Source: Deltaproteobacteria bacterium (GTDB lineage Bacteria; Desulfobacterota; Desulfobulbia; Desulfobulbales; JAJRZW01). From it: a stretch of 64,000 nt of DNA. The notes under the pieces were generated by a model, which did not search any database, was not told the origin of the DNA, and saw nothing but the letters and a program-made list of their open reading frames with translations. The position numbers and the translations under genes are program-made. The stretch covers positions 1-64,000 of the forward strand of contig JAJRZW010000066.1 of assembly GCA_024275015.1 (NCBI GenBank), written 5' to 3'. Positions 1 to 64,000 of this stretch are shown here, one piece after another (the stretch's first letter is position 1; the number at the start of each line of letters is the position of its first letter).

Positions 1-1178
1 ATGATCTTTAACCCCCGGCTGCCGCCTCCCCCATCCGGGCCGGCATCCATCGTGACCAGCAGGGCAAAACGGGGATCGACGGCCGGATAATAGGCGGCCA
101 GGGTCAAACCGCGGTCAGCAGCAATAAACACCATGTCATTTCCCGCCCCGGCATTCATGGCAGTAATAAAATCCCGGCTCACCGCCGCGCTCACCCGTGG
201 TATCATCCCTTTTGGCGCAAAGGGGGCAAAAAACCCCCGATCCCGCCGCCACATGACCTTCTTCAGGTGCGGCACCATCTCACGACCACCGTTTACCGTC
301 CTCGCCAGAGCGGTCAGGACGGAAAGAGGGCTGAGCGCCGCGTGCCCCCCGGTCGCCGCGGCCGGAAGGAAACCGGCAAATCCGGGCCACTGCCGCCGGG
401 AAGAGGTGAAACGGTTAAGCACCCGACCGGAGCCATAGTCCCAGAAACGATTGGGATCAAATCCCGGTACGCATGCCATGGCAAGAATATCTCCGGAGTT
501 CACCGCGATTACTCCGGCCATCACCGCTGCCGCCCCCGAATCCCGCCGTATCCGGGAAAGATCATTTTCGAGCCGCTGTTGCAGGTCAAAATCAACGCTT
601 AAGACCACGTTACCCCGATCCCCGTCTCCGGCAACGCGGTCACGGCGCAGATCCTGATCAAAAAGGGCCTCGATCCCGGAAAGCCCACGCCCCTCGCTGG
701 TAAAACCGATCAGATGCGCCGCCAGTGTTCCGTGGGGATAAAAGCGATGCGGCTCCACGGCCAGATGCACCCCGTGCATCCCCCTGATACTCTCGGCCGC
801 CGCCGGCTTCAGATAACCGGGAAGACGGACATAGGCGTTTTCGTTTCTGATCATGCCGAGAAGCTGTTTTGCATCCATGGACAAAAGCGGGGCCAGACGG
901 GCGGCGGCCGTTTTTATATCATCAAGCTCAGGGGGCATGACATAGACGACAAAAAGATCAAGAGTTGTGGCCGCAAGGACAAAATTACGATCAAATATCG
1001 CGTAACGTCCGGCATTGCCGCGACCAAAATCTATATCATCCCGTCCTCCGTCGGCAACACAGACACCGCGGCCGGACATGATCAAAAAAACAAGGGCCCA
1101 TACCGCAGCCACGGTGAGACCCAGAAAAAAGATGGCGCGGCTGGAAGTATGATATGTCTTTCGCTCCACCTTAGGCAT
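1..1178 (-). CDS. FtsI/PBP2-like division protein lacking transpeptidase motifs (3' end outside window)
   Basis: Gene position after rsmH and an ftsL-like gene, a single N-terminal membrane span (residues 18-35) and a recognisable class B penicillin-binding dimerisation module (GRYAIFDRN near 57-65, FYPHGTLAAHLIGF near 150, GLSGIEALFD, then SVDFDLQQRL) identify it as FtsI-like. The transpeptidase domain starts normally (DILAMACVPGFDPN, to residue 243) but then jumps in about 40 residues to LSPLSVLTALARTVNGG (from 283), a segment that in the family lies about 190 residues further on. The SxxK and SxN motifs are therefore absent. The later region reads NAGAGNDMVFIAADRGLTLA where KTG(T/S) is expected. 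The frame is open for all 392 codons seen. ATG at 1178 lies 19 nt after the upstream stop. It is probably a structural partner in the divisome rather than an enzyme; the true catalytic FtsI may be encoded elsewhere. Confidence 0.8.
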   Translation of the reverse strand, partial: MPKVERKTYHTSSRAIFFLGLTVAAVWALVFLIMSGRGVCVADGGRDDIDFGRGNAGRYAIFDRNFVLAATTLDLFVVYVMPPELDDIKTAAARLAPLLSMDAKQLLGMIRNENAYVRLPGYLKPAAAESIRGMHGVHLAVEPHRFYPHGTLAAHLIGFTSEGRGLSGIEALFDQDLRRDRVAGDGDRGNVVLSVDFDLQQRLENDLSRIRRDSGAAAVMAGVIAVNSGDILAMACVPGFDPNRFWDYGSGRVLNRFTSSRRQWPGFAGFLPAAATGGHAALSPLSVLTALARTVNGGREMVPHLKKVMWRRDRGFFAPFAPKGMIPRVSAAVSRDFITAMNAGAGNDMVFIAADRGLTLAAYYPAVDPRFALLVTMDAGPDGGGGSRGLKI

Positions 1179-1197
1179 CCCCTGATCCGCCCTGTAA

Positions 1198-1593
1198 TCA
1201 CCGCAGCCGGATCAACTGTCTTGATCGCGGCCGGAAAAGCCCCCGCCGCGCGGCAATTTTCTCAATCCTTCCCCGGGCCGAAAGCCTTTCCATCTTAAGG
1301 GCAAGAACCCGATTTTCGACAAAAAGTGCCTGGTAACGCACCTCTTTTCGACCAAGCTCCTCAAGGCCGGCCCCGATCCGCCAACAAAACCAGATACTGG
1401 CGCTCACCGAGACCAGAAAAAATATCAGCAGAAGCGGTAGCCAGATGGCGCTGCCAAGGACACCTCCCCGCCGCCGTACCAGACGATGGCTCCGAGTCCA
1501 CGAAACGGGACCGTAATAACGGCTCAGCACCCGGGATCGGAAAATTGCGCGGCCCGTAATCTGGCGCTTCTTGATCTGGGATTTTGCCTGCAT
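1198..1593 (-). CDS. ftsL: FtsL-like septum-formation protein
   Basis: A small protein of 131 residues between rsmH and the ftsI-like gene, the usual place of ftsL. It has a basic cytoplasmic N-terminus, one membrane span (about residues 50-70, rich in Leu/Ile/Phe/Val) and a following charged stretch with heptad-like hydrophobics (LEELGRKEVRYQALFVENRVLALKMERL region), as expected for the periplasmic coiled coil that pairs with FtsB and FtsI. Sequence conservation in FtsL is low, so the name rests on topology and position. The ATG at 1593 overlaps rsmH by 70 nt; a GTG at 1530 overlapping the rsmH stop would give a 110-residue protein and is an equally reasonable start. Confidence 0.75.
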   Translation of the reverse strand: MQAKSQIKKRQITGRAIFRSRVLSRYYGPVSWTRSHRLVRRRGGVLGSAIWLPLLLIFFLVSVSASIWFCWRIGAGLEELGRKEVRYQALFVENRVLALKMERLSARGRIEKIAARRGLFRPRSRQLIRLR

Positions 1594-2432
1594 TCAAGTT
1601 CCCTGGCCGTTACCGGCTTTCCGGTAAGCGGCTGATATTTTTTTCTATCGGCAAAGGTCCTCTTGACCAGACGGTCTTCCAGAGAATGAAAAGAGATGAC
1701 GCAAACCCTGCCACCGGGCTTAAGCAGCCGCGGCAGAGATGAAAGCAGGGTCTCAAGGTTATCAAATTCACGGTTGACCGCGATCCGCAGGGCCTGAAAG
1801 GTCCGGGTGGCGGCATGGATTTTTTTCGGATGAAAACGCCGGGGTACGGCACGATAAACTATCTCGCCAAGCTCCCGGCCGCTCTTTATCTCTCCTGCCG
1901 CCCGGGCGGCGACAATGGCGGCGGCTATCCGCCGGGCCTGCCTTTCCCCACCATAGTGATAGATCATGTCGGCAAGCTCTTCGGCGGAACATTGATTGAC
2001 CAGATCGCGGGCCGTTTCTCCGCCGCGGTCATCCATCCGCATATCAAGGCTTTCCGCATCGGCAAAGCTGAACCCCCGGCCGCCGTCGAGCTGCAGAGAC
2101 GACAGTCCGAGATCAAGTAGAACCCCGTCAACCGGGCCGATGGCTATACTCGACAGCACCTCTTCGGCGTGGGCGAAATTGCTCCGCACCAGCCGGGCTC
2201 GTTCTCCAAATCGGGCAAGCCTTTTTTCCGCCATTGCCAATGCCTCCGAGTCCCAATCAATCCCGACCAGTATCCCGTCAGGGCCGCTGCGTTCAAGGAT
2301 CAACTCCGCGTGACCGCCAAGACCAAGATTACAGTCCAGGTAAATTCCACCGGCAACCGGAGAGAGCAGGGCCAAGGTCTCTTTCGGCAACACCGGAACA
2401 TGAACCACAGCCGGACCTCTTCCTTCCGGCAT
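1524..2432 (-). CDS. rsmH: 16S rRNA (cytosine1402-N4)-methyltransferase RsmH
   Basis: SAM-dependent methylation of C1402 in 16S rRNA, the decoding-centre nucleotide. The 302-residue protein shows HVPVLPKET at the start, the SAM-binding loop LDCNLGLGGHAE (around 31-42), GVLLDLGLSSLQLD in the middle, SFHSLEDRLVK near residue 250 and the closing NPRSRSARLRAA, all in the family order and length (about 310). The ATG at 2432 is chosen because it overlaps the mraZ stop as TGATG, the typical coupling in this cluster; a longer reading to 2579 only runs back through mraZ in another frame. It is the second gene of the mra operon. Confidence 0.95.
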   Translation of the reverse strand: MPEGRGPAVVHVPVLPKETLALLSPVAGGIYLDCNLGLGGHAELILERSGPDGILVGIDWDSEALAMAEKRLARFGERARLVRSNFAHAEEVLSSIAIGPVDGVLLDLGLSSLQLDGGRGFSFADAESLDMRMDDRGGETARDLVNQCSAEELADMIYHYGGERQARRIAAAIVAARAAGEIKSGRELGEIVYRAVPRRFHPKKIHAATRTFQALRIAVNREFDNLETLLSSLPRLLKPGGRVCVISFHSLEDRLVKRTFADRKKYQPLTGKPVTARELECRQNPRSRSARLRAAQFSDPGC

Positions 2433-2905
2433 CAACCGATACCCAGTTCCACAAAGGCGTCTTCCACCTCGGCAAAATCCTCCCTTGAAGGCTTCTTCAA
2501 GTCGTTCCAGACCTTGTGATCCCATATCTCCATATAGGTGGTCATCCCGGCGGCAACCACTTCTTCCCTGATTGAGCAATCATTCCGGGCCAACTGCGGC
2601 AGCAGAATCCGTCCCTGTTTGTCAATGGGATAGATATTCGCGCCGCTGACAATATATTTAAAGGTGGCGTAAACATTTTTGCTCAAAGCCCCGGCACTCC
2701 GCACCCGGGCCACGGTTTCATCCCATTCCGTCAGCGGATAAAGACGGATACAGTGGTCAGCCCACGGCACCACCACCAGGGAAGTGTCATCGTTCTTGTT
2801 GAGCTGGTCACGGAAACGGGCCGGGAGATTAAAGCGGCCCTTGTTGTCAAGGACATGCTCCGATCTTCCCATGAAACCGTATCGCTTCAAACCACCATCC
2901 CGCAT
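2432..2905 (-). CDS. mraZ: Cell-division operon regulator MraZ
   Basis: DNA-binding regulator (AbrB-like double fold) that represses its own division/wall operon and also interacts with RsmH. The 157-residue protein has the two swapped-hairpin repeats: GRSEHVLDNKGRFNLPARFR (about 13-32) and NIYPIDKQGRILLPQLAR (about 89-106); the KGR and QGR signatures are the family hallmark. The ATG at 2905 follows an AAGAAGG ribosome site by 7 nt; MraZ proteins usually begin near the GRSEH segment, so this one has an N-terminal extension of about ten residues. It is the first gene of the operon, directly downstream of its own operator and promoter. Confidence 0.96.
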   Translation of the reverse strand: MRDGGLKRYGFMGRSEHVLDNKGRFNLPARFRDQLNKNDDTSLVVVPWADHCIRLYPLTEWDETVARVRSAGALSKNVYATFKYIVSGANIYPIDKQGRILLPQLARNDCSIREEVVAAGMTTYMEIWDHKVWNDLKKPSREDFAEVEDAFVELGIG

Positions 2906-2912
2906 CTTGATA

Positions 2913-2946
2913 CCTTCTTACACCTTTACACACCACTTTACTCCAC
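2913..2946 (-). promoter_or_regulatory. MraZ operator: four 10-bp-phased repeats
   Basis: Read on the minus strand, GTGG, GTGG, AAGG and AAGG occur at exactly 10-nt intervals (2946-2943, 2936-2933, 2926-2923, 2916-2913) between the promoter and the mraZ start. MraZ of other bacteria binds tandem TGGG-type repeats spaced by 5 nt, that is with a 10-bp period, in this position. The last repeat doubles as the ribosome-binding site, so bound MraZ would block transcription just past the start point. Confidence 0.75.
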
Positions 2947-2955
2947 TTGATCTTT

Positions 2956-2984
2956 TTTATAGAAGGACACAAAGAGGGTGTCAA
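2956..2984 (-). promoter_or_regulatory. Sigma-70-type promoter of mraZ operon
   Basis: On the minus strand TTGACA (2984-2979) is followed after exactly 17 nt by TATAAA (2961-2956). This is a consensus -35 box with a near-consensus -10 box and ideal spacing. The predicted start point, near 2949, lies just upstream of the first operator repeat. Confidence 0.8.
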
Positions 2985-3144
2985 GGAAAAAGCAGAATTT
3001 TTATATTTTTTTCAGTCAGTTGCCACTTAATTGCGGCGACGGAATCCGGAACGGCGGTTTTTCCCTTGCATCTGACGGACCACCGCTATATGATCACCCC
3101 CTTTCCCTGTCACCAAGGGACAAAACATACGGGAGTACAAAAAG

Positions 3145-4914
3145 TTGCAGCAGGAAAACCTTAGAAACATAGCCATAGTCGCCCATGTTGATCACGGCAA
3201 AACCACCCTGGTGGATCAACTCTTTCAGCAAAGCGGCAAATTCCGCGATAACCAGGAGCGGGTGGAAAGACTGATGGATTCCATGGACCAGGAGCGGGAG
3301 CGGGGGATCACCATTACCTCAAAGACCGGGTCCTTTCCTTATAAAGGGTATCTCTTCAACATCATCGACACCCCCGGCCACGCCGATTTTGGTGGTCAGG
3401 TCGAACGGGTCCTGCGAATGGCGGACGGCTGCCTTTTACTGGTTGACGCCCAGGAAGGCCCGATGCCCCAGACCACATTCGTGGTCAGAAAGGCCCTGGA
3501 CAGCAACCTGCCGATCATCCTGGTGGTCAACAAGATCGACAAAGACGCGGCCCGGCCCGATTGGGTAGTGGATCAGACATTCGACCTCCTTGCCACCCTC
3601 GGCGCCCCGGACGAAATCCTCGACTTCCCGGTGATCTACGGCTCGGCCAAGGGCGGGTTCATGAGCACCGATCCCAAGGCGACTTCCGGTGACATGCAGC
3701 CCCTGTGCGATCTGGTCGCCAACCACTTCCCGGCCCCGGGCGGCGATCCTGACGCTCCCCTACAGCTGCAGGTGAACACCATCGATCACGACCGCTTTTT
3801 AGGTCGCCTCGGAATCGGCCGGATCGTCAACGGAGCCCTGAAAAAAAATGACCAGGTGGTGGTTTCCAACCGCGAGGGCAAACTGGTGCCGGTGCGGATT
3901 TCCAAGCTGTTTCGTTTTGAATTTGATCAACGGGTAGAGGCCGACAGTGCCGTCTGCGGCGACATCGTCGCCGTCGCCGGACTCGAAGAGACCACCGTTG
4001 GAGTCACCTTCACCGATCCGGTAAACCCCATGCCCCTGCCGTTGATCGAGATCGATCCACCGACGATCACCATGAATTTCCTCGCCAACGACTCGCCTTT
4101 TGCCGGCCGCGAGGGTAAATACGTCACCGCGGGCCACCTTGAGGACCGTCTTGCCCTTGAGACCCTGGCCGACGTCGCCCTGACCGTCAAAAAAATGGGC
4201 GGCTCCGAAGGGTTTATGGTCTCCGGCCGCGGGGAACTTCACCTCTCGGTATTGATCGAAAAAATGCGCCGCGAGGACTATGAATTCCAGGTGACCCGAC
4301 CGGTGGTCATCACCCGGGAAGAAAACGGTCGAACTCTGGAACCATTTGAGGAATTAACCCTGGAGATGGCCGAGTCATACAGCGGCGCGGTCATTGAGCG
4401 CTGTGCCGAACTTAAAGGCGAACTCCTGGAAATGGAAAAAAAGAGAGATCGAACCCGGCTCAAGTTCAAGATCCCCACCCGGGGCCTCCTTGGTTTCCGC
4501 TCTCAATTCCTCACCGATACCCGCGGCACCGGGGTAATGAACTACATCTTTGCCGAGTACGCCCCCCATGTCGGCGAAATAAAAGGACGCAAGAACGGTG
4601 TGCTGGTGAACATGACCGACTGCACTTCAGTGGCCTACGCCCTCTTCAACCTCCAGCCCCGGGGACAGTTATTAATCGGTCCGGGAGAAAAACTCTACAA
4701 GGGCCAGCTCATCGGCATTAATTCACGCGACAATGACCTGGTGGTAAACCCCGCCAAGGGCAAAAAACTCACCAATATGCGGGCCTCGGGCTCGGACGAA
4801 AACATTATCCTCACCCCGCCGCGGCAGATGAGCCTTGAAGAATGTCTGACCTTCATCAACGACGACGAATTGGTGGAGATCACCCCCAAGTCCATCCGCT
4901 TACGCAAACGCTGA
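3145..4914 (+). CDS. typA: Ribosome-associated GTPase TypA/BipA
   Basis: Translational GTPase of the EF-G family that acts on ribosomes under stress and in assembly of the 50S subunit. In the 589-residue protein the G domain is clear: AHVDHGKTT (about 12-20), switch ERERGITITSK, DTPGHADFGG and NKID. The C-terminal half carries the BipA-specific GLLGFRSQFLTDTRGTG and the RPRQMSLEE-type end (here PPRQMSLEECL). A TTG start is used, preceded by GGGAG; no better ATG exists upstream and the family N-terminus begins at RNIAIVAHVDHG. The gene is divergent from the mra operon and ends at a bidirectional hairpin terminator. Confidence 0.97.
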   Translation: MQQENLRNIAIVAHVDHGKTTLVDQLFQQSGKFRDNQERVERLMDSMDQERERGITITSKTGSFPYKGYLFNIIDTPGHADFGGQVERVLRMADGCLLLVDAQEGPMPQTTFVVRKALDSNLPIILVVNKIDKDAARPDWVVDQTFDLLATLGAPDEILDFPVIYGSAKGGFMSTDPKATSGDMQPLCDLVANHFPAPGGDPDAPLQLQVNTIDHDRFLGRLGIGRIVNGALKKNDQVVVSNREGKLVPVRISKLFRFEFDQRVEADSAVCGDIVAVAGLEETTVGVTFTDPVNPMPLPLIEIDPPTITMNFLANDSPFAGREGKYVTAGHLEDRLALETLADVALTVKKMGGSEGFMVSGRGELHLSVLIEKMRREDYEFQVTRPVVITREENGRTLEPFEELTLEMAESYSGAVIERCAELKGELLEMEKKRDRTRLKFKIPTRGLLGFRSQFLTDTRGTGVMNYIFAEYAPHVGEIKGRKNGVLVNMTDCTSVAYALFNLQPRGQLLIGPGEKLYKGQLIGINSRDNDLVVNPAKGKKLTNMRASGSDENIILTPPRQMSLEECLTFINDDELVEITPKSIRLRKR

Positions 4915-4920
4915 CGTTGA

Positions 4921-4942
4921 AAAAACCATCCTGGTTTTTTTA
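4921..4942. terminator. Bidirectional rho-independent terminator
   Basis: AAAAACCA and TGGTTTTT form an 8-bp stem with a 3-nt loop immediately after the typA stop, with a T run on the + strand and, because of the A run, also on the minus strand. It can end typA transcription and, read the other way, the gspGH transcript. Confidence 0.75.
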
Positions 4943-4978
4943 AACCCGGTGAAACCGATGGCGCGTCAATGCGTCGCT

Positions 4979-5004
4979 GCCAGCCCGTTTTTCAACGGGC
5001 TGGC
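4979..5004 (-). repeat. Repeat family R1, short hairpin copy
   Basis: GCCAGCCCG-TTTTTCAA-CGGGCTGGC forms a perfect 9-bp stem. On the minus strand the CAGCCCGTTGAAAAACGGGCTGG core matches copies at 25623, 52989 and 56236, and the following minus-strand bases (AGCGACGCATTGACGCGCC) resemble the GC-rich spacer of those copies. The gspH stop codon overlaps its end. Confidence 0.7.
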
Positions 5005-5522
5005 TATAACGCCTCATCCGGCCCGAGCTTGATTGCCCCCCCGGCGCTGATCGCCATGGTGGCAACGGCTTCATCTTTACAGACGAATTCAAGGGCCAGC
5101 GGGGTCGCAATCCCGGCCGCGATAAAAGTAACCTCAACGCTGTCAACGCCATCGGGAAAAAAAACCCGGCAACCCCGGGGGATGGTACGCGCGAGATCTG
5201 CAAGGTCGGCGAGGTCGGCGGCGTCCTCCCTGCTGATTTCGACCAGATAATGGTCAGGATATATCCTGAGAGCCAGCGGCCGGTAACGCAACACCGCCTC
5301 GTCACGCACCAGTTCCATGGTCATCTTCAGGCGCTGGATCTCATTTCTGCAAGCGCGGCAATCGGATATCGGGGTCAGCGATATATAGCCGATCAACACC
5401 GCCACCACCAGCAGAACCACCAGGATCTCGATCAGGGTGAATCCCCCCTGGCCCACTTTCTCACTTTCCCATCCGCCCTCACGGCGAAGTCGTGTCCTGC
5501 CAGCTGCCGATATCAGCGTCAT
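5004..5522 (-). CDS. gspH: Type II secretion minor pseudopilin GspH
   Basis: Minor pseudopilin of the type II secretion pseudopilus. A prepilin leader ending in [20 protein letters not shown] is followed by a short beta-rich domain. The N-methylation/cleavage site with Glu at +5 is intact. The 172-residue reading from ATG 5522 overlaps the end of gspG by 44 nt and gives a 27-residue leader; a GTG at 5456 with a four-residue leader is the alternative. Two nearby cysteines (DCRAC) could form a disulfide. It is the last gene of the operon; assignment to GspH rather than another minor pseudopilin rests on position after gspG and on length. Confidence 0.8.
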
Positions 5523-5940
5523 ACCTTTCGCCGCCGGGGCGGCCGTCGGCACCGAGGGAGAGGATGTCCATCCGTCCATGGATACCGGGATTGAGATAAA
5601 TATAGGGATTACCCCAGGGATCAAGGGGTAATTGTTCGAGATATCCCCCCTGCTTCCAGTTCCCCGGCTGCGGGTCGCCTTCGGGCTTGTTGACCAGGGC
5701 CGCGAGACCCTGGTCGCCGGAGGGATAAAAACCGTTGTCAAGGCGATAGAGCTGCAGGGCGCTCTCGATCACCCGGATATCATTCTTTGCCTTCACCTGC
5801 CGGGCCTGGTCGGGACGGTCCATTATCCGGGGAACAATGAAGGCGGCAAGAATCGACAAAATCACCACCACCACCATGACTTCAATCAGGGTGAACCCCT
5901 CGCAACCGCAAAATCGTTTTCGTTTTTCACTCTTACCCAT
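5479..5940 (-). CDS. gspG: Type II secretion major pseudopilin GspG
   Basis: Major subunit of the secretion pseudopilus. The 153-residue precursor has a basic leader cut between G15 and F16 ([21 protein letters not shown]), Glu at +5, then the GspG-specific [33 protein letters not shown] and the C-terminal calcium-site loop [16 protein letters not shown]. Start ATG 5940 has an AAGGAT ribosome site 7 nt upstream. It is placed unusually after gspN and separated from it by 142 nt holding an inverted repeat, so it may have its own promoter, which would suit its need for high expression. Confidence 0.96.
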
Positions 5941-6020
5941 ATTTTATCCTTAATCATGAAACCGTGAGCATTCGGGAACAACACAACCGCAGCGAATTGG
6001 AACTTTTTTACCTTATATTT

Positions 6021-6075
6021 CAGACCGTTGCATTAAATAATACCCCTTTTGTCAAACCTTTTTTCAACGGTCTGT
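6021..6075 (-). repeat. R1-type inverted repeat with possible gspGH promoter
   Basis: CAGACCGTTG and CAACGGTCTG form 10-bp inverted ends around an AT-rich 31-nt centre. On the minus strand the first bases, AACAGACCGTTGAAAA, match the R1 end. The centre contains TTGACA (6055-6050) and TATTAT (6042-6037); these two are too close, but TTGAAA (6067-6062) lies 19 nt from TATTAT. A gspG promoter here is plausible but not shown. Confidence 0.5.
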
Positions 6076-6082
6076 TCTCCTT

Positions 6083-6799
6083 TCACTTCCGCACCCGGCC
6101 GTGATAATCAATCTTCACCCGGCCGTCAGGACCGGTTCGGCCGATAAAGGCAAAAATCGCAGCCTGGTCAGGGGTAGGCCGGGCCGTACCCCTGATCCGC
6201 ACCCGGCCGTCGGCAAAAAGCCGCAATTCCGCGGCCAGATCAAGCCCCCGCTCCCCCCTGATCCTGGCGTTGATACCGCCATCACCGCTGCCAAGGGTCA
6301 TCCGCAGATCCCCAAGAGCGGAATAGGGACCAAAACCGGCGGAACGCCATTGCAGGTCACCGCCGGCGCTGTTTACCCGGCCGTTTCGCAAAATCATATT
6401 CACCTTTGCAAAAATAAACTCACCGCTCAGGGGCATGGGCGACCTGAATCCCGCGGCCGCGAGCCGGCCGCTTACCCGGGAGACACTGATCCCCCCTGAT
6501 GACAGAGAAATCACCCCGGCAAGCTTTCCGGCGGCTGAAACAAGGCTGAAATCCACCCTGAGCCGCCCCTCGATAAGGGCAAGGGGATCAAGGTCCCAGG
6601 TAAAGGTATCCACCCTGAGCAACGGGGTGGATAATCCCCGGAGTCGGCCGTGACGCCAGTTCCCCTGGACCAGGACGGGACGCAACCCGGCCACCCTGTT
6701 TACCCCCAGATAAGGCCACAACATATCCACGGGCAGAAACAAAAAAAGAAAAAAGAGATAAAACCCCAGAAAAACAAAGATATATTTATACAATCTCAT
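6083..6799 (-). CDS. gspN: Type II secretion protein GspN
   Basis: Accessory inner-membrane protein of some type II secretion systems, of uncertain role. The 238-residue protein has one N-terminal span (about 8-28, very rich in Phe/Leu) and a long beta-rich periplasmic part with the GspN-like pattern VQGNWRHGRLRGLSTPLLRVDTF and many alternating hydrophobics. The ATG at 6799 is chosen because it overlaps the gspM stop as ATGA; a longer reading only adds a basic stretch read through gspM. It ends the gspC-N block; gspG follows 142 nt later. Confidence 0.85.
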   Translation of the reverse strand: MRLYKYIFVFLGFYLFFLFLFLPVDMLWPYLGVNRVAGLRPVLVQGNWRHGRLRGLSTPLLRVDTFTWDLDPLALIEGRLRVDFSLVSAAGKLAGVISLSSGGISVSRVSGRLAAAGFRSPMPLSGEFIFAKVNMILRNGRVNSAGGDLQWRSAGFGPYSALGDLRMTLGSGDGGINARIRGERGLDLAAELRLFADGRVRIRGTARPTPDQAAIFAFIGRTGPDGRVKIDYHGRVRK

Positions 6800-7245
6800 C
6801 TTTGTCCCAGCAGACGGACCTCGGCCTTGACCATGCCGCCGTCCTGTTCGTTTACCCGGCACGCCCGCACCACCAATCCGATTTTGCCGACCCTGGCCAG
6901 CCAGGCGGCAAGGGCGGCAAACCTGACCTCGCCAAACCAGACCCGCACACTTTTGTCCCCGTCCGCCGCGACCCTGGTGACCGCGGTCCGGATACCGGCC
7001 TCGCCCACGCTCCGGTCAACCAGAGTCAATAACGATCCGCTCGCCATCACCGTTTTCTCCCGGCCCCGGCTGGCAACGGCATTTTTCATCCAGGCGAGAT
7101 CGACCTCAAGACGGCGGGCGGTCTCGGCCCGGCGACCGATGGCCCGGCGCACCGGCCCGACATGGACAAGATAGAGAGCAGCGAACAACAACAGGACCAC
7201 AAGCGGGACCAGGATGTTCTTATGGGTGAAAATCAGGGTTTTCAT
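6796..7245 (-). CDS. gspM: Type II secretion assembly-platform protein GspM
   Basis: Inner-membrane assembly-platform protein that pairs with GspL. 149 residues: one N-terminal span (about 11-28), a helical stretch (RRAIGRRAETARRLEVDLAWM) and a compact C-terminal ferredoxin-like domain, the usual GspM plan. It overlaps gspL and gspN by 4 nt on each side (ATGA), so translation of the three is coupled. The primary sequence of GspM is weakly conserved; position between gspL and gspN supports the call. Confidence 0.85.
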   Translation of the reverse strand: MKTLIFTHKNILVPLVVLLLFAALYLVHVGPVRRAIGRRAETARRLEVDLAWMKNAVASRGREKTVMASGSLLTLVDRSVGEAGIRTAVTRVAADGDKSVRVWFGEVRFAALAAWLARVGKIGLVVRACRVNEQDGGMVKAEVRLLGQR

Positions 7246-8423
7246 ATCTCCCCTCCCAGATCAATACGAAGTTCCCCCCGGACCCCTGACCCGGCCTTGC
7301 TGATCTGGCCGGTAGACACCTTCATCCCCGGAGAAAGCGTAAGTGACGCCCGGAGGCGATCCATCTCGGCAAGAGAGGCAAGCCGCATAACTATGACCAG
7401 ACGGCGGCCGTCAAAACGCAGCCGATGAAGATGAAAACCGTTGGCCCGCAAAAGTTCCGGGGCGATTTCGGCCAGAAGGGGGAGGAAACGGTCACCGGCG
7501 TTGGCGGATTTTTTCAGTCTCTGCTCCAGTTGCAGCCTGGGATCAACCAGTATTGCCGGACCGGGAAAGGCCTTTTTGTAAAGACTGGTCATCGCCGCCC
7601 GGGTCTCTTCCGTCTGCCGCGTAAAGCGGAGATAATCAATGCCGTCATTAACAAACAACAGCCCCAGCCATAACAGGGCAAGGATCAGGGGCAGAACAAA
7701 TGCGGAGGGAAACAAACGGCCACGGCGGCGGTACTCGCCGCGCAGCAGGTTCAGGGGATGTTCATCCGGGCCGCGGCTGAACAGGCGAGGCCACGGTTCC
7801 GGGGCCTTCACTATTCGCGCCCCGGGGAGGCAATCCGGCTCATCCCCCTCGCCGCCGCAGGCATAAACCACCATGGGGCCATCCCGGTCGCCGCGCAGAC
7901 GCAGCCAGACGTCAAGGTTCTCCCGTTCCATGGCCACGCCGGTTCCGTCGAAGTCAAGAGCAAGAAAACGCTCCGGAATCAGGGCAATGACCAGGCCGGC
8001 ATCATCCCCCCGGGGCAGGGCCAGAAAATCGGCAATAAGCAGGTCGGGGATCAGAGCGGAATCCTCAAGCCGGGACAGAATCGCGCTGATCCGATCCCGA
8101 CTGATCGCCGCGACCAGAAGCCGGTCTGGATGATCGGGAACCGGAGTGCTGACCACGTGGAGTTCGTCAACCCCGCCGGCCAGACGTTCTTCAAGAACAA
8201 AAGGCACCGCCCGCAGGCTCTGACTCTCCCGTCCCGGCGGCCGGGAAATGATGGAGACCATGACGTCCTCGCCGCCCACCAGGACCACAAGCCGATCGTG
8301 ATCAAGGGCGGCAATCTCCGCCAGGGAAGAATGACCGTAACGACATCCTTCCGGGGCCGAAACAACCCAGAAGAATGCCTCCGCCTCAATCTGATCGACA
8401 AATACACGTAAAACTCTGCTCAA
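7242..8423 (-). CDS. gspL: Type II secretion assembly-platform protein GspL
   Basis: Bitopic protein that binds the GspE ATPase on its cytoplasmic side. 393 residues: an actin-like cytoplasmic domain (about 1-230, including FVLEERLAGGVDELHVV), one span near 240-258 (FVLPLILALLWLGLLFV) and a periplasmic ferredoxin-like domain. The start is a TTG at 8423, overlapping the gspK stop as TTGA, with AAGGTGA about 8 nt upstream. ATGA overlap with gspM downstream. Confidence 0.9.
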   Translation of the reverse strand: MSRVLRVFVDQIEAEAFFWVVSAPEGCRYGHSSLAEIAALDHDRLVVLVGGEDVMVSIISRPPGRESQSLRAVPFVLEERLAGGVDELHVVSTPVPDHPDRLLVAAISRDRISAILSRLEDSALIPDLLIADFLALPRGDDAGLVIALIPERFLALDFDGTGVAMERENLDVWLRLRGDRDGPMVVYACGGEGDEPDCLPGARIVKAPEPWPRLFSRGPDEHPLNLLRGEYRRRGRLFPSAFVLPLILALLWLGLLFVNDGIDYLRFTRQTEETRAAMTSLYKKAFPGPAILVDPRLQLEQRLKKSANAGDRFLPLLAEIAPELLRANGFHLHRLRFDGRRLVIVMRLASLAEMDRLRASLTLSPGMKVSTGQISKAGSGVRGELRIDLGGEI

Positions 8424-9355
8424 GAGGATTCACCTTTCATCTCAATCCGCCCCCCGCGGAAAAAGGCCCGCCGCATAACCGCCACCCCGTGACTGCGGTC
8501 AACAAGGGATTCCAAGGCCCAGGCGCCATAACCATTGACCGCCTCGGCCCGGATAAGGAAAAAATCACTGCCCAGCACCAGTCCGGCACCGGTCAAGCCC
8601 TTGTCCTTCCAGACATCCAGGGCGAGAAAATCGGTCATGGAGGCAAAACCATCATCCGGCACCATTCCGTCAACCGCGTCAACATCCACCCCGGCGGCAA
8701 GACTCGCCAGAACCCGCGGCCCGGCGGTATTGACGTTGACCGGGGTCGCCGCCGGCAGGGCGGAGATATTGCCCCGGAGGCAAGAATACCCCTCCGGTTC
8801 CATATAACGCAAGTAAGCCAGGCCGGAGAGGTCATAAACGGCGCGATTGGCAGGCCGGGCCAGACTCCCCTGCTCCTGATAATAATCCGCCTCCGCCCCC
8901 ATGGGCCGGACCTCGTCGTCGGAATCAAGCCAGTCTTCAAGGGCGACCAGAGCCAGAGGCTCAACTCCACAGATATCAAAAAGCCGCAGGAGCCGTTCCC
9001 GGGTCAATTTTTTCAAAGCGTCGTTGCCCAGCACGAGATTGTTAACGTTTACCCGCCCCTGCATATCAATTATCCGGCCGCTGATAGTGCCGGAATCGGT
9101 TTTCACCGGGGCAAGCTCACGGGCCCAGTCCTCGGCGCGGTTATCGGTCGAACCCCGGCCGCGGTCACGCCTTAACACCACCCCGGCCCAGGCCTCAAAA
9201 CCACCCAATAATTCCACCGCCCGGTCATGGGCGATCAACAGGGCGCTGCGCCGGATCGAGGTCGCCTGACTCATGACCATCGCCGCCACCAGAAAACCGG
9301 CGATAACAACAATCATCAGCACCAGCAACAGGCCGCTGCCCCGTTCTCCCCTCAT
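8420..9355 (-). CDS. gspK: Type II secretion minor pseudopilin GspK
   Basis: Largest minor pseudopilin, thought to cap the pseudopilus tip with GspI and GspJ. 311 residues. The leader ends RGERGSG|LLLVLMIVVIAGFLV; as in other GspK proteins the mature protein lacks the Glu at +5. The body contains the GspK helical signature DMQGRVNVNNL, ALEDWLDSDDEVRP, AEADYYQ and PVNVNTAGPRVLASL. Coupled by ATGA to gspJ and by TTGA to gspL. Confidence 0.93.
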   Translation of the reverse strand: MRGERGSGLLLVLMIVVIAGFLVAAMVMSQATSIRRSALLIAHDRAVELLGGFEAWAGVVLRRDRGRGSTDNRAEDWARELAPVKTDSGTISGRIIDMQGRVNVNNLVLGNDALKKLTRERLLRLFDICGVEPLALVALEDWLDSDDEVRPMGAEADYYQEQGSLARPANRAVYDLSGLAYLRYMEPEGYSCLRGNISALPAATPVNVNTAGPRVLASLAAGVDVDAVDGMVPDDGFASMTDFLALDVWKDKGLTGAGLVLGSDFFLIRAEAVNGYGAWALESLVDRSHGVAVMRRAFFRGGRIEMKGESS

Positions 9356-9978
9356 CGGCCCACCCCGATATAGAACAGGCGCGAGACCGTGCCGTAACCG
9401 GCAATATCAACCGTGACCCTTACCCCGGTCGGGACCCGGGCCTGATCTGAACTTTCCTTCCCGGCCGCGGCCTCATCCCCCTTCCCGGCAACGGGCAGTA
9501 CGGTGATGGATTTGACTCCGGTGATGAGGTCGCGACCGCTCATTTCTCCGTCCCGCCCCTGAACAAACCGAAGCCGCCGCGAAATAACCCCGTCTTTAAG
9601 GACATAAAGCACCCGCAAAGGCCCGGGGGGCATCCGCGCCGCCCTGACCCCGGATCTGGTAATCGCGAGGGTGGGAAAGGGATCGGCGCTTAGCTTGAAC
9701 GGTTCCATGACCCCGTCCGGGCCATTGATCTTCCGCGGCACCATAACCCGCAGGTCCTGATCGATCAGGGTGAAAAATATCTCAACCCGGGCCAGGGCCG
9801 TCTGACGCTTCTGCATGGCCTCTCTGGTTGCGGCAAGGGCATTGAGCGAACGCGCCGCCGTTACCCCGATGATCGCCATGATCGCCACCGCCACCATGAC
9901 TTCAAGAAGGGTGAAACCACCCCCGGCGGCACCGCTGTTTCCCCCTGTCTTCATCATTCCGCCCCGCTGATCGTCCAT
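9352..9978 (-). CDS. gspJ: Type II secretion minor pseudopilin GspJ
   Basis: Minor pseudopilin of the tip complex. 208 residues with leader ending GGG|FTLLEVMVAVAIMAIIGVTAAR, Glu at +5, then LNALAATREAMQKRQTALARVE and IDQDLRVMVPR, typical of GspJ. The start at 9978 abuts the gspI stop; ATGs at 9957 and 9954, after a GGGGCGGA stretch, would give a shorter leader and cannot be excluded. The middle is rich in basic residues and includes a Lys/Asp/Glu/Ala loop (GKGDEAAAGKESSD) not obviously conserved. Confidence 0.9.
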   Translation of the reverse strand: MDDQRGGMMKTGGNSGAAGGGFTLLEVMVAVAIMAIIGVTAARSLNALAATREAMQKRQTALARVEIFFTLIDQDLRVMVPRKINGPDGVMEPFKLSADPFPTLAITRSGVRAARMPPGPLRVLYVLKDGVISRRLRFVQGRDGEMSGRDLITGVKSITVLPVAGKGDEAAAGKESSDQARVPTGVRVTVDIAGYGTVSRLFYIGVGR

Positions 9979-10350
9979 TTAATTTTCCGGCGCCGCCGGG
10001 ATAAACGATGTCATACGCGCCAGGGACTCACCATCAGGGGTATCACTGACTTTTACCTCCACCCGCACCACCCCGGGATATGAAGTAGAAAAGCTCTCCG
10101 TCCGCCAGTAAAAGGGGCGACCGGCCTCTTCCGCCTCGCCGCTATGTCGGGCGGTATCGCCGAGCCATGCCGGTCCCAGACGCAAAGCCGCGATCCGGTT
10201 CGCGGCAACCCAGTGCGCCAACACCCGGGCCTCGACCTCGGCCCCATCGGCGACCAGACGACCCTGGATCCTGAGCATTGAGGCCAGGGCAATAGCCACC
10301 ACCGCCAGGGCCACCAATACCTCAAGAAGAGAAAAACCCCTGCGACCCAT
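9979..10350 (-). CDS. gspI: Type II secretion minor pseudopilin GspI
   Basis: Minor pseudopilin of about 123 residues. Short leader MGRRG|FSLLEVLVALAVVAIALASMLR, Glu at +5, then AHWVAANRIAALRLGP, the GspI-type helix end, and a small beta domain. ATG 10350 overlaps the gspF stop (TGATG); a GTG three bases upstream is possible. Immediately followed by gspJ. Confidence 0.92.
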   Translation of the reverse strand: MGRRGFSLLEVLVALAVVAIALASMLRIQGRLVADGAEVEARVLAHWVAANRIAALRLGPAWLGDTARHSGEAEEAGRPFYWRTESFSTSYPGVVRVEVKVSDTPDGESLARMTSFIPAAPEN

Positions 10351-11549
10351 CACCTTACCAGCCGGTTGAGGTCAAATATAGGTAGCATCACCGCCAGGAC
10401 ACTAAACAACACCACCCCGCCCACCGCCAGGATCAGGGCCGGTTCCACCACCGCCATCAGCAACGCCAGACTGCGCTCTACCTCCACCTCAAGACCGGCG
10501 GCGGCGACGAGGAGCATCCGGTCAAGAGAACCGCTCTTCTCGCCACTGCCGATGAGCTGCAGACTCACGGACGGAAAATCACCAATGGCGGCAAGGCCAT
10601 CCCTGAGACCGCCGCCCTCCCGCACCCGGGCCGCGACCTCTGCCAGCCGGGCCGCCATAACCGGACTTTTAACCGCGGCCCCGGCTCCGGCCATGGCCTC
10701 GTAAAGCGGCACCCCGCTCCTGACCATCATCCCCAGGGTGCGACAATAACGGCCGCAATTCACCTTGCGCACCAAGGGCCCGAACAGGGGCAGGCGCAGG
10801 AGTAAATGATGAAAAAAAAGCCTTACCGCCGCAAGACGAAAAAGGGTAATTCCGCTAATCAGCAATACCGACAGGACAAGGACTAAAAGGCCGCCATGCT
10901 GCCGCAACATCTCACCGCCGCCCATAAGCATCCGGGTAAGAACCGGGAGATCCTGATGAAGGCCCTTGAATATCCCCGCCACCTGCGGCACCACCCGGAC
11001 GAGGAGAAAGCCAACCACCCCGGTGGACACCATCACCAGAATCAGAGGATAAACCATGGCCGCGGTCAGACGGTTACGCATGGCCACCCCGGCCTCAAGA
11101 TGGTCGGCCAGAAGTTCCAGGATCTGATCAAGACCGGCACCGGCCTCGCCGGCACGGACACTGGCGACGTACACCGGGGGAAAGAGATCAACCGCGGCCA
11201 GGGCATCGGCAAAGGAATGGCCTTCGAGAAGCGAGGAACGCACCGCCCCCAGGATTCGCGGCCAGAAACGATCTTCCATCTGGGCGGCGCAGGCGGCGAT
11301 ACTCTCCTCAATGGTGGAGCCGGAACCAACCAGCAGGGCCAGTTGCCGGGTGATGACCGCCAGTTCCGTCAGCGGCAGCCGTCGACGCCGCCAGCGATAT
11401 TCAGCCCGCGTCGCCACCTCCCTGACCTCGACCGGGAACAGCCCCTCGCGGCGGAGATCGTGGCGGCAATCACGAAGACTGTCCGCCTGCCTCACCCCGC
11501 GACGACGACGCCCCCGGGGATCAAGAGCGACATAGGAAAAGGCGGCCAT
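10350..11549 (-). CDS. gspF: Type II secretion inner-membrane platform protein GspF
   Basis: Polytopic core of the inner-membrane platform that couples GspE to pilus assembly. 399 residues in two homologous GspF halves: LAVITRQLALLVGSGSTIEESI, followed by RAGEAGAGLDQILELLADHLE, and the second half YCRTLGMMVRSGVPLYEAM and GSGEKSGSLDRMLLVAA; three spans near 165-190, 215-240 and 370-395. ATG 11549 is chosen over the in-frame TTG at 11552 because GGGGG lies 7 nt before it. Confidence 0.95.
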   Translation of the reverse strand: MAAFSYVALDPRGRRRRGVRQADSLRDCRHDLRREGLFPVEVREVATRAEYRWRRRRLPLTELAVITRQLALLVGSGSTIEESIAACAAQMEDRFWPRILGAVRSSLLEGHSFADALAAVDLFPPVYVASVRAGEAGAGLDQILELLADHLEAGVAMRNRLTAAMVYPLILVMVSTGVVGFLLVRVVPQVAGIFKGLHQDLPVLTRMLMGGGEMLRQHGGLLVLVLSVLLISGITLFRLAAVRLFFHHLLLRLPLFGPLVRKVNCGRYCRTLGMMVRSGVPLYEAMAGAGAAVKSPVMAARLAEVAARVREGGGLRDGLAAIGDFPSVSLQLIGSGEKSGSLDRMLLVAAAGLEVEVERSLALLMAVVEPALILAVGGVVLFSVLAVMLPIFDLNRLVR

Positions 11550-11552
11550 CAA

Positions 11553-13040
11553 TCACCCCCCGCCGCTTGAGCCCAGAACCCGAAGCAGTTCAACCAGGGA
11601 GGTCTCGCCACTTTTGACCTTTGTCAGGCCGGCATCAAAGATGGTATTGCGCCCCTGATGAGTGGCAATCAAATGCTCTGACTCACCCTGATGCACCATC
11701 TGCCGCAACTCGTCATCCAGGATCAGGATCTCGTATATCCCGACCCGGCCGCGGTATCCCTGACCGTCACAGGACTCACAGCCCTCCGGTTCCCAGACCC
11801 TTTCCATACTGACGGCCGCGGCCATCTTCTCCACCGCCGCCGACTCGGCCCGGCTGATCTCCCGCGCCCTGCGACAATCAGGACAGAGGCGACGCACCAG
11901 GCGCTGGGCCAGAACCCCGGCCAGCGACGAAGAAAGGAGATAGGGCTCCACCCCCATGTCCCGCAGACGGGTAAGGGCCCCGACCGCGGTGGAGGTATGA
12001 AGGGTGGAAAAGACCAGATGCCCGGTCAGACTCGCCTGTACCGCTATTTCAGCGGTCTCGATATCCCGCACCTCGCCGACCATGACCACATCCGGATCCT
12101 GGCGCAGGATGGCCCGAAGGCCCCGGGCATAAGTCATCCCGGTCTTTAAATTAACCTGGCTCTGGCCGATACCCTCGAGATGATACTCAATCGGATCCTC
12201 AACGGTCATGATATTACGGCTCTGCTCATTCAGCTTTGACAAAGCGGCGTAGAGGGTAGTGGTCTTACCGCTGCCGGTGGGGCCGGTGACCAGGACAATG
12301 CCGTCTGAACGGGCGAGAAGGGAAGAAAAACCGGCAAGCACGTCCCCTTCCATCCCCAACTGCTCAAGATCAAGACGCCCCTCCTGCTTGTCTAATATCC
12401 GCAGGACGATACGTTCCCCCATGGCCGCGGGGATAGTCGAGACCCGGACATCAACCGGCCGCCCGGCGATAAGAATCGAGATCCGCCCGTCCTGGGGCAG
12501 GCGTTTTTCAGCAATATCAAGGCGGGCCATGATCTTTACCCGCGCCGCCAGCAACGGCGCCAGGGCAAGATAGGGCTCAAGCACCGTCCGCAGGACCCCA
12601 TCAATACGGAACCGAACCCGGAGCTTGTTCTCAAAGGGTTCGATATGGATATCCGAGGCACAGGCCCGTACCGCCCGGGCGAGAAGACCGTTGATGAGAC
12701 GGATCACCGGGGCGTGTTCATCGCTCTCTAAAATCTCCTGGGCCCCGGCAATGGAGGCGGCAAGGTTATCGAGGTCAAGGTCTTCCTCAATCTCCACCGT
12801 CTCAAGCTCGACCCCGGAGCCGCCCTCGTAAAGATCACGCAGCCGCCGGTCGAATTCCGCCGTGCTCACCACCCCGGCCGCAACCGGCCGGGCCAGAAAA
12901 CGCCGCGCCTCCTGCAGGGATTCCGCCGCCGCGTCATCACGGCAGAAAATCCTGACCGTATCCCCCCCGTCGGCCACCGCCAGCACCCCGGCCTCCCGGG
13001 CAAAGGCAAAGGGCAGCCTTATGGGATTTGCCCCGGACAT
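11553..13040 (-). CDS. gspE: Type II secretion ATPase GspE
   Basis: Hexameric ATPase that powers pseudopilus assembly. 495 residues with a short N1-like domain, Walker A GPTGSGKTT (253-261), the Asp box GEVRDIETAEIA, the His box LHTSTAVGALTRL and the zinc-binding tetracysteine element CPDC...CESC (C-x2-C, about 30 residues, C-x2-C). The CASDIHIEPFENKLRVRFRIDG motif before the ATPase core is also intact. The N-terminal domain is shorter than in enteric GspE, as in many deltaproteobacterial versions. It starts directly after the gspD stop (TAA-ATG). Confidence 0.96.
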   Translation of the reverse strand: MSGANPIRLPFAFAREAGVLAVADGGDTVRIFCRDDAAAESLQEARRFLARPVAAGVVSTAEFDRRLRDLYEGGSGVELETVEIEEDLDLDNLAASIAGAQEILESDEHAPVIRLINGLLARAVRACASDIHIEPFENKLRVRFRIDGVLRTVLEPYLALAPLLAARVKIMARLDIAEKRLPQDGRISILIAGRPVDVRVSTIPAAMGERIVLRILDKQEGRLDLEQLGMEGDVLAGFSSLLARSDGIVLVTGPTGSGKTTTLYAALSKLNEQSRNIMTVEDPIEYHLEGIGQSQVNLKTGMTYARGLRAILRQDPDVVMVGEVRDIETAEIAVQASLTGHLVFSTLHTSTAVGALTRLRDMGVEPYLLSSSLAGVLAQRLVRRLCPDCRRAREISRAESAAVEKMAAAVSMERVWEPEGCESCDGQGYRGRVGIYEILILDDELRQMVHQGESEHLIATHQGRNTIFDAGLTKVKSGETSLVELLRVLGSSGGG

Positions 13041-14996
13041 TTATTGCCCTTCCCCGGCCCTGGCCGGCAATACCGGGCCGGTTTCATGATCAGCCCCGGG
13101 GATATCACGCGCCCGGGCGTTAAAGGCCTGCTGCAGACGACGAAGGTAATCGTATTTATCAAAGGTGATGGTATCACTTTTCCGGTTATCGCGGATAATC
13201 ACCGGCCGGAGAAAGACCATCAGATTTTTGCGGCTGCGGGAGCTTGAATTGTAGCGAAACAGCCAGCCCAACACCGGAATACTGCCAAGCAGCGGCACCC
13301 GGTGTTCACTCTCCTTCAATTCGTCACTGATCAGGCCGCCGAGGACCAAAATCTTGCCGTCATCCACCAAAACCGAGGTTTTGATGCTTCGGGTACTGGT
13401 ACTTTCCAGCCCGGCAATATTTGAATTGGCTGAGTTGGCAAGGTTTGACACCTCCTGTTCTATATCGAGACGAACGGTGTCGCCCGCGCTGATCTGCGGC
13501 CTGACTTTCAACTTCAGCCCCACATCCTTGCGTTCATAGGTGGTGAATGGATTACTGGGATTGGTGCTGCCGGTGGAGGTATAACTGCCGGTGGCAAAGG
13601 GGAGATTATTACCGACCACAATCTCGGCCTCGTGGTTATCGGTGGTCAGAATCGACGGGGTGGAAAGGATGTTGTTATCGGCGTTGCTTGACAGGGCGGT
13701 AAGGAGTCCGGCCATGTTCAGGACCCTGGTCCCAAGAATATCGGCGGAACCACGAAGATAACCAAGACTGAGACCGGAAAGGGCGGCCATACCGGTAACC
13801 GCGTTCAGGGGATCGGCGCTGACGGCGTTGATCCCGGGATTTGTGGTCGAGGTAAAATTGGTTCCGCCGATAACCCCGTTCTCATCGGAAGAGGAAATTC
13901 CGCTGGCCCGCCACTGCACCCCGAGTTCGCTGCCGGCGCCGTTGGAGACCTCGGCGATGATCGCCTCGATCAACACCTGGGGTCGGCGGATATCAAGCTT
14001 GCGGATCACCTGGCGCAGGTCGCGCATCACCGCCGGCGGCGCGGTGATCACCAGGGAATTGGTGTTCTCGTCAGCAACAATGCTGAGGCGTTTATCCCCG
14101 CCCCGAACCACCTTATTGCGCAGGGCTGCGGGCGTAGTCGCCTTGGCGCGCAGCGGCACCGCCTCAAGGACCTTGACCAGATCAACCGCGCGGGCGTATT
14201 TCAAATACACCACCTGGGTGGAACCCTCATCCTTAACCGGAGTATCAAGATTTTTTACAATCGCCTTGATCTGCAGCAAGCGGAAATCACGCCCGGCGAT
14301 AATCAGGGAATTGGTACGCTCATCGGCGATTACCCGCAGGTCGCTCCTTTTTCTTCCGCCGGTGGTGTCAATACTCTGCACCACCCGGGCCAGGTCTCCG
14401 GCATCGGCATATTCAAGCGGGATAATCTCGATATTACCGCTCTTGCCCTGATCAAGCCCGGCGACAATGGCGGCAAGGCGTCGCGCATTGGCGGCCCGGT
14501 CGGAAATAATCAGTGTATTGCTGTCGGCAACCGCAGCGAGATAGGCCTTGGGCGGAACCAGAGGGCGCAGAACCGAAATCAGGCGCTCGGCCTGGATATA
14601 CTTGAGCCGGATCAGACGGGTAACAAAGGCATCGGCGGGATTTTCATCATCAACGGCCAGTGGCTGGCCACTGGAACGGGCCTTGTCCATGGGAATGATC
14701 TGGGTGACCTGCGTCCCCTCCACCGCCGCGAGACGATAGACCTTGAGCAGGGACAGAAAAAGTGGATAGACCTCGTCACGACGCACCGCCTTGGACGCGA
14801 TCACCGTAACCTTGCCCCGCACCGAGGGATCAATAACAAAATTACGGCCGGTGAGTTTTGCAATGGTGTTGATCACCGTCCGAATCTTGACATCCTGAAA
14901 GTTCAGGCTGACCATATCGGCCGCAGCCGCCGCAATCAGGGACCGGAGGAGAAAAGAAAGAAGCAGAAATACAAAAAGCAGCAACCGCGGTCGCAT
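13041..14996 (-). CDS. gspD: Type II secretion outer-membrane secretin GspD
   Basis: Secretin that forms the outer-membrane channel. 651 residues: signal peptide (RLLLFVFLLLSFLLRSLIAAAAA), N0 domain (VSLNFQDVKIRTVINTIAKLTGRNFVID), three KH-like N1-N3 repeats (RLIRLKYIQAERL, EIIPLEYADAGDLARV, VVYLKYARAVDLVKVLEAV), and the C-terminal secretin domain with VGNNLPF, the VGLKLKVRPQI strand, LDIEQEVSN and the end VPLLGSIPVLGWLF. ATG 14996 has GGAGG 7 nt upstream; an in-frame TTG at 15002 overlaps the gspC stop. No lipoprotein pilotin is visible nearby. Confidence 0.96.
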   Translation of the reverse strand: MRPRLLLFVFLLLSFLLRSLIAAAAADMVSLNFQDVKIRTVINTIAKLTGRNFVIDPSVRGKVTVIASKAVRRDEVYPLFLSLLKVYRLAAVEGTQVTQIIPMDKARSSGQPLAVDDENPADAFVTRLIRLKYIQAERLISVLRPLVPPKAYLAAVADSNTLIISDRAANARRLAAIVAGLDQGKSGNIEIIPLEYADAGDLARVVQSIDTTGGRKRSDLRVIADERTNSLIIAGRDFRLLQIKAIVKNLDTPVKDEGSTQVVYLKYARAVDLVKVLEAVPLRAKATTPAALRNKVVRGGDKRLSIVADENTNSLVITAPPAVMRDLRQVIRKLDIRRPQVLIEAIIAEVSNGAGSELGVQWRASGISSSDENGVIGGTNFTSTTNPGINAVSADPLNAVTGMAALSGLSLGYLRGSADILGTRVLNMAGLLTALSSNADNNILSTPSILTTDNHEAEIVVGNNLPFATGSYTSTGSTNPSNPFTTYERKDVGLKLKVRPQISAGDTVRLDIEQEVSNLANSANSNIAGLESTSTRSIKTSVLVDDGKILVLGGLISDELKESEHRVPLLGSIPVLGWLFRYNSSSRSRKNLMVFLRPVIIRDNRKSDTITFDKYDYLRRLQQAFNARARDIPGADHETGPVLPARAGEGQ

Positions 14997-14998
14997 AA

Positions 14999-15820
14999 TC
15001 AATCCTCCATACGGTAAACCCGGGTCCGCACCTGACCGTTACGGCCAAAGCGCACGCTTACCTCTTTACTCTTCATCAATTCCCCGGCCGCCTTCAGGGC
15101 CTGGGCCGGATTACTCAGAGAAATGCCGTTGATCTCATATACTATATCGCCGGACTCAAGCCCAACTGTTTTAAGCAGTTCTTTATCCTTGCTCAGGAGA
15201 CGGAAACCAACCCGGCCTTGTTTGTCCTTCACCGGCTGGGCCCGAACCTTTTGCCCGAGAGCGGGAAGATTTTTCATCCACTTACGCCGATACCCCGCCG
15301 ACACCCGCCAGGACTGATCGTTAACCACAGCCGCGACAGTATTATCGTCGCCCTCAACCTCAAGTACCTCGTGACGGCCGTTACGGATAATCTCGATCCG
15401 GTCCGGCAGCACCCGTTCCACCACCGCCCCGCCGCTTATCCGGTCACCGACGGAGACCACCTGTTCTTCGTCGCCCTTCTTCGCCGCGACAATGGCATAG
15501 GCGACTCCGTTGCTCGGCACCACCGTCCCCCTCAACACCAATGCCAGCGAGGTGGGAGGAAGTTTCTGCACAACCGGGGCCGGTTGCCCCGCCGCTGTTC
15601 CGAAGAGCATGGCCGCGGCCCCGGGCAATTCCGCCTTCTTCACCACCGGTTTCGGCACCACCACCGCGGTCACCGGCAGCGCCGGACGCCACGCCGCCCT
15701 GATTTTCCAGGTAAGATCGGCCGCGCTCAGGGCGAGGAGAATTAAAAACGCCAGGTTAACCACCACCATGAGCCGATTCGCGGTTTTCTCCCGAAAAATG
15801 ACAAAAGAGGCAAATTTCAT
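14999..15820 (-). CDS. gspC: Type II secretion inner-membrane protein GspC (PDZ-type)
   Basis: Connects the inner-membrane platform with the secretin. 273 residues: one span (about 18-40), an HR domain (PPTSLALVLRGTVVPSNGVAYAIVA... VVSVGDRISGGAVVERVLPDRIEI, about 93-160) that binds GspD N0, and a C-terminal PDZ domain (GFRLLSKDKELLKTVGLESGDIVYEINGISL). The ATG at 15820 is chosen because upstream sequence in frame belongs to the neighbouring gene. It follows that gene by 10 nt, so both are probably co-transcribed. Confidence 0.93.
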   Translation of the reverse strand: MKFASFVIFREKTANRLMVVVNLAFLILLALSAADLTWKIRAAWRPALPVTAVVVPKPVVKKAELPGAAAMLFGTAAGQPAPVVQKLPPTSLALVLRGTVVPSNGVAYAIVAAKKGDEEQVVSVGDRISGGAVVERVLPDRIEIIRNGRHEVLEVEGDDNTVAAVVNDQSWRVSAGYRRKWMKNLPALGQKVRAQPVKDKQGRVGFRLLSKDKELLKTVGLESGDIVYEINGISLSNPAQALKAAGELMKSKEVSVRFGRNGQVRTRVYRMED

Positions 15821-15830
15821 GGGATGCGAC

Positions 15831-16517
15831 CTAGATAACCACCGTTCGCCGGATATGATTGACGATCTCGTCGGCATCGTCAAAAACGTCGAATACCAGG
15901 AGGTCATCCCTGGCGATCTTGCCGGTGGCCAGGAGTTCATCCCGCATCCAGTCCACCAGACCACCCCAGAATTCCTTTCCCACCAGAACCACCGGGAATG
16001 ATTTTATCTTCCTGGTCTGCATCAGGGTCAGGGCCTCGAAGAGTTCATCCATGGTCCCGAAACCTCCTGGCATACAGATAAAGGCCATGGCGTATTTGAT
16101 GAACATCACCTTGCGGACAAAGAAATATTTGAAGTTCATCGGCATATTGGTAAAGGGATTGGGCTCCTGCTCAAAGGGCAGGTCGATGTTGAGACCGATG
16201 CTCATCCCCCCGACCTGGGCCGCGCCCTTGTTTGCCGCCTCCATGATCCCCGGACCGCCGCCGGTGATAATCGGATACCCGGCCTCGGCCAGCCGGCTTG
16301 AGACCTCGACGGTAAGACGGTAATAATGGTCACTCTCATCGTTGCGGGCCGAACCGAAAAAGCTGACAGCCGGACGATTCAGATCGGAGAGGGTATCAAA
16401 ACCGTCAACAAACTCACTCATGATCCGGAAAAGACGCCACGAATCTCCGACATTCATATAATCAAGCCAGTACTGCTGCCGTTCGTCACTCACATGGGGG
16501 CCAAAACATCTGTTCAT
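15831..16517 (-). CDS. LOG-family nucleotide 5'-monophosphate nucleosidase
   Basis: Member of the LOG family (lysine-decarboxylase-like Rossmann fold), whose members release ribose 5-phosphate from nucleoside or cytokinin monophosphates. The two diagnostic motifs are present: ITGGGPGIMEAANKGA (about 75-92) and PGGFGTMDELFEALTLMQTRK (about 140-160). Older annotations that call such proteins lysine decarboxylases are wrong. ATG 16517 has GAGG 6 nt upstream. Lying 10 nt before gspC it may lead the secretion operon, but no functional link is known. Confidence 0.9.
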   Translation of the reverse strand: MNRCFGPHVSDERQQYWLDYMNVGDSWRLFRIMSEFVDGFDTLSDLNRPAVSFFGSARNDESDHYYRLTVEVSSRLAEAGYPIITGGGPGIMEAANKGAAQVGGMSIGLNIDLPFEQEPNPFTNMPMNFKYFFVRKVMFIKYAMAFICMPGGFGTMDELFEALTLMQTRKIKSFPVVLVGKEFWGGLVDWMRDELLATGKIARDDLLVFDVFDDADEIVNHIRRTVVI

Positions 16518-16637
16518 AATCACCTCACATTTTTTTCATCATCCCGGTATGACGAAACAACCACCAAGGGATAAATAAACCACGGACGGGCAAGAATTAA
16601 AACCTGAATCCGGGACGCCGACAAAACCTCCCCCGGG

Positions 16638-18731
16638 TCAAGCCGGAGAATCTACGAGCCGCGCGGCCCGGAGACGCATGGCCTCGGCGTCCTTTGCCTT
16701 CCCTCTCCGCTCAAGGACCTCGGCGAGAAGGAGACATACCTCGGGATCGGCAGGGGCAAGCCTGCGGGCCTGACGCAGCCCCGTTTCCGCCTCCCCGTCC
16801 TCCCCGGCGGCTACAAGAACCCGGCCAAGGGCGCGCCAGGCCTCGGGGCTTGCGCTGTCAAGGACGACCGCCTTACGGGAGACGGCCATTGCCGCCCCCA
16901 ACCCCTCACCGGCGGACAGATATATCTCACCCATCAGGGCCGCGGCCCGGGCGCTTGCCGGATTACAGGCCACCGCCTTCTCCACCGCACGGGTGGCCTC
17001 GCGCCAAAGCCCCTGGCCCTTATAGGCCTGGGCCAGATAACGATATAATACCCCGCGGACGAGATTCTCCCGCACTTCCGGACGTTCGGACCCACTTCCC
17101 CGCCCGAACAGGGGATGCTCCCCCCCGGCAAGCAGATCCACGGTCTGCGAAAATTCACCGGCGGCGATCAGCAGGGAAGCAAGCTGCAACATGGCCTCAC
17201 TGTTTTCAGGCTCGATCTCAAGACAACGCCGCAAAGCCGTAACCGCGGCCTCGCGTCTGCCGCCACTGATATCCAGCAGGGCAAGATTATAACCGGCCAT
17301 GAAATCGTCCGGCGCTATTACCGCGGCCCGTTCAAACATCTCCCGGGCCCCGGCCCTGCGCCCCATTTCCACCAGGGCGACCCCGAGACTGTTCAAAAGT
17401 TTGACACTGTCGGGGTTCAATTTCAGCCCGCAACGGTATTCCCGCACCGCGAAACCGAGATCACCCTCGGCGTAATAACGGTCGCCGCTGATATTCAGGC
17501 TCACCGAGTCAAAGACCGCCAGGCCCCGGGGGAGAAAAAAAGCGGCGTGCAGCAAGGCCTTGCGGCAATTAACCGGAATGGCACCACGATTGTAATCAAG
17601 GCAGGGATACAAGGCCGCGGCGGCGGATACATTCAGCCCCTCGACCTCGAACAGCCGCGCCTGAATCAACCCGGCCTGCTCCCGGACGACCTCCGGATCG
17701 TCAACATCGGCAAGGAAGAGATAAACCTCGTCCCGGTTCACCGAAACCAGACATCCCTCCCGGGGAGAGAAGGCCCCGAGAGTAAAAACAAGGTCGGGGC
17801 TTCCCATCGCCGCCCCCTCGACCCGAAACAGGACAAGGGCGAAACGTTCAGGCCCGCGCCACATTGCCCGCAGGCGCTGCATCACCGGCGGCGGCGGCGG
17901 AGAAAAAAGATCCCCGGCGCTTTCGCGACCAGCCACGGCCCAGGCGAAACTGCCGCGGAGACGGGCCTTTTTCATCGTCTCCCATGCGGTTTTTGCCACA
18001 TCATGCGGCTCCGCCCCGGCGCCGGCGCAAACCAGGCCGAGACAGGCCCGGACCATGCCCTCACGCCGCAGCCAGCTGACCATAAACCGCGCGCTCTTCC
18101 GGGCCTTGTCATCGTCCATCAACGGTAGAAAAAAAGCAAAAACCCCGCTGCCAAGATGGCACAGTGGGGTACGGCCCTTAAAATAATTATCAAGGGTGGC
18201 GCCGCTGCGTTTAAGCTGGGCCAGGATCTGAAGAAGGTCGCGGTGGCTACCGCCGGCAAGTTCAACCAGACCGAGGGTAAAATCCGCCTCCGGGCTCAAG
18301 GCCATAAGATAGCGGCGATAAAAAGCACCATTAAAAAGGCCGGTCTGGGGATCGCGGAGATCGTCACGCAGCGCGTGCAGCGCGGCCGACATCTGCCGGG
18401 TGGCGGCAAGAAGACGGATCTCATCGCCACGGGAAACGAGAAAGGCGTCGCCTCCGGCGATGACCGCCACCGCGATCATCTCTTCTTCATGCCAGATGGG
18501 CAGAAAAAGCCGGCCGCCCAGTTTATCGAAAAACGGTACCCGGCGGCGTTCCACCTCGCTTATTGCCGCGGCCACGTCACCGTCAATACCATCACGGCCA
18601 GGATCACTGAAATGGAAAAAATCAACCCGGTCACAGGGAAAAAAAACCTTAACCTGCGCCGCCAGCACCGGGGCCATTACCCCTAATTCATCCGCACTCA
18701 ACCCTCCGGCGGATGCAAGAAACAAACTCAT
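16638..18731 (-). CDS. GAF/tandem degenerate GGDEF/TPR protein
   Basis: 697 residues with no membrane span. Residues 1-120 look like a GAF domain. A diguanylate-cyclase-like domain begins with DPQTGLFNGAFYRRYL (128-142), but the signature is replaced by GSGVF (194-198). A second such domain follows, with NRDEV (332-336) in the signature position. Both lack the G-G-(D/E)-E-F needed for cyclic-di-GMP synthesis, so they are probably binding or structural folds. From about 425 to the end there are seven or so TPR repeats (for example RYYAEGDLGFAVREYRCGLK and GYNLALLDISGGRREAAVTA). The start overlaps the selA stop by 4 nt. I know no named family with this order. Confidence 0.8.
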   Translation of the reverse strand: MSLFLASAGGLSADELGVMAPVLAAQVKVFFPCDRVDFFHFSDPGRDGIDGDVAAAISEVERRRVPFFDKLGGRLFLPIWHEEEMIAVAVIAGGDAFLVSRGDEIRLLAATRQMSAALHALRDDLRDPQTGLFNGAFYRRYLMALSPEADFTLGLVELAGGSHRDLLQILAQLKRSGATLDNYFKGRTPLCHLGSGVFAFFLPLMDDDKARKSARFMVSWLRREGMVRACLGLVCAGAGAEPHDVAKTAWETMKKARLRGSFAWAVAGRESAGDLFSPPPPPVMQRLRAMWRGPERFALVLFRVEGAAMGSPDLVFTLGAFSPREGCLVSVNRDEVYLFLADVDDPEVVREQAGLIQARLFEVEGLNVSAAAALYPCLDYNRGAIPVNCRKALLHAAFFLPRGLAVFDSVSLNISGDRYYAEGDLGFAVREYRCGLKLNPDSVKLLNSLGVALVEMGRRAGAREMFERAAVIAPDDFMAGYNLALLDISGGRREAAVTALRRCLEIEPENSEAMLQLASLLIAAGEFSQTVDLLAGGEHPLFGRGSGSERPEVRENLVRGVLYRYLAQAYKGQGLWREATRAVEKAVACNPASARAAALMGEIYLSAGEGLGAAMAVSRKAVVLDSASPEAWRALGRVLVAAGEDGEAETGLRQARRLAPADPEVCLLLAEVLERRGKAKDAEAMRLRAARLVDSPA

Positions 18732-20134
18732 CGTCCCTCACCGAGAGCCGCCTCAATCGCCACCGCGAGCGGCCTGATCTCATCCGCGGCCACGGTACGG
18801 AGATCGAGAACAATATGATCATCAACAATCCTGCCGATCACCGGAAGATCAAGCCCGCGCAGACGGGCCTCAAACCCGGCGGCGCTCAGCCGGCGCGGGA
18901 CAAGGGCAACCGCCTGACTCGGCAGTTCCTGCTCCGGCAGGGAACCGCCGCCGACCCGGGATACCACCGGTACCACCGCGACCTCACAGGCATCCGCCAC
19001 CCCCTTTAAAAGCCGGGCCAGACGGCGGGCCTTCTTTTTTATCTCTTCCACCCCGCAGGCCAACATCGCCAGGGTGGGAATCCGGCGCACCGCTTCGTCC
19101 GGGTCAAGATAGAGCCGCAGAACGGCCTCAAGCCCGGCAAGGGTAAACTTATCGATTCGCAGGGCCCGGTTCATGGGATTGGCGCGGACCTTGCCGATCA
19201 GATCTTTCTTGCCGACGATAATCCCGGCCTGGGGACCACCCAGGAGCTTGTCGCCGCTGAAGGTGACGATATCGACCCCGCTTCCGACCACCTCGGCCAC
19301 AGTCGGCTCACGACTGAGGCCGAAGGCGGAAAGATCGACCAGACAGCCGCTGCCGAGATCCTCCATTACCGCCAGGCCGTGACGATGGCCGATGGCGGCG
19401 AGGTCGCCGCCGCCGACCTCGCCGGTGAAGCCGATGATCCGATAATTACTGGTATGAACCTTGAGGAGCATCGCGGTCGCCTCGCATATCGCCGCCTCAT
19501 AATCATGGGGATGAGTGCGATTGGTGGCCCCTACCTCTTTTAAAATCGCGCCGGTACGACTCATGACCTCGGGAATCCGGAAGGAACCGCCGATCTCCAC
19601 CAATTGTCCCCGGGAAACCACAACCTCACGCCCCTTTGCCAGGGTATCAAGGCAGAGCATGACCGCGGCGGCATTATTATTGACCACCAGGGCGGCCTCG
19701 GCCCCGGTGAGCTCACAGAGAAGATCGGCGACCAGGCTGTAACGGCTGCCGCGACCACCGCTGTTGAGATCAAACTCAAGATTGGAATAACCACCGCCCA
19801 CCAGGGCTAACATCTCCAGGGCCGCGTCCGGGAGAACCGAGCGCCCGAGATTGGTATGAACCACCACCCCGGTGGCGTTGATGACCTTACGAAAATTTGG
19901 CCGCAGGGCAAGGACTATCCCGGCCGCGAAACGGGCGGTGAGGGCGGCGCGGGAAAGAGCCGACCACGCCACCCCGTCTCCGGCGAGGATCTGTTCCCTG
20001 AGGATGGCGATGATCCCCCGCACCACCTTCTTCTTTAAAGACAGCGGCGCCGGGGTCGCTTCAACCCAGGAGAGGAAATCATCCACCTTGGGAAGATCAC
20101 GGGGGCCGGGTGGGGTGCGTTCTTTTTCCGTCAT
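18728..20134 (-). CDS. selA: L-seryl-tRNA(Sec) selenium transferase
   Basis: PLP enzyme that converts Ser-tRNA(Sec) to Sec-tRNA(Sec) using selenophosphate. 468 residues with the family N-terminal domain (LPKVDDFLSWVE), INATGVVVHTNLGRS, EFDLNSGGRGSR, NNNAAAVML and the PLP-lysine motif TFSGDKLLGGPQAG (about 280-293). ATG 20134 has AAGGAT about 10 nt upstream. Its presence implies that the cell makes selenoproteins; selB, selC and selD are not in this window. The downstream TPR gene is translationally coupled. Confidence 0.96.
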   Translation of the reverse strand: MTEKERTPPGPRDLPKVDDFLSWVEATPAPLSLKKKVVRGIIAILREQILAGDGVAWSALSRAALTARFAAGIVLALRPNFRKVINATGVVVHTNLGRSVLPDAALEMLALVGGGYSNLEFDLNSGGRGSRYSLVADLLCELTGAEAALVVNNNAAAVMLCLDTLAKGREVVVSRGQLVEIGGSFRIPEVMSRTGAILKEVGATNRTHPHDYEAAICEATAMLLKVHTSNYRIIGFTGEVGGGDLAAIGHRHGLAVMEDLGSGCLVDLSAFGLSREPTVAEVVGSGVDIVTFSGDKLLGGPQAGIIVGKKDLIGKVRANPMNRALRIDKFTLAGLEAVLRLYLDPDEAVRRIPTLAMLACGVEEIKKKARRLARLLKGVADACEVAVVPVVSRVGGGSLPEQELPSQAVALVPRRLSAAGFEARLRGLDLPVIGRIVDDHIVLDLRTVAADEIRPLAVAIEAALGEGR

Positions 20135-20313
20135 GACAAGGTTTTATCCTTAAAAAATGGCCAGGGTATTATGTATGATAAACAGAAAGCAATGTCACTA
20201 TGCCGAATTTATACCTGCATCCGTGATGTATTCGAGAACACACAGACGTAAGATTATATTTACATTACAATCACATATAGCACCAGTACTGAAATCATCT
20301 CCCGGAGAGACAA

Positions 20314-21795
20314 ATGACGAAGTTTGACTACGATATCGGGGTAATCGGTGGTGGCGCCGCCGGGTTGACCGTGGCCTCCGGCGCCTCACAGCTGGGCGCC
20401 AAAACCCTCCTGGTCGAGAAAGAGAAAAAACTTGGCGGCGACTGCCTCCACTACGGCTGCGTCCCCAGCAAAACCCTGATCAAAACCGCCTCGGTGTATC
20501 AATTAATGAAAGAAAGCCGCGATTACGGCCTACCCGGGGTAAGCCCCGAGGCGGTGGACTTTACCCGGGTCGCCGCCCGGATAAAGACGGTGATCAACAG
20601 AATCCAGGAACATGATTCAGTCGACCGTTTCTGTCGTCTCGGGGTCCGGGTGGAATTCGGCCCGGCCCGGTTCATCGATGAGCACACGGTCGAGGTCGGA
20701 GGAAGAAAATTCACCGCCGCCGTATGGGTAATCACCGGAGGATCGTCACCGTCGGCGCCCCCGGTCCCCGGTCTTGATGAGGTCAGTTACCTCACCAACC
20801 GCGAGATCTTTTCCCTCGACCGCCTGCCTGAATCCCTGATCGTCCTCGGCGGCGGCCCCATCGCCATCGAGATGGCCCAGGCATTCAACCGTCTCGGTTC
20901 CAGGGTGGAGGTGGTGCAGCGCTCGAAACAAATCCTGAGCAGGGAAGACCGGGACATGGCCGAACTGGTGATGGCGAAAATGGGCGCCGAGGGAGTGCGC
21001 TTTCACCTCGACACCAGGGTCACCGGGGTAAGGGAGGCCGGCGGCGAAGTCATCCTGATCTATGAAGACAATAACGCAAAGGAGATCCAGGTAAGGGGAG
21101 AAAAAATCCTCGTCGCCCTCGGGCGCCGCCCCAATACCGACGGCCTTGGCCTCGATGATATCGATATCGAATACGACCGCCGCGGGATCAAGGTCGATTC
21201 CCACCTCCGCACCGGCCACAAACACATCTACGCCGCCGGCGACATCAACGGCGTCTTCCAGTTTACCCATGTCGCCGGTTACGAGGCCGGGGTGGTGGTC
21301 TCAAACGCCGTCTTCCACCTGCCGCGCCGGGTAAATTACGATCTCGTTCCCTGGTGCACCTATACCCGGCCGGAACTGGCCTCCATCGGCATCAACGAAA
21401 AAGCAGCCGTACAGGCCGACATCGATCACCGGGTGGTGGTGGAAGAATTTGCCGCCAATGACCGTCACCTTGCCGAAGGCGGCGGCGAAGGGCAGATAAA
21501 ACTCATCCTCGGCAAAAAGGATAAACCCCTCGGGGTCCAGATCCTCGGGATCCACGCCGGCGATCTGCTGGCCGAATGGGTATGCGCCATGAACGGCAAG
21601 GTCGGTCTGTCGACCATCGCCGCCGCCATCCATCCCTATCCTACCCTGGGAGAGATAAACAAGAGGGTCTGCGGGACTATCCTGGCGGAAAAGATATTTT
21701 CCGCCAGGGTAAAAAAGGCCCTGACCTTTTTCTTCAACCTCAGAGGACGGGCCTGTTTCCCCGACGGCGATGCCGCCGGGGAAGAAAAAAGATGA
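20314..21795 (+). CDS. Pyridine nucleotide-disulfide oxidoreductase (mercuric reductase/Lpd-like)
   Basis: Class I flavin disulfide reductase of 493 residues: FAD site GVIGGGAAGLTVA (about 8-20), redox disulfide GGDCLHYGCVPSK (about 41-53), NAD(P) site VLGGGPIAIEMAQAF (about 178-192), second FAD motif IYAAGDINGVFQFTHVA, and a C-terminal dimer domain with the HPYPTLGE catalytic His motif. No MerA vicinal C-terminal cysteines and no lipoyl-enzyme neighbours are seen, so substrate is open; many anaerobes have such stand-alone proteins. ATG follows GGAGAG by 6 nt. The last codons add a charged tail past the fold. Confidence 0.85.
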   Translation: MTKFDYDIGVIGGGAAGLTVASGASQLGAKTLLVEKEKKLGGDCLHYGCVPSKTLIKTASVYQLMKESRDYGLPGVSPEAVDFTRVAARIKTVINRIQEHDSVDRFCRLGVRVEFGPARFIDEHTVEVGGRKFTAAVWVITGGSSPSAPPVPGLDEVSYLTNREIFSLDRLPESLIVLGGGPIAIEMAQAFNRLGSRVEVVQRSKQILSREDRDMAELVMAKMGAEGVRFHLDTRVTGVREAGGEVILIYEDNNAKEIQVRGEKILVALGRRPNTDGLGLDDIDIEYDRRGIKVDSHLRTGHKHIYAAGDINGVFQFTHVAGYEAGVVVSNAVFHLPRRVNYDLVPWCTYTRPELASIGINEKAAVQADIDHRVVVEEFAANDRHLAEGGGEGQIKLILGKKDKPLGVQILGIHAGDLLAEWVCAMNGKVGLSTIAAAIHPYPTLGEINKRVCGTILAEKIFSARVKKALTFFFNLRGRACFPDGDAAGEEKR

Positions 21796-21912
21796 TGACG
21801 GCGTAAAAAGTCCAATCTACTGCGTCATGGGCCATTTTTACCCGTTCGGCATACCCAAATTCGCAAAAACACCCCCACTCCTTGGATATCAAACTTTTTA
21901 CTTAGCTATCCC
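21794..21912 (+). repeat. Repeat family R3 element downstream of the oxidoreductase
   Basis: Begins GATGACGGCGTAAAAAGTCC and ends ACTTTTTACTTAGCTATCCCATC, giving imperfect inverted ends (GATG...GTAAAAAGT) around about 75 nt without coding signs. The end sequence resembles the GATGNNNNCGTAACAAGTCC ends at 52889 and 62437. Its first bases overlap the preceding stop codon, so the element may serve as a 3' end. Confidence 0.5.
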
Positions 21913-21943
21913 ATCACTTTTTACAGGGGCACCAGGATAAAAA

Positions 21944-22633
21944 TTGTTCCTCCTTGACAATGATGATACCCGCTTCCCCGACCCGGTCCTGGCTGATCCG
22001 GACAGCGGCCTTCTGGCGGTGGGCGGCGATCTCGCCCCCGCGAGACTGCTCTCCGCCTACAGCAACGGCATCTTCCCCTGGTATGATCAAGGCGACCCGA
22101 TCCTCTGGTGGTCGCCGGACCCGCGCCTGGTCCTCTTCCCGGAAAAATTTCACCTCTCCGGAAGCCTGGGCCGCACCATCCGCCGGGGAATCTACCAGGT
22201 AACGTTTGACCGTGATTTTGCCAAGGTGATCAAAAACTGCGCCGAGGTCCGCATTACGAGTGGGAAAGGAACCTGGATTACCGCCGATATGATCGCGGCC
22301 TATTGCCGCCTCCATAAACTGGGGCATGCCCATTCGGTGGAATGCCGCCGAAACGGAGATCTGGTCGGTGGCCTTTACGGCGTGGCCCTTGGAGGCGTCT
22401 TTTTCGGGGAGTCCATGTTCAGCCTAGCCACCGACAGTTCAAAGGTCGCCCTGGCCGCCCTGGTTGAGCGTCTGAAAGAATGGCGATTCGACCTGATCGA
22501 CTGCCAGGTCGCCAGCGCCCACCTGAAAAGTCTCGGGGCCGGGGAAATATCCGGGGCCGAGTTCCGCCGGATACTGGCCCGATCGCTCAAACGAACCGGA
22601 CGCCCCGGCCCCTGGACCAGACAGGACGGATAA
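21944..22633 (+). CDS. aat: Leucyl/phenylalanyl-tRNA-protein transferase
   Basis: Adds Leu or Phe from aminoacyl-tRNA to N-terminal Lys/Arg of proteins, marking them for ClpAP (N-degron pathway). 229 residues with FPDPVLADPDSGLLAVGGDLAPARLLSAY, NGIFPWYDQGDPILWWSPDPR, and the HSVECRRNGDLVGGLYGVALGGVFFGESMFS core intact, ending near DCQVASAHLKSLGA. A TTG start is used, with CAGGA 7 nt upstream; the family N-terminus fits this start. clpA/clpS are not in the window. Confidence 0.95.
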   Translation: MFLLDNDDTRFPDPVLADPDSGLLAVGGDLAPARLLSAYSNGIFPWYDQGDPILWWSPDPRLVLFPEKFHLSGSLGRTIRRGIYQVTFDRDFAKVIKNCAEVRITSGKGTWITADMIAAYCRLHKLGHAHSVECRRNGDLVGGLYGVALGGVFFGESMFSLATDSSKVALAALVERLKEWRFDLIDCQVASAHLKSLGAGEISGAEFRRILARSLKRTGRPGPWTRQDG

Positions 22634-22683
22634 ATCCCACCCCGTGCTATAATGTCACGGCCTGCAAGGAGGTCGATGATATA

Positions 22684-22718
22684 AAAAAACCCGCCCGGCA
22701 TACGAGCCGGACGGGTAG
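22684..22718 (-). terminator. Rho-independent terminator of the pnt operon
   Basis: On the minus strand ACCCGTCCGGC-TCGTAT-GCCGGGCGGGT forms an 11-bp stem with one mismatch, followed by seven T residues. It lies 60 nt past the pntB stop. On the + strand the hairpin has no T run, so it belongs to pntB. Confidence 0.9.
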
Positions 22719-22776
22719 GCATATCAAAAAATCAAAGCACGTGCAGGGTGGTATTCATAAAAGCGTTTACAAAATA

Positions 22777-24159
22777 TCAGACAGAGTCCTTGAATTCAGC
22801 GACCAGGGCCTGTATCGAGGCCTTGGCATCGCCGAAGTACATCCTGGTATTGTCGTTAAAGAACAGGGCGTTCTGGATCCCGGCGAAACCGGGATTCATC
22901 GAGCGTTTCAGGACAATGACCGTCTTGGCCCGGAAGGTCTCGATGATCGGCATACCGTAAACAGGACTCGACTCGTCATCCAGGGCCGCCGGATTGACCA
23001 CGTCGTTGGCGCCGATAACCACGCAGACATCGATGGAATCCATCTGCGGATTGATATCGTCCATCTCAACCAATTGATCATAGGAGACATTGGCCTCAGC
23101 CAAAAGGACGTTCATGTGTCCCGGCATCCGCCCGGCAACCGGGTGAATGGCGTAGGAGACCTCGGTACCATTCTTTTCAAGAATATCTCCCAGCTCACGG
23201 ACAACATGCTGGGCCTGGGCCACGGCCAGACCATATCCGGGCACGAATGCCACTGAATCAGCAGCCTCGAGAATGTAGTAAACATCCTCGGCAGTGGCAG
23301 GCCTGATCTCCCCCTGCGGTCCGTCTCCGGCGGCCTGGGCATTGGAGCCGAAACCGGAGAACAGGACGTTGACCAGAGAACGATTCATGGCCTTGCACAT
23401 GATATTGGTAAGGATTATACCACTGGCTCCGACCAGTGCGCCGGCAACGATCAGAATATTGTTATGGACAACAAAACCGGCGGCACAGGCGGCGATGCCC
23501 GAGTAACTGTTCAGGAGTGAAATAACCACCGGCATGTCGGCGCCGCCAATCGGAATCACCGAGGTAATACCAAAGAGCAACGACACCACGACAACTAGAA
23601 GGAATACCGGATAATTGGCCGCCGGATTCATTGAAAAGATCACCCCGAAGACCAATGTCGCCAGGAGGATAAGACCGTTAACAATATGCTGACCCCGAAA
23701 GGTTACGGCCCGACTGGAAATCATCTCGGCGAGCTTGCCGAAGGCGACCATACTGCCGGAAAAGGTAATCCCGCCGATAAAGGCGGTGAGGAAGGTAACC
23801 CCGGCGATAAATACGGAAAGGGCCGGATGCTGATGATACTCACTCCAGGCCAGCAGCAGACTGGCGATACCGCCAAAGCCATTGAACAGGGCGACCATCT
23901 CCGGCATCGAGGTCATCTCCACCCGATAAGCGGCAATCAGGCCGATCACCGTCCCGGCCGCCATGCCGATCATAATCCACTTGTAATCAAGACCGACATT
24001 GAGCAGACATACCACCACCGCCAGCAGCATCCCGGCAGCGGAAACGAGATTACCGCGCCTGGCAGTGGCCGGGGAACTCAGCATCTTCAGACCGAAGATA
24101 AACATCACCGCCGAAACGACATAGGCGAAATTAATCCCGAGATCAATATTGCTAATCAT
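22777..24159 (-). CDS. pntB: NAD(P) transhydrogenase subunit beta
   Basis: Beta subunit of the proton-translocating transhydrogenase: membrane domain II plus the NADP(H)-binding domain III. 460 residues; about eight or nine spans in residues 1-250, then the domain III Rossmann fold with VPGYGLAVAQAQHVVRELGDIL, HPVAGRMPGHMNVLLAEANV, VIGANDVVNPAA and VIVLKRSMNPGFAGIQN. Couples hydride transfer from NADH to NADP+ with proton inflow, feeding NADPH to biosynthesis; the glutamate synthase genes lie next door. Overlaps pntAB by 4 nt (ATGA). Confidence 0.96.
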   Translation of the reverse strand: MISNIDLGINFAYVVSAVMFIFGLKMLSSPATARRGNLVSAAGMLLAVVVCLLNVGLDYKWIMIGMAAGTVIGLIAAYRVEMTSMPEMVALFNGFGGIASLLLAWSEYHQHPALSVFIAGVTFLTAFIGGITFSGSMVAFGKLAEMISSRAVTFRGQHIVNGLILLATLVFGVIFSMNPAANYPVFLLVVVVSLLFGITSVIPIGGADMPVVISLLNSYSGIAACAAGFVVHNNILIVAGALVGASGIILTNIMCKAMNRSLVNVLFSGFGSNAQAAGDGPQGEIRPATAEDVYYILEAADSVAFVPGYGLAVAQAQHVVRELGDILEKNGTEVSYAIHPVAGRMPGHMNVLLAEANVSYDQLVEMDDINPQMDSIDVCVVIGANDVVNPAALDDESSPVYGMPIIETFRAKTVIVLKRSMNPGFAGIQNALFFNDNTRMYFGDAKASIQALVAEFKDSV

Positions 24160-24449
24160 TTCGCCCCCCCGTCATCCTTTTTCTTGAACATCTCCAGCAT
24201 CCGGTTAGTAACCGCGTAACCGCCGACCACGTTGACGGTGGCCAGGGCCACCGCCAGAGTACCGAGAATAATCGCGGTCTGCTCGTTACCAACCTTCAAT
24301 GAGGCCAGTGAGCCGATCAGGGTGATACCGGAAATGGCATTTGACCCTGACATCAACGGGGTATGCAGGGTCGAAGGGACCTTGGAGATAAGTTCAAAGC
24401 CCATAAAAATCGACAGCACGAATACAAAGGTCAGAAATACGGCTTCCAT
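24156..24449 (-). CDS. pntAB: NAD(P) transhydrogenase alpha subunit, membrane part
   Basis: 97-residue membrane piece of the alpha subunit, encoded separately as in many alphaproteobacteria and anaerobes. Three spans, with the conserved ISKVPSTLHTPLMSGSNAISGI (about 23-44) and GGYAVTNRMLEMFKKK at the end. ATG 24449 has GAGAGGAT just upstream. It lies 10 nt after pntAA and overlaps pntB by 4 nt. Confidence 0.94.
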   Translation of the reverse strand: MEAVFLTFVFVLSIFMGFELISKVPSTLHTPLMSGSNAISGITLIGSLASLKVGNEQTAIILGTLAVALATVNVVGGYAVTNRMLEMFKKKDDGGAK

Positions 24450-24459
24450 TTTATCCTCT

Positions 24460-25593
24460 CTATTTCACGATGCTTTTATACGTTTCGCTGAAAATCTCGC
24501 CATCATGGGTCATGAGACAACCCTTGAGAAGTTCGTCGTCGAGATCAAGGTTGAACCTCTTGTCTTCCTTATCCCAGAAATGTTCAACAAAATTGCCGAG
24601 GTTGGCGGAATAGACCTGACTTGCGGTCAGGGGTACCCTGCCGGGCAGGTTGCCGAAACCGACAATTTTAACTCCTTCAATGTCAACAATCTCATCAAGT
24701 TTCGACCCTTCAACATTGCCGCCGGTCTCCACCGCCATATCGATAACCACACTTCCCGGCTGCATCTTTGAGAGCATCGTCTGGTCAACTATACGGGGGG
24801 CGGGACGACCGAAGAGCTGGGCAGTGGTGATAACCACATCGGCCTGGGCGCAGGCCCTGGCCATGCCCTCCTTCTGCCTCCGCACCTGTTCATCGGTGAG
24901 CTTGGTGGCGTAACCGTCCTTGGTCTGACCGGTCTCGCCGAGATCGATCTTGACGAACTTGGCCCCGAGAGATTTCACCTGTTCCTCAACCACCGGCCGG
25001 GTGTCAAAGGCCTCGACCCTGGCCCCCATACGGCGGGCGGTGGCAATAGCCTGCAGACCGGCAACCCCGACCCCGATTACGAATACCCGCGAGGGCTTGA
25101 TGGTCCCGGCCGGGGTGGTCATCATCGGAAAAATCCTGTCAAGATATTCAACCCCTAGCATCACCGCGACATAACCGCCGAGGTTGTCCTGAGAAGAGAG
25201 GACATCCATCTTCTGGGCAATAGTGGTCCGCGGCAGCATCTCAAGGCTCACGGCACTGGCGCCGGAGGCTTTCAGCTTCTCCAGCAGGTCTTTTTCATTA
25301 AAAGGATCAAGATAACTTATATGGATGCAGCCCTTTTTCAAGAACTTAACCTCTTCAATCGGCGGTTTACGCAACCTCAGGACGATGTCGGCGGTTTCAA
25401 GCATCTTCCGGCGGTCATCAGCTATCCCGGCCCCGGTCTCCTCGTAGGCCGCGTCATCATAGCGACAAGTAGCCCCCAGCCCGCTTTCAACCTCAACCTC
25501 GGCACCAAGCTTGACCAGCTTGGCCACGGTCGGCGGGATAACGGGAACTCTTGTTTCACCCGGGTGGATTTCCTTCATTACCGCAATCTTCAT
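24460..25593 (-). CDS. pntAA: NAD(P) transhydrogenase alpha subunit, NAD-binding part
   Basis: Domain I of the transhydrogenase, which binds NAD(H); alanine-dehydrogenase-like fold. 377 residues from ATG 25593, preceded by AGGGGAG. Features: MKIAVMKEIHPGETRV, SSQDNLGGYVAVM (the RQD-loop equivalent), VIGVGVAGLQAIATARRMGA (NAD site), AQADVVITTAQLFGRPAPRIV and MQPGSVVIDMAVETGGNVEGS. First gene of pntAA-pntAB-pntB. Confidence 0.96.
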   Translation of the reverse strand: MKIAVMKEIHPGETRVPVIPPTVAKLVKLGAEVEVESGLGATCRYDDAAYEETGAGIADDRRKMLETADIVLRLRKPPIEEVKFLKKGCIHISYLDPFNEKDLLEKLKASGASAVSLEMLPRTTIAQKMDVLSSQDNLGGYVAVMLGVEYLDRIFPMMTTPAGTIKPSRVFVIGVGVAGLQAIATARRMGARVEAFDTRPVVEEQVKSLGAKFVKIDLGETGQTKDGYATKLTDEQVRRQKEGMARACAQADVVITTAQLFGRPAPRIVDQTMLSKMQPGSVVIDMAVETGGNVEGSKLDEIVDIEGVKIVGFGNLPGRVPLTASQVYSANLGNFVEHFWDKEDKRFNLDLDDELLKGCLMTHDGEIFSETYKSIVK

Positions 25594-25622
25594 AACCGCT
25601 CCCCTCTTTAACAGATAAGACA

Positions 25623-25702
25623 TTAACGGCCCGATTGAAAAACGGGGCTGTGCGCGGCGCATGGACGCGCCGCGACCAGTCCGTTTTTCAACAGACTGTT
25701 AA
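25623..25702 (-). repeat. Repeat family R1, copy with GC-rich hairpin
   Basis: On the minus strand: TTAACAGTCTGTTGAAAAACG, then GACTGGTCGCGGCGCGTCC and ATGCGCCGCGCACAG, then CCCCGTTTTTCAATCGG. Nested inverted repeats (GGCGCG/CGCGCC; CCGTTTTTCAA/TTGAAAAACGG) would fold the whole 80 nt into one stem. Placed upstream of pntAA; matches copies at 52989 and 56236. Confidence 0.7.
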
Positions 25703-26031
25703 GTGCGTGCAGCAGGATGTTCATGAATCTATTTATATGAAAACCATGAGCAGTTACCATACATGACTGAAAATTGCACGGCAAAAATCCCCCCGGATCA
25801 TCACGTTCAAGATGCAGCCTGAATCCGTGAGCATTCGGGATCGGGCCAGATGCGAGGGCCGGCCATACCCGGACAACACCCTTCTTTCTTGACATCTTAT
25901 TTTCACAGTTGTATTTTCCCTGATTCTGTTATTTACCTTAGAGTAAGATCATCCAGCCAAGATCACAGTATTAGTATCTGATTGATTTTACATATATAAA
26001 ACGTCTTCAACCCAAGACAAAGGAGTAAAAA
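25703..26031. other. Intergenic region between pntAA and glutamate synthase
   Basis: No open frame with coding signs. It contains a GCCTGAATCCGTGAGCATTCGG motif (about 25816-25837) that matches one end of repeat family R2 and a similar fragment near 5955. The 100 nt before the glutamate synthase gene are AT-rich, with TATATAAAA at about 25991, and end in AAAGGAGTAAAAA, a strong ribosome site; the promoter must lie here but I cannot pick one pair of boxes. Confidence 0.5.
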
Positions 26032-27174
26032 ATGTGCCGGTTAGCCATGAAAACCGCCATCAAGCCGTTTTCTCCCTATTCAGTCCTGACTGCCATGGAA
26101 GCCATGCAGGAAGGATATGACGGCAGCGGTCTGGGCTTGTTGCTGCGCGGATTAGAGTTTACCGACTATAAGTACAATTCCGAGGACCCGGTTCTTTCCG
26201 GGATCGCCCATACCGAAGAAGCCCTTGGCAGGCTCCATGCAATTATGGACGAACGCGGCTTTGTTCTTAAGTATGACCACGAGTTCGACACCGACAGCAG
26301 CAAAATCGAGGCCGGAGATCGATATAAATACGTCCTCCGGGTGTACAAGAAACCGGCGGCGTGGAAATCCATCGACAAAGAGCAGGTTGAGCATGAATTG
26401 ATGATGACCCGTCTTGCCCTGCGCCGGGACGGTGAAGAGCATAACGGCGACCTTACCGCTTTTTCCCTCTGGCCCGATGTGGCGATGCTCAAGGAGGTCG
26501 GCTGGCCCCTCGGCGTCGGCCAGGCGCTTGGCCTTGAAAGCGGGCGAATAAAATCCCGGGTCTGCATGGCCCAGGGACGGCAGAACACCAATTGGGGGAT
26601 CAACCTCTACGCCTGTCACCCCTTTTTCATCCAGGGAGTCGGGACCATGACCAACGGCGAAAACACCGCCTTTATCCCGATCAAAGACTGGCTGGAAGGC
26701 AAAAACTATCCCGGCTACGTCGGCTACCAGTCGGATTCCGAGGTCTTCACCCATATCCTCCACTACGTTACCAAACAGCTGAAACTGCCGCTGGCGGCAT
26801 ACAAGCATGTCATCACCCCGCTGAAAAACGATGAACTCGACGCCCATCCCCAGGGGGAATTCCTCCGCGGCCTTCGCAACGTCTGCCGCCGCCTGATCAT
26901 CGACGGCCCCAACGCGATTATCGGTACCCTGCCCGATGAAACCTGCATGCTGGTAATGGACGCGAAAAAGCTGCGCCCGGCCACGATCGGCGGCAAGGCC
27001 GGCGAATGGGCAATTGCCAGTGAAATGTGCGGCGTTGACGCGATGATCCCCGACCGGGATTGTTCGAAAGACTTTCAGCCCATGCGTGAACACACGATTA
27101 TTATTCCTCCAGACAGACAGGAGATAGAGATATGGTCTCAATTCGATCAATTTCCGCAGACCCAGGCAGCCTGA
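26032..27174 (+). CDS. Glutamate synthase, glutamine amidotransferase subunit
   Basis: Stand-alone class II (Ntn) glutaminase domain, equivalent to the N-terminal third of GltB; releases ammonia from glutamine. 380 residues; Cys2 directly after the initiator Met is the expected nucleophile (MCRLAMKTA). Supporting segments are the HTEEALGRLHA region, GRQNTNWGINLYACHPFF, TMTNGENTAFIPI and the ASEMCGVDAMIPDRD end. AAAGGAG lies 7 nt before ATG. The 3' end overlaps the next gene by 43 nt. Such split enzymes are known in archaea and anaerobic bacteria. Confidence 0.9.
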   Translation: MCRLAMKTAIKPFSPYSVLTAMEAMQEGYDGSGLGLLLRGLEFTDYKYNSEDPVLSGIAHTEEALGRLHAIMDERGFVLKYDHEFDTDSSKIEAGDRYKYVLRVYKKPAAWKSIDKEQVEHELMMTRLALRRDGEEHNGDLTAFSLWPDVAMLKEVGWPLGVGQALGLESGRIKSRVCMAQGRQNTNWGINLYACHPFFIQGVGTMTNGENTAFIPIKDWLEGKNYPGYVGYQSDSEVFTHILHYVTKQLKLPLAAYKHVITPLKNDELDAHPQGEFLRGLRNVCRRLIIDGPNAIIGTLPDETCMLVMDAKKLRPATIGGKAGEWAIASEMCGVDAMIPDRDCSKDFQPMREHTIIIPPDRQEIEIWSQFDQFPQTQAA

Positions 27175-28769
27175 CCCCCAACGATCTGCCCTGGATCATC
27201 GAGCATCGCGAAGACAGGTGTACCCTTTGCGGTCGGTGTGCCGCGGTCTGCCCGGTCAACACCTTAAAGCTCGCCTATATGCGCAAACGGATGCCGAAGA
27301 TCGCCCTGAACTCAAGCGAACGCGGCAGTTCCTTCAAGACCTTTGTCGGCATCCGTCAGAATACCGACGTCGGCAGACGCTGCATCGGCTGCGGCACCTG
27401 CGCCATGGTCTGCCCCAACGAGGCCATCCACCCGGTCCACAACAAGACCGACCGCTACCGTTTTCAGAACACCAAAAACGGTGAGGCCCCCAAACGCGGC
27501 GGCCGGCGCAACGAACCGGGCCCCAACCTCCTCGACAGGATATCCTTTAACCGGATTTCAATGCTCACCGATCCGGCCCTTGATGCCGGGCGGCATGAAT
27601 TTTACATGAACACCCTCCTCGGCAGGGTTCTGCCGCCGGAAGAATTTGTCCGCCGCCAGGCAGCCGGGGAATGGATCCCACCGGTACGGGAGATATTCCC
27701 GTTCATCATCGGCTCGATGTCGTTCGGAGCCCTGTCACCGAATATGTGGCTGGGGCTGTTGCAGGGAGTAGCCTATTGCAATGAGGTTCTCGGTATTCCA
27801 GTGGTCATGGCCACCGGCGAGGGCGGCTGCCCCCCATGGGTTCTGAAAAGCCCCTTCCTTAAATATATAATACTCCAGATCGCTTCCGGTTATTTCGGCT
27901 GGGACGAGATCATCCGCGCCATCCCCGAAATGCAGTGCGATCCGGCGGCAATTGAGATCAAGTACGGTCAGGGGGCCAAACCCGGCGACGGCGGCCTGCT
28001 CATGTGGTACAAGGTCTCAAAGCTCATCGCCCGTCTCCGCGGAGTCCCGGAGGGGGTCGACCTCCCGTCACCGCCGGTACACCAGACTCTTTATTCCATT
28101 GAGGAGTCGGTGATGAAGATGATTCAGACCATGAGCATGGCCTTTGACTTCAAGGTCCCGGTATATCCGAAGATATCCGGTTCCAACTCGGCCAAGTCGG
28201 TTCTCAATAATCTGGTCCGTAACCCCTATGCCTCGGCCCTGCTGATCGACGGCATCGACGGCGGCACCGGCGCCGCCTATAACGTCAGCATGGACGCCAC
28301 CGGCCATCCCATCGCCTCGAATCTGCGCGAATGCTATCTAGATCTCTGCGCCCAGGGCAAACAGAACGAGATCCCGATCTTTGCCGCCGGCGGAGTCGGC
28401 AAGAACGGTAACATCACTCAGAACGGCATGGCCCTGATCATGCTGGGAGCCAGCGGCGTCCACATGGGCAAGTTCATCATGCAGTCGGCGGCCGGATGTC
28501 TCGGCAACGAACAGAACCGTTGCAACGTCTGCAATCTCGGCATCTGCCCCAAGGGCATCACCAGCCAGAACCCGAAAATATACCGCCGCCTTGATCCCGA
28601 CAAGGTTGCCGAACGGGTGGCTGAAACCTTCATGGCCATCCAGACCGAGATGAAGAAGATCATGGCGCCCCTGGGCCGCTCCCAGAGCCTGCCCATCGGG
28701 ATGTCCGACGCCCTCGGTATCGGTGACAAGGATGCGGCGGAGCGACTGAACATCAGATACGTCTGTTAA
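27132..28769 (+). CDS. Glutamate synthase, FMN-binding synthase subunit with ferredoxin domain
   Basis: 545 residues. Residues 25-110 hold two [4Fe-4S] motifs, CTLCGRCAAVCP and CIGCGTCAMVCP. The rest is the FMN-binding synthase barrel: SFGALSPNMWLG, VVMATGEGGCPPWVL, EIKYGQGAKPGDGG, YPKISGSNSAKSVLNN, IDGIDGGTGAAY and AAGGVGKNGNITQNGMALIMLGAS. CNVCNLGICPKGIT is the family cysteine cluster for the 3Fe-4S centre. It combines ammonia with 2-oxoglutarate. CAGGAG precedes the ATG inside the upstream gene; the following gene starts 13 nt after the stop. Confidence 0.93.
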   Translation: MVSIRSISADPGSLTPNDLPWIIEHREDRCTLCGRCAAVCPVNTLKLAYMRKRMPKIALNSSERGSSFKTFVGIRQNTDVGRRCIGCGTCAMVCPNEAIHPVHNKTDRYRFQNTKNGEAPKRGGRRNEPGPNLLDRISFNRISMLTDPALDAGRHEFYMNTLLGRVLPPEEFVRRQAAGEWIPPVREIFPFIIGSMSFGALSPNMWLGLLQGVAYCNEVLGIPVVMATGEGGCPPWVLKSPFLKYIILQIASGYFGWDEIIRAIPEMQCDPAAIEIKYGQGAKPGDGGLLMWYKVSKLIARLRGVPEGVDLPSPPVHQTLYSIEESVMKMIQTMSMAFDFKVPVYPKISGSNSAKSVLNNLVRNPYASALLIDGIDGGTGAAYNVSMDATGHPIASNLRECYLDLCAQGKQNEIPIFAAGGVGKNGNITQNGMALIMLGASGVHMGKFIMQSAAGCLGNEQNRCNVCNLGICPKGITSQNPKIYRRLDPDKVAERVAETFMAIQTEMKKIMAPLGRSQSLPIGMSDALGIGDKDAAERLNIRYVC

Positions 28770-28781
28770 GAGGAAAGAGAT

Positions 28782-31115
28782 ATGAGCAAAGAATTAACTG
28801 TTAACGGGCTTGACCAGGACGGCCGGCGTATCAGCTCCAAGGACTTTGAAGCGTTGGTGCAGCAGGCCTTTAAAAAATCAAGCACCCTGAACCTGAAGAC
28901 ATACGGTCAGCATAATGTCGGCGGCCGGCTGAAAAACGACGGCAGCCCGATTACGGTCACTATTAATGGTCCCTGCGGCCAGCGTCTTGGCTGCATGGGT
29001 ATGCCCGGAACAAAAATCACCTGCAACGGTCCGGCCTCTGACGACGTCGGCTACCTCAACATCGGCGCCGAGATCATCGTGAAAGGCGATGCCACCAACG
29101 GCGTCTGTAACGCCATGGCCGAAGGCAGGGTCTACCTCGGCGGTTCCATCGGCGCCCGCGGCCTGACCATGACCAAGTGGAACCCGGAATACCAGCGGCC
29201 GGAACTGTGGATCCTTGGCTCAACCGGCGACTCCTTTGCCGAATTCAACTGTGGCGGCATCGGAGTCGTCTGCGGTATCGAGGCCAAGAATCCCGGCAAC
29301 ATCCTCGGCTATCGCCCCTGCGTCGGCATGGTCGGCGGCTGGATTTACTATCGCGGCAGGATTGATGACAGTTATTCCCGAAACAACGTCAAGGCGGTTC
29401 TGCCCGATGACGAGCAATGGCAGTGGCTGATGGAGCGCATGCCGAACTACCTCGAAGAGATCGGCCGCCCGGAATTACTGGACACCCTTTCCAAACGCGA
29501 GGAGTGGAGCATGCTGGTCGCCATTCCGCCCCAGGAACGGGCCCTGATCTTCTCCGGACCGATGCCGATGTCCGAATTCAAGAAAAAAATCTGGGATCCC
29601 GGCTTCGGCGGCGGCGATCCAATCCGCGATCTGGCCCCGGGGCTTGACCGCAGCCCGATCGGGATAATCGAGACCGGTGACCTGCGGCGCAAGAAACCCT
29701 TCTGGGCCAACCGCGACAAGGCAGCTCCCTGCGCCTATTACTGCCCGGTCCATATCCCGACCGTCGACCGTCTGCGCCTGCTCCGCGACGGTAAGGAGGC
29801 CGAGGCCTACCAGATGCTGATGGAGTATACCCCGCTGCCGGCCTCGGTATGCGGCAGCGTCTGTCCGAACCTGTGCATGCAGAACTGTTCCCGGCAGATG
29901 GTTGACGAAAAAATCGACGTGCAAATGCTCGGCCGCGCCGCCCGCGCCGCAGAACCGCCGAGGGCGGCGAAATCGCTCAATAAAAAGGTGGCGATCATCG
30001 GCGGCGGCCCCGGGGGCATGAATGCCGCCTGGCAACTGGCCAAGGCCGGGGTTGAAGCGCATATCTTTGAAAAAGGTGACATATTAGGGGGGAAACTGGC
30101 CCAGGTTATTCCCTGGGAAAGACTTCCCAAGGCGATCTGGGATTCCGAAATCGACCGATTCCTCTCTGTAGCGAACATCAAGGTCAACTTCGGGGTCAAT
30201 ATGACCAGGGAGAAATTCGCCGAGCTGAAAAATGAATATGACCATGTGATCGTCGCGGTCGGCACCCACCAGCCCCGCACCATCCCCTTCCCCGGACACG
30301 AACAGGTCATCCCCGCCCTTGACTTCCTTAAAGCGGCCAAAAGCGACAACCCGCCTGAGATCGGCCGCCAGGTGGTGATCATCGGCGCCGGCAACGTCGG
30401 CTGTGATGTCGCCTGCGAGGCCTACCGCATCGGGGCCGAAGAGGTCACCCTCGTGGACATCCAGAAACCGCTGGCATTCGGCAAGGAAAAGACCGCGGCC
30501 GAGGCCCTGGGCGCGACCTTCAAATGGCCGGTGCAGACCAAAGAGGTCACCGACAAGGGGTTGATCGACGCCGCCGGTCACCTGATCCCGGCCCAGACGG
30601 TAATCATTTCCATCGGCGATGTCCCGGCGCTGAAATTTCTCCCCGACAGCGTTGAGGTCATTACCGTCGGCGGTGCCGGGTGGATAAAATGCGACCCAAC
30701 CGGTCTCACCAGCGATGACAAGATCTCGGCGGTGGGCGATGTGGAACGCCCGGGTCTTGCCACCAACGCCCTCGGGGCCGGCAAAAACACCGCCGACGCC
30801 CTGGTGGCAAGGTTCAAGGGCGAAGATTTCACCCCCTTTACCAAGGAGGTGATCTCCCAATGCGACCTGACCCACGCCCATTACATCCCGGAAGCGGCAG
30901 CGGACAAACCGGAGCAGGAGGCGGAACGCTGCCTCTCCTGCGGCACCTGCCGCGACTGCCATCTCTGCGAGACCATCTGCCCGACCCAGGCGATCAGCCG
31001 CGAGAACCTGCCGGACGATTCATACCGTTATGTCTCCGATGACGACAAGTGCATTGCCTGCGGTTTCTGCGCCGACACCTGCCCCTGCGGAATCTGGGTC
31101 CTGCAGCCGTTTTAA
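28782..31115 (+). CDS. Fused glutamate synthase: GXGXG domain + GltD-like NAD(P)H module + ferredoxin
   Basis: 777 residues joining three modules. Residues 1-260: GltB C-terminal GXGXG beta-helix (GPCGQRLGCMGMPGTKI, GVCNAMAEGRVYLGGSIGARGLT). Residues 300-700: GltD-like small subunit with cluster-binding CAYYCPVHIP (about 316) and CGSVCPNLCMQNCSR, FAD site VAIIGGGPGGMNAAW (about 402) and NAD(P) site VVIIGAGNVGCDVACEA (about 532). Residues 710-777: ferredoxin end with CLSCGTCRDCHLCETICP and CIACGFCADTCPCG. With the two upstream genes it gives a complete NAD(P)H-dependent glutamate synthase in three chains. GAGGAAAGAG precedes ATG. A repeat element begins 3 nt after the stop. Confidence 0.92.
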   Translation: MSKELTVNGLDQDGRRISSKDFEALVQQAFKKSSTLNLKTYGQHNVGGRLKNDGSPITVTINGPCGQRLGCMGMPGTKITCNGPASDDVGYLNIGAEIIVKGDATNGVCNAMAEGRVYLGGSIGARGLTMTKWNPEYQRPELWILGSTGDSFAEFNCGGIGVVCGIEAKNPGNILGYRPCVGMVGGWIYYRGRIDDSYSRNNVKAVLPDDEQWQWLMERMPNYLEEIGRPELLDTLSKREEWSMLVAIPPQERALIFSGPMPMSEFKKKIWDPGFGGGDPIRDLAPGLDRSPIGIIETGDLRRKKPFWANRDKAAPCAYYCPVHIPTVDRLRLLRDGKEAEAYQMLMEYTPLPASVCGSVCPNLCMQNCSRQMVDEKIDVQMLGRAARAAEPPRAAKSLNKKVAIIGGGPGGMNAAWQLAKAGVEAHIFEKGDILGGKLAQVIPWERLPKAIWDSEIDRFLSVANIKVNFGVNMTREKFAELKNEYDHVIVAVGTHQPRTIPFPGHEQVIPALDFLKAAKSDNPPEIGRQVVIIGAGNVGCDVACEAYRIGAEEVTLVDIQKPLAFGKEKTAAEALGATFKWPVQTKEVTDKGLIDAAGHLIPAQTVIISIGDVPALKFLPDSVEVITVGGAGWIKCDPTGLTSDDKISAVGDVERPGLATNALGAGKNTADALVARFKGEDFTPFTKEVISQCDLTHAHYIPEAAADKPEQEAERCLSCGTCRDCHLCETICPTQAISRENLPDDSYRYVSDDDKCIACGFCADTCPCGIWVLQPF

Positions 31116-31118
31116 GAT

Positions 31119-31340
31119 CCTGAATCCGTGACAGCTTCGGGGACATTGAAAACACATCAGGTTGAACCAATACGTTTTTGTCCTGGTTTTTACCCCAGTG
31201 TCAACTTCACCCCGCCACCCTTCGGGGCCGTCCGATAACGGGCCATCTGCGGTGTCGGCAACTTATTGATATACCAAAGTATAATCAATACCGTTGCCTC
31301 CTTGCACCTGGCCCGCTCTCGAACGCTCACGGATGCAGGA
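31119..31340 (+). repeat. Repeat family R2, full copy B (long stem-loop element)
   Basis: Bounded by CCTGAATCCGTGA and TCACGGATGCAGG (inverted ends). The right half folds as a long imperfect hairpin: CGGGCCA with TGGCCCG, GGCAAC with GTTGCC, and an apical TATTGATATAC-CAAA-GTATAATCAATA. Copy A at 37296 has the same plan with changed but still pairing bases. No open frame is conserved. It sits between the glutamate synthase stop and tRNA-Lys. Confidence 0.8.
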
Positions 31341-31391
31341 AAATGCTTGACGGAGAAATTTCCGTATGATAGCTTCGCTGTACAAATTTAC

Positions 31392-31467
31392 GGGCCGTTA
31401 GCTCAATTGGTAGAGCAACTGACTCTTAATCAGTAGGTCCGGAGTTCGATCCTCCGACGGCCCACCA
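31392..31467 (+). tRNA. tRNA-Lys (anticodon CTT)
   Basis: Full cloverleaf of 76 nt with encoded CCA: acceptor GGGCCGT/ACGGCCC, D arm GCTC...GAGC, anticodon arm ACTGA-CTCTTAA-TCAGT with anticodon CTT, variable loop AGGTC, T arm CCGGA-GTTCGAT-TCCGG, discriminator A. It stands alone, followed by a strong terminator. Confidence 0.97.
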
Positions 31468-31478
31468 GTAAATACAAA

Positions 31479-31514
31479 GGGGGTTACCGCGCAAACGGTA
31501 GCCCCCTTTTTTTC
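31479..31514 (+). terminator. Rho-independent terminator of tRNA-Lys
   Basis: GGGGGTTACCG-CGCAAA-CGGTAGCCCCC forms a GC-rich stem of about 11 bp with one mismatch, followed by seven or more T residues, 11 nt past the tRNA end. The 140 nt from here to the end of the HD-GYP gene hold nothing recognisable. Confidence 0.93.
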
Positions 31515-31653
31515 CGTTCGCAACGATATACCGCCGCGTTTGCCCGAAGAGCCTAAATGGTCTTGACGGCACAAAAGCCTCACTCCCAGGCATATAATTA
31601 TATGAAATTATAGCGGTTTTTATCTTGTTCGCCACTTGGGCGATGGATTTTGC

Positions 31654-32970
31654 TTAAAAGGACTCAAAGACCACCCTTATCGGTCGATGCCCGGGGTCAA
31701 ATTCATAATAATTACGCAGGGTTTCAATATTGTCGGCATCCAATTTTACCCCCTTGCGGAGAAGAAGGAGACCGCTTGCGGCAACCACGTCGCGGGCAAG
31801 GACCATGCCGCGGCGTAACCGTTCAGGGGGAAGTTCCCGCTCAACAAACTCGGCGTGGGGCAGGGCCTCGGCGTAAAATTCCCGGGCCGCGGCAATGACA
31901 TGGGGGATGATCTCCGGATCAAAATGACTGCCGGAAAACTCCTTTAAATTGTCAAGGCTCAAATCGAGCCCACTGTCGCCCTCAAATTCGCGCAGACGAT
32001 GATCTAAAAAATCGGCAACCGCGATTATCCTCGCGCCAAGGGGGATCGCCTCGCCGGCCAGTCTGTCCGGGAAGCCTTCGCCGTCAAAACGCTCGTGATG
32101 ATGGCGAATCAACCTCCCGGCTCCGCGCATGGAGACAATCATCGCCACTGCCTGCTGCCCGAGAACCGGATGACCGAGATATTCCTGCCGGCCGATCTCG
32201 TCCATCTCGACCAGAGGAAGGTCGAGGTTGGCATCGGCAATGGCGATCTTGCCGACATCGTGGAGCATTGCCCCGACCAGGAGCTTTTCAAGCTCCCGCT
32301 TCTCCATCTCAAGACGTTTCCCCACCGCCATCGCCACCCGGGCGACATTCTCCGAATGGCTGCGCATCTTTTTATCGCGCAGCTCAATCAACGCCGCCAC
32401 CGCCTTGATCGTCCGGCGAAAGCTGTCACGGAGTTTATGGTTAAGCTCGCGGGACTCGTCATACTTGCGCTGCAGCTCCATCGACTGTTCCTGGACCATC
32501 TTCTCAAGATCAAGATTCCAACGGGCCAGCTCCTCGTTTTTGGCCTGAATCTCCTCCTGCAGCCGGCGATTCTCGCTCAGGAGGCGGAATTTTCCCACTC
32601 CGTCACGAACAACCGCCTTCAGGTCTTCATCAACCCAGGGTTTGGAGATATAACGGTAGGCCCCGCCCTTGTTGATCGCGTCCATGGCGGCGTCAATGTC
32701 GGCATAGCCGGTGAGGATCATGCGCAGGGCCGCCGGGACGATGTCGCGGGATGCGGCAAGAAACTCAACCCCGCTCATCTCCGGCATCCGCTGGTCAGAG
32801 ACAATCAGGGCGATATCGGGGTTATCCCTTACCACCGCCAGCCCCTCCCCGCCGCCGCAGGCGGTGAGGATCTCAAGATCATCCTCGTCAATAAATAGCC
32901 GCTGCAGGGCCTTTAAAATATTGACTTCGTCGTCAACAAACAAGACCTTGGCCAATTCATCCGCGCTCAT
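31654..32970 (-). CDS. Response regulator with HD-GYP phosphodiesterase domain
   Basis: RpfG-type protein of 438 residues. Receiver domain 8-125 with acidic pocket DD (13-14), phosphoacceptor in SDQRMPEMSG and Lys in ISKPW; coiled coil 130-190; HD-GYP domain 190-380 with HSENVARVA, HDVGKI, HPVLGQQAV, HHERFDGEGFPD and AVADFLD. The GYP signature reads GFP here, a conservative change; the metal-ligand His and Asp residues are present, so cyclic-di-GMP hydrolysis is likely. A C-terminal extension (385-438) is unassigned. ATG overlaps the upstream stop (ATGA). Last gene of a four-gene signalling operon. Confidence 0.93.
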   Translation of the reverse strand: MSADELAKVLFVDDEVNILKALQRLFIDEDDLEILTACGGGEGLAVVRDNPDIALIVSDQRMPEMSGVEFLAASRDIVPAALRMILTGYADIDAAMDAINKGGAYRYISKPWVDEDLKAVVRDGVGKFRLLSENRRLQEEIQAKNEELARWNLDLEKMVQEQSMELQRKYDESRELNHKLRDSFRRTIKAVAALIELRDKKMRSHSENVARVAMAVGKRLEMEKRELEKLLVGAMLHDVGKIAIADANLDLPLVEMDEIGRQEYLGHPVLGQQAVAMIVSMRGAGRLIRHHHERFDGEGFPDRLAGEAIPLGARIIAVADFLDHRLREFEGDSGLDLSLDNLKEFSGSHFDPEIIPHVIAAAREFYAEALPHAEFVERELPPERLRRGMVLARDVVAASGLLLLRKGVKLDADNIETLRNYYEFDPGHRPIRVVFESF

Positions 32971-33785
32971 ACTTCACCTTCCACCACCGGGTAAACCACC
33001 ATCACCGTCCCCGCCACACTCCCGTCAGGAGTGGTAAGCGGCCTGGTTTCACAAAATAACCTGCGGCCGGAGACATCCACCCGGCCATTACTTTCAGCCT
33101 CGGCAAAAAATACCGCCACCTCTTCCGGCAACCCCTCGCTTACCGGCCGGTTTAGAATCGCCTTCCCCCTTATTCCCAAAAGATTCTCCACCTCGCGGTT
33201 GCACTGAACCACCACCCCGCCGGGATCGACCCCGACCACCGCCACCGGCAGCTGGTCCAATAATTCCTGGGAACGAAGCAGGACCAGGTTACGGAATTCA
33301 AGATCCCGGGTTCGTTTTCGCACCTCAGCCTCCAGCCCCTCGTTCAGGCACCGCAACTCCTCAACCGTCTGCTCCAATTCAGAGGCAAGGATCTGGTTTT
33401 TTCGCTGCAGATGCCAGGCATCAAGGGCCCGGGCCACGGTATGGCGAAGATCGTCGTCATTCCAGGGTTTGGGGATGAACTTATACACCCTGCCCTCGTT
33501 AATCGCCCCGACCACCGCGGCGGTATCGGCGTAACCGGAAAGGACGATGCGGATAGTATCGGGCCAACGCTCATAGACACGCCGGAGGAACTCGACCCCG
33601 TCCATTTCTTCCATACGGTAATCGGCAAGGACCAGCTGCACCTCATTCTCCTCAAGCAGGGCCAGGCCCTCCCGCCCCCCGGACGCGGTCACGATCTCAT
33701 AGTCATCGTCGAGAAAAAGCCGTTCCAGGGCCCGGATAACATTACGCTCATCATCAACCAGAAGTATGCGGTCCGGGGTGTTCAC
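32967..33785 (-). CDS. Response regulator with PAS output domain
   Basis: 272 residues: receiver domain 5-125 (VDDE at 10-13, phosphoacceptor in LADYRMEEMDG, Lys in IPKPW), a long coiled coil (135-175: LEQTVEELRCLNEGLEAEVRKRT) and a PAS domain (175-260, LLDQLPVAVVGVDPGGVVVQCNREVENLLG). No DNA-binding or enzyme domain, so it probably relays signal through dimerisation or PAS ligand sensing. Starts with GTG overlapping the kinase stop (GTGA) and overlaps the HD-GYP gene by 4 nt. Confidence 0.9.
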   Translation of the reverse strand: MNTPDRILLVDDERNVIRALERLFLDDDYEIVTASGGREGLALLEENEVQLVLADYRMEEMDGVEFLRRVYERWPDTIRIVLSGYADTAAVVGAINEGRVYKFIPKPWNDDDLRHTVARALDAWHLQRKNQILASELEQTVEELRCLNEGLEAEVRKRTRDLEFRNLVLLRSQELLDQLPVAVVGVDPGGVVVQCNREVENLLGIRGKAILNRPVSEGLPEEVAVFFAEAESNGRVDVSGRRLFCETRPLTTPDGSVAGTVMVVYPVVEGEV

Positions 33786-36097
33786 GCCGTATCCTCCTCG
33801 ATCACCGGAATCTTGACGACAAAGGTGGTACCGCGTCCCTCCTCGCTGTCCACCTCGATGCTGCCCTTATGTTTATTGGTAACGATATCATAGACAATGC
33901 TCAAGCCGAGACCAGTGCCCTTGCCCACCTCCTTGGTGGTATAAAAGGGTTCGAAAATCCGGGGAAGGGCCTCCTTTGCGATCCCGCTGCCAGTGTCGCT
34001 GATGGCCACGCATATCCAGTCATCCTCGCGCCAGCTCCTGATCTTTATCACCCCCTTATCCGCTATCGCCTGGCCGGCGTTTACAAGGAGGTTCATGAAA
34101 ACCTGGTTGAGCTGCTGCGCCTGGCAGAGGGTCAACGGTATCTCACCGAGATCCTTGTCAACCCTGGCCTTGTACTTCAATTCGTTCCAGACGATCTTGA
34201 GGGTACTCTCGATGCACTCGTTGATATCGGCCAGTTTATTCGCGCTCTGATCAATCCGGGAAAAGACCTTGAGATTCATAACTATATCCCGAACCCGATC
34301 GGTACCCTCCTGACTTTCGCGCACCAGATCATCAAGATCATCAAGGATAAAACCTATTTTAAGTTTTTTCCTCAGGGCCGCTATCTCGGGATCAGCACCG
34401 TATTTTTCCTCAATCCCGGCGATATACTGCCGGAGACGGTCGCCGTAACGGGCCATGCTCCCGAGGTTACTGGCGATGAAGCCCACGGGGTTGTTTATCT
34501 CGTGAGCAACGCCGGCGGCGAGCTGGCCGATGGAAGCCATCTTCTCCTGCTGCAAAAGCTGGCTCTGGGCCTGTTGCAATTGACCGTAGGCCCCCTGCAG
34601 TTCCTGGTTCTTGTTTTCAAGAATCGCCATCATGTGATTGAACTGTTCGCCGATGGCGGTCAGGGGATCTTCATACTGACGGAGATAAAAACGGCAGTCA
34701 CGGCAATTGCCGATCTTTTTGGCGAATTCACCCTGGACTTCACCGCCGAAGAAAGTCCCGACCTTTTCCCAACAACGGCCGCCGGACTCACCGTAGGAGG
34801 GGCAGTCCTTCTTGCCGCAGGCCATTACTTCCCAGCAATTCCCCCGAATTTCAGTTTGAACCCTCTGGGAGAAATCGCTCTCCCGGGCCACCCGGACAAT
34901 GGTATCACCGATCCCCTCCAGAGCGGCATGCAGGGCTGCCCGCTTCTCTTCCAGCTCCCGGGTCATGGTAATCTCGGCGGTGACATCCTGCAGAACCACC
35001 ACCGAACCGCCATGGTGACCGTCACCGCGCAGCCCGCTGACCCGGACGGCAAAAACGCGGGATGACCGAGAATGAACCATGGTCAGGTTATCACCCCAGA
35101 AATCTCCCTCATAAATGTTATGGGCAAGGACAAAATCCTTCCATTGTTGACCGATGATTTCCGGATACGGCAGGGACACGAGTTCAAAAAAAGCCCGGTT
35201 GCAGCGAACGATCCGGTCGGAGATATCAGCCATTAAAAGCGGATCAGGGACGGAATCTATCAGCATCTGCCATTCCCGCTTGATCTTCTCCAGGCTCCTG
35301 AACTCAACGGCAAGGTCTTCGTGCTCCCGCTGCCTGTCCGCCTCAATGGCCTTACGGTCGGCGATATCTCGGGCCACCCCGGTGAACATAATCTCTTCAC
35401 CCCGGAACCAGGAGGCCAGGCTCAGTTCCACCGGCACCTCGCCCCGATCCCGGTGGACCGCGTTCACCTCGACCCTTACCATTCCCGGTTTGAGGGCTCC
35501 CCTGGCCACGGCCCGGGCCACATAACCCTTATGCTTCGCCCTGATCTCCGGGGGTAATAATATCTCGACTCCGTCACGACGCAGATCATCGGGGCTGACG
35601 CCGAAGAGTTCGCCCACCGCCTGGTTCGCCGTCACCACCCGGCCTTCGGAATTGATGGTGATGATCGCGTCCGGGATCACCTCTTCAATAATCCGCATCT
35701 GCTCCCGATAATACCTTGACTGCCGGAGAAGCATGGAATCGGTGACATCACGGATGATCTCGATCACCGCCTCGGGCTTCCCCGACCTGCCGGTCAACGG
35801 ACAGGCAAGTATTTCAAAGACACGACAGCCGGCGCCAAGGTCAAGTTCACGGACCGATTCCACCACCCGGTTACGGTCGATGGCGTCAAGCACCGGGCAG
35901 GCAATCCCTTGTTCAGCGCAGGGATGATCAAGCCCGGCCAGAAGCTCGAAACATTTTTCCCCGTCCCTGCCGCCACTCCTCGCGGCCCGGTTCATGAAGA
36001 TAACGGTATGATCCGGGGCGATTACCGCCATGGGCAGGGGCAGGGCGTCAAGGAATTTCTCCAGGGAGAATCCGGCGATATCCCTGACCGGGTTCAT
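33782..36097 (-). CDS. Soluble PAS histidine kinase with paired-CW cysteine insert
   Basis: 771 residues, no membrane spans. Three PAS domains: 10-110 (DALPLPMAVIAPDHTVIFMNRAA), 135-250 (EVIPDAIITINSEGRVVTANQAVGELFG) and 270-385 (DSVPDPLLMADISDRIVRCNRAFFELV). Then a cysteine-rich segment, about 415-475, CWEVMACGKKDCPSYG, RCWEKVGTFFGG and NCRDCRFY, which matches my memory of the two-CW motif of deltaproteobacterial sensors; the cysteines probably bind metal or an iron-sulfur centre. The C-terminal transmitter has HEINNPVGF as H box, then an N box (NLLVNAGQAI), DTGSGI and GTGLGLS. ATG 36097 overlaps the HDOD gene stop as ATGA; GTG 36103 is the alternative. Confidence 0.9.
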   Translation of the reverse strand: MNPVRDIAGFSLEKFLDALPLPMAVIAPDHTVIFMNRAARSGGRDGEKCFELLAGLDHPCAEQGIACPVLDAIDRNRVVESVRELDLGAGCRVFEILACPLTGRSGKPEAVIEIIRDVTDSMLLRQSRYYREQMRIIEEVIPDAIITINSEGRVVTANQAVGELFGVSPDDLRRDGVEILLPPEIRAKHKGYVARAVARGALKPGMVRVEVNAVHRDRGEVPVELSLASWFRGEEIMFTGVARDIADRKAIEADRQREHEDLAVEFRSLEKIKREWQMLIDSVPDPLLMADISDRIVRCNRAFFELVSLPYPEIIGQQWKDFVLAHNIYEGDFWGDNLTMVHSRSSRVFAVRVSGLRGDGHHGGSVVVLQDVTAEITMTRELEEKRAALHAALEGIGDTIVRVARESDFSQRVQTEIRGNCWEVMACGKKDCPSYGESGGRCWEKVGTFFGGEVQGEFAKKIGNCRDCRFYLRQYEDPLTAIGEQFNHMMAILENKNQELQGAYGQLQQAQSQLLQQEKMASIGQLAAGVAHEINNPVGFIASNLGSMARYGDRLRQYIAGIEEKYGADPEIAALRKKLKIGFILDDLDDLVRESQEGTDRVRDIVMNLKVFSRIDQSANKLADINECIESTLKIVWNELKYKARVDKDLGEIPLTLCQAQQLNQVFMNLLVNAGQAIADKGVIKIRSWREDDWICVAISDTGSGIAKEALPRIFEPFYTTKEVGKGTGLGLSIVYDIVTNKHKGSIEVDSEEGRGTTFVVKIPVIEEDTA

Positions 36098-36963
36098 GAC
36101 CACACCTCAAGCATGGCATGGAACTCCTTTTCAATCTCGCCCCCCATGGCCTTAAGGGTTGACTTGTCCAGGCCGAGCTTCTTCCAGTATCCGGGATCAA
36201 CCTGATCGGTGGCGGGGTCGGTGCTTCTGCCAAGGCCCAGAAGCTTGGCCATCTTGTTGGCGACATGAACCGCGGCCAGGACTGTCCTGGTTTCAGGATC
36301 ACTCTTTTTTTCACTCAAACGGGACGGATCGTGATGGAAACGAATGGCGCGGGAATAAACTTCAGGGAAATGCCATTTATCGGCGAGGAGGCCGCCGACG
36401 CGGGCGTGATCAAAACCAAAGACCTCGCGCTCGACCTCGCTCTTACGTTGACCGGTATCGGCCATAACCCCCAGGACCATGATCGTCTCGTCGCTTAAGA
36501 TATTGGCGATGATTATCTTGCCGAGATCGTGAAGGAGACCGGAGAGAAAACCCTTATCCTCCAGACCCACGCCCCGGAGAAGGCGTCCGCCGGCCACGGC
36601 GCAACCCAGGGTATGACGCCAGAGGCCATCGATATCCATGACCCCGGTGGGATCTTTTTTAAACAAAGAAAAGGCGCTTACCCCCATGGCCATGTTGCGG
36701 ACCGCGTCCATGCCGAGGACGGTAATCGCCCGTTCCACGCTGTCCACCTGCTTTACCAGACCATAATAGGCGGAGTTGGCTAATCTGAGGACCATGGAGG
36801 CAAGGGAGGCGTCTTCGGAAATAATCGCCCCCAATGAACCGGAGGTCAGGGACTCCCGCGCCATCTCGGCGTTGATCCGGCCGATGACCACCGGCAGGGT
36901 CGGCAGGTCATGAACCCGATCCACCAGCTCATGAGCGCCGATGTCCACTTTTTTTCCTGTCAT
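36094..36963 (-). CDS. HDOD-domain signalling protein
   Basis: 289 residues with an HDOD domain at about 10-225: VHDLPTLPVVIGRINAEMA, SLASMVLRLANSAYYGL, ITVLGMDAVRNMAMGVSAF and LSGLLHDLGKIIIANI. HDOD proteins are HD-superfamily relatives without proven catalysis, often tied to motility and cyclic-di-GMP control. Here HDLGK and a later HHDPSR segment are kept, so metal binding is possible. ATG 36963 has AGGAGAGG about 6 nt upstream. First gene of the operon HDOD, kinase, PAS receiver, HD-GYP receiver, with overlaps of 4 nt at each junction. Confidence 0.9.
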   Translation of the reverse strand: MTGKKVDIGAHELVDRVHDLPTLPVVIGRINAEMARESLTSGSLGAIISEDASLASMVLRLANSAYYGLVKQVDSVERAITVLGMDAVRNMAMGVSAFSLFKKDPTGVMDIDGLWRHTLGCAVAGGRLLRGVGLEDKGFLSGLLHDLGKIIIANILSDETIMVLGVMADTGQRKSEVEREVFGFDHARVGGLLADKWHFPEVYSRAIRFHHDPSRLSEKKSDPETRTVLAAVHVANKMAKLLGLGRSTDPATDQVDPGYWKKLGLDKSTLKAMGGEIEKEFHAMLEVWS

Positions 36964-37173
36964 CACCTCTCCTGAAAGGGAGCCTTGCCAAACTTGATGG
37001 CATCGTAGCACATTTTTGTTCTCTCGCTCCCGCCATGGCGGGATAAGCATTTTAATTTCAACAACGCCGCAATGGGCCGAAAAGACAATTTGCAAGGTTC
37101 CCGAAGAAGAATACCCACGGAAAGCCTATCACATGGCAAAGGGTAAAGACAAAAAATCAATCGCGGCGACATA

Positions 37174-37208
37174 AACAGCCCGTTGAAAAAATGGCCGGCC
37201 TTTTCAAC
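37174..37208 (+). repeat. Repeat family R1, short degenerate copy
   Basis: AACAGCCCGTTGAAAA opens like other R1 copies, and GTTGAAAA...TTTTCAAC forms an inverted repeat around the palindrome GGCCGGCC. It lies upstream of the HDOD operon. Confidence 0.55.
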
Positions 37209-37295
37209 CCTACGACAAGTCTCCTCTCCCATCATGGGATCCCTGGAACCCTTACATACCGTAACATTTAAAAATCTTGATTTTAATCACAGTTG

Positions 37296-37515
37296 CTGAA
37301 TCCGTGACGGCTTAGTGGCAACCGAGTATGTATTTATCTGAATTCATGCGTTTTTTGCCGGATTTTCACTCCGGCGGAAATTTCACCCCGCCGCCCTTCG
37401 GACGTCCGGGAACGGCGCATCCGCGGTGTCGGCAAGCCGTTGATATACCGAAGTATAATCAACGTGCTTGCCTCCTTGCATCTGCACCGTTCCCGAACGT
37501 CACGGATCCAGGATT
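37296..37515 (+). repeat. Repeat family R2, full copy A (long stem-loop element)
   Basis: Inverted ends CTGAATCCGTGACG and CGTCACGGATCCAG. Left part: GAATTCATGCGTTTTTTGCC and CCGGATTTTCACTCCGGCGG. Right part folds as GGGAACGG with CCGTTCCC, GGCAAGC with GCTTGCC, and apical TTGATATAC-CGAA-GTATAATCAA. Shares long blocks with copy B (31119) and with the left 110 nt of copy C (62107). In an 850-nt gene-free stretch. Confidence 0.82.
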
Positions 37516-37591
37516 ATAGCACGGGGGTGGGGTTTATTTAGTGCTATCACACAGATGGCCAGGTTCGATTATGGATATAGTAGTGAAGACA

Positions 37592-37743
37592 AATTGTTCC
37601 CGGGCTGAAAAAACCGGACCCGGAGTTCAGGCACAGGGTAAGGACGGCGACCAAAACTCCGCAAGCGGAGCCCACCGGCTACGGGGGAGTGTAGCCGAGG
37701 CGGGAATAACGCCGGGTCCGGTTTTTTCAGCCCGGGAACAATT
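37592..37743. repeat. 152-bp element with perfect 32-bp inverted ends
   Basis: The left arm 37592-37623 (AATTGTTCCCGGGCTGAAAA...) is the exact reverse complement of the right arm 37712-37743. Between them lie two further hairpins, CTCCG-CAA-GCGGAG and CGGCTAC-GGGGGAGT-GTAGCCG. The arms do not match R1, R2 or R3. No transposase and no clear target-site duplication flank it. A small reading frame crosses it but lacks a ribosome site and family resemblance. It may be a miniature transposable element or a structured RNA. Confidence 0.75.
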
Positions 37744-37816
37744 AAGATTGAACCAAACAGCATTAAACGAACGCCATAATAAAGACGACGGCCCGGAGCC
37801 ACCACAGATATCAAGG

Positions 37817-38617
37817 TTATAAATCAGCCACCGCGATACCGGCCCGACCGGGAACCAGACGATTCATATCACCCATGAGCATGAATATCGAGTTACCGGA
37901 CTCGATCAGCAGTTCATACCAGTCACAGAGATCGTGGATCATCACCTCCACCGTGGTTTCAAAGTCGGCCTCATCCCCGGATTCGGGACAAACGAAGGCA
38001 AAAGGCATGGCCAGACCGCCAAGGTCACGACTGAATCGTTCACACAGGTGGCATTTCCCGGCGATATCAGCGGCAAGGGAATCAATACGGCTGAAATGCC
38101 CCAACAGACCTTCATCGACATCACGGTCAAGGTCGGCGTAAGCCCGGGCAAATGGGGCCTGAAAGGTCTCAGGGTCCATTTGCCCGGCCCCTTTTGAGAT
38201 ATCCCCGCCACCGGTACCGGTGAGGGTTATAAAAAAGTCCCGCAGGCAGATGGAAGCAAGGCCGAGTTTAAAGACCACGTCACGGCAATTGGAACCCAGG
38301 GCCTCCTCGCAGAAAAGGGAGACATGTTCCCGGCCGCCGTCGGCAAAGACCAGAGCCAGGCCAAGAGATTGAAGACTTGAGTGCATATAGGAGACAAAGC
38401 CGTTACCGGATTGCCGCAGCCGGTTATCACCACTGGCAGCGACGAGCGCACCCGCCTGCCAGCAGGCCAGGCCGCGGTAATCGGGGTCAGGGATGTCGTC
38501 GTCAAGCCAGCCGAACTGACTGATGTCATAGATCCCCCGCCGGTTAAGGGCCTCAAGAAACTCCTGTTCCAGATACTCAACCAGCTTGGCGCTTGAAACG
38601 AATTTACAAATCCCCAT
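37817..38617 (-). CDS. Uncharacterised protein
   Basis: 266 residues from ATG 38617, with GGGGAG about 10 nt upstream. I do not recognise a family. It has no signal peptide or membrane span. Visible features are a mixed N-terminal half (CKFVSSAKLVEYLEQEFLEALNRRGIYDISQFGWLDDD), a short CHLCERF pair of cysteines near 190, an ADFETTVEVMIHDLCDWYELLIESG segment, and a hydrophobic end. Base composition resembles its neighbours. It lies alone between a repeat-rich stretch and a NarL-type regulator, all on the minus strand; setting among signalling genes suggests but does not show a sensory role. Confidence 0.7.
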   Translation of the reverse strand: MGICKFVSSAKLVEYLEQEFLEALNRRGIYDISQFGWLDDDIPDPDYRGLACWQAGALVAASGDNRLRQSGNGFVSYMHSSLQSLGLALVFADGGREHVSLFCEEALGSNCRDVVFKLGLASICLRDFFITLTGTGGGDISKGAGQMDPETFQAPFARAYADLDRDVDEGLLGHFSRIDSLAADIAGKCHLCERFSRDLGGLAMPFAFVCPESGDEADFETTVEVMIHDLCDWYELLIESGNSIFMLMGDMNRLVPGRAGIAVADL

Positions 38618-38638
38618 GATTAAAGATCTCCCCTTCAC

Positions 38639-38871
38639 CTCGATAAGACCCCGGGGAGGCTAAGGCCCCCCAAAAAAACCATCACGATGTTTGACAAGAA
38701 AATCTTAATAGGGGGGAGAGGAAAAATATATAGGGGAAATACTCATTTTTATTCCGTTATTATCCCAAAAAAATCCAGGAACACCCCCCGGATATCTCGG
38801 GAAATATACCTGGACGAAGTGATAAAAACGATGACTTGCTACTTGTTACGACTTCATCACGTTTCACATAC
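38639..38871. other. Gene-free stretch with an R3 end
   Basis: No coding signs. It has a run of G/C-rich then A-rich bases near 38650-38680, an imperfect inverted repeat CCAGG...CCTGG (about 38777-38815), and at 38840-38858 ACTTGTTACGACTTCATC, which is the R3 end in inverted orientation, about 10 nt before the NarL-type regulator stop. Confidence 0.45.
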
Positions 38872-39537
38872 CTATTCCCGCCAGACGTCCATGTCGATAA
38901 TCCCGATTCGGGCGGCATAACGCACCAGTTGCGCCTCTTTTTTAAATCCGAGTTTCTTCATGATCCGGCTGCGGTGGTTCTCAACGGTCTTGGGACTGAT
39001 AAAACAGCGCTCGGCAATCTCGGCGACCTCAAAGCCTTCGACCACCAGGCGCATTATCTGCTGTTCACGACGGGTAAGAAGGTCATAACCGCCTTCCGCC
39101 CCCCGCCCGCCGGCGGCCATATCATCGGCCAGGGCCGAACTCATGGCCGGATCGATATATTTCTCTCCCGCAAGGACCCGATTCATCCCTGCCAGAAGGC
39201 GTTCGGCGGCCGATTCCTTGATGATATAGGCATCGGCCCCGGCCTTGAAAGCGGCGCCGAGATGATTTACATCAGCATACATGCTGACCACCAGAACCAT
39301 TACCCCCGGCCACCGTTTCTTGATCTCAACCGTAAGTCCGGTACCGTCAAGTCCGGGCATGGAAATATCGGTAATAACCATTGCCGGGGCCACGGGTTCC
39401 ATGGCCTCAAGAGCGGCATTGGCGTCACCGGCCTCGGCCACCACTTTAAAGGAGGGGTCGGCGGCGATCACGCTCTTTAATCCTTCACGAAACAGGGGGT
39501 GGTCGTCAACCAGCATTACCGTTGTCTCTTCAGCCAT
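38872..39537 (-). CDS. NarL/FixJ-type response regulator
   Basis: 221 residues: receiver domain 5-120 (VDDHPLFREGLKSVI, phosphoacceptor in ITDISMPGLDG, Lys in IIKESAAERLL) and a LuxR-type helix-turn-helix at 150-215 (LLTRREQQIMRLVVEGFEVAEIAERCFISPKTVENHRSRIMKKLG). Overlaps the 3' end of the partner kinase by 8 nt, so the pair is co-expressed. Likely a transcription activator of unknown targets. Confidence 0.95.
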   Translation of the reverse strand: MAEETTVMLVDDHPLFREGLKSVIAADPSFKVVAEAGDANAALEAMEPVAPAMVITDISMPGLDGTGLTVEIKKRWPGVMVLVVSMYADVNHLGAAFKAGADAYIIKESAAERLLAGMNRVLAGEKYIDPAMSSALADDMAAGGRGAEGGYDLLTRREQQIMRLVVEGFEVAEIAERCFISPKTVENHRSRIMKKLGFKKEAQLVRYAARIGIIDMDVWRE

Positions 39538-40663
39538 GCGTCCTCTCTCCTGCTGCCGGAACCACGACCTTGATCATCGTCCCCCGGCCCGGGCTTGAGT
39601 TCACCGTGATCCCGCCGCCACAGAGGCGGGCGCGCTCAGCCATGCCCCCCATCCCCAGACACCGCCCGCCGCCATCCTCCCCGGCCGCCTCCGAAATAAA
39701 ACCGCGGCCATTATCCTCAATCCGCAGGATGACATCAGGGTATGAACCAATCAGCCGGACAGACACCGCCGCCGCCCCGGCATGGCGAGCAACGTTGCGC
39801 AGGGCCTCCTGCATGATCCGGTAGAGATTCACCTGGATCTCGGCGGCGATCTCCATGCCCTCCATCCCGACCGCGTCAAAACGGGCATCAATCCCGTGAC
39901 GACGGGAAAAGTCACGAACCTCGGCCCGGGCCGCCCCGGCAAGACCGAGACGATCAAGATCAAGGGGACGAAGGTCACAGGCCAACTCACGCACAGAACT
40001 GATGGCCCGGACGAGGAGGGCGTTAATGGTCCGGGCCTCCTTTCCCGTGCCATCACTCGCAGCGCCAAGTGTCTCGCATGATATCTTGAGCGACAGCAGA
40101 TCCTGAGCGACATTGTCGTGGAGGTAGACCGAAATCTTGCGCCGCTCCTCCTCCTGGGCCCGCAGAAGTTCCCGCGACAGCTCCCGGACCCGGGCCGAGG
40201 CCGCGGCAAGCTCCCGATTTTCCCGGGCCAGCTCACGGTTTTTCTCTTCAAGTTCGCAGGCAAGGCGACGGTTCTCGCGCCCGAGACGGTAATATTCAAC
40301 CGCCCTCCTAAGACTTAAACCGAGTTCCCCCGCGTCCCAGGGCTTGAAAAAATATTGATACACATGGCCCTTATTGATCGAGTCGACAATCTCGTCCAAA
40401 GCGATATAAGCGGTCAGAACCAGACGCACCGTATGCGGCCGCAAGGCAAAAATCCGCTCCAGTAATTCCACCCCGCTCATCCGCGGCATCCGCTGGTCCG
40501 CCACCACCACCCCAATCTCTGGATGGGCCGAAAGGACCTCCAGGGCTGTCATACCGTCAACGGCGGTAAAAATATTAAACTCGGCGGCAAAGGTCATGGT
40601 AAAATTGCTCAGGTTGCCGGGTTCGTCATCAACATAAAGGATACTGCAATCAGAATTTTTCAT
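39530..40663 (-). CDS. Receiver-fused NarX-type histidine kinase
   Basis: 377 residues. A receiver domain comes first (about 5-125; YVDDEPGNLSNF, phosphoacceptor in VADQRMPRMSG, FFKPWDAGEL), then a coiled coil (135-165), then a HisKA_3 dimerisation/phosphoacceptor domain (EERRKISVYLHDNVAQDLLSLK, with His in YLHDN) and an HATPase domain (LYRIMQEALRNVARHA, EDNGRGF, LGMGGMAERARLCGG). No membrane span, so input is probably another kinase acting on the receiver. ATG 40663 is chosen over an in-frame TTG nine bases upstream. Partner: the NarL-type regulator just downstream. Confidence 0.92.
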   Translation of the reverse strand: MKNSDCSILYVDDEPGNLSNFTMTFAAEFNIFTAVDGMTALEVLSAHPEIGVVVADQRMPRMSGVELLERIFALRPHTVRLVLTAYIALDEIVDSINKGHVYQYFFKPWDAGELGLSLRRAVEYYRLGRENRRLACELEEKNRELARENRELAAASARVRELSRELLRAQEEERRKISVYLHDNVAQDLLSLKISCETLGAASDGTGKEARTINALLVRAISSVRELACDLRPLDLDRLGLAGAARAEVRDFSRRHGIDARFDAVGMEGMEIAAEIQVNLYRIMQEALRNVARHAGAAAVSVRLIGSYPDVILRIEDNGRGFISEAAGEDGGGRCLGMGGMAERARLCGGGITVNSSPGRGTMIKVVVPAAGERTHG

Positions 40664-40750
40664 TAAAATCAACCGAATTTGAGTTCAGGGTCTTATATAA
40701 ACAATAGCGCTTGATTTTAAAAAGGGTTCTTTTACATTCCATTATCCATA

Positions 40751-42934
40751 ATGATTAAAATTCCTGACCATACCCGCCCGGGCAAATCTCCCTCCACCGG
40801 GGGCGGGAATATCCTCTTCACCCTGGCCATGCTCCTGGCCCTGATCACGGCAATACTATGCGCCACGGCCGTCTTCAGCTCCATCGACCAGACCAGGAAC
40901 ATCCTCAACACAGATCTGCCGACAATTGCCAGCGATTACCAGGGCATGGATAAAGTCATCATACGCATGGGACAAATAGATTCCCGGCTCAGCGCCCTTG
41001 AAAAACAGTTGACCGGCAACCCCAACGTCATCCGCGCCGCAGGCGATGCCGTCTCCCGGGAAGCCCGGCTCCTGCTCAAGGACGCCGAGGAAAACGACCT
41101 CAGCTCCGGAATAAGCCAGGTCGAGGTCATTTTAGGCCGCTATGAGGATCTCGTCACCAGACTGATCACCGAGCTGGGACGGATAAACCGCGAGTTCAAC
41201 AATTTTTCCACTCTGGCAAAAAACCTGCGGCAGGAGATACGCCATGGTTCCACAGGGAAAAAGCTTAGTCACAACCGCCGGGAGCAACTCGTCCTCGACC
41301 TTGACTACGCCATCCTTCTCGCCCGGAGCGGGGTCGACAAGCTTTCCCCCGACCTGATCGACCCCGGAATACAGCCAGGGAGAAGCCGCGACTCAACCCG
41401 GGCCCGGATAATGGTAATCATGGAGCAGATGCACCGCGCCGGGACGCACCCGAAAAATGAAGCCGGCGGCAAAATCACTGCCCGGATGTTACAGGCGAGC
41501 AAAGATATGGCGGCGGCAATCAGAAAGACGGTGTCCCGTTCCGCTCTCCTCCGCCGCACCACCACCACCCTGACCCGGGCCGGCAACCGTTTTGACAGCG
41601 CTATCCCCCAACGAATACTGACGCTCAGAAACAGAAGCGAACAACACCTGTCCCGGGTCCTGTATCTTACTCTGGGCCTTTTAATTTCCCTGTCAGCCGC
41701 AATAGCCATGGCCCAGGCAGGTGCCATTCGCCGCCGCCGGCAGATGAAGAACAACAACATGGACCGTCTGGTGACCAGGCTCAGGCAACAGAAAGACCAC
41801 CTCAAAGATCAACAGCGTCTCCTGAAGCAGAAACTTGAACAGAGCATCGAAAACGGCGAGACCTGGCGCGACCTGTTTGAAAACGCCGGCGACCTGATCC
41901 AGATCCTGTCACCGGAGGGAAGGTTTATCCAGACCAACCGCGCCTGGCACCGAACCCTGGGCTACAGCAAAAAAGACCTTAAACAGCTGACCATCTTCGA
42001 CATCATCCACCCCGACTGCCGGGCCCATTGCATGAAGGTATTTACCTCGATCGGGGCCGGGGACCTGCTCCTGAACACCACCCTGGTGGCCAAAAGCGGA
42101 ACCATGGTCGAGGTGGAAGGCCACGCCAACCTCAGGGTTGAAGACGGCCGGGCGGTATCTACCCGCTGCATCCTCCGCGACGTCACCGCCCAGCACAAAA
42201 TAGAAAATGAAGCCGCCAAGGCCATGCGCCTTGAGGGTCTGGTCCTGATGACCGGTGGCCTGGCGCACGACTTCAACAACCTCCTGACCGCGGTCACCGG
42301 CAACCTCTCGCTGATAAAGGTCTACGGCGGCGATAACAAAAAACTCACCGCCAAGGTGGAACAGAGCGAAAAGGCCATCGACCGGGCCCGGGAGATGGTC
42401 GACCGGCTGATGGATTTCTCCCGTATCGAAGAACCACGAATAAGGCCGACAGCCCTGGCTCCGGTTATCCGCGAGGCGGCGGAAATCATCGCCTGCGACA
42501 ATAATTGCCGCCTCGCCCTGCGACTGGCCGACGACCTGCCGCAGGTGGACGCCGACCCCGGACAGATCGGCCAGGTAATCCAGAACCTGGTGGGCAACGC
42601 CGCCCAGGCCATGGACGGCGGCCGGATTGAAATCAACGCCCGGACCACGGTCATCGACGCCGACAACCATGACATCCCTCTCCTCCCCGGTGATTATGTC
42701 AAAATAACGGTACGCGACTTCGGCCCCGGCCTGCCGCCTGAAAGGATTGAACACATCTTCGAGCCCTATTTCACCACCAAGGACAGCGGCCGCGGCCTGG
42801 GGCTGGCAATATCATACGCCATGATCCGCAAGCACCATGGCCTTCTGACTGCGGCAAACCACCCGGACGGAGGCGCGATTTTCCGTATCTTCCTCCCCTT
42901 TGCCCCGCCAACCGCCGGAGGACACGATGCCTAA
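40751..42934 (+). CDS. Membrane histidine kinase with PAS domain
   Basis: 727 residues. Span 1 at about 20-43, a large helical periplasmic domain (45-295, many Arg/Leu/Asp, coiled-coil-like), span 2 at about 300-322, cytoplasmic coiled coil (330-365), PAS (373-480: WRDLFENAGDLIQILSPEGRFIQTNRAWHRTLGY), then transmitter with H box GGLAHDFNNLLTAVTGNL, N box NLVGNAAQAM, DFGPGLP and RGLGLAIS. No obvious ribosome site precedes the ATG. The 3' end overlaps the PhnD-like gene by 8 nt, which suggests the lipoprotein provides the sensed ligand. Confidence 0.9.
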   Translation: MIKIPDHTRPGKSPSTGGGNILFTLAMLLALITAILCATAVFSSIDQTRNILNTDLPTIASDYQGMDKVIIRMGQIDSRLSALEKQLTGNPNVIRAAGDAVSREARLLLKDAEENDLSSGISQVEVILGRYEDLVTRLITELGRINREFNNFSTLAKNLRQEIRHGSTGKKLSHNRREQLVLDLDYAILLARSGVDKLSPDLIDPGIQPGRSRDSTRARIMVIMEQMHRAGTHPKNEAGGKITARMLQASKDMAAAIRKTVSRSALLRRTTTTLTRAGNRFDSAIPQRILTLRNRSEQHLSRVLYLTLGLLISLSAAIAMAQAGAIRRRRQMKNNNMDRLVTRLRQQKDHLKDQQRLLKQKLEQSIENGETWRDLFENAGDLIQILSPEGRFIQTNRAWHRTLGYSKKDLKQLTIFDIIHPDCRAHCMKVFTSIGAGDLLLNTTLVAKSGTMVEVEGHANLRVEDGRAVSTRCILRDVTAQHKIENEAAKAMRLEGLVLMTGGLAHDFNNLLTAVTGNLSLIKVYGGDNKKLTAKVEQSEKAIDRAREMVDRLMDFSRIEEPRIRPTALAPVIREAAEIIACDNNCRLALRLADDLPQVDADPGQIGQVIQNLVGNAAQAMDGGRIEINARTTVIDADNHDIPLLPGDYVKITVRDFGPGLPPERIEHIFEPYFTTKDSGRGLGLAISYAMIRKHHGLLTAANHPDGGAIFRIFLPFAPPTAGGHDA

Positions 42935-43847
42935 ACATCTCATCATCATTGCCGCCGCCCTCATCCTGTGCCTCGTCTGCGCCTGTTCCAATGACGATAT
43001 AAAAAAGGTCAGCCTTTACGGCCACGGGCAACCCGCCCCTTCAACAACGGCAAAAACCACCCGTCCGCCGCTGAAGGTCGCGGTGGCGGCGATGATATCC
43101 CCCAAAAAAACTTTTTTTTACTATCGACGGCTCCTCGCTTTAGCCGGGGAAGAGCTTGACATGCCGGTAGAATTGATCCAACGCCAAACCTACGAGGAGG
43201 TCAACGACCTCCTCCGCGACGGCAAACTCGATATGGCCTTTGTCTGTTCCGGGGCCTACGTCACCGCCCATGACCATTTCAGTCTTGAAATCCTCGCGGT
43301 GCCACAGGTAAATGGCAAAAAGGTGTATTTCTCCTACTTCATCGTCCCTCAGGAAAGTCCGGCAACAAAAATCACCGACCTCAGAGGGAAGAAATTTGCC
43401 TTCACCGATCCCCTTTCCAATACCGGCAAACTCTCCCCCACCTACACCCTGGCCCGGATGGGGCTGTCGCCGGATACCTTTTTCAGTCAGACCATCTATA
43501 CCTACAGTCACGATAACTCGATCATGGCGGTGGCGGAAAATCAGGTGGACGGGGCCGCGGTCGACAGCCTGGTCTGGGATTATCTCAACCGCAACGAACC
43601 GGAGCTGATCAGTAAAACCAGGATCATCGCCATCTCCGAGCCCTACGGGATCCCGCCGATAGTCAACGGCCGCACCACCGCTCCGGGGTTAAAAAAACGC
43701 CTGCGTCACTTTTTTCTTCATCTCCATGAAAAAGCCCGGGGCCGCAAAATCCTCAAGGCAATAATGGTCGACCGTTTCGTCCCCGGAGAAGACAGTATGT
43801 ACGATTCCATCCGCAGGATCAGAAAATGGACCCGCAGACAAAATTAA
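42927..43847 (+). CDS. PhnD-like periplasmic binding lipoprotein
   Basis: 306 residues. N-terminal lipoprotein signal with Cys after LCLVCA, then a phosphonate/phosphite-type (PhnD, periplasmic binding type 2) domain: KVAVAAMISPKKTFFYYRRL, VELIQRQTYEEVNDLLRDGKLDMAFVCSGAYV, ITDLRGKKFAFTDPLSNTGKLSPTY and AVAENQVDGAAVDSLVWDYL. No permease or ATPase genes are near; instead it lies between two kinase genes, so it probably works as a sensor subunit. GGAGG precedes ATG 42927, inside the end of the upstream kinase; 22-nt overlap with the next gene. Confidence 0.9.
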   Translation: MPKHLIIIAAALILCLVCACSNDDIKKVSLYGHGQPAPSTTAKTTRPPLKVAVAAMISPKKTFFYYRRLLALAGEELDMPVELIQRQTYEEVNDLLRDGKLDMAFVCSGAYVTAHDHFSLEILAVPQVNGKKVYFSYFIVPQESPATKITDLRGKKFAFTDPLSNTGKLSPTYTLARMGLSPDTFFSQTIYTYSHDNSIMAVAENQVDGAAVDSLVWDYLNRNEPELISKTRIIAISEPYGIPPIVNGRTTAPGLKKRLRHFFLHLHEKARGRKILKAIMVDRFVPGEDSMYDSIRRIRKWTRRQN

Positions 43848-46471
43848 ATCCGGCAAGGCGCAGTATCCGCTGGCGCATCGCCATGATGGTGGGAATGGTG
43901 GTACTGCTGGCGTCGACCTGTGGCATCATCTTAACCGATGCCATGGTCGCCTCCACCCTGCGCACCGACCTTGAGGAAAAATACCTGAGCCTGGCCCGCA
44001 ACCTCGCGACCACCCTGATCACCCCGGTGTTGACCAATAACGAGGTCCGGGTACGCATCCTGCTTAAATCCCTGAAGCACAAAGAAAAAGACATAGTTTA
44101 CGCCTTTGTCACCAGCCAGGACAACCGGGTGATCGGCCACACCCTTACGGGCCGGTTTCCCCCCGACCTTCTCCGGGCCAACCCCATTGCCGCCGGCAAC
44201 ACGGTCTCCATCCGCAAGTTATCAACCGAAGAGGGAATAATAAAAGACATGGCCCTGCCGCTCTTAAACGGCAGTGCCGGCAGTCTCCATCTCGGCATAA
44301 GCGACCGGCGCCTGGCCCTTGAACTTGTCCGCATGCGCCTGATCTATCTTTCAAGCGCCCTTATCCTCAGTATCGTCGGTTTCGGCATCGCCTTTATACT
44401 GAGCGGCAAGATCGCCCACCCCCTTGAAGAACTGGCCGAATGCGCCGAGGAGGTCGGCCGTGGCAACCTCACCATCCGCATAAAAGAACCGGAAAGCGAT
44501 GACGAGACCGGGCGTCTGGCGCGGATATTCAACCGCATGGTAACCGATTTAAGAAAAAACCAGGATGAAATTGAAGAAAAAAACGCCACCCTCGCCTTCC
44601 GCAACCTGATCCTCACCACCCAGCAGGAAAACGCCCTCGACGGAATTCTGGTCTTTGACCGAAACGGCCGGGTTGTCTCCCACAACCGCCATTTTCTCGA
44701 GATCTGGCAGAGCGACAAAGAGACCATGGTAGGAATGGACGACCGCGACGTGCTTCAGGAAATGGTGACCAGCCTGAAGGACCCGGAACAGCTTCTGGGG
44801 CTGGGGCTGAATTTTTACAAGGACCAGGCAAACGCCAACCGCAAGCACCTCATCACCAGAGAGGGTCGGGTGATTGACTGCTATTCCTCGCCGATGACCG
44901 GCCCCTATGGCACCAGTTACGGCCGGGTCATCTACAGCCGCGATATCACGGAAAAGGCCCGGGCCGAAGAGGCCATGGCCCGGGAAAAAGAACTCCTTGA
45001 GGTGACCCTGGCCTCCATCGGCGACGGGGTTATATGCACCGACCTTAACGGCCGGGTGACCATGATCAACGCCGTTGCCGCAACCCTGATCGGACGGAAA
45101 AAACATCAGGCGGAGGGTCGGCGCCTGGAAGATATTTTCAACATTATCAACGAGAAGACCCGCAGGACGGCGAACAACCCGGTGGCCCGGGTAATCACCA
45201 GCGGCCGCATCCAGGGCCTGGCCAACCATACCATTCTCATCGCCGCCGACGGCCAGGAGTACCGCATCGCCGACTCCGCCGCCCCCATCCGTGACCCTGA
45301 CGGAAAAATCATCGGGGTGGTCATGGTCTTCCGGGATATCACCATGCAGCACAAGATGGAAGAGGATCTGGCGTTAAACGAAAAACTCAGGTCACTTGGA
45401 ACCCTGGCCGGCGGCATTGCCCATGACTTTAACAACATCCTCACCGGCATCTCCGGCAACCTCTCTCTTCTGCGCCTGAAAACCAAAACAATCGCCGGGG
45501 CCGAAACGAAGATCACCCGGATGGAAGAGGCGGTAGAAAGGGGCCGGGGCCTGAGCCACCAACTTATCGCCTTTGCCAGCGGCGGTGCCCCGAGCATCAG
45601 TGCCGGCGATATTGCCTCGATACTGCACGAAAGCAGCGCCTTTGTCCTCCGGGGGAGCAAAACCATCTGCCGCCTTAAAATAAACGACAATCTCTACCCC
45701 TGCATGATGGATCCGGACCAGATCAGCCAGGCAGTGGAAAACCTGGTGATCAACGCCTCCCAAGCCATGCCCGAAGGTGGTGAAATTATCATCCGGGCCG
45801 AAAACGCTACGATAGAAAACGACAAAACCCTGACCCCGGGGGCATACGTCCATATAAAGATAAGCGATAACGGCCCCGGCATTGCCGCAAAAAACCTGCC
45901 GCGGATATTCGACCCCTATTTCACCACCAAAAAGGCGGGCAGCGGTCTGGGCCTGGCCTCGTGCCACACAATCATCGGCAACCACCAGGGAAAAATCACG
46001 GTGGAGTCGGAACCAGGACAGGGGGCCACCTTTAGCGTCCTCCTCCCGGCAGCGCCGGAGGCCACGATCAACAACAAAACCGAGCCCGCCACCGAGGCCC
46101 ACCAGGGTCAAGGAAAAATCCTGATCATGGACGACGAAGAAAGCATCCGCGAGGTTCTTGAAGAGATCCTGCGCAACGTGGGCTATACCCCGACAAGCTG
46201 CAAAGACGGGGGCGAGGCCCTCAATATCCTCAAAAAAGATACCAGCTTCGTTGCCGCCATCTTCGACCTCACCGTTCCCGGCGGCATGGGGGGCAGGGAA
46301 CTCTGCGAGGCCCTGCGGGATCAGGGGCTTAATCTCCCCCTGATCGCCGCCAGCGGATACAGCGACGATCCGATCATGGCCGACCCGAAAAAATTCGGTT
46401 TTGCCGCCGGAATTACCAAGCCCTTTGCCATGAAAGATATCACCCGGGTCCTCAACCGCATTTTCTCCTGA
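43826..46471 (+). CDS. Hybrid sensor histidine kinase (HAMP-PAS-PAS-kinase-receiver)
   Basis: 881 residues. Span 1 about 18-42, small periplasmic sensor domain, span 2 about 172-195, HAMP (195-250: SGKIAHPLEELAECAEEVGRGNLTIRI), PAS 1 (270-375: ALDGILVFDRNGRVVSHNRHFLEIW), PAS 2 (390-505: IGDGVICTDLNGRVTMINAVAATLIG), transmitter (H box GGIAHDFNNILTGISGNLSLLR, N box NLVINASQAMPEGG, DNGPGI, SGLGLAS) and a C-terminal receiver (765-881: ILIMDDEESIREVLEEIL, FDLTVPGGMGG). The receiver suggests internal phosphorelay or feedback. AGGA lies about 7 nt before ATG, within the PhnD-like gene. Confidence 0.93.
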   Translation: MDPQTKLNPARRSIRWRIAMMVGMVVLLASTCGIILTDAMVASTLRTDLEEKYLSLARNLATTLITPVLTNNEVRVRILLKSLKHKEKDIVYAFVTSQDNRVIGHTLTGRFPPDLLRANPIAAGNTVSIRKLSTEEGIIKDMALPLLNGSAGSLHLGISDRRLALELVRMRLIYLSSALILSIVGFGIAFILSGKIAHPLEELAECAEEVGRGNLTIRIKEPESDDETGRLARIFNRMVTDLRKNQDEIEEKNATLAFRNLILTTQQENALDGILVFDRNGRVVSHNRHFLEIWQSDKETMVGMDDRDVLQEMVTSLKDPEQLLGLGLNFYKDQANANRKHLITREGRVIDCYSSPMTGPYGTSYGRVIYSRDITEKARAEEAMAREKELLEVTLASIGDGVICTDLNGRVTMINAVAATLIGRKKHQAEGRRLEDIFNIINEKTRRTANNPVARVITSGRIQGLANHTILIAADGQEYRIADSAAPIRDPDGKIIGVVMVFRDITMQHKMEEDLALNEKLRSLGTLAGGIAHDFNNILTGISGNLSLLRLKTKTIAGAETKITRMEEAVERGRGLSHQLIAFASGGAPSISAGDIASILHESSAFVLRGSKTICRLKINDNLYPCMMDPDQISQAVENLVINASQAMPEGGEIIIRAENATIENDKTLTPGAYVHIKISDNGPGIAAKNLPRIFDPYFTTKKAGSGLGLASCHTIIGNHQGKITVESEPGQGATFSVLLPAAPEATINNKTEPATEAHQGQGKILIMDDEESIREVLEEILRNVGYTPTSCKDGGEALNILKKDTSFVAAIFDLTVPGGMGGRELCEALRDQGLNLPLIAASGYSDDPIMADPKKFGFAAGITKPFAMKDITRVLNRIFS

Positions 46472-46585
46472 TTTTACTTCCCGTCCCAGCCCCGGCCTGT
46501 GATACAATTTCATCTGTCTCCTTACATTTTAAAGGTTGCGGCCGTCTTCGGTAATCACAAAAAGCACTGATTTCAAGGAGGAGTA

Positions 46586-48079
46586 ATGTTCGCATTTCTC
46601 AACACCATTACCCTGAGACGCAAATTGATGTTCATCGTCATCTTCACCAGTATCGCCCTGGCCACCGGGGCCGGGTTGGGTATCTACGCGATCAACAAGG
46701 TCAGAATCGGCAGCACCCTGTATCAGGGCATCGCCCTCAAGACCACCTATATCGATAAGCTGGCCCGGATCCGCGCCAATCTTAATCTGATAAACAGCAA
46801 CGTCTTCTCGGCAATGTGGGAATACGACGAGGGCAAGAGTGCCACCATCAACAAAATGACGGCCAGGGTCGATGAACTCCTGGCAACCATGACCTCATAT
46901 CACCAGACGACGGACACGACAAAAATGTCTTGCAACTCCTGCCACAGCACCGCGGATACCGCCGCCGTAAAAAAAAGCCTGGATAAATGCAAAAAAAACT
47001 GGGTTGCCATGCGGCGGGTGATGCTCAAACGTCTGTTGCCGGGCATGGCCGCTGAAAACGAGGATCTGGCAAGCGAACTTATTGACGATATATATATCGA
47101 CCGCTACCAGGCGTTTATGGAAAGCAGCAAGACCTTGATCGAAGAGCTCCGTTCCGCGGCCATGGCGGTTGAAGAGAGGGCCGGGTCCTTCACCAAACGC
47201 ATCCGCATACTCTACAGCGGCGGCGCAGCCCTGGCAGTGATCGTTGTTCTCCTTGCCTCCCTCTTCCTCGCCGAAACCATAATCCGGACCATCACCCGGG
47301 TAGTGCGCGACCTTGATGACAGCGCCGACCAGATCACCGGCGAATCCGCCTCATCCTCCGACGCGGCCCATAACCTGGCGGAGATGGCGGCGGAGATTTC
47401 CGCCTCCCTTGAGGAGACCAGTGCCTCCCTTGAAGAAATAAACGCCATGATCCAGCAGAACGACAGCAATTCCACCGATGCCGACCGCGCCATGCGGGAA
47501 AATCGCGAGGTCACCGATGCCGCCGGCGGGGCAGTTGAAAAAATGCGGGAGAATATGGCCCTGATAAAAAAAGACAGCGACGAAATCAACGCCATCATCC
47601 ACGATATCGAAGACATCGCCTTTCAGACCAATCTTCTCGCCCTTAACGCCGCAGTGGAAGCGGCCCGGGCCGGAGAGGCCGGGTCCGGTTTCGCGGTGGT
47701 CGCCGACGAGGTCAGAAACCTGGCCCGGCGAACCAGCGAATCGGCCGGCAACACCGCCGCCCTGGTCAAACGCTCAATCAACAACGTCCATCAGGGACTG
47801 AGCCAGACCGAATCGGTGGTTTCATCTCTGGCCCGGGTGACCGACAGTGCCGACAAGGCCGCGGTCCTGGTCGGTGAAATCGTCGAGGCATCCCATGAAC
47901 AGGCCCGCGGAATCGAACAGATAAACCAGGCGGTTACCCAGATGGATCACGGAACCCAGAAGATGGCGGCAAGCTCGGACCAGAGTGCCTCCACTGCCCG
48001 CCAGCTTACCGACCAGGCCGAACTCCTGCGTAAAAACATCCGTCACCTGTCCCGGCTTATTGATCGCAACCGGGGTTAA
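46586..48079 (+). CDS. Methyl-accepting chemotaxis protein with c-type haem motif
   Basis: 497 residues. Span 1 about 13-35, periplasmic helical sensor domain 36-207, span 2 about 208-230, then a signalling domain with the conserved tip [23 protein letters not shown] (about 342-364) and [12 protein letters not shown]. The sensor domain contains CNSCH (116-120), the CxxCH motif for covalent haem, so it may sense redox state or a haem ligand, as do c-type-haem receptors known in Geobacter and Desulfovibrio. AAGGAGGAG precedes ATG. The TAA stop is shared with the left end of an R1 repeat. Confidence 0.93.
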
Positions 48080-48128
48080 CAGTCCGTTGAAAAAACAGAA
48101 GGTTGGCCGAAACTTGTTTTGCCCAACC
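48077..48128 (+). repeat. Repeat family R1, deleted copy between convergent genes
   Basis: TAACAGTCCGTTGAAAAAACAG gives the left R1 end, joined directly to the right R1 part GGTTGGCCGAAACTTGTTTTGC, the central GC-rich hairpin being absent. GGTTGGC/GCCCAACC can form a hairpin that may end both the chemoreceptor and the permease transcripts. It begins in the chemoreceptor stop codon. Confidence 0.65.
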
Positions 48129-48187
48129 GGGATCGGTTGCGGGAACAAAGCGGAATTCACGGCTGCAACCGCGCCCACAAACACGAC

Positions 48188-49474
48188 TTATATAATCTGA
48201 TAGGCCCGCATCTGTTCAAAAAGGGTGGAGACAATCACCCGGAAGATCATCATCACCGGCACCGCCAGCAGCATGCCGCCAAAACCGAAGAGAATGGCAC
48301 CGCCAATCACCCCGATGGTTACCGCCAGGGGGTGAAGATCGACGGCGCCACCGAGGATGTAGGGCTGAAACAGGGCGTTATCGATAAGCTGCACCAGTGC
48401 CACCACCGCCACCACTGCCAACAGCAGGTCGTCTCCGGCCGAAAACGGCAGGATCGGATGCACATCCTCAGCCATGATCGCGTAAAGCAACCCCACCGCG
48501 AGTCCAATGGCCGGGCCTAAAAATGGAATGGCATTGGCAAGCCCGGCGACAATACCAATGGTAGCGGCCCATTTAAGGTCAAGACCGATAAGGACAAAAC
48601 AGAAGAAAAAACTCGTCCCCACAAGAAAACATTCAAGGGCCGTGCCGCGCAGATAACGTCCCAGGGCCTGGTTGATCCTGGCGCTCACGGTGAGGGTCAA
48701 TTCAAAATATCGATTGGGAACCAGTCGCACCATCCCCTTGCGCAGCCGGCCATGATCAAAAAGGAGAATCAGAAATACCAGGGGGGTTAAAAGCCAGAGG
48801 CTGACCGCATCAAGGACGGAAAACAGAATTCCGGAACGTTCAGGCCCCGGCAGAAACAATATCCCCTGCCTAACAGATTGACCCTTGCCGGTCGTAACGA
48901 TACGCCCCCGGTCGCGTTTACGATTCTGTAGATGGTATTGCCAGTAACGTTCGACAAAACCGGCCCCCTCTCCCTGGCGATGCATGGCCACTACCAGCTT
49001 ATGATCGGCGGCGGAAAGCATCAGGGCCCGATCAATACTGGCCATCAACGGGGCCACCTCGCGACCGATGGCCGCATAGATAATATTACCGTCGCGGTCG
49101 TGATCAAGCCCCATGATCTTCTCGTAGCGTTGATTAAGCTTGTACCTGGCCCGGATCTGAAGCTCAAGCTCGCCCTTCTTGTCCGGGATAACGCGGGCCC
49201 CCAAGCTTATCAGAGTGTAAAGCAGGAGACAAAAACCGGCAAACAGGGTAAAAATCGCCATGCTCCCCGGCATCCCGCGATGACGGAGATAGGCGATCAA
49301 CGGCCGGCATATATAAGCGAACAGGGAACCGATAAGCACCGGCAGTATCAGGCGCCGCAGGGTGAGAAGAAAAAATACCGCCAGGACCGTGACCGTTGCC
49401 GCAGCGAGGGTAAACACCACCCGCCGCCTGACCTTACGGGCCCGTTCTTCCTCAGATGTTAAGAAGCTGGACAT
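48188..49474 (-). CDS. AI-2E (PerM) family transporter
   Basis: 428 residues, about eight spans: two near the N-terminus (20-45, 60-95), a large loop (95-215, charged and probably periplasmic or cytoplasmic domain), then spans from 225 to the end with the family pattern LVGTSFFFCFVLIGLDLKWAATIGIVAGLANAIPFLGPAIG and QPYILGGAVDLHPLAVTIGVIGG. Some members export AI-2 or act as Na+/H+ antiporters; substrate cannot be told here. ATG 49474 has GAGGG about 8 nt upstream and overlaps the cNMP-binding gene by 23 nt, so the two are coupled. Confidence 0.9.
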   Translation of the reverse strand: MSSFLTSEEERARKVRRRVVFTLAAATVTVLAVFFLLTLRRLILPVLIGSLFAYICRPLIAYLRHRGMPGSMAIFTLFAGFCLLLYTLISLGARVIPDKKGELELQIRARYKLNQRYEKIMGLDHDRDGNIIYAAIGREVAPLMASIDRALMLSAADHKLVVAMHRQGEGAGFVERYWQYHLQNRKRDRGRIVTTGKGQSVRQGILFLPGPERSGILFSVLDAVSLWLLTPLVFLILLFDHGRLRKGMVRLVPNRYFELTLTVSARINQALGRYLRGTALECFLVGTSFFFCFVLIGLDLKWAATIGIVAGLANAIPFLGPAIGLAVGLLYAIMAEDVHPILPFSAGDDLLLAVVAVVALVQLIDNALFQPYILGGAVDLHPLAVTIGVIGGAILFGFGGMLLAVPVMMIFRVIVSTLFEQMRAYQII

Positions 49475-49931
49475 TCGTCGCCCTCAGTCTCTCACCAATC
49501 ACATGGGCCAGACCGCGGTACACCTGAAGTCCGGCCTGGGGCATCCCGGCGAGAAAATTCTCAAGATCAACCCGGAAGAAGGCGTGGATCTCAGACGAAC
49601 GCACGGCCTGGGCCGAGGCCGAACGGGGGGCATCATCCAGCAGGGCCAGTTCACCGAAAAAGCCTTCTTCCTCCACCTGGGCCAGCTCGACCCCGGAGCC
49701 GTCGAGGTCGTGATCAACAATCCGCACCAGGCCGCGGCTGACCACAAACATCGCCGCCCCCGGCTGTCCCTTGCGGAAGATATATTCCCCGGGTTCATAG
49801 GTCCGGCAATGGCTGATTTCGCCAAGCATGGCGATTTCACGTCTGGATAGACCATTGAACACCGGCACCCGCCGCAGGAGCGCGACCACCCCGTCCTCCC
49901 GTTCGTCGCGGTTGAATACCGCCGACCACAT
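49452..49931 (-). CDS. Cyclic-nucleotide-binding domain protein
   Basis: 159 residues made of one Crp-type nucleotide-binding domain: VPVFNGLSRREIAMLGEISHCRTYEPGEYIFRKGQPGAAMFVV and the phosphate-binding cassette GELALLDDAPRSASAQA (about 92-108), with Glu and the Arg-Ser pair intact, so cAMP or cGMP binding is likely. No DNA-binding helix-turn-helix follows. The 3' overlap with the permease gene suggests it regulates that permease. No ribosome site is clear before ATG 49931. Confidence 0.88.
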   Translation of the reverse strand: MWSAVFNRDEREDGVVALLRRVPVFNGLSRREIAMLGEISHCRTYEPGEYIFRKGQPGAAMFVVSRGLVRIVDHDLDGSGVELAQVEEEGFFGELALLDDAPRSASAQAVRSSEIHAFFRVDLENFLAGMPQAGLQVYRGLAHVIGERLRATNVQLLNI

Positions 49932-50022
49932 GGGCAGATTTTTTTTCTTGCCGGCACCGGACTTCCTCCCCGTCCCGATAAGGGGACCTGAAAACTCAAA
50001 CCTTCAACTCACAAAAACTCCA

Positions 50023-51006
50023 TCAACCTTCATGACTCCCGTAAAGCCCTCGGGCCTGCTCAAGCTCATCCCGCACCATCCGCCGCAGGCTCTCCGGTGC
50101 CAGCACTTCAACCCCGCCGCCCCAGGAAAGGATCCAGCGGCCAAGCTCGCCGAGATGATTGACGACAAAGATGAGATCAACACTGCCGTCGGAATTTTCC
50201 ACCAGTTCCTGCGTCTCATGCCAGTGCCGCTCCCGGACATAGGGTGCCTGTTTCGCCCCGAAACGCAGCCGCACCTGTTCAATGGTGCTACCGCGAAAAA
50301 TACCAAAGCTGTCCTTCATGTAAAGATGATAATCAAAATCATGGTCAACCGCCACGGTACGGCTCAACTTTACCGCCGCCACCCGCGACAGGGCAAAAAT
50401 CCTGATACCGTCACGGTCAAGACAGAAGGCGATGAGGTACCACTCGCCCCGGTAGCCGGTGAGATGCAGAGGATCGACCCACCGCGATTCATCCTCGCCG
50501 CCGGGCTTGCGGTAGCGAAAAGAAATCCGGCGACGACGCTGCAGGGCGTCGCTCACCCGGCTCCATACCCCGGGATCAAGGGGAGCCAGACGGTCAGGGA
50601 CGACGCTGATCCGGTCGCCGACCCAGGCCGGATCAACCGAGATCTTCTCCGGCAGGGAGTCTTCAAGCTTACGGAACACTGCCAGGAGACGATCATGGAC
50701 CGGAGTGTTTTCATATTGCGCCAGCCCCTGACGGGCGATGGCAATGGCAAAGAGGTCGCTTTCACAAAGCGGCAGGGCCGGCAGACGCCAGTTTGACTCA
50801 CGGTAATAATACCCCCGGATCGAAGCGTCATAAGAGATGGGAGCATCGAATTGATCCTGGAGAAAGGTGATATCGCGGTTGATCGACTTACGGCTCACCT
50901 CGTATTCTTCCGCCAGCTCCCCGCAATTGACCAGCTTACCCCGGGCCATGCCCTCACGGATGCGACGGTCGATAAAGGCAAGACGGTTGAGGATGGTTTT
51001 GTTCAT
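50023..51006 (-). CDS. WYL-domain transcriptional regulator
   Basis: 327 residues: N-terminal winged helix-turn-helix (about 5-65: NCGELAEEYEVSRKSINRDITFLQ), then a WYL domain (about 145-225: ISFRYRKPGGEDESRWVDPLHLTGYRGEWYLIAFCLDRDGIRIFALSRV) and a C-terminal WCX-type domain. The ligand-binding W-Y-L is present as WYL in GEWYLIAF. These regulators respond to nucleotides or nucleic acids and often control defence or DNA-damage genes; none is near. It is divergent from a small gene set, with an inverted repeat in the gap. Confidence 0.92.
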   Translation of the reverse strand: MNKTILNRLAFIDRRIREGMARGKLVNCGELAEEYEVSRKSINRDITFLQDQFDAPISYDASIRGYYYRESNWRLPALPLCESDLFAIAIARQGLAQYENTPVHDRLLAVFRKLEDSLPEKISVDPAWVGDRISVVPDRLAPLDPGVWSRVSDALQRRRRISFRYRKPGGEDESRWVDPLHLTGYRGEWYLIAFCLDRDGIRIFALSRVAAVKLSRTVAVDHDFDYHLYMKDSFGIFRGSTIEQVRLRFGAKQAPYVRERHWHETQELVENSDGSVDLIFVVNHLGELGRWILSWGGGVEVLAPESLRRMVRDELEQARGLYGSHEG

Positions 51007-51062
51007 ATCTCAGGCTCGGGTTGATTGACGGCTGATCCCGCATCTTAAGAAAATCATACATA

Positions 51063-51077
51063 GGACACTGTTTGTCC
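51063..51077. promoter_or_regulatory. Candidate operator in the WYL divergent gap
   Basis: GGACA-CTGTT-TGTCC is a perfect 5-bp inverted repeat with a 5-nt centre, 57 nt upstream of the WYL regulator start and 52 nt before the next ATG on the + strand. A TATACT sequence follows at about 51092. Its size and position suit a dimeric regulator, but nothing ties it to the WYL protein directly. Confidence 0.4.
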
Positions 51078-51128
51078 CAGGTAGCCCATTATACTCCTGC
51101 AAAACCCAAAATACCAAGGAGGAAAAAA

Positions 51129-51293
51129 ATGCGGGCCATTACCTCGAGTCGAAACCCGGTTACCGGCTTTCCCACCGCAACAATCATCGCCGGCCGCCGC
51201 CTTTCATGGCGGCAATGGATGCGTCTTCCGGCATTCCGCCGGCAGCGATGCTATTACCCTGAAAAACCCGATAAAATCCCGGGATCAGGGTAA
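51129..51293 (+). CDS. Possible small protein with strong ribosome site
   Basis: 54-codon frame beginning ATGCGGGCCATTACC after AGGAGG at a 6-7 nt spacing, the best ribosome site of its neighbourhood. The product (MRAITSSRNPVTGFPTA..., then Arg/Trp-rich) resembles nothing I know. The +2 frame stays open from here into the next gene without a stop but has low third-position GC. It may be a small gene, the 5' part of a frameshifted gene, or a leader. Confidence 0.35.
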   Translation: MRAITSSRNPVTGFPTATIIAGRRLSWRQWMRLPAFRRQRCYYPEKPDKIPGSG

Positions 51294-51378
51294 ATCCATT
51301 TTACCCACCCGGAGTGTTAAAAACCGTCGCCCTAAGATCCGGCTTGCCGAACCAGACAGGGATGGTATTATTCCCGCG

Positions 51379-51723
51379 ATGAAAGAAAACGAATGGGACA
51401 TCAAGACCGCGCTGGCAGTGATCATGAGCAAAGGCGTTGACAGCCGCACCTGGGCCGAAGCAGTCGAATGGGTCATGCTTTTCGGTCCGCCCACGCTCCG
51501 CGAGACCATTGAGGCCGCATCAATGACCGCAACCTGCGACTGCCTCCCCGAGGTCAGGGCGGCGGGAATAAACGCGGACGGGGAAATCTGTTATGATATC
51601 GCCGATCTCGCCCGCGCCCTCGGGGTCGGGGAAGAAGAGCTCGGAGAGAAAATCAACCGCCTCCAGGCCGAAAAGAAACGCCGGATTATTTTCAATAAAG
51701 ATGAAATCGGATCAATACAATAA
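51379..51723 (+). CDS. Uncharacterised small acidic protein
   Basis: 114 residues, no membrane span. The sequence (ALAVIMSKGVDSRTWAEAVEWVMLFGPPTLRETIEAA, then CDCLPEVRAAG, then DIADLARALGVGEEELGEKINRLQAEKK) reads like two small helical parts, the second resembling a helix-turn-helix-like segment. I cannot name the family. The frame is open for about 80 codons upstream without an ATG, and the ribosome site at 51379 is poor, so the start is uncertain. It is followed after 4 nt by the thioredoxin gene. Confidence 0.55.
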   Translation: MKENEWDIKTALAVIMSKGVDSRTWAEAVEWVMLFGPPTLRETIEAASMTATCDCLPEVRAAGINADGEICYDIADLARALGVGEEELGEKINRLQAEKKRRIIFNKDEIGSIQ

Positions 51724-51727
51724 AAAT

Positions 51728-52237
51728 ATGCGCGGCAGACAGATAATACTCGCCCTGTTCATCCTCCTCCTCGTCACCAGCGGCTGCGGCGACAGAAAAT
51801 ATTCCGCCGGACACCCGACCCTGGGCAAGGCGGTACCCGAATTCACCCTCCACGATCTGTCGGGCAGAACCTGGCGTCTCGCCGACCTTAAAGGCAAGGT
51901 GGTAATGATCAACTTCTGGGCGACCTGGTGTCCGCCCTGCCGGGGCGAACTGGATTCGATGCAGCGACTTTATCGCCGTCCGGAGAAAAACTTCCAGATG
52001 CTCACCGTTCTGGTCAACGACTCCCCGGCAAACGGCGCCGAACTTGTCCGCCGGAAAAAATACACCTTCCCGGTCCTCCTCGACCCTGAGGGAAATGTCG
52101 GCCGCGACTACGGGATCACCGGGGTCCCGGAGACCTTTATCATTGATACCGAAGGAATCCTGCGGGAAAGAATAATCGGCGGGGACAATTGGGACTCGCC
52201 CCGGGCCCGGGCAATGATCAGAGCCCGGCTCAACTGA
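51728..52237 (+). CDS. TlpA/ResA-like thioredoxin lipoprotein
   Basis: 169 residues. Lipoprotein signal RGRQIILALFILLLVTSGC, then a thioredoxin fold of the TlpA/ResA/AhpC-TSA type: LGKAVPEFTLHDLSGRTWRLADLKGKVVMINFWATWCPPCRGEL with active site WCPPC, and cis-Pro motif GVPETFIIDTEG. It likely reduces disulfides in the periplasm, for example in cytochrome c maturation. The start at 51728 is chosen for signal-peptide length; ATG 51701, overlapping the upstream gene, is possible. Confidence 0.9.
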   Translation: MRGRQIILALFILLLVTSGCGDRKYSAGHPTLGKAVPEFTLHDLSGRTWRLADLKGKVVMINFWATWCPPCRGELDSMQRLYRRPEKNFQMLTVLVNDSPANGAELVRRKKYTFPVLLDPEGNVGRDYGITGVPETFIIDTEGILRERIIGGDNWDSPRARAMIRARLN

Positions 52238-52259
52238 AGGGCTCCCGACGAAATTACTT

Positions 52260-52838
52260 TTACCAGGCAAAAGGTTTTGCCAGTATCCGCCTGACCCTTA
52301 GATCAAAGAGACAATTTGACGACTGCGGGGTGATCAGGGTGACGGTATCGGCGCCGCGGCCGGTGCCGGCAACACAGATCACATCTTCCGGGCTGATCGC
52401 GCCGCAGTCGGCAGCCATCATCGCGATCTCGACACATACCTTGATCCCCTGGCCGAAAATCCTCAGGGTATTGGCGATCAGATCCTGCTGGGAATAACCC
52501 TGAGCGGCGCGAATGGCAGTGCCGATGTTACGGAAGGGCATGGTCCCGGTCAGGACCCTGACCCCCTTTCCGGAAAGCTTTTCCCGCACCTCGGGGCTCA
52601 TCTCAAGCCGCCCCGGTTCCCCAAATCCGACGTTATGGGTCACCACAACCAGGGTCACCCCGCTGCCGGCCAGGGTGTCTGCGGCCAGAAGGCCGGTATC
52701 GCCATGGGTGGAAGCCACCACCACCTGATTTACTCCGGTTTCGGCCACCCCCCGACGCATGATTTCAAGGGCGGCGGCGGTATTATCCCGTCCAGCCCGA
52801 AGAAAAGCGCAATCCCCTGTCTGATTTTCCTCATTCAT
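52260..52838 (-). CDS. Stand-alone pyruvate-kinase C-terminal-like domain protein
   Basis: 192 residues. Sequence from NTAAALEIMRRGVAETGVNQVVVASTHGDTGLLAADTLAGSGVTLVVVTHNVGFGEPG matches the alpha/beta domain that follows the barrel in pyruvate kinase and also occurs alone in archaea and anaerobes, with no barrel or active-site residues. Function is unknown; a regulatory ligand-binding role is the usual guess. It has the family segments VRVLTGTMPFRNIGTAIRA and EIAMMAADCGAIS. The gene is convergent with the thioredoxin gene, ends 22 nt from it, and has no visible partner. Confidence 0.8.
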   Translation of the reverse strand: MNEENQTGDCAFLRAGRDNTAAALEIMRRGVAETGVNQVVVASTHGDTGLLAADTLAGSGVTLVVVTHNVGFGEPGRLEMSPEVREKLSGKGVRVLTGTMPFRNIGTAIRAAQGYSQQDLIANTLRIFGQGIKVCVEIAMMAADCGAISPEDVICVAGTGRGADTVTLITPQSSNCLFDLRVRRILAKPFAW

Positions 52839-52888
52839 TAAAATTCCACCAAAGAGCTGATTGTGATAATAATGGAGCCATAGTCATT

Positions 52889-52908
52889 GATGGTCTCGTA
52901 ACAAGTCC
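52889..52908 (+). repeat. Repeat family R3, single end
   Basis: GATGGTCTCGTAACAAGTCC, nearly identical to the left end of the R3 element at 62437. It is followed at about 52912 by TGGTGTCT...AGACACCA, an 8-bp inverted repeat spaced by about 27 nt. No second R3 end is visible before the R1 copy that starts at 52989. Confidence 0.55.
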
Positions 52909-52988
52909 ATCAGTATCAGCTGGTGTCTATACATTCGGACGAAAAGACCATTTACAGACACCAAATAATCTTAGCGATATCGACTTTA

Positions 52989-53142
52989 CCAGCCCGTTGA
53001 AAAACGGGCTGGTCGCGGCTGATGTCCGCGCCGCCGATTTTGCCGGGGCTGAAAAACCCGGTGAAATCGAGAGGTTGGATAGAAATTGTTTTATCAAACC
53101 GGCGATTGAAAAAACCTGGACGGCTTTTTCAACAGTCTGTTA
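52989..53142 (+). repeat. Repeat family R1, full copy
   Basis: Starts CCAGCCCGTTGAAAAACG and CGGGCTGGTCGCGGC, continues with the shared GCGCCGCCGATTTTGCC, GTGAAATCGAGAGGTTGG and AAATTGTTTT blocks and ends TTTTTCAACAGTCTGTTAA. Same order as the copy at 56236. It fills most of the gap between the pyruvate-kinase-like gene and the hybrid kinase. Confidence 0.75.
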
Positions 53143-53169
53143 AGAACAAGTGGTCAACAAAAATAAACC

Positions 53170-56076
53170 ATGACTGACATACTTGGCAACATAATCGATC
53201 TCATCGGCACCGTGGTCGGCACCAACGGCAGCGCCGCGAGCAAAAATTTAGGCGGATTCTTCTTTGCCGCCTTCTGCTGGGGATTTCTCCTTCTCCTCGC
53301 CCGAAGCAAGAGGATGCTCGACCCCGAAGAACACGACAAGCTCCTCATCTCCGGTTTCGCCCTTGGCCTCGGGGTCAACCTGATCATGATTACCGTGGCC
53401 CTGGCCCAGACAGCGGGACTGTTCAGGGCGGCAAATCTGCGGCTCTTCTTTCCGCCGCTGAAACACACCATTCGCGGCCTGGCATTTATCACCATCAGTG
53501 CCGCCTATATCCACTATCTCAGCCGGGGACGACAGACCAGTCGCCGCTACCTCAGGATAGGAATAATTTCCACCATTGCCGTCTACGCCGCCACCTTCTG
53601 GTGGTGGGGCAAATTTGCCGCCGCCAACCCCGGCAGCAGTTTCGGTTCCACCTGGTGCGACTGGGCCTTCCATATCAACGCCTCCCTGTTGCTCCTCTTT
53701 CCCCTGATCTATATCGCCCTTAAAACCAGGGGCTGGCAGCGGTATTACATCACCACCGCCATGTTGTTCTTCTTTGCCTATGAATTTCTCAAGATCCCCG
53801 ACATGGCGGGCGGAGAAAAGTTTGAATCTCTCATCGCCCCCACCCGCCACGGCCTCCACCTCACCGCGATCCCCATCCTCGGCTATGTCTTTATCCGCGA
53901 ACAGTATGAGCGACTGCGAAACGCCTACCGCCAGACAAGTCTCGGCCACCGACGGCAGCAACTGGTGGAACGCCTCCTGACCCTGGGGCTTGAGTCAAAA
54001 GACCCAGGCGACAAAATCGTGGAAATGGTGCAGCTCACCACCACCATCCCCGATGCCGATCTCCTGCCCGAGGCCGCCCTGTTTTTAAGAAAAGACGACT
54101 GCCTCTGCCTTGAAACCGCCCTGAGTCACGACAGCAAGAAACTCCCCTGCCGTATCTGCACCGAGCGGGAAACCGGCCAAACCGTCTGTCCCCACGCCCT
54201 CTCCGGCCGTCCCTGTTTCAGCTTCATCCCCGGCCACGAAGGAAAAAAAGGATTTTATTGTCTGCCGCTGTTCTCGTCAAAATCCGGCTTCATGGGACTT
54301 CTTTCCATTGGAGCCCAAAAAAACCGCCTGAACGAACCCGAGGTGGCCGCGATCCTCGACACGGTTGCCAAATCCATCGCCATGGGTCTTGAAAGAACCC
54401 GGCTCCTCGACGAGCTGGAGGTACAGAAATCCCGTCTGGAGGAGGAGATAAAAAGCCAGACAGCGGAGCTGAAGGAGGTAAACCATTTTTTAAATGCCGA
54501 GATGGAGGCCCATAAAAAGGCGGCCCGGGAAGCCACCGCCGCGAGTGAGGCCAAGGGCGCCTTTCTCGCCAACATGAGCCACGAAATCCGCACCCCGATG
54601 AACGGAATCATGGGGATGACCGAACTATTACTCATGCGCGGCGACACCAGCACCGAACAGAAAAAATTTCTCGAGATCATCAAGACCTCATCCGACCGTC
54701 TCCTTGAAATCATCAACGATATCCTCGACATCTCCAGGATCGAGGCAGGCAGGATGGAACTGCAGAGCGATACCTTCAGACTCGCCTCAATCCTGAAAGA
54801 AGTCCGCGACCTGCTGCTGGTAAAGGCGAGGGAAAAAAACCTGAGCCTTGACCTTGGCCCCATCGCCGGCCTCCCCGAATTTCTCATCGGCGACACCGGT
54901 CGTCTGCGGCAGATCCTGGTAAACCTGATCGGCAACTCCATGAAGTTCACCGAAAAGGGGGGCGTCCTGCTGAGCGTTGCCACGGCTGAACCCGAGGACC
55001 TGAACAGAGAACTGCGGGAAAAGGAGATCGGCCTCCGCTTCACCATCAAGGACAGCGGTATCGGCATCCCCGCCGACAAGCAAGACCTGATCTTTGAGGC
55101 CTTCAGCCAGGTTGACATCTCTCCTTCAAGAAAATTCAGCGGCACCGGCCTGGGTCTGACAATTTCGGCGCAGCTGGTCGAGATCATGGGCGGACGGATC
55201 TGGCTCAACAGTGAGCCGGGGGCGGGGACCGAGTTTCACTTCGCCATCCCCTTTGAAAAAGGCAAAAAAGACGCCATTAGCACCCACCTTCGCCCGGAAC
55301 AGCCAAACATCACCGGTCTCAATATCCTCCTGGTCGAGGACGAACCTATAAACCAGATCTTCGCCCAGACCTTGCTGACCGACATGGGCTGCCGGGTAAC
55401 CTTGGCGCCAAACGGGGCGGACGGGGTAAGGATGGCCCGGAAAACCAGATTTGACCTTATCCTCATGGATCTGCAGATGCCGGGACTGGATGGATTCACC
55501 GCCTCAATGCAGATCCGCCAGGGCAACCCCTCGGAACACCCGGGGGTGCCGATCATCGCCATGACCGCCCACGCCCTTGCCGGTGACCGGGAAAAATGTC
55601 TCAGAAACGGCATGGACGGATATGTCTCAAAACCGGTGGACATTGAAACCATGTATGCGGAGATAACAAGGATTCTGGGACAAAACTATAAGCCCGGAAA
55701 GATAAAAAGTTCACCGCAGACAACCGCAGGAGAACATTTGCTCGATTACGATCTCCTCCTTGAAAAAAGATGCCGGGGCAAGAAGGAACTGGCCCACTCC
55801 CTGGTGCTGAACCTGGTGCGCGAGTCCGGCCCCAGATGGATTAAAAACACCGCCACGGCCATAGCAGATAAAGACTCCGTCCTTCTGGGCCGAACCGCTC
55901 ACGCCATAAAGGGAACCGCGGCCCTGATGCATGCGGCAAAAATCACCGGAACCGGAGAGGAGCTTGAACAGGCGGCCGCAGCAGAAAACTTTCCCCGGGC
56001 CCGAAACCTGCTTGAGAACCTGCGCCAGGAATTAACCCTCCTTGCCGAATGGTGCGAAGAAGAGGGTTTTTTATAA
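53170..56076 (+). CDS. Hybrid histidine kinase with membrane sensor, GAF, receiver and Hpt
   Basis: 968 residues. Residues 20-240 hold about seven membrane spans; residues 255-420 form a GAF-like domain with a cysteine-rich insert (CLCLETAL, CRICTERETGQTVCPH, GRPCFSF); coiled coil 420-460; H box FLANMSHEIRTPMNG (about 469-483); HATPase with DSGIGIP and GTGLGLT; receiver 716-830 (LLVEDEPINQIFA, phosphoacceptor in LMDLQMPGLDG, YVSKPVD); Hpt 860-968 with AHAIKGTAALMHA. This is a BarA-type complete phosphorelay. The final regulator is not encoded nearby. No ribosome site is seen before ATG; an R1 copy ends 27 nt upstream. Confidence 0.92.
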   Translation: MTDILGNIIDLIGTVVGTNGSAASKNLGGFFFAAFCWGFLLLLARSKRMLDPEEHDKLLISGFALGLGVNLIMITVALAQTAGLFRAANLRLFFPPLKHTIRGLAFITISAAYIHYLSRGRQTSRRYLRIGIISTIAVYAATFWWWGKFAAANPGSSFGSTWCDWAFHINASLLLLFPLIYIALKTRGWQRYYITTAMLFFFAYEFLKIPDMAGGEKFESLIAPTRHGLHLTAIPILGYVFIREQYERLRNAYRQTSLGHRRQQLVERLLTLGLESKDPGDKIVEMVQLTTTIPDADLLPEAALFLRKDDCLCLETALSHDSKKLPCRICTERETGQTVCPHALSGRPCFSFIPGHEGKKGFYCLPLFSSKSGFMGLLSIGAQKNRLNEPEVAAILDTVAKSIAMGLERTRLLDELEVQKSRLEEEIKSQTAELKEVNHFLNAEMEAHKKAAREATAASEAKGAFLANMSHEIRTPMNGIMGMTELLLMRGDTSTEQKKFLEIIKTSSDRLLEIINDILDISRIEAGRMELQSDTFRLASILKEVRDLLLVKAREKNLSLDLGPIAGLPEFLIGDTGRLRQILVNLIGNSMKFTEKGGVLLSVATAEPEDLNRELREKEIGLRFTIKDSGIGIPADKQDLIFEAFSQVDISPSRKFSGTGLGLTISAQLVEIMGGRIWLNSEPGAGTEFHFAIPFEKGKKDAISTHLRPEQPNITGLNILLVEDEPINQIFAQTLLTDMGCRVTLAPNGADGVRMARKTRFDLILMDLQMPGLDGFTASMQIRQGNPSEHPGVPIIAMTAHALAGDREKCLRNGMDGYVSKPVDIETMYAEITRILGQNYKPGKIKSSPQTTAGEHLLDYDLLLEKRCRGKKELAHSLVLNLVRESGPRWIKNTATAIADKDSVLLGRTAHAIKGTAALMHAAKITGTGEELEQAAAAENFPRARNLLENLRQELTLLAEWCEEEGFL

Positions 56077-56152
56077 ACGCTCCATGGACACTGCCCCACA
56101 TACGTTTTAACCATTTGATATGCCTGGTAATTTCACAGAAGTTCCTTCTTCC

Positions 56153-56183
56153 CGTCATTACGGCGAAGGCCGGAATCCATCAG
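56153..56183 (+). repeat. REP-like hairpin (CGTCATT...GGAATCC type)
   Basis: CGTCATTACGGCGAAGGCCG followed by GAATCCATCAGG is a diverged member of the CGTCATTCCCGCGAAAGCGGGAATCCA repeat that is widespread in proteobacteria. TTACGGC and GCCGGAA pair with one mismatch around a GAAG loop. It lies 77 nt past the kinase stop. Confidence 0.6.
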
Positions 56184-56235
56184 GTATGGCAATGACAAAA
56201 ATGATGATTTATAATTTTTTTGTATCAGGTGTGGT

Positions 56236-56357
56236 TAACAGTCCGTTTAAAAACGGACTGGTCGCGGCGCATGGACGCGCCGCCGATTTTATTTGTCTTG
56301 AAAAATCCAATAAAATCGAGAGGTTGACCGGAACTTGTTTTGGCCAACAGACTGTTG
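56236..56357 (+). repeat. Repeat family R1, full copy (type copy)
   Basis: Left end TAACAGTCCGTTTAAAAACGG, stem with GGACTG, then the GGTCGCGGCGCATGGACGCG hairpin, CCGATTTT, TTGAAAAATCC, AAAATCGAGAGG, GGAACTTGTTTTGGCC and right end AACAGACTGTT, which is the inverse of the left end. About 120 nt, no open frame. Between the convergent hybrid kinase and helicase genes. Confidence 0.78.
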
Positions 56358-56375
56358 ATTGATCGCTTGCGGTTT

Positions 56376-58067
56376 TTAGCGACGCCGGGTCTTGCTCCCC
56401 GCCTTCCCGGTCTTCTTCAAGGCTTTTTTCTGCCGCCCGAGGCGGGATATTCGCAGCTGCCGCCCGGCCACCCAGACTATCCGCAAAAGGGCAAAGACCT
56501 CTTCGGGCATACCGGCGGGGAGGTCAACGGTGCTGTAATCGTCAAATATGCTGATGGCGCCGATAAATTTCCCCTCAATATCCGCCTCCCCGGCGATGGC
56601 GCCGACGATATTGCCGGGTTTAACCCCATGGCGCTGCCCGACCTCAATCCGATAGGTCTCCATCTTCACCTGCGGTCCACCTCTGCCGCCCGGGGCCTGC
56701 CCCCTGGGGTTACGCTTCTCCGGCCGCACTTGCGGCACTTCATGCAATAACAGGGGCGTCTCTCCCTGAACCATCTTTGCCAGGGCGGCGGCGACGTCAA
56801 TCATGGCGGCCCCGTGTTCCTGCTGATACCCCTCAACCAGATCGACAAAAAAGCCGAGATCCTCACTGCCCATGGCCAGGGAGATACGTTCCTTGAAACC
56901 GGCGATCCGGTTTTCGTTGACCTTAGCCACCGAGGGGAGTTTCATCTCCTCGATCTTCTGCCCCGTTGCCCTCTCTATACTGAAGAGCATCCTCTTTTCC
57001 CGATGGGTGATAAAAAGAATTGCCTCGCCCTGCTTGCCGGCACGGCCGGTACGGCCGATACGATGGACGTATGATTCAGTGTCATGGGGGATATCGTAAT
57101 TGATTACATGACTTATTCTGGGGACATCAAGACCGCGGGCGGCGACATCGGTGGCGACGATGATATCGAGTTTGCCCTTTTTCATCTGCTCCACGATCCG
57201 TGTTCTCTGATTCTGCTGGATATCACCGTTAAGGGCGCTGGCGGCAAAACCACGGGCGGCAAGTCTTTCGGCAAGTTCCATGGTGGCGGTCTTGGTACGG
57301 ACAAAGACCAGCATGGCGTCAAAGGACTCCGCCTCCATTATCCGGGTAAGACTGTCAAGCTTCCGGTCCTGATTAACGAGAAGAAAACGCTGGTGTACGG
57401 TCTTGGCAGTGGTGGTCTTTTCCCTAATCGTGATCTCGCTTGGATCATGGAGATACTTCTGCGCCATTTTGCGGATACTCGGGGGCATGGTGGCGGAAAA
57501 AAGGGTGACCTGGCGTTCTTCCGGGGTCTGGGCCAGAACCCACTCCACATCATCAACAAACCCCATGCGCAGCATCTCATCGGCCTCGTCAAGGACCAGA
57601 CAGCGGAGGCCCTCAAGGTTGAGGGAACCGCGGCGCATATGGTCCATGACCCGGCCGGGAGTACCGACCACCACATGAACCTTGCGCCGCAGCTGCCGCA
57701 GCTGAATCCCCGGATCCTGCCCCCCGTATATGGGCAGGACGTGAAAACTCTTGATATAGGCGGCATAGCACTGAAACGCCTCAGCCACCTGGATCGCCAA
57801 TTCCCGGGTCGGGGTCAGGACCAGGACCTGGGGCCGGGGCTGCCTTAGATCGAGATTGGCCAGAAGCGGCAGGGCAAAGGCGGCGGTCTTGCCGGTGCCG
57901 GTCTGGGCCTGGCCGATAACATCACGGCCAGCCATAACCTGGGGGATCATCGCCGCCTGGATCGGGGTCGGGGTTTCATAGCCCTCTTTTTTCAAGGCCT
58001 TAAGCAGGGCAGGCGGCAGGGAGAGATCGGAAAATCTGATGATATTACGGTCTTCTTGAGAAGGCAT
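56376..58067 (-). CDS. deaD: DEAD-box RNA helicase (DeaD/CsdA-like)
   Basis: 563 residues. Q motif FSDLSLPPALLKALKKEGYETPTPIQ, Walker A AQTGTGKT, PTRELAIQ, VVGTPGRVMDH, DEAD, SAT (LFSATMP), and the second lobe ending YVHRIGRTGRAGK. A C-terminal DbpA-type RNA-binding domain (about 475-545: YRIEVGQRHGVKPGNIVGAIAGEADIEGKFIGAISIFDDYSTVDLP) and a basic tail fit a DeaD/CsdA cold-shock or ribosome-assembly helicase. ATG 58067 has GAGGACC about 6 nt upstream. tRNA-Arg and its terminator lie just upstream. Confidence 0.93.
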   Translation of the reverse strand: MPSQEDRNIIRFSDLSLPPALLKALKKEGYETPTPIQAAMIPQVMAGRDVIGQAQTGTGKTAAFALPLLANLDLRQPRPQVLVLTPTRELAIQVAEAFQCYAAYIKSFHVLPIYGGQDPGIQLRQLRRKVHVVVGTPGRVMDHMRRGSLNLEGLRCLVLDEADEMLRMGFVDDVEWVLAQTPEERQVTLFSATMPPSIRKMAQKYLHDPSEITIREKTTTAKTVHQRFLLVNQDRKLDSLTRIMEAESFDAMLVFVRTKTATMELAERLAARGFAASALNGDIQQNQRTRIVEQMKKGKLDIIVATDVAARGLDVPRISHVINYDIPHDTESYVHRIGRTGRAGKQGEAILFITHREKRMLFSIERATGQKIEEMKLPSVAKVNENRIAGFKERISLAMGSEDLGFFVDLVEGYQQEHGAAMIDVAAALAKMVQGETPLLLHEVPQVRPEKRNPRGQAPGGRGGPQVKMETYRIEVGQRHGVKPGNIVGAIAGEADIEGKFIGAISIFDDYSTVDLPAGMPEEVFALLRIVWVAGRQLRISRLGRQKKALKKTGKAGSKTRRR

Positions 58068-58120
58068 TACAGGTCCTCTTTGCCTTCTATGCTTAAAAAA
58101 ACAGGAAGACATGGTCAAAT

Positions 58121-58155
58121 GAAAAAGGGTTTCAGACATAGAGCCTGAAACCCTT
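58121..58155 (-). terminator. Rho-independent terminator of tRNA-Arg
   Basis: On the minus strand AAGGGTTTCAG-GCTCTATGT-CTGAAACCCTT forms an 11-bp stem with a 9-nt loop, followed by further T residues. It lies 8 nt past the tRNA 3' end. Confidence 0.9.
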
Positions 58156-58163
58156 GAGATAGC

Positions 58164-58240
58164 TGGTGCACCCGACAGGATTCGAACCTGTGACCCCCTG
58201 ATTCGTAGTCAGGTACTCTATCCAGCTGAGCCACGGGTGC
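58164..58240 (-). tRNA. tRNA-Arg (anticodon ACG)
   Basis: 77 nt with encoded CCA: acceptor GCACCCG/CGGGTGC, D arm GCTC...GAGT, anticodon arm CCTGA-CTACGAA-TCAGG with anticodon ACG, T arm ACAGG-TTCGAAT-CCTGT, discriminator A. The A34 is normally converted to inosine by TadA, reading CGU/CGC/CGA. Confidence 0.97.
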
Positions 58241-58254
58241 AAACGGAAACGATA

Positions 58255-58283
58255 TATATAACGGAAAAGATATAACCCGGCAA
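58255..58283 (-). promoter_or_regulatory. Promoter of tRNA-Arg
   Basis: On the minus strand TTGCCG (58283-58278), 17 nt, TATATA (58260-58255); the tRNA 5' end follows 14 nt after the -10 box. Good spacing and position for a stable-RNA promoter. Confidence 0.65.
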
Positions 58284-58312
58284 GGGCAAAATCCATTCCC
58301 GTCCTTATCCTT

Positions 58313-58346
58313 CCGTTGAAAAACAGACTGTGCGCGGTGCGTCCGG
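58313..58346 (+). repeat. Repeat family R1, fragment
   Basis: CCGTTGAAAAACAGACTGTG followed by CGCGGTGCGTCCGGG resembles the left half of R1 (compare 25623 and 56236) and ends 8 nt before the MscS gene stop. Confidence 0.5.
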
Positions 58347-58354
58347 GAACGGAG

Positions 58355-59578
58355 TCAGGTGAAATCAAAACCGGCAGGATACTGAAAAGGCCGGAGGCCG
58401 AACTCGGGCATTACCGCGAGCAGGTGATCAAAAATATCGGCCTGGATCGCCTCATAATTAGCCCATACCTTGTCGCTGCTGAACACATAGATTTCAAGGG
58501 GAAGCCCTTGAGGTCCGGGGGGCAATTGCCGCACCAGGAAGGTCATATCCTTGTTGATCAACGGATTGGCCTTGAGCCAGGCAACCACATAGGCCCTGAA
58601 AACGCCGATATTGGTCTGACGCCTGGCCCCGACCACCATATCACCATCAAGACCGCAGGAACGGTTATGGGACTCGATCTCGGCCTGACGTTGTCTGACA
58701 TAATCGGCCAGCAGAGGAAAGGTGGCAAAGCGGGCCAGCATCTCCGGAGTACAGAAGCGGATGGAGTTGAGATCAATATTGACCGCCCTTTTTATCCGCC
58801 GCCCCCCGGAGTCACTCATCCCGCGCCAGTTCTTAAAACTTCCCGAGACCAGGGCATGGGTGGGGATGCTGCTGATGGTCTTGTCCCAGTTTCTAACCTT
58901 GACCGTGTGAATCGATATCTCGATCACATCACCGTCCGCGCCGTGGGACGGCATTTCAATCCAGTCGCCGACCCGAACCATGTCCTTTGCCGAAAGCTGC
59001 ACACTTGCCACCAGGCCGAGAATGATGTCCTTGAATACCAGAATCAACACCGCGGTCAGGCCGCCGAACAGGGTAAGAATACCCCAGGGGGATTTATCAA
59101 CCAGCACCGCCACCAGAAAAACACCGCCAAGGACATAGACGACGATCTTGCCCGCCTCAAGATATCCCTGCCAGGAAAGGGCGTGACGACGATCGCGAAG
59201 GATATCGGCAACCGCGTCGATTACCCGCCGCAGCACCCCGATCCCCACCAGAACCACCGCAGCCATGGCCAGACGACGACAGGCGACGGCCACCGCTCCC
59301 GGGGGGAGAAACATCTCAGCGGCAAAATAGAGCCCGACAAAGGGCGGCAGCCAGCCGGCGGCGACAAATACCCCACGGCCGACCATGGCGTCATCCCATT
59401 TATTCGAGGTCTTCAGCACCGCCTTCTCCACCGCCGGAATAAAAACCCGCCGCGATACCATCCCGGCAATCCAGATGAGAAAGACAATCATCCCCAGAGT
59501 GACACCCATGGCCGCCACCCAGGCCGCCCGCGCCCCCAATCCCCAGGCGCTCAACCCTGCGACAATAAAATCAAACAT
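58355..59578 (-). CDS. Small-conductance mechanosensitive channel (MscS/YbdG type)
   Basis: 407 residues. Five or so spans in residues 1-195, then the pore-lining helix region (TLFGGLTAVLILVFKDIILGLVASVQL, about 167-193) and the MscS beta domain with RVGDWIEM, GDVIEISIHTVKVRNWDKTISSIPTHALV. This order matches YbdG-like channels that open on osmotic downshock. ATG 59578 has AGGAA 7 nt upstream. It follows feoB by 48 nt on the same strand, perhaps in one transcript. Confidence 0.92.
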   Translation of the reverse strand: MFDFIVAGLSAWGLGARAAWVAAMGVTLGMIVFLIWIAGMVSRRVFIPAVEKAVLKTSNKWDDAMVGRGVFVAAGWLPPFVGLYFAAEMFLPPGAVAVACRRLAMAAVVLVGIGVLRRVIDAVADILRDRRHALSWQGYLEAGKIVVYVLGGVFLVAVLVDKSPWGILTLFGGLTAVLILVFKDIILGLVASVQLSAKDMVRVGDWIEMPSHGADGDVIEISIHTVKVRNWDKTISSIPTHALVSGSFKNWRGMSDSGGRRIKRAVNIDLNSIRFCTPEMLARFATFPLLADYVRQRQAEIESHNRSCGLDGDMVVGARRQTNIGVFRAYVVAWLKANPLINKDMTFLVRQLPPGPQGLPLEIYVFSSDKVWANYEAIQADIFDHLLAVMPEFGLRPFQYPAGFDFT

Positions 59579-59626
59579 GACAAGTTCCTGTGGTTAACTT
59601 TCCTCAAAAGCCGCCCCGGGTTCAGG

Positions 59627-61816
59627 TCATCCCAATCCCAGGGCCATCCCCGCCTGATACACGAGGGTGGAGAGGAGAAAGGCGAAAAGGGTATTGAAGG
59701 TCATGGCAAACGCCCCCCAGCGCCAGGAGCCCGATTCCCTGACAATACAGGCAATGGTCGCAATACAGGGGGAATAGAACATGACAAATAAAATAAGGCT
59801 GAAGGCCGAGACCCGGTTCCAGGCGGGATTATGGCGCAGGGCGGCGGCAAGGGAACCGTCATTACCCACCGCCACCTCGCCCAGTGAATAGGCGGTGCCG
59901 AGGGTGGATATCACGATCTCCTTGGCCGCCACTCCGCCGACGAGGGCGATATTGGTACGCCAGTCAAAGCCGGTGAACCTACTGACCCCTTCAAGAAAAT
60001 GCCCGAAACGACCGGCAAGGGAATGGGCCAGAACCGCCTCCGCTTCCTCGGCGTCAATCCGTCCCAGCTGCGCCTTCATGGCCGGAGAGATGGCGACGGC
60101 AACCGTTGCCGCCGGGGCGCCAAGTGCCTGGCGCCGGGCGGCAAAAACGGCCTTCTGCGCCGTGGGCAGAGCGGGAAATGTCATCATCGCCCAGATCAGA
60201 ACCGAGGCCGCGAGGATCACGGTCCCGGCCTTGCGCAGGTAATCACCGGTCCGCTCCCAGGTATGGAGAAGAAGCCCCCGCAGGGTCGGAAAACGGTAGG
60301 GTGGCAGTTCCATCACAAACGGGGTCGGCACCCCTTTTAAAATGGTGCTGCGAAGAAATTTAGCCACCAGCAGGGCGCAGACCCAGGATATAATGGTAAG
60401 TAGAAACATCATCCGCGCCTTGCCCTGGGTAAAAAAGGTGGAGATAAACAGGGCCATGACCGGCAGTTTGGCGCCGCAGTTCATGAACGGAGTGGTAAGC
60501 AGGGTCGCCATCCGCTCCCTGGGCGACCTGAGCGTCCTGGTGGCAAGGACCCCGGGGACGGCACAGCCGCCGGCAATGCCGCCGGAGATGATGAAACTCA
60601 TCACCGATGAACCGTGGAGGCCAAAAGTACGGAAGACCCGGTCCATCATGAAGGCGACCCGGGCCAGATAGCCGGAATCTTCGAGAATGGCGATGCCGAA
60701 AAACATAAACATGATGATCGGGACAAAGCTGAAGACCCCGCCGACCCCGCGGATAATGCCGTTGACCATCAACGATTTGAGATAACCGTCCGGGAGTATG
60801 GCGGCAACGGCGTCGGCAAGCCAGTTGAAACCGCGCATGAGCCAGTCAACCGGCATCTCACTGTAGGTAAAGGTAAAATAATAAAGCCCGAGGAGAATGG
60901 CCAGCATGAACAACGGCCCGGCAACGCGGTGGGTCAGAACCTGGTCAATGCGGTCGGAGATATAGATCCGATCCTCATCCGACTGGACTGTAATCACCCC
61001 CTGGCGGACCACGGAACGGATGAAACCGTAACGATGATCGGCGATCATCGCCTCAGTGGTACTGGCCACGGTGGCGTCAAGGTGAGCAATAACGCCATTG
61101 ACCTCGGCCATAACGGTGGGAATAAACTCCGGTGCCGCCTCTTTTACCTGGGCGGCAAGTCTAGCGTCGCCCTCTAATAATTTCATCGCCACCCACGGGG
61201 CGGGATAGAGATCAGCCAAGACGTTTTCCGCCTCTATCCGCCCGGCAAGGGAGATGATCGCCCGGTCGAGATCTTCCCCGTAGGATACAGGCCGCGGCGC
61301 GGACGGGGCCGGAGTTGCGGCGAGACGAAGCACCGCGGCAAGAAGGGCGTCAACCCCCTGACCGCGGCGGGCGATCATCGGCACCACCGGCACCCCGAGA
61401 AGTTCGGATAATTTGGCCGCCTCTATTTTTACCCCCCGGTCATCGGCGACGTCGATCATGTTAAGGGCGATGATCACCGGCAGCCCCAGCTCAAGAAGCT
61501 GACAGCTCAGATAGAGATTGCGTTCAAGGTTTGAGGCGTCAACGATATTGACCACCGCCTCGGGACGCTCGCGGACAAGATAGTCCCGGGCCACCACCTC
61601 TTCCTCGGAATAGGCGGTAAGGGAATAGGTGCCTGGGAGGTCAACCACCCGGATCAGATGGTGGTTAAAACGACATTCCCCCTCTTTTTTCTCCACCGTG
61701 ACCCCGGGATAATTACCCACATGCTGATTAGCACCGGTAAGACGGTTAAAAAGGGTGGTCTTGCCGGCATTGGGATTGCCGGCAAGGGCAATTTTTATCT
61801 GCTTCTCAGCCCTCAC
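59627..61816 (-). CDS. feoB: Ferrous iron transporter FeoB
   Basis: GTP-gated Fe(II) importer of 729 residues. G domain: GNPNAGKTTLFN (about 12-23), YPGVTVEKKEG, DLPGTYSL, NMIDVADDRG; GDI-like helical domain to about 270; then the membrane part with two Gate regions carrying conserved Cys (GGIAGGCAVPGVLATRTL and PFMNCGAKLPVMALF) and the FEMPxYRxP-type motif as MELPPYRFPTL. A GTG at 61816 overlapping the feoA end is taken as start; it gives the usual short N-terminus. feoC is not present. Confidence 0.95.
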   Translation of the reverse strand: MRAEKQIKIALAGNPNAGKTTLFNRLTGANQHVGNYPGVTVEKKEGECRFNHHLIRVVDLPGTYSLTAYSEEEVVARDYLVRERPEAVVNIVDASNLERNLYLSCQLLELGLPVIIALNMIDVADDRGVKIEAAKLSELLGVPVVPMIARRGQGVDALLAAVLRLAATPAPSAPRPVSYGEDLDRAIISLAGRIEAENVLADLYPAPWVAMKLLEGDARLAAQVKEAAPEFIPTVMAEVNGVIAHLDATVASTTEAMIADHRYGFIRSVVRQGVITVQSDEDRIYISDRIDQVLTHRVAGPLFMLAILLGLYYFTFTYSEMPVDWLMRGFNWLADAVAAILPDGYLKSLMVNGIIRGVGGVFSFVPIIMFMFFGIAILEDSGYLARVAFMMDRVFRTFGLHGSSVMSFIISGGIAGGCAVPGVLATRTLRSPRERMATLLTTPFMNCGAKLPVMALFISTFFTQGKARMMFLLTIISWVCALLVAKFLRSTILKGVPTPFVMELPPYRFPTLRGLLLHTWERTGDYLRKAGTVILAASVLIWAMMTFPALPTAQKAVFAARRQALGAPAATVAVAISPAMKAQLGRIDAEEAEAVLAHSLAGRFGHFLEGVSRFTGFDWRTNIALVGGVAAKEIVISTLGTAYSLGEVAVGNDGSLAAALRHNPAWNRVSAFSLILFVMFYSPCIATIACIVRESGSWRWGAFAMTFNTLFAFLLSTLVYQAGMALGLG

Positions 61817-62051
61817 CGCTCTCGACCTCGACCTCAATATGATCGGCCTCGTTGTTGCGCAGGCTTACCACCGCCCCCATGACCTTCACCGCCACCGGGT
61901 CGTACAGGGGAGCCCGGCCCTGAATCTTTATCCGCGTTCCGGGGACAATCCCCATCTCCCGAAGCCGCAGGCCCAGATCTCCGGCAACCTTGACCGCGAC
62001 CACGGTCCCGGCCTGATTTTTGGCCATCCGGCGTAAAATTTTTTTCGACAC
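61806..62051 (-). CDS. feoA: Ferrous iron transport accessory protein FeoA
   Basis: 81-residue SH3-like protein that supports FeoB. Shows GLRLREMGIVPGTRIKIQGRAPLYDPVAVKVMGAVVSLRNNEADHIEV, the full FeoA pattern. Start GTG 62051 has AGGGG about 8 nt upstream; ATG 62027 is possible but has no ribosome site. No clear Fur box is seen upstream. Overlaps feoB by 11 nt. Confidence 0.93.
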   Translation of the reverse strand: MSKKILRRMAKNQAGTVVAVKVAGDLGLRLREMGIVPGTRIKIQGRAPLYDPVAVKVMGAVVSLRNNEADHIEVEVESGEG

Positions 62052-62106
62052 TCCCTGTTCCCCTATGGTATCACTGAATCTCTAAATGAACGATTCGTAA
62101 TTTAGT

Positions 62107-62265
62107 CCTGAATCCGTGACGGCTTAATGGTAACCGAGTATGTATTCATCTGAATTCATGCGTTTTTTGCCGGATTTTCACTCCGGCGGAAATTTCACCC
62201 CGCCGCCCGCTGCCCGGAAATCACCATTTTCAGCCGGAGCGGGGAGTTGTTACGAATCCATCAAA
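62107..62265 (+). repeat. Mosaic repeat: R2 left part joined to R3 right end (copy C)
   Basis: The first 105 nt (CCTGAATCCGTGACGGCTTA to CCGCCGCCC) match R2 copy A almost base for base. The rest, GGAAATCACC...CGGAGCGGGGAGTTGTTACGAATCCATC, matches the right end of the R3 element at 62437-62626 instead of the R2 stem-loop. No coding signs. It lies 55 nt upstream of feoA. Confidence 0.65.
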
Positions 62266-62436
62266 AAATAACCCGGGCCGTAACCCGGGTCGATCAGGCA
62301 GACAATATTAATGTTATATAAGGTCAGCACTGCCGGCTGTCAACCGTAGTCACGCCCGGCTTTTTCCTTTAATCATCCGACGTTTGCAGGTATGGTCAGA
62401 CGGTCGGGAGTAAAAAAAAATTGTTTTAATCAAAAA
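62266..62436. other. Intergenic spacer with one hairpin
   Basis: ACCCGGG-CCGTAA-CCCGGGT at about 62272-62291 forms a 7-bp hairpin with a T run on the minus strand only, where no gene ends, so its role is unclear. No open frame, RNA gene or promoter can be supported in the remainder. Confidence 0.4.
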
Positions 62437-62626
62437 GATGGTCTCGTAACAATTCCCCGCGGAGGCGTCTTCGGCGATTTTCGGAAAAAACGCCGGGCAA
62501 CGGGATGGGTTAAGAAATCCCGCATGTTTGAGGGCTTGGCCCGAGTTCGGGATTTCAACAGTCCGCCGCCCACTGTCCGGAATTTGTCGTTTTCTCCCAG
62601 GAGCGGGGACTTGTTACGGCTTCATC
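62437..62626 (+). repeat. Repeat family R3, full element with 24-bp inverted ends
   Basis: Left end GATGGTCTCGTAACAATTCC plus CCGC and the reverse complement of the right end, GATGAAGCCGTAACAAGTCC plus CCGC, agree at 19 of 24 positions. The 190-nt element has no open frame of note; an internal GGGATTTC/GAAATCCC pair (about 62511 and 62548) may form a hairpin. Both ends are flanked by A-rich sequence. Confidence 0.65.
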
Positions 62627-62688
62627 AAAAAGGGGATCCTGCGGAATTCAAGATCTTCAAGGCCCCTGGAAAACAACGGGACAAAGTT

Positions 62689-64000
62689 ATGAATGCCAAC
62701 CGTGAACGTCAGAGTATCAGAAAAAAGGTCGGCCGCCTGGCGCCGATCTTTCAAAAATACGGCCGCAATCTCGAGACCCTCGAGTCAATCCTGAAGTGGA
62801 AATCTATGGTTCTGATCCTGGGGAATTTTTCCTCGGGCAAATCGACCCTGATCAACGAACTTCTCGGCGGTAATATCCAGCGCACCGGCCAGAGTCCCAC
62901 CGATGACGCCTTCACCCTGATCACCGCCGCCGAAAACAACGGCGAACCGGGAGTAGTGCCTGGATCCACCCTGGTGGCCGATGAGAATCTGCCCTTTACC
63001 GGCTTCAAGGAATACGGCGAAAACTTCATCTCCCATTTCCGGATGCAGACAGTGAACCATCCCGGGCTAAAAGATCTGGCAATCATCGACACCCCGGGGA
63101 TGCTGGACGCGGTTACCGAAAAAGACCGGGGCTACGACTACGACAAGGTTATCGGCGAATTGGCCAGGATGGCCGACCTGGTTCTGTTGATGTTTGATCC
63201 CCACAAGGCCGGGACCATCCGCGAGGTCTATAACATCATCCGCAACACCCTGCCGGAAAATGCCGGAGAAGACCGGGTGGTCTTTGTTATGAGCCGGATT
63301 GACGAATGCGACAACCTCGGTGATCTGGTACGCTCGTACGGCACCCTGTGCTGGAACCTGTCACAGATGACCGGGCGCAAAGACATCCCCCGGATATTTC
63401 TCACCTACGCCCCCGGGGTCTCAAACGACGGCGACGAACGATTACGCGAATGGCTTCAGGAGCGGGAGGAACTGAAGCAGAGGATCCTCGCGGCCCCGGA
63501 TCTCCGTTTCAGTCACATGCTCCAGCATATCGACAAACAGGTGGGCGATCTGGCGATGATGGTCGAGGCGGCGGAAACCTTCAGTGCCCGGGCCGGATCT
63601 CTATTGGCCCGGACCATGCGGGTGACCGCAATCCTGGCGGCAACGGGCTTCCTCTTCGGCGACCTGCTGATCAAAGCGATAATCGGCTGGCCCGCGGCCC
63701 CGCTCCTGCCGGCACTATTCCGCGGCGCGGCCGACGGCAAGACCCTTATCCTGCCGATCCTGATCGCGGCCGCCCCCTTTGTCCTCAGCATCTTCTGGTT
63801 CCGCCGTTACGGTTTTGAGGCCCTGAGGAAAAAGACCATCACCGACCCCGACGACATGGTCCGTACCGATACCCCCTTCAGGCGACACCAATGGCAACGG
63901 CTGCGCGGTGACACCATAAAACTCATCTCACAACTTGCGCCGACAACGGTTTTCTCCCCCCATACCCGGGCCCGGGAAAAACTTCTCCGCTTCATCGAGC
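62689..64000 (+). CDS. Dynamin-like GTPase (3' end outside window)
   Basis: 437 codons seen. Large-GTPase features: P loop GNFSSGKST (about 43-51) and G2 threonine in QSPTDDAFTL, G3 DTPGM (about 136-140), and a G4-like MSRID. The helical stalk part follows, with a hydrophobic region (about 305-330 and 345-365: VTAILAATGFLFGDLL; ILPILIAAAPFVLSIFWF) that may insert in the membrane. Bacterial relatives act in membrane remodelling or repair. ATG 62689 is chosen for fit to a family-like N-terminus; its ribosome site is weak. The frame is open to the window edge. Fission, EHD-like or other subtype cannot be decided from this part. Confidence 0.85.
   Translation, partial: MNANRERQSIRKKVGRLAPIFQKYGRNLETLESILKWKSMVLILGNFSSGKSTLINELLGGNIQRTGQSPTDDAFTLITAAENNGEPGVVPGSTLVADENLPFTGFKEYGENFISHFRMQTVNHPGLKDLAIIDTPGMLDAVTEKDRGYDYDKVIGELARMADLVLLMFDPHKAGTIREVYNIIRNTLPENAGEDRVVFVMSRIDECDNLGDLVRSYGTLCWNLSQMTGRKDIPRIFLTYAPGVSNDGDERLREWLQEREELKQRILAAPDLRFSHMLQHIDKQVGDLAMMVEAAETFSARAGSLLARTMRVTAILAATGFLFGDLLIKAIIGWPAAPLLPALFRGAADGKTLILPILIAAAPFVLSIFWFRRYGFEALRKKTITDPDDMVRTDTPFRRHQWQRLRGDTIKLISQLAPTTVFSPHTRAREKLLRFIE

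Follow-up and report, generated by a model that had tools for sequence, protein, structure and literature searches.

A probable FtsI pseudoenzyme in the dcw cluster of Desulfobulbales that lack FtsW

The FtsW–FtsI pair is usually held to be the universal synthase of the septal wall. The systems closest to the protein described here are FtsI/PBP3 (E. coli FtsI, P. aeruginosa PBP3) and SpoVD, with which it shares a place in the dcw cluster, after ftsL and before murE, and the order anchor, pedestal, transpeptidase remnant, PASTA. It differs from them in having no SxxK, SxN or KTG motif, no FtsW partner and no DRxGR loop, and, in the genus of the window, in a deletion of about 125 residues.

Three published cases bear on such a protein. 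In Bacillus subtilis, catalytically dead PBP2B supports division, with PBP3 substituting in cross-linking (PMC5656894); the likeness is a dead septal class B PBP (bPBP) that supports assembly of the division complex as another PBP cross-links, but PBP2B(S309A) is a laboratory point mutant with FtsW present, whereas the state described here is natural, order-wide and without FtsW. Clostridioides difficile likewise has no canonical septal SEDS–bPBP pair, with RodA–PBP2 as its sole growth pair and class A PBPs available, and its dcw-encoded SpoVE/SpoVD have kept their enzymatic activity but now serve sporulation (Shrestha 2023, PMC10693644); in the Desulfobulbales, by contrast, ftsW is gone, FtsI is conserved but dead, and FtsA and FtsQ are kept. 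Finally, ftsW, ftsN and zipA were reported absent from two cable bacteria (Electrothrix) and two Desulfobulbus species, in a study that treats FtsI as a present and active septal enzyme in those four Desulfobulbaceae (Geerlings 2021, PMC7873302). That work shares with ours the absence of FtsW, but does not notice the lost FtsI active site or the link between the two losses.

The window analyzed here is a stretch of 64,000 nucleotides (G000:C47:1-64000) from a draft Desulfobulbales genome (GCA_024275015.1). Downstream of mraZ, mraW and a weakly matching ftsL lies a single open frame that runs past position 1 (Table 1). Because the contig begins at this position, the missing C-terminus of the encoded protein is an assembly edge rather than a stop codon. 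The gene has the expected dcw position between mraW–ftsL and murE; in the window genome murE opens a separate contig (C18), and the continuous order is seen in a same-genus relative, G001, and in other relatives. Elsewhere in the window, directly after typA, a type II secretion-like cluster (pseudopilins and GspC/D/E/F/K/L-like proteins) occupies positions 5004–15964.

Table 1. Coordinates of the ftsI-like gene, its parts and its dcw neighbors in the window.
Feature	Position	Strand	Basis or remark
pseudo-ftsI, for a class B PBP homologue of the dcw cluster that lacks the catalytic motifs	3..1178	-	392 codons; contig edge cuts 3' end
Signal anchor / transmembrane helix, about aa 14-36	1071..1139	-	sequence
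Pedestal (dimerization) domain, aa 58-178	645..1007	-	match to solved FtsI/SpoVD
Shortened anchor loop, aa 179-189, without RDAxGR motif	612..644	-	alignment
Initial transpeptidase-fold strands as far as PGFDPN, aa 190-243	450..611	-	Pfam and SpoVD match
Deletion junction, 32 residues vs 156 in active FtsI/SpoVD; SxxK and SxN gone	354..449	-	alignments
Kept transpeptidase helix LSPLSVLTALARTVNGG, within aa 276-298	285..353	-	Pfam and SpoVD match
KTG-side strand remnant without KTG, aa 335-392	3..176	-	alignment
ftsL	1198..1593	-	weak Pfam match and expected position
mraW (rsmH), coordinates of the listed ORF; translation probably starts further downstream	1524..2579	-	ORF list, Pfam
mraZ, dcw cluster start	2432..2905	-	ORF list, Pfam

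The original prediction, of a frame intact from the anchor through the dimerization module with none of the three catalytic motifs, was borne out by the open frame, by Pfam, by alignment to SpoVD and by G001. The window protein has a transmembrane anchor and a dimerization/pedestal domain (PF03717, PBP_dimer, 7e-9; matches to solved FtsI/SpoVD), and its match to the transpeptidase domain spans only 35 aa and stays below the cut-off. Among solved structures it matches C. difficile SpoVD (7rcz) best and FtsI structures (including FtsI 25hr) next. Between the landmarks FDPN (aa 240-243) and LSPLSVLTALARTVNGG (aa 282-298), SpoVD advances from residue 231 to 388 while the window protein advances just from 243 to 276, a net deletion of about 125 residues spanning SxxK and SxN; a loss had been foreseen at this place, at a somewhat larger size of about 150 residues. 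In the alignment none of SxxK, SxN and KTG is left. The protein also misses the NCBIfam cut-offs of FtsI type (88 of 688 bits for spoVD, 50 of 737 bits for the FtsI subfamily), and it is not a misplaced MrdA/PBP2 (76.6 of 455 bits for TIGR03423), the genuine MrdA being encoded on G000:C35 (681 bits), adjoining rodA. AlphaFold, given the G001 and window proteins as a two-row alignment, returned a pLDDT of 34, too low for the model to be of use.

G001 (JALWTY010000225), the sole relative found in the scan of genome contigs, encodes the same shortened FtsI at 45% identity to the window protein. There the gene runs through to its stop codon, directly before murE, which murF follows, and the protein bears a PASTA domain (Pfam 3.8e-9), which in the window falls beyond the contig edge. 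The same architecture carried through to a proper stop indicates that the deletion in the window protein is not a local sequencing error. Between the two genomes, differences at third codon positions clearly outnumber those at the other positions, and dN/dS is 0.37 for FtsI overall, 0.34 for its pedestal and 0.32 for what is left of its transpeptidase domain, compared with 0.28 for ftsQ, 0.22 for ftsA, 0.21 for murE and 0.14 for murB, ratios that are only indicative since dS is saturated in this pair (1-2).

Loss of the active site extends across the order. Taking E. coli FtsI as the motif reference (S307xxK, S359SN, K494TG), we aligned 53 further Desulfobulbales FtsI proteins (one taken as Desulfurivibrio alkaliphilus), and SxxK and KTG are absent from all of them; five keep S-x-N at the SxN position. 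A KTGT at residue 538 of the G040 protein does not align with KTG. Over all pseudo-FtsI compared, the catalytic serine column holds S in one of 60, there without the lysine, versus 22 of 22 active FtsI, and KTG occurs in no pseudo-FtsI. The 53 genes are open and sit at the same dcw place, and most encode proteins of normal length (about 610-790 aa, ~650 aa). No frameshifted copy was found among the 55 order frames read, two of which are cut by contig ends; the metagenome-assembled genomes (MAGs) G005 and G029 gave no dcw FtsI match and stand outside this count. The state of motif-less ftsI with no second SEDS gene spans 58 genomes in 15 families, mostly draft MAGs, and the conclusion is based on many of those together with complete genomes that show the same state (G004, G011 and G048, and G040 in two contigs). 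Full-length members of the order are likewise motif-less, which rules out the deletion itself as the founding event. As judged by these alignments, the deletion in the window genus came late, as the extreme case of an order-wide loss of catalysis that is older than itself; the prediction had made it the cause of the missing SxxK and SxN. A relative whose frame contains the missing motifs would have refuted the prediction, and none was found among the 53 proteins and G001.

FtsW is gone as well, a point beyond the original prediction, and both septal catalytic functions are hence missing. No second SEDS gene was found in the 58 order genomes: 57 have one, and G039, a 99% complete genome, has none that we could find. 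Relocation of FtsW to another site is ruled out for the order by this count. Two genomes show two SEDS matches that are pieces of one gene. In the single-contig genome G011 the sole SEDS gene, rodA (G011:C1:137697-138757), is matched as two abutting stretches (a frameshift or sequencing error), and in G043 the fragments are, by our reading, a single gene interrupted where contigs end. The SEDS protein of the window genome is RodA by NCBIfam, with 389 bits above the cut-off of 336.7 for RodA and 302 bits below that of 337.5 for FtsW, and its gene lies directly after mrdA in a mreC–mreD–mrdA–rodA run whose mrdA product passes the MrdA cut-off. On contig 18 the dcw cluster continues as murE–murF–mraY–murD–murG–murC–murB–ftsQ–ftsA–ftsZ; ftsW was not found between murD and murG, and other order members have the same gene order without it. 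A search of the window genome for a full-length FtsI, as had been suggested, returned none: apart from pseudo-FtsI, PF00905 is represented by MrdA and by two class A PBPs of 634 and 1166 aa, all three with intact motifs.

Several features of these loci deserve mention in their own right. In the window genome an ORF of ~62 aa with a zinc-ribbon-like pattern (CxxCG...SHGLCDHC) stands between murD and murG at the ftsW place (L047, about 10768-10958), and murD itself is read as two overlapping frames of 189 and 300 aa (L047 10956-12364, G000:C18), a frameshift or assembly error. At L154, L155, L157, L119 and L120, murE and murF share one frame of about 980-1070 aa that looks like a MurE–MurF fusion; this single-frame case is seen in several FtsW-less genomes and, outside them, in G113. 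The 1166-aa class A PBP of the window genome (G000:C33, L037 1995-5492) carries a large insertion in its transpeptidase domain, as does its counterpart in G001 (1147 aa), and is a candidate septal synthase.

What remains of FtsI is unevenly conserved. Mean pairwise identity in the pedestal is 0.38 among pseudo-FtsI versus 0.39 among active FtsI, and in PASTA 0.46 versus 0.33, whereas it falls to 0.23 versus 0.46 in the transpeptidase domain and to 0.17 versus 0.27 in the transmembrane segment with the first periplasmic helix. The anchor loop is shortened in pseudo-FtsI, with a median of 45 vs 51 residues over the part aligned. Its motif, (R/K)DAxGR (D212-R216 in E. coli FtsI), occurs with variants counted in 21 of 22 active proteins but is absent from 59 of 60 pseudo-FtsI. 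In the FtsWIQBL structure the FtsI pedestal binds FtsL and the FtsI transmembrane helix packs against TM8-TM9 of FtsW (PMC7614612), and R213/Y214 of E. coli FtsI are reported to contact extracellular loop 4 of FtsW (PMC10390529). Set against these contacts, the conservation pattern suggests that the FtsW-facing surfaces have decayed and the FtsL-facing surface has been kept.

We read 44 dcw loci from the phylum for the presence of ftsW and the motifs of FtsI. Wherever both are readable the two agree without exception: at all 22 loci where a SEDS gene occupies the ftsW place, FtsI has SxxK, SSN and KTG, and at ftsW-less loci with a readable ftsI position none of the three motifs occurs in any (locus G111 is cut before ftsI, so its FtsI status is not readable). 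Outside the order, 112 of the 141 sampled genomes of the phylum have two or more SEDS genes. Six others (G070, G071, G074, G113, G140 and G192), whose loci belong to those 22, have one SEDS gene each, which is ftsW in the dcw cluster beside an active FtsI; in these, RodA rather than FtsW seems to have been lost. FtsI of ftsW-less genomes outside the Desulfobulbales is graded in length (643, 569, 560, 538, 457, 440, 340, 334, 329, 267 and 248 aa). By our reading of the sequences, essentially anchor and pedestal alone are left in G079 and G157, and in G075 the pedestal is lost and the anchor and a C-terminal stretch are left; Pfam finds no domain in the G075, G133 or G079 proteins.

A tree built from six dcw proteins of 43 genomes (2239 columns; FastTree, quick IQ-TREE) requires three changes of FtsW state, two of them forced by well-supported branches. 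A single FtsW-less grouping is rejected (AU p=0.007), a rejection that vanishes (p=0.10-0.12) on omitting either G069 or the G075/G107/G133 group. These topologies support the view that FtsW was lost at least twice; the independent pairs are too few to allow a sign test.

Because the FtsI active site and FtsW are lost throughout the order members examined, the dividing wall of these bacteria must be built by other enzymes. We consider it probable that FtsI of these bacteria is a pseudoenzyme, most likely a non-catalytic adaptor of the divisome, with septal cross-linking done by RodA–PBP2 and/or class A PBPs. As in a pseudoenzyme, a conserved part of the fold persists without catalysis and under purifying selection. 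The comparison of genomes shows ftsW and the FtsI active site both lost, and in the ancestor of the Desulfobulbales the FtsW–FtsI pair would thereby have ceased to be the septal synthase. The retention of FtsI in the dcw cluster is put down to a function that its anchor, pedestal and C-terminal PASTA, the non-catalytic part, still perform under selection, as conservation, low dN/dS and intact frames show. Most likely FtsI would still be seated on FtsL/FtsQ in the divisome, as adaptor or checkpoint. Septal glycan synthesis and cross-linking would fall to RodA–PBP2 (MrdA) and/or class A PBPs recruited to midcell, and in the window genus the useless transpeptidase core would then have been largely deleted. 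The prediction of a non-enzymatic scaffold kept by selection, rather than a pseudogene, holds in its non-enzymatic and selected parts, given the 45% identity and dN/dS to G001, the 53 order members and the conserved pedestal and PASTA; the scaffold role itself is putative. Counting against an adaptor, the pedestal is gone in some other FtsW-less lineages, and erosion of the protein there to 248-340 aa suggests a dispensable or changing role.

Between the two candidate synthases we lean slightly to RodA–PBP2, since no other SEDS–bPBP pair remains and the divisome retains the components by which such pairs are regulated. Tentatively, dead FtsI could pass the divisome signal to RodA–PBP2, so that one SEDS–bPBP pair builds both side wall and septum. 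In that handover, which we would likewise put forward with some reserve, the FtsQ–FtsL–FtsI core would no longer drive a synthase of its own, and this would have arisen independently in the order and at least one more lineage. A comparably tentative alternative is that a class A PBP took over septal synthesis, as in C. difficile, which without canonical FtsW/FtsI uses PBP1 for its septum (PMC10693644), leaving pseudo-FtsI and FtsQL vestigial or only regulatory. The window genome has two class A PBPs with intact motifs, and class A PBPs are also present in the order genomes listed. However, FtsQ, FtsA, FtsZ and pseudo-FtsI are all conserved, and what led C. difficile to keep its dcw synthases, their activity in sporulation, does not hold for the Desulfobulbales.

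Slow pseudogenization, with ftsI decaying without function since the loss of FtsW, would account for the graded erosion in other FtsW-less families (643 to 248 aa) and for the ~125 aa lost in the window genus, but it is improbable given the lack of any frameshifted copy among the 55 order frames, retention across 15 families, pedestal and PASTA conservation equal to that of active FtsI, and the dN/dS of 0.37. We are equally doubtful that the altered transpeptidase domain of the full-length members has acquired a new function in binding or catalysis: the region still spans ~330 aa in most order members (median span) and five keep S-x-N, yet identity in the domain is just 0.23, low-complexity inserts replace the KTG region, G000/G001 can dispense with the domain, and elsewhere it is shorter. 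That catalytic FtsI and FtsW merely lie on contigs missing from the MAG is scarcely credible, for although the window genome is 93% complete and a contig end cuts its ftsI, the same state recurs in complete genomes (G004, G011, G040, G048) and over the 58 genomes and 15 families, with continuous gene order around the missing ftsW.

The absence of FtsW from four Desulfobulbaceae was known before; the dead FtsI is apparently new, as we found no report of a natural FtsI pseudoenzyme in the open-access literature searched. It is wrong to annotate these Desulfobulbales proteins as active FtsI transpeptidases, and FtsI-selective beta-lactams are expected to lack a septal target of the FtsI kind in the order. 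The state is natural and stable in 15 families, including cultured strains, with FtsW gone, FtsI dead yet conserved, and FtsZ, FtsA and FtsQ remaining, and it is related to that of cable bacteria, judged by their published gene content. Evolution has here separated the structural role of FtsI from catalysis, which predicts the FtsI surfaces that serve FtsW versus those that serve FtsL, and the question of which synthase can replace FtsW–FtsI becomes directly testable.
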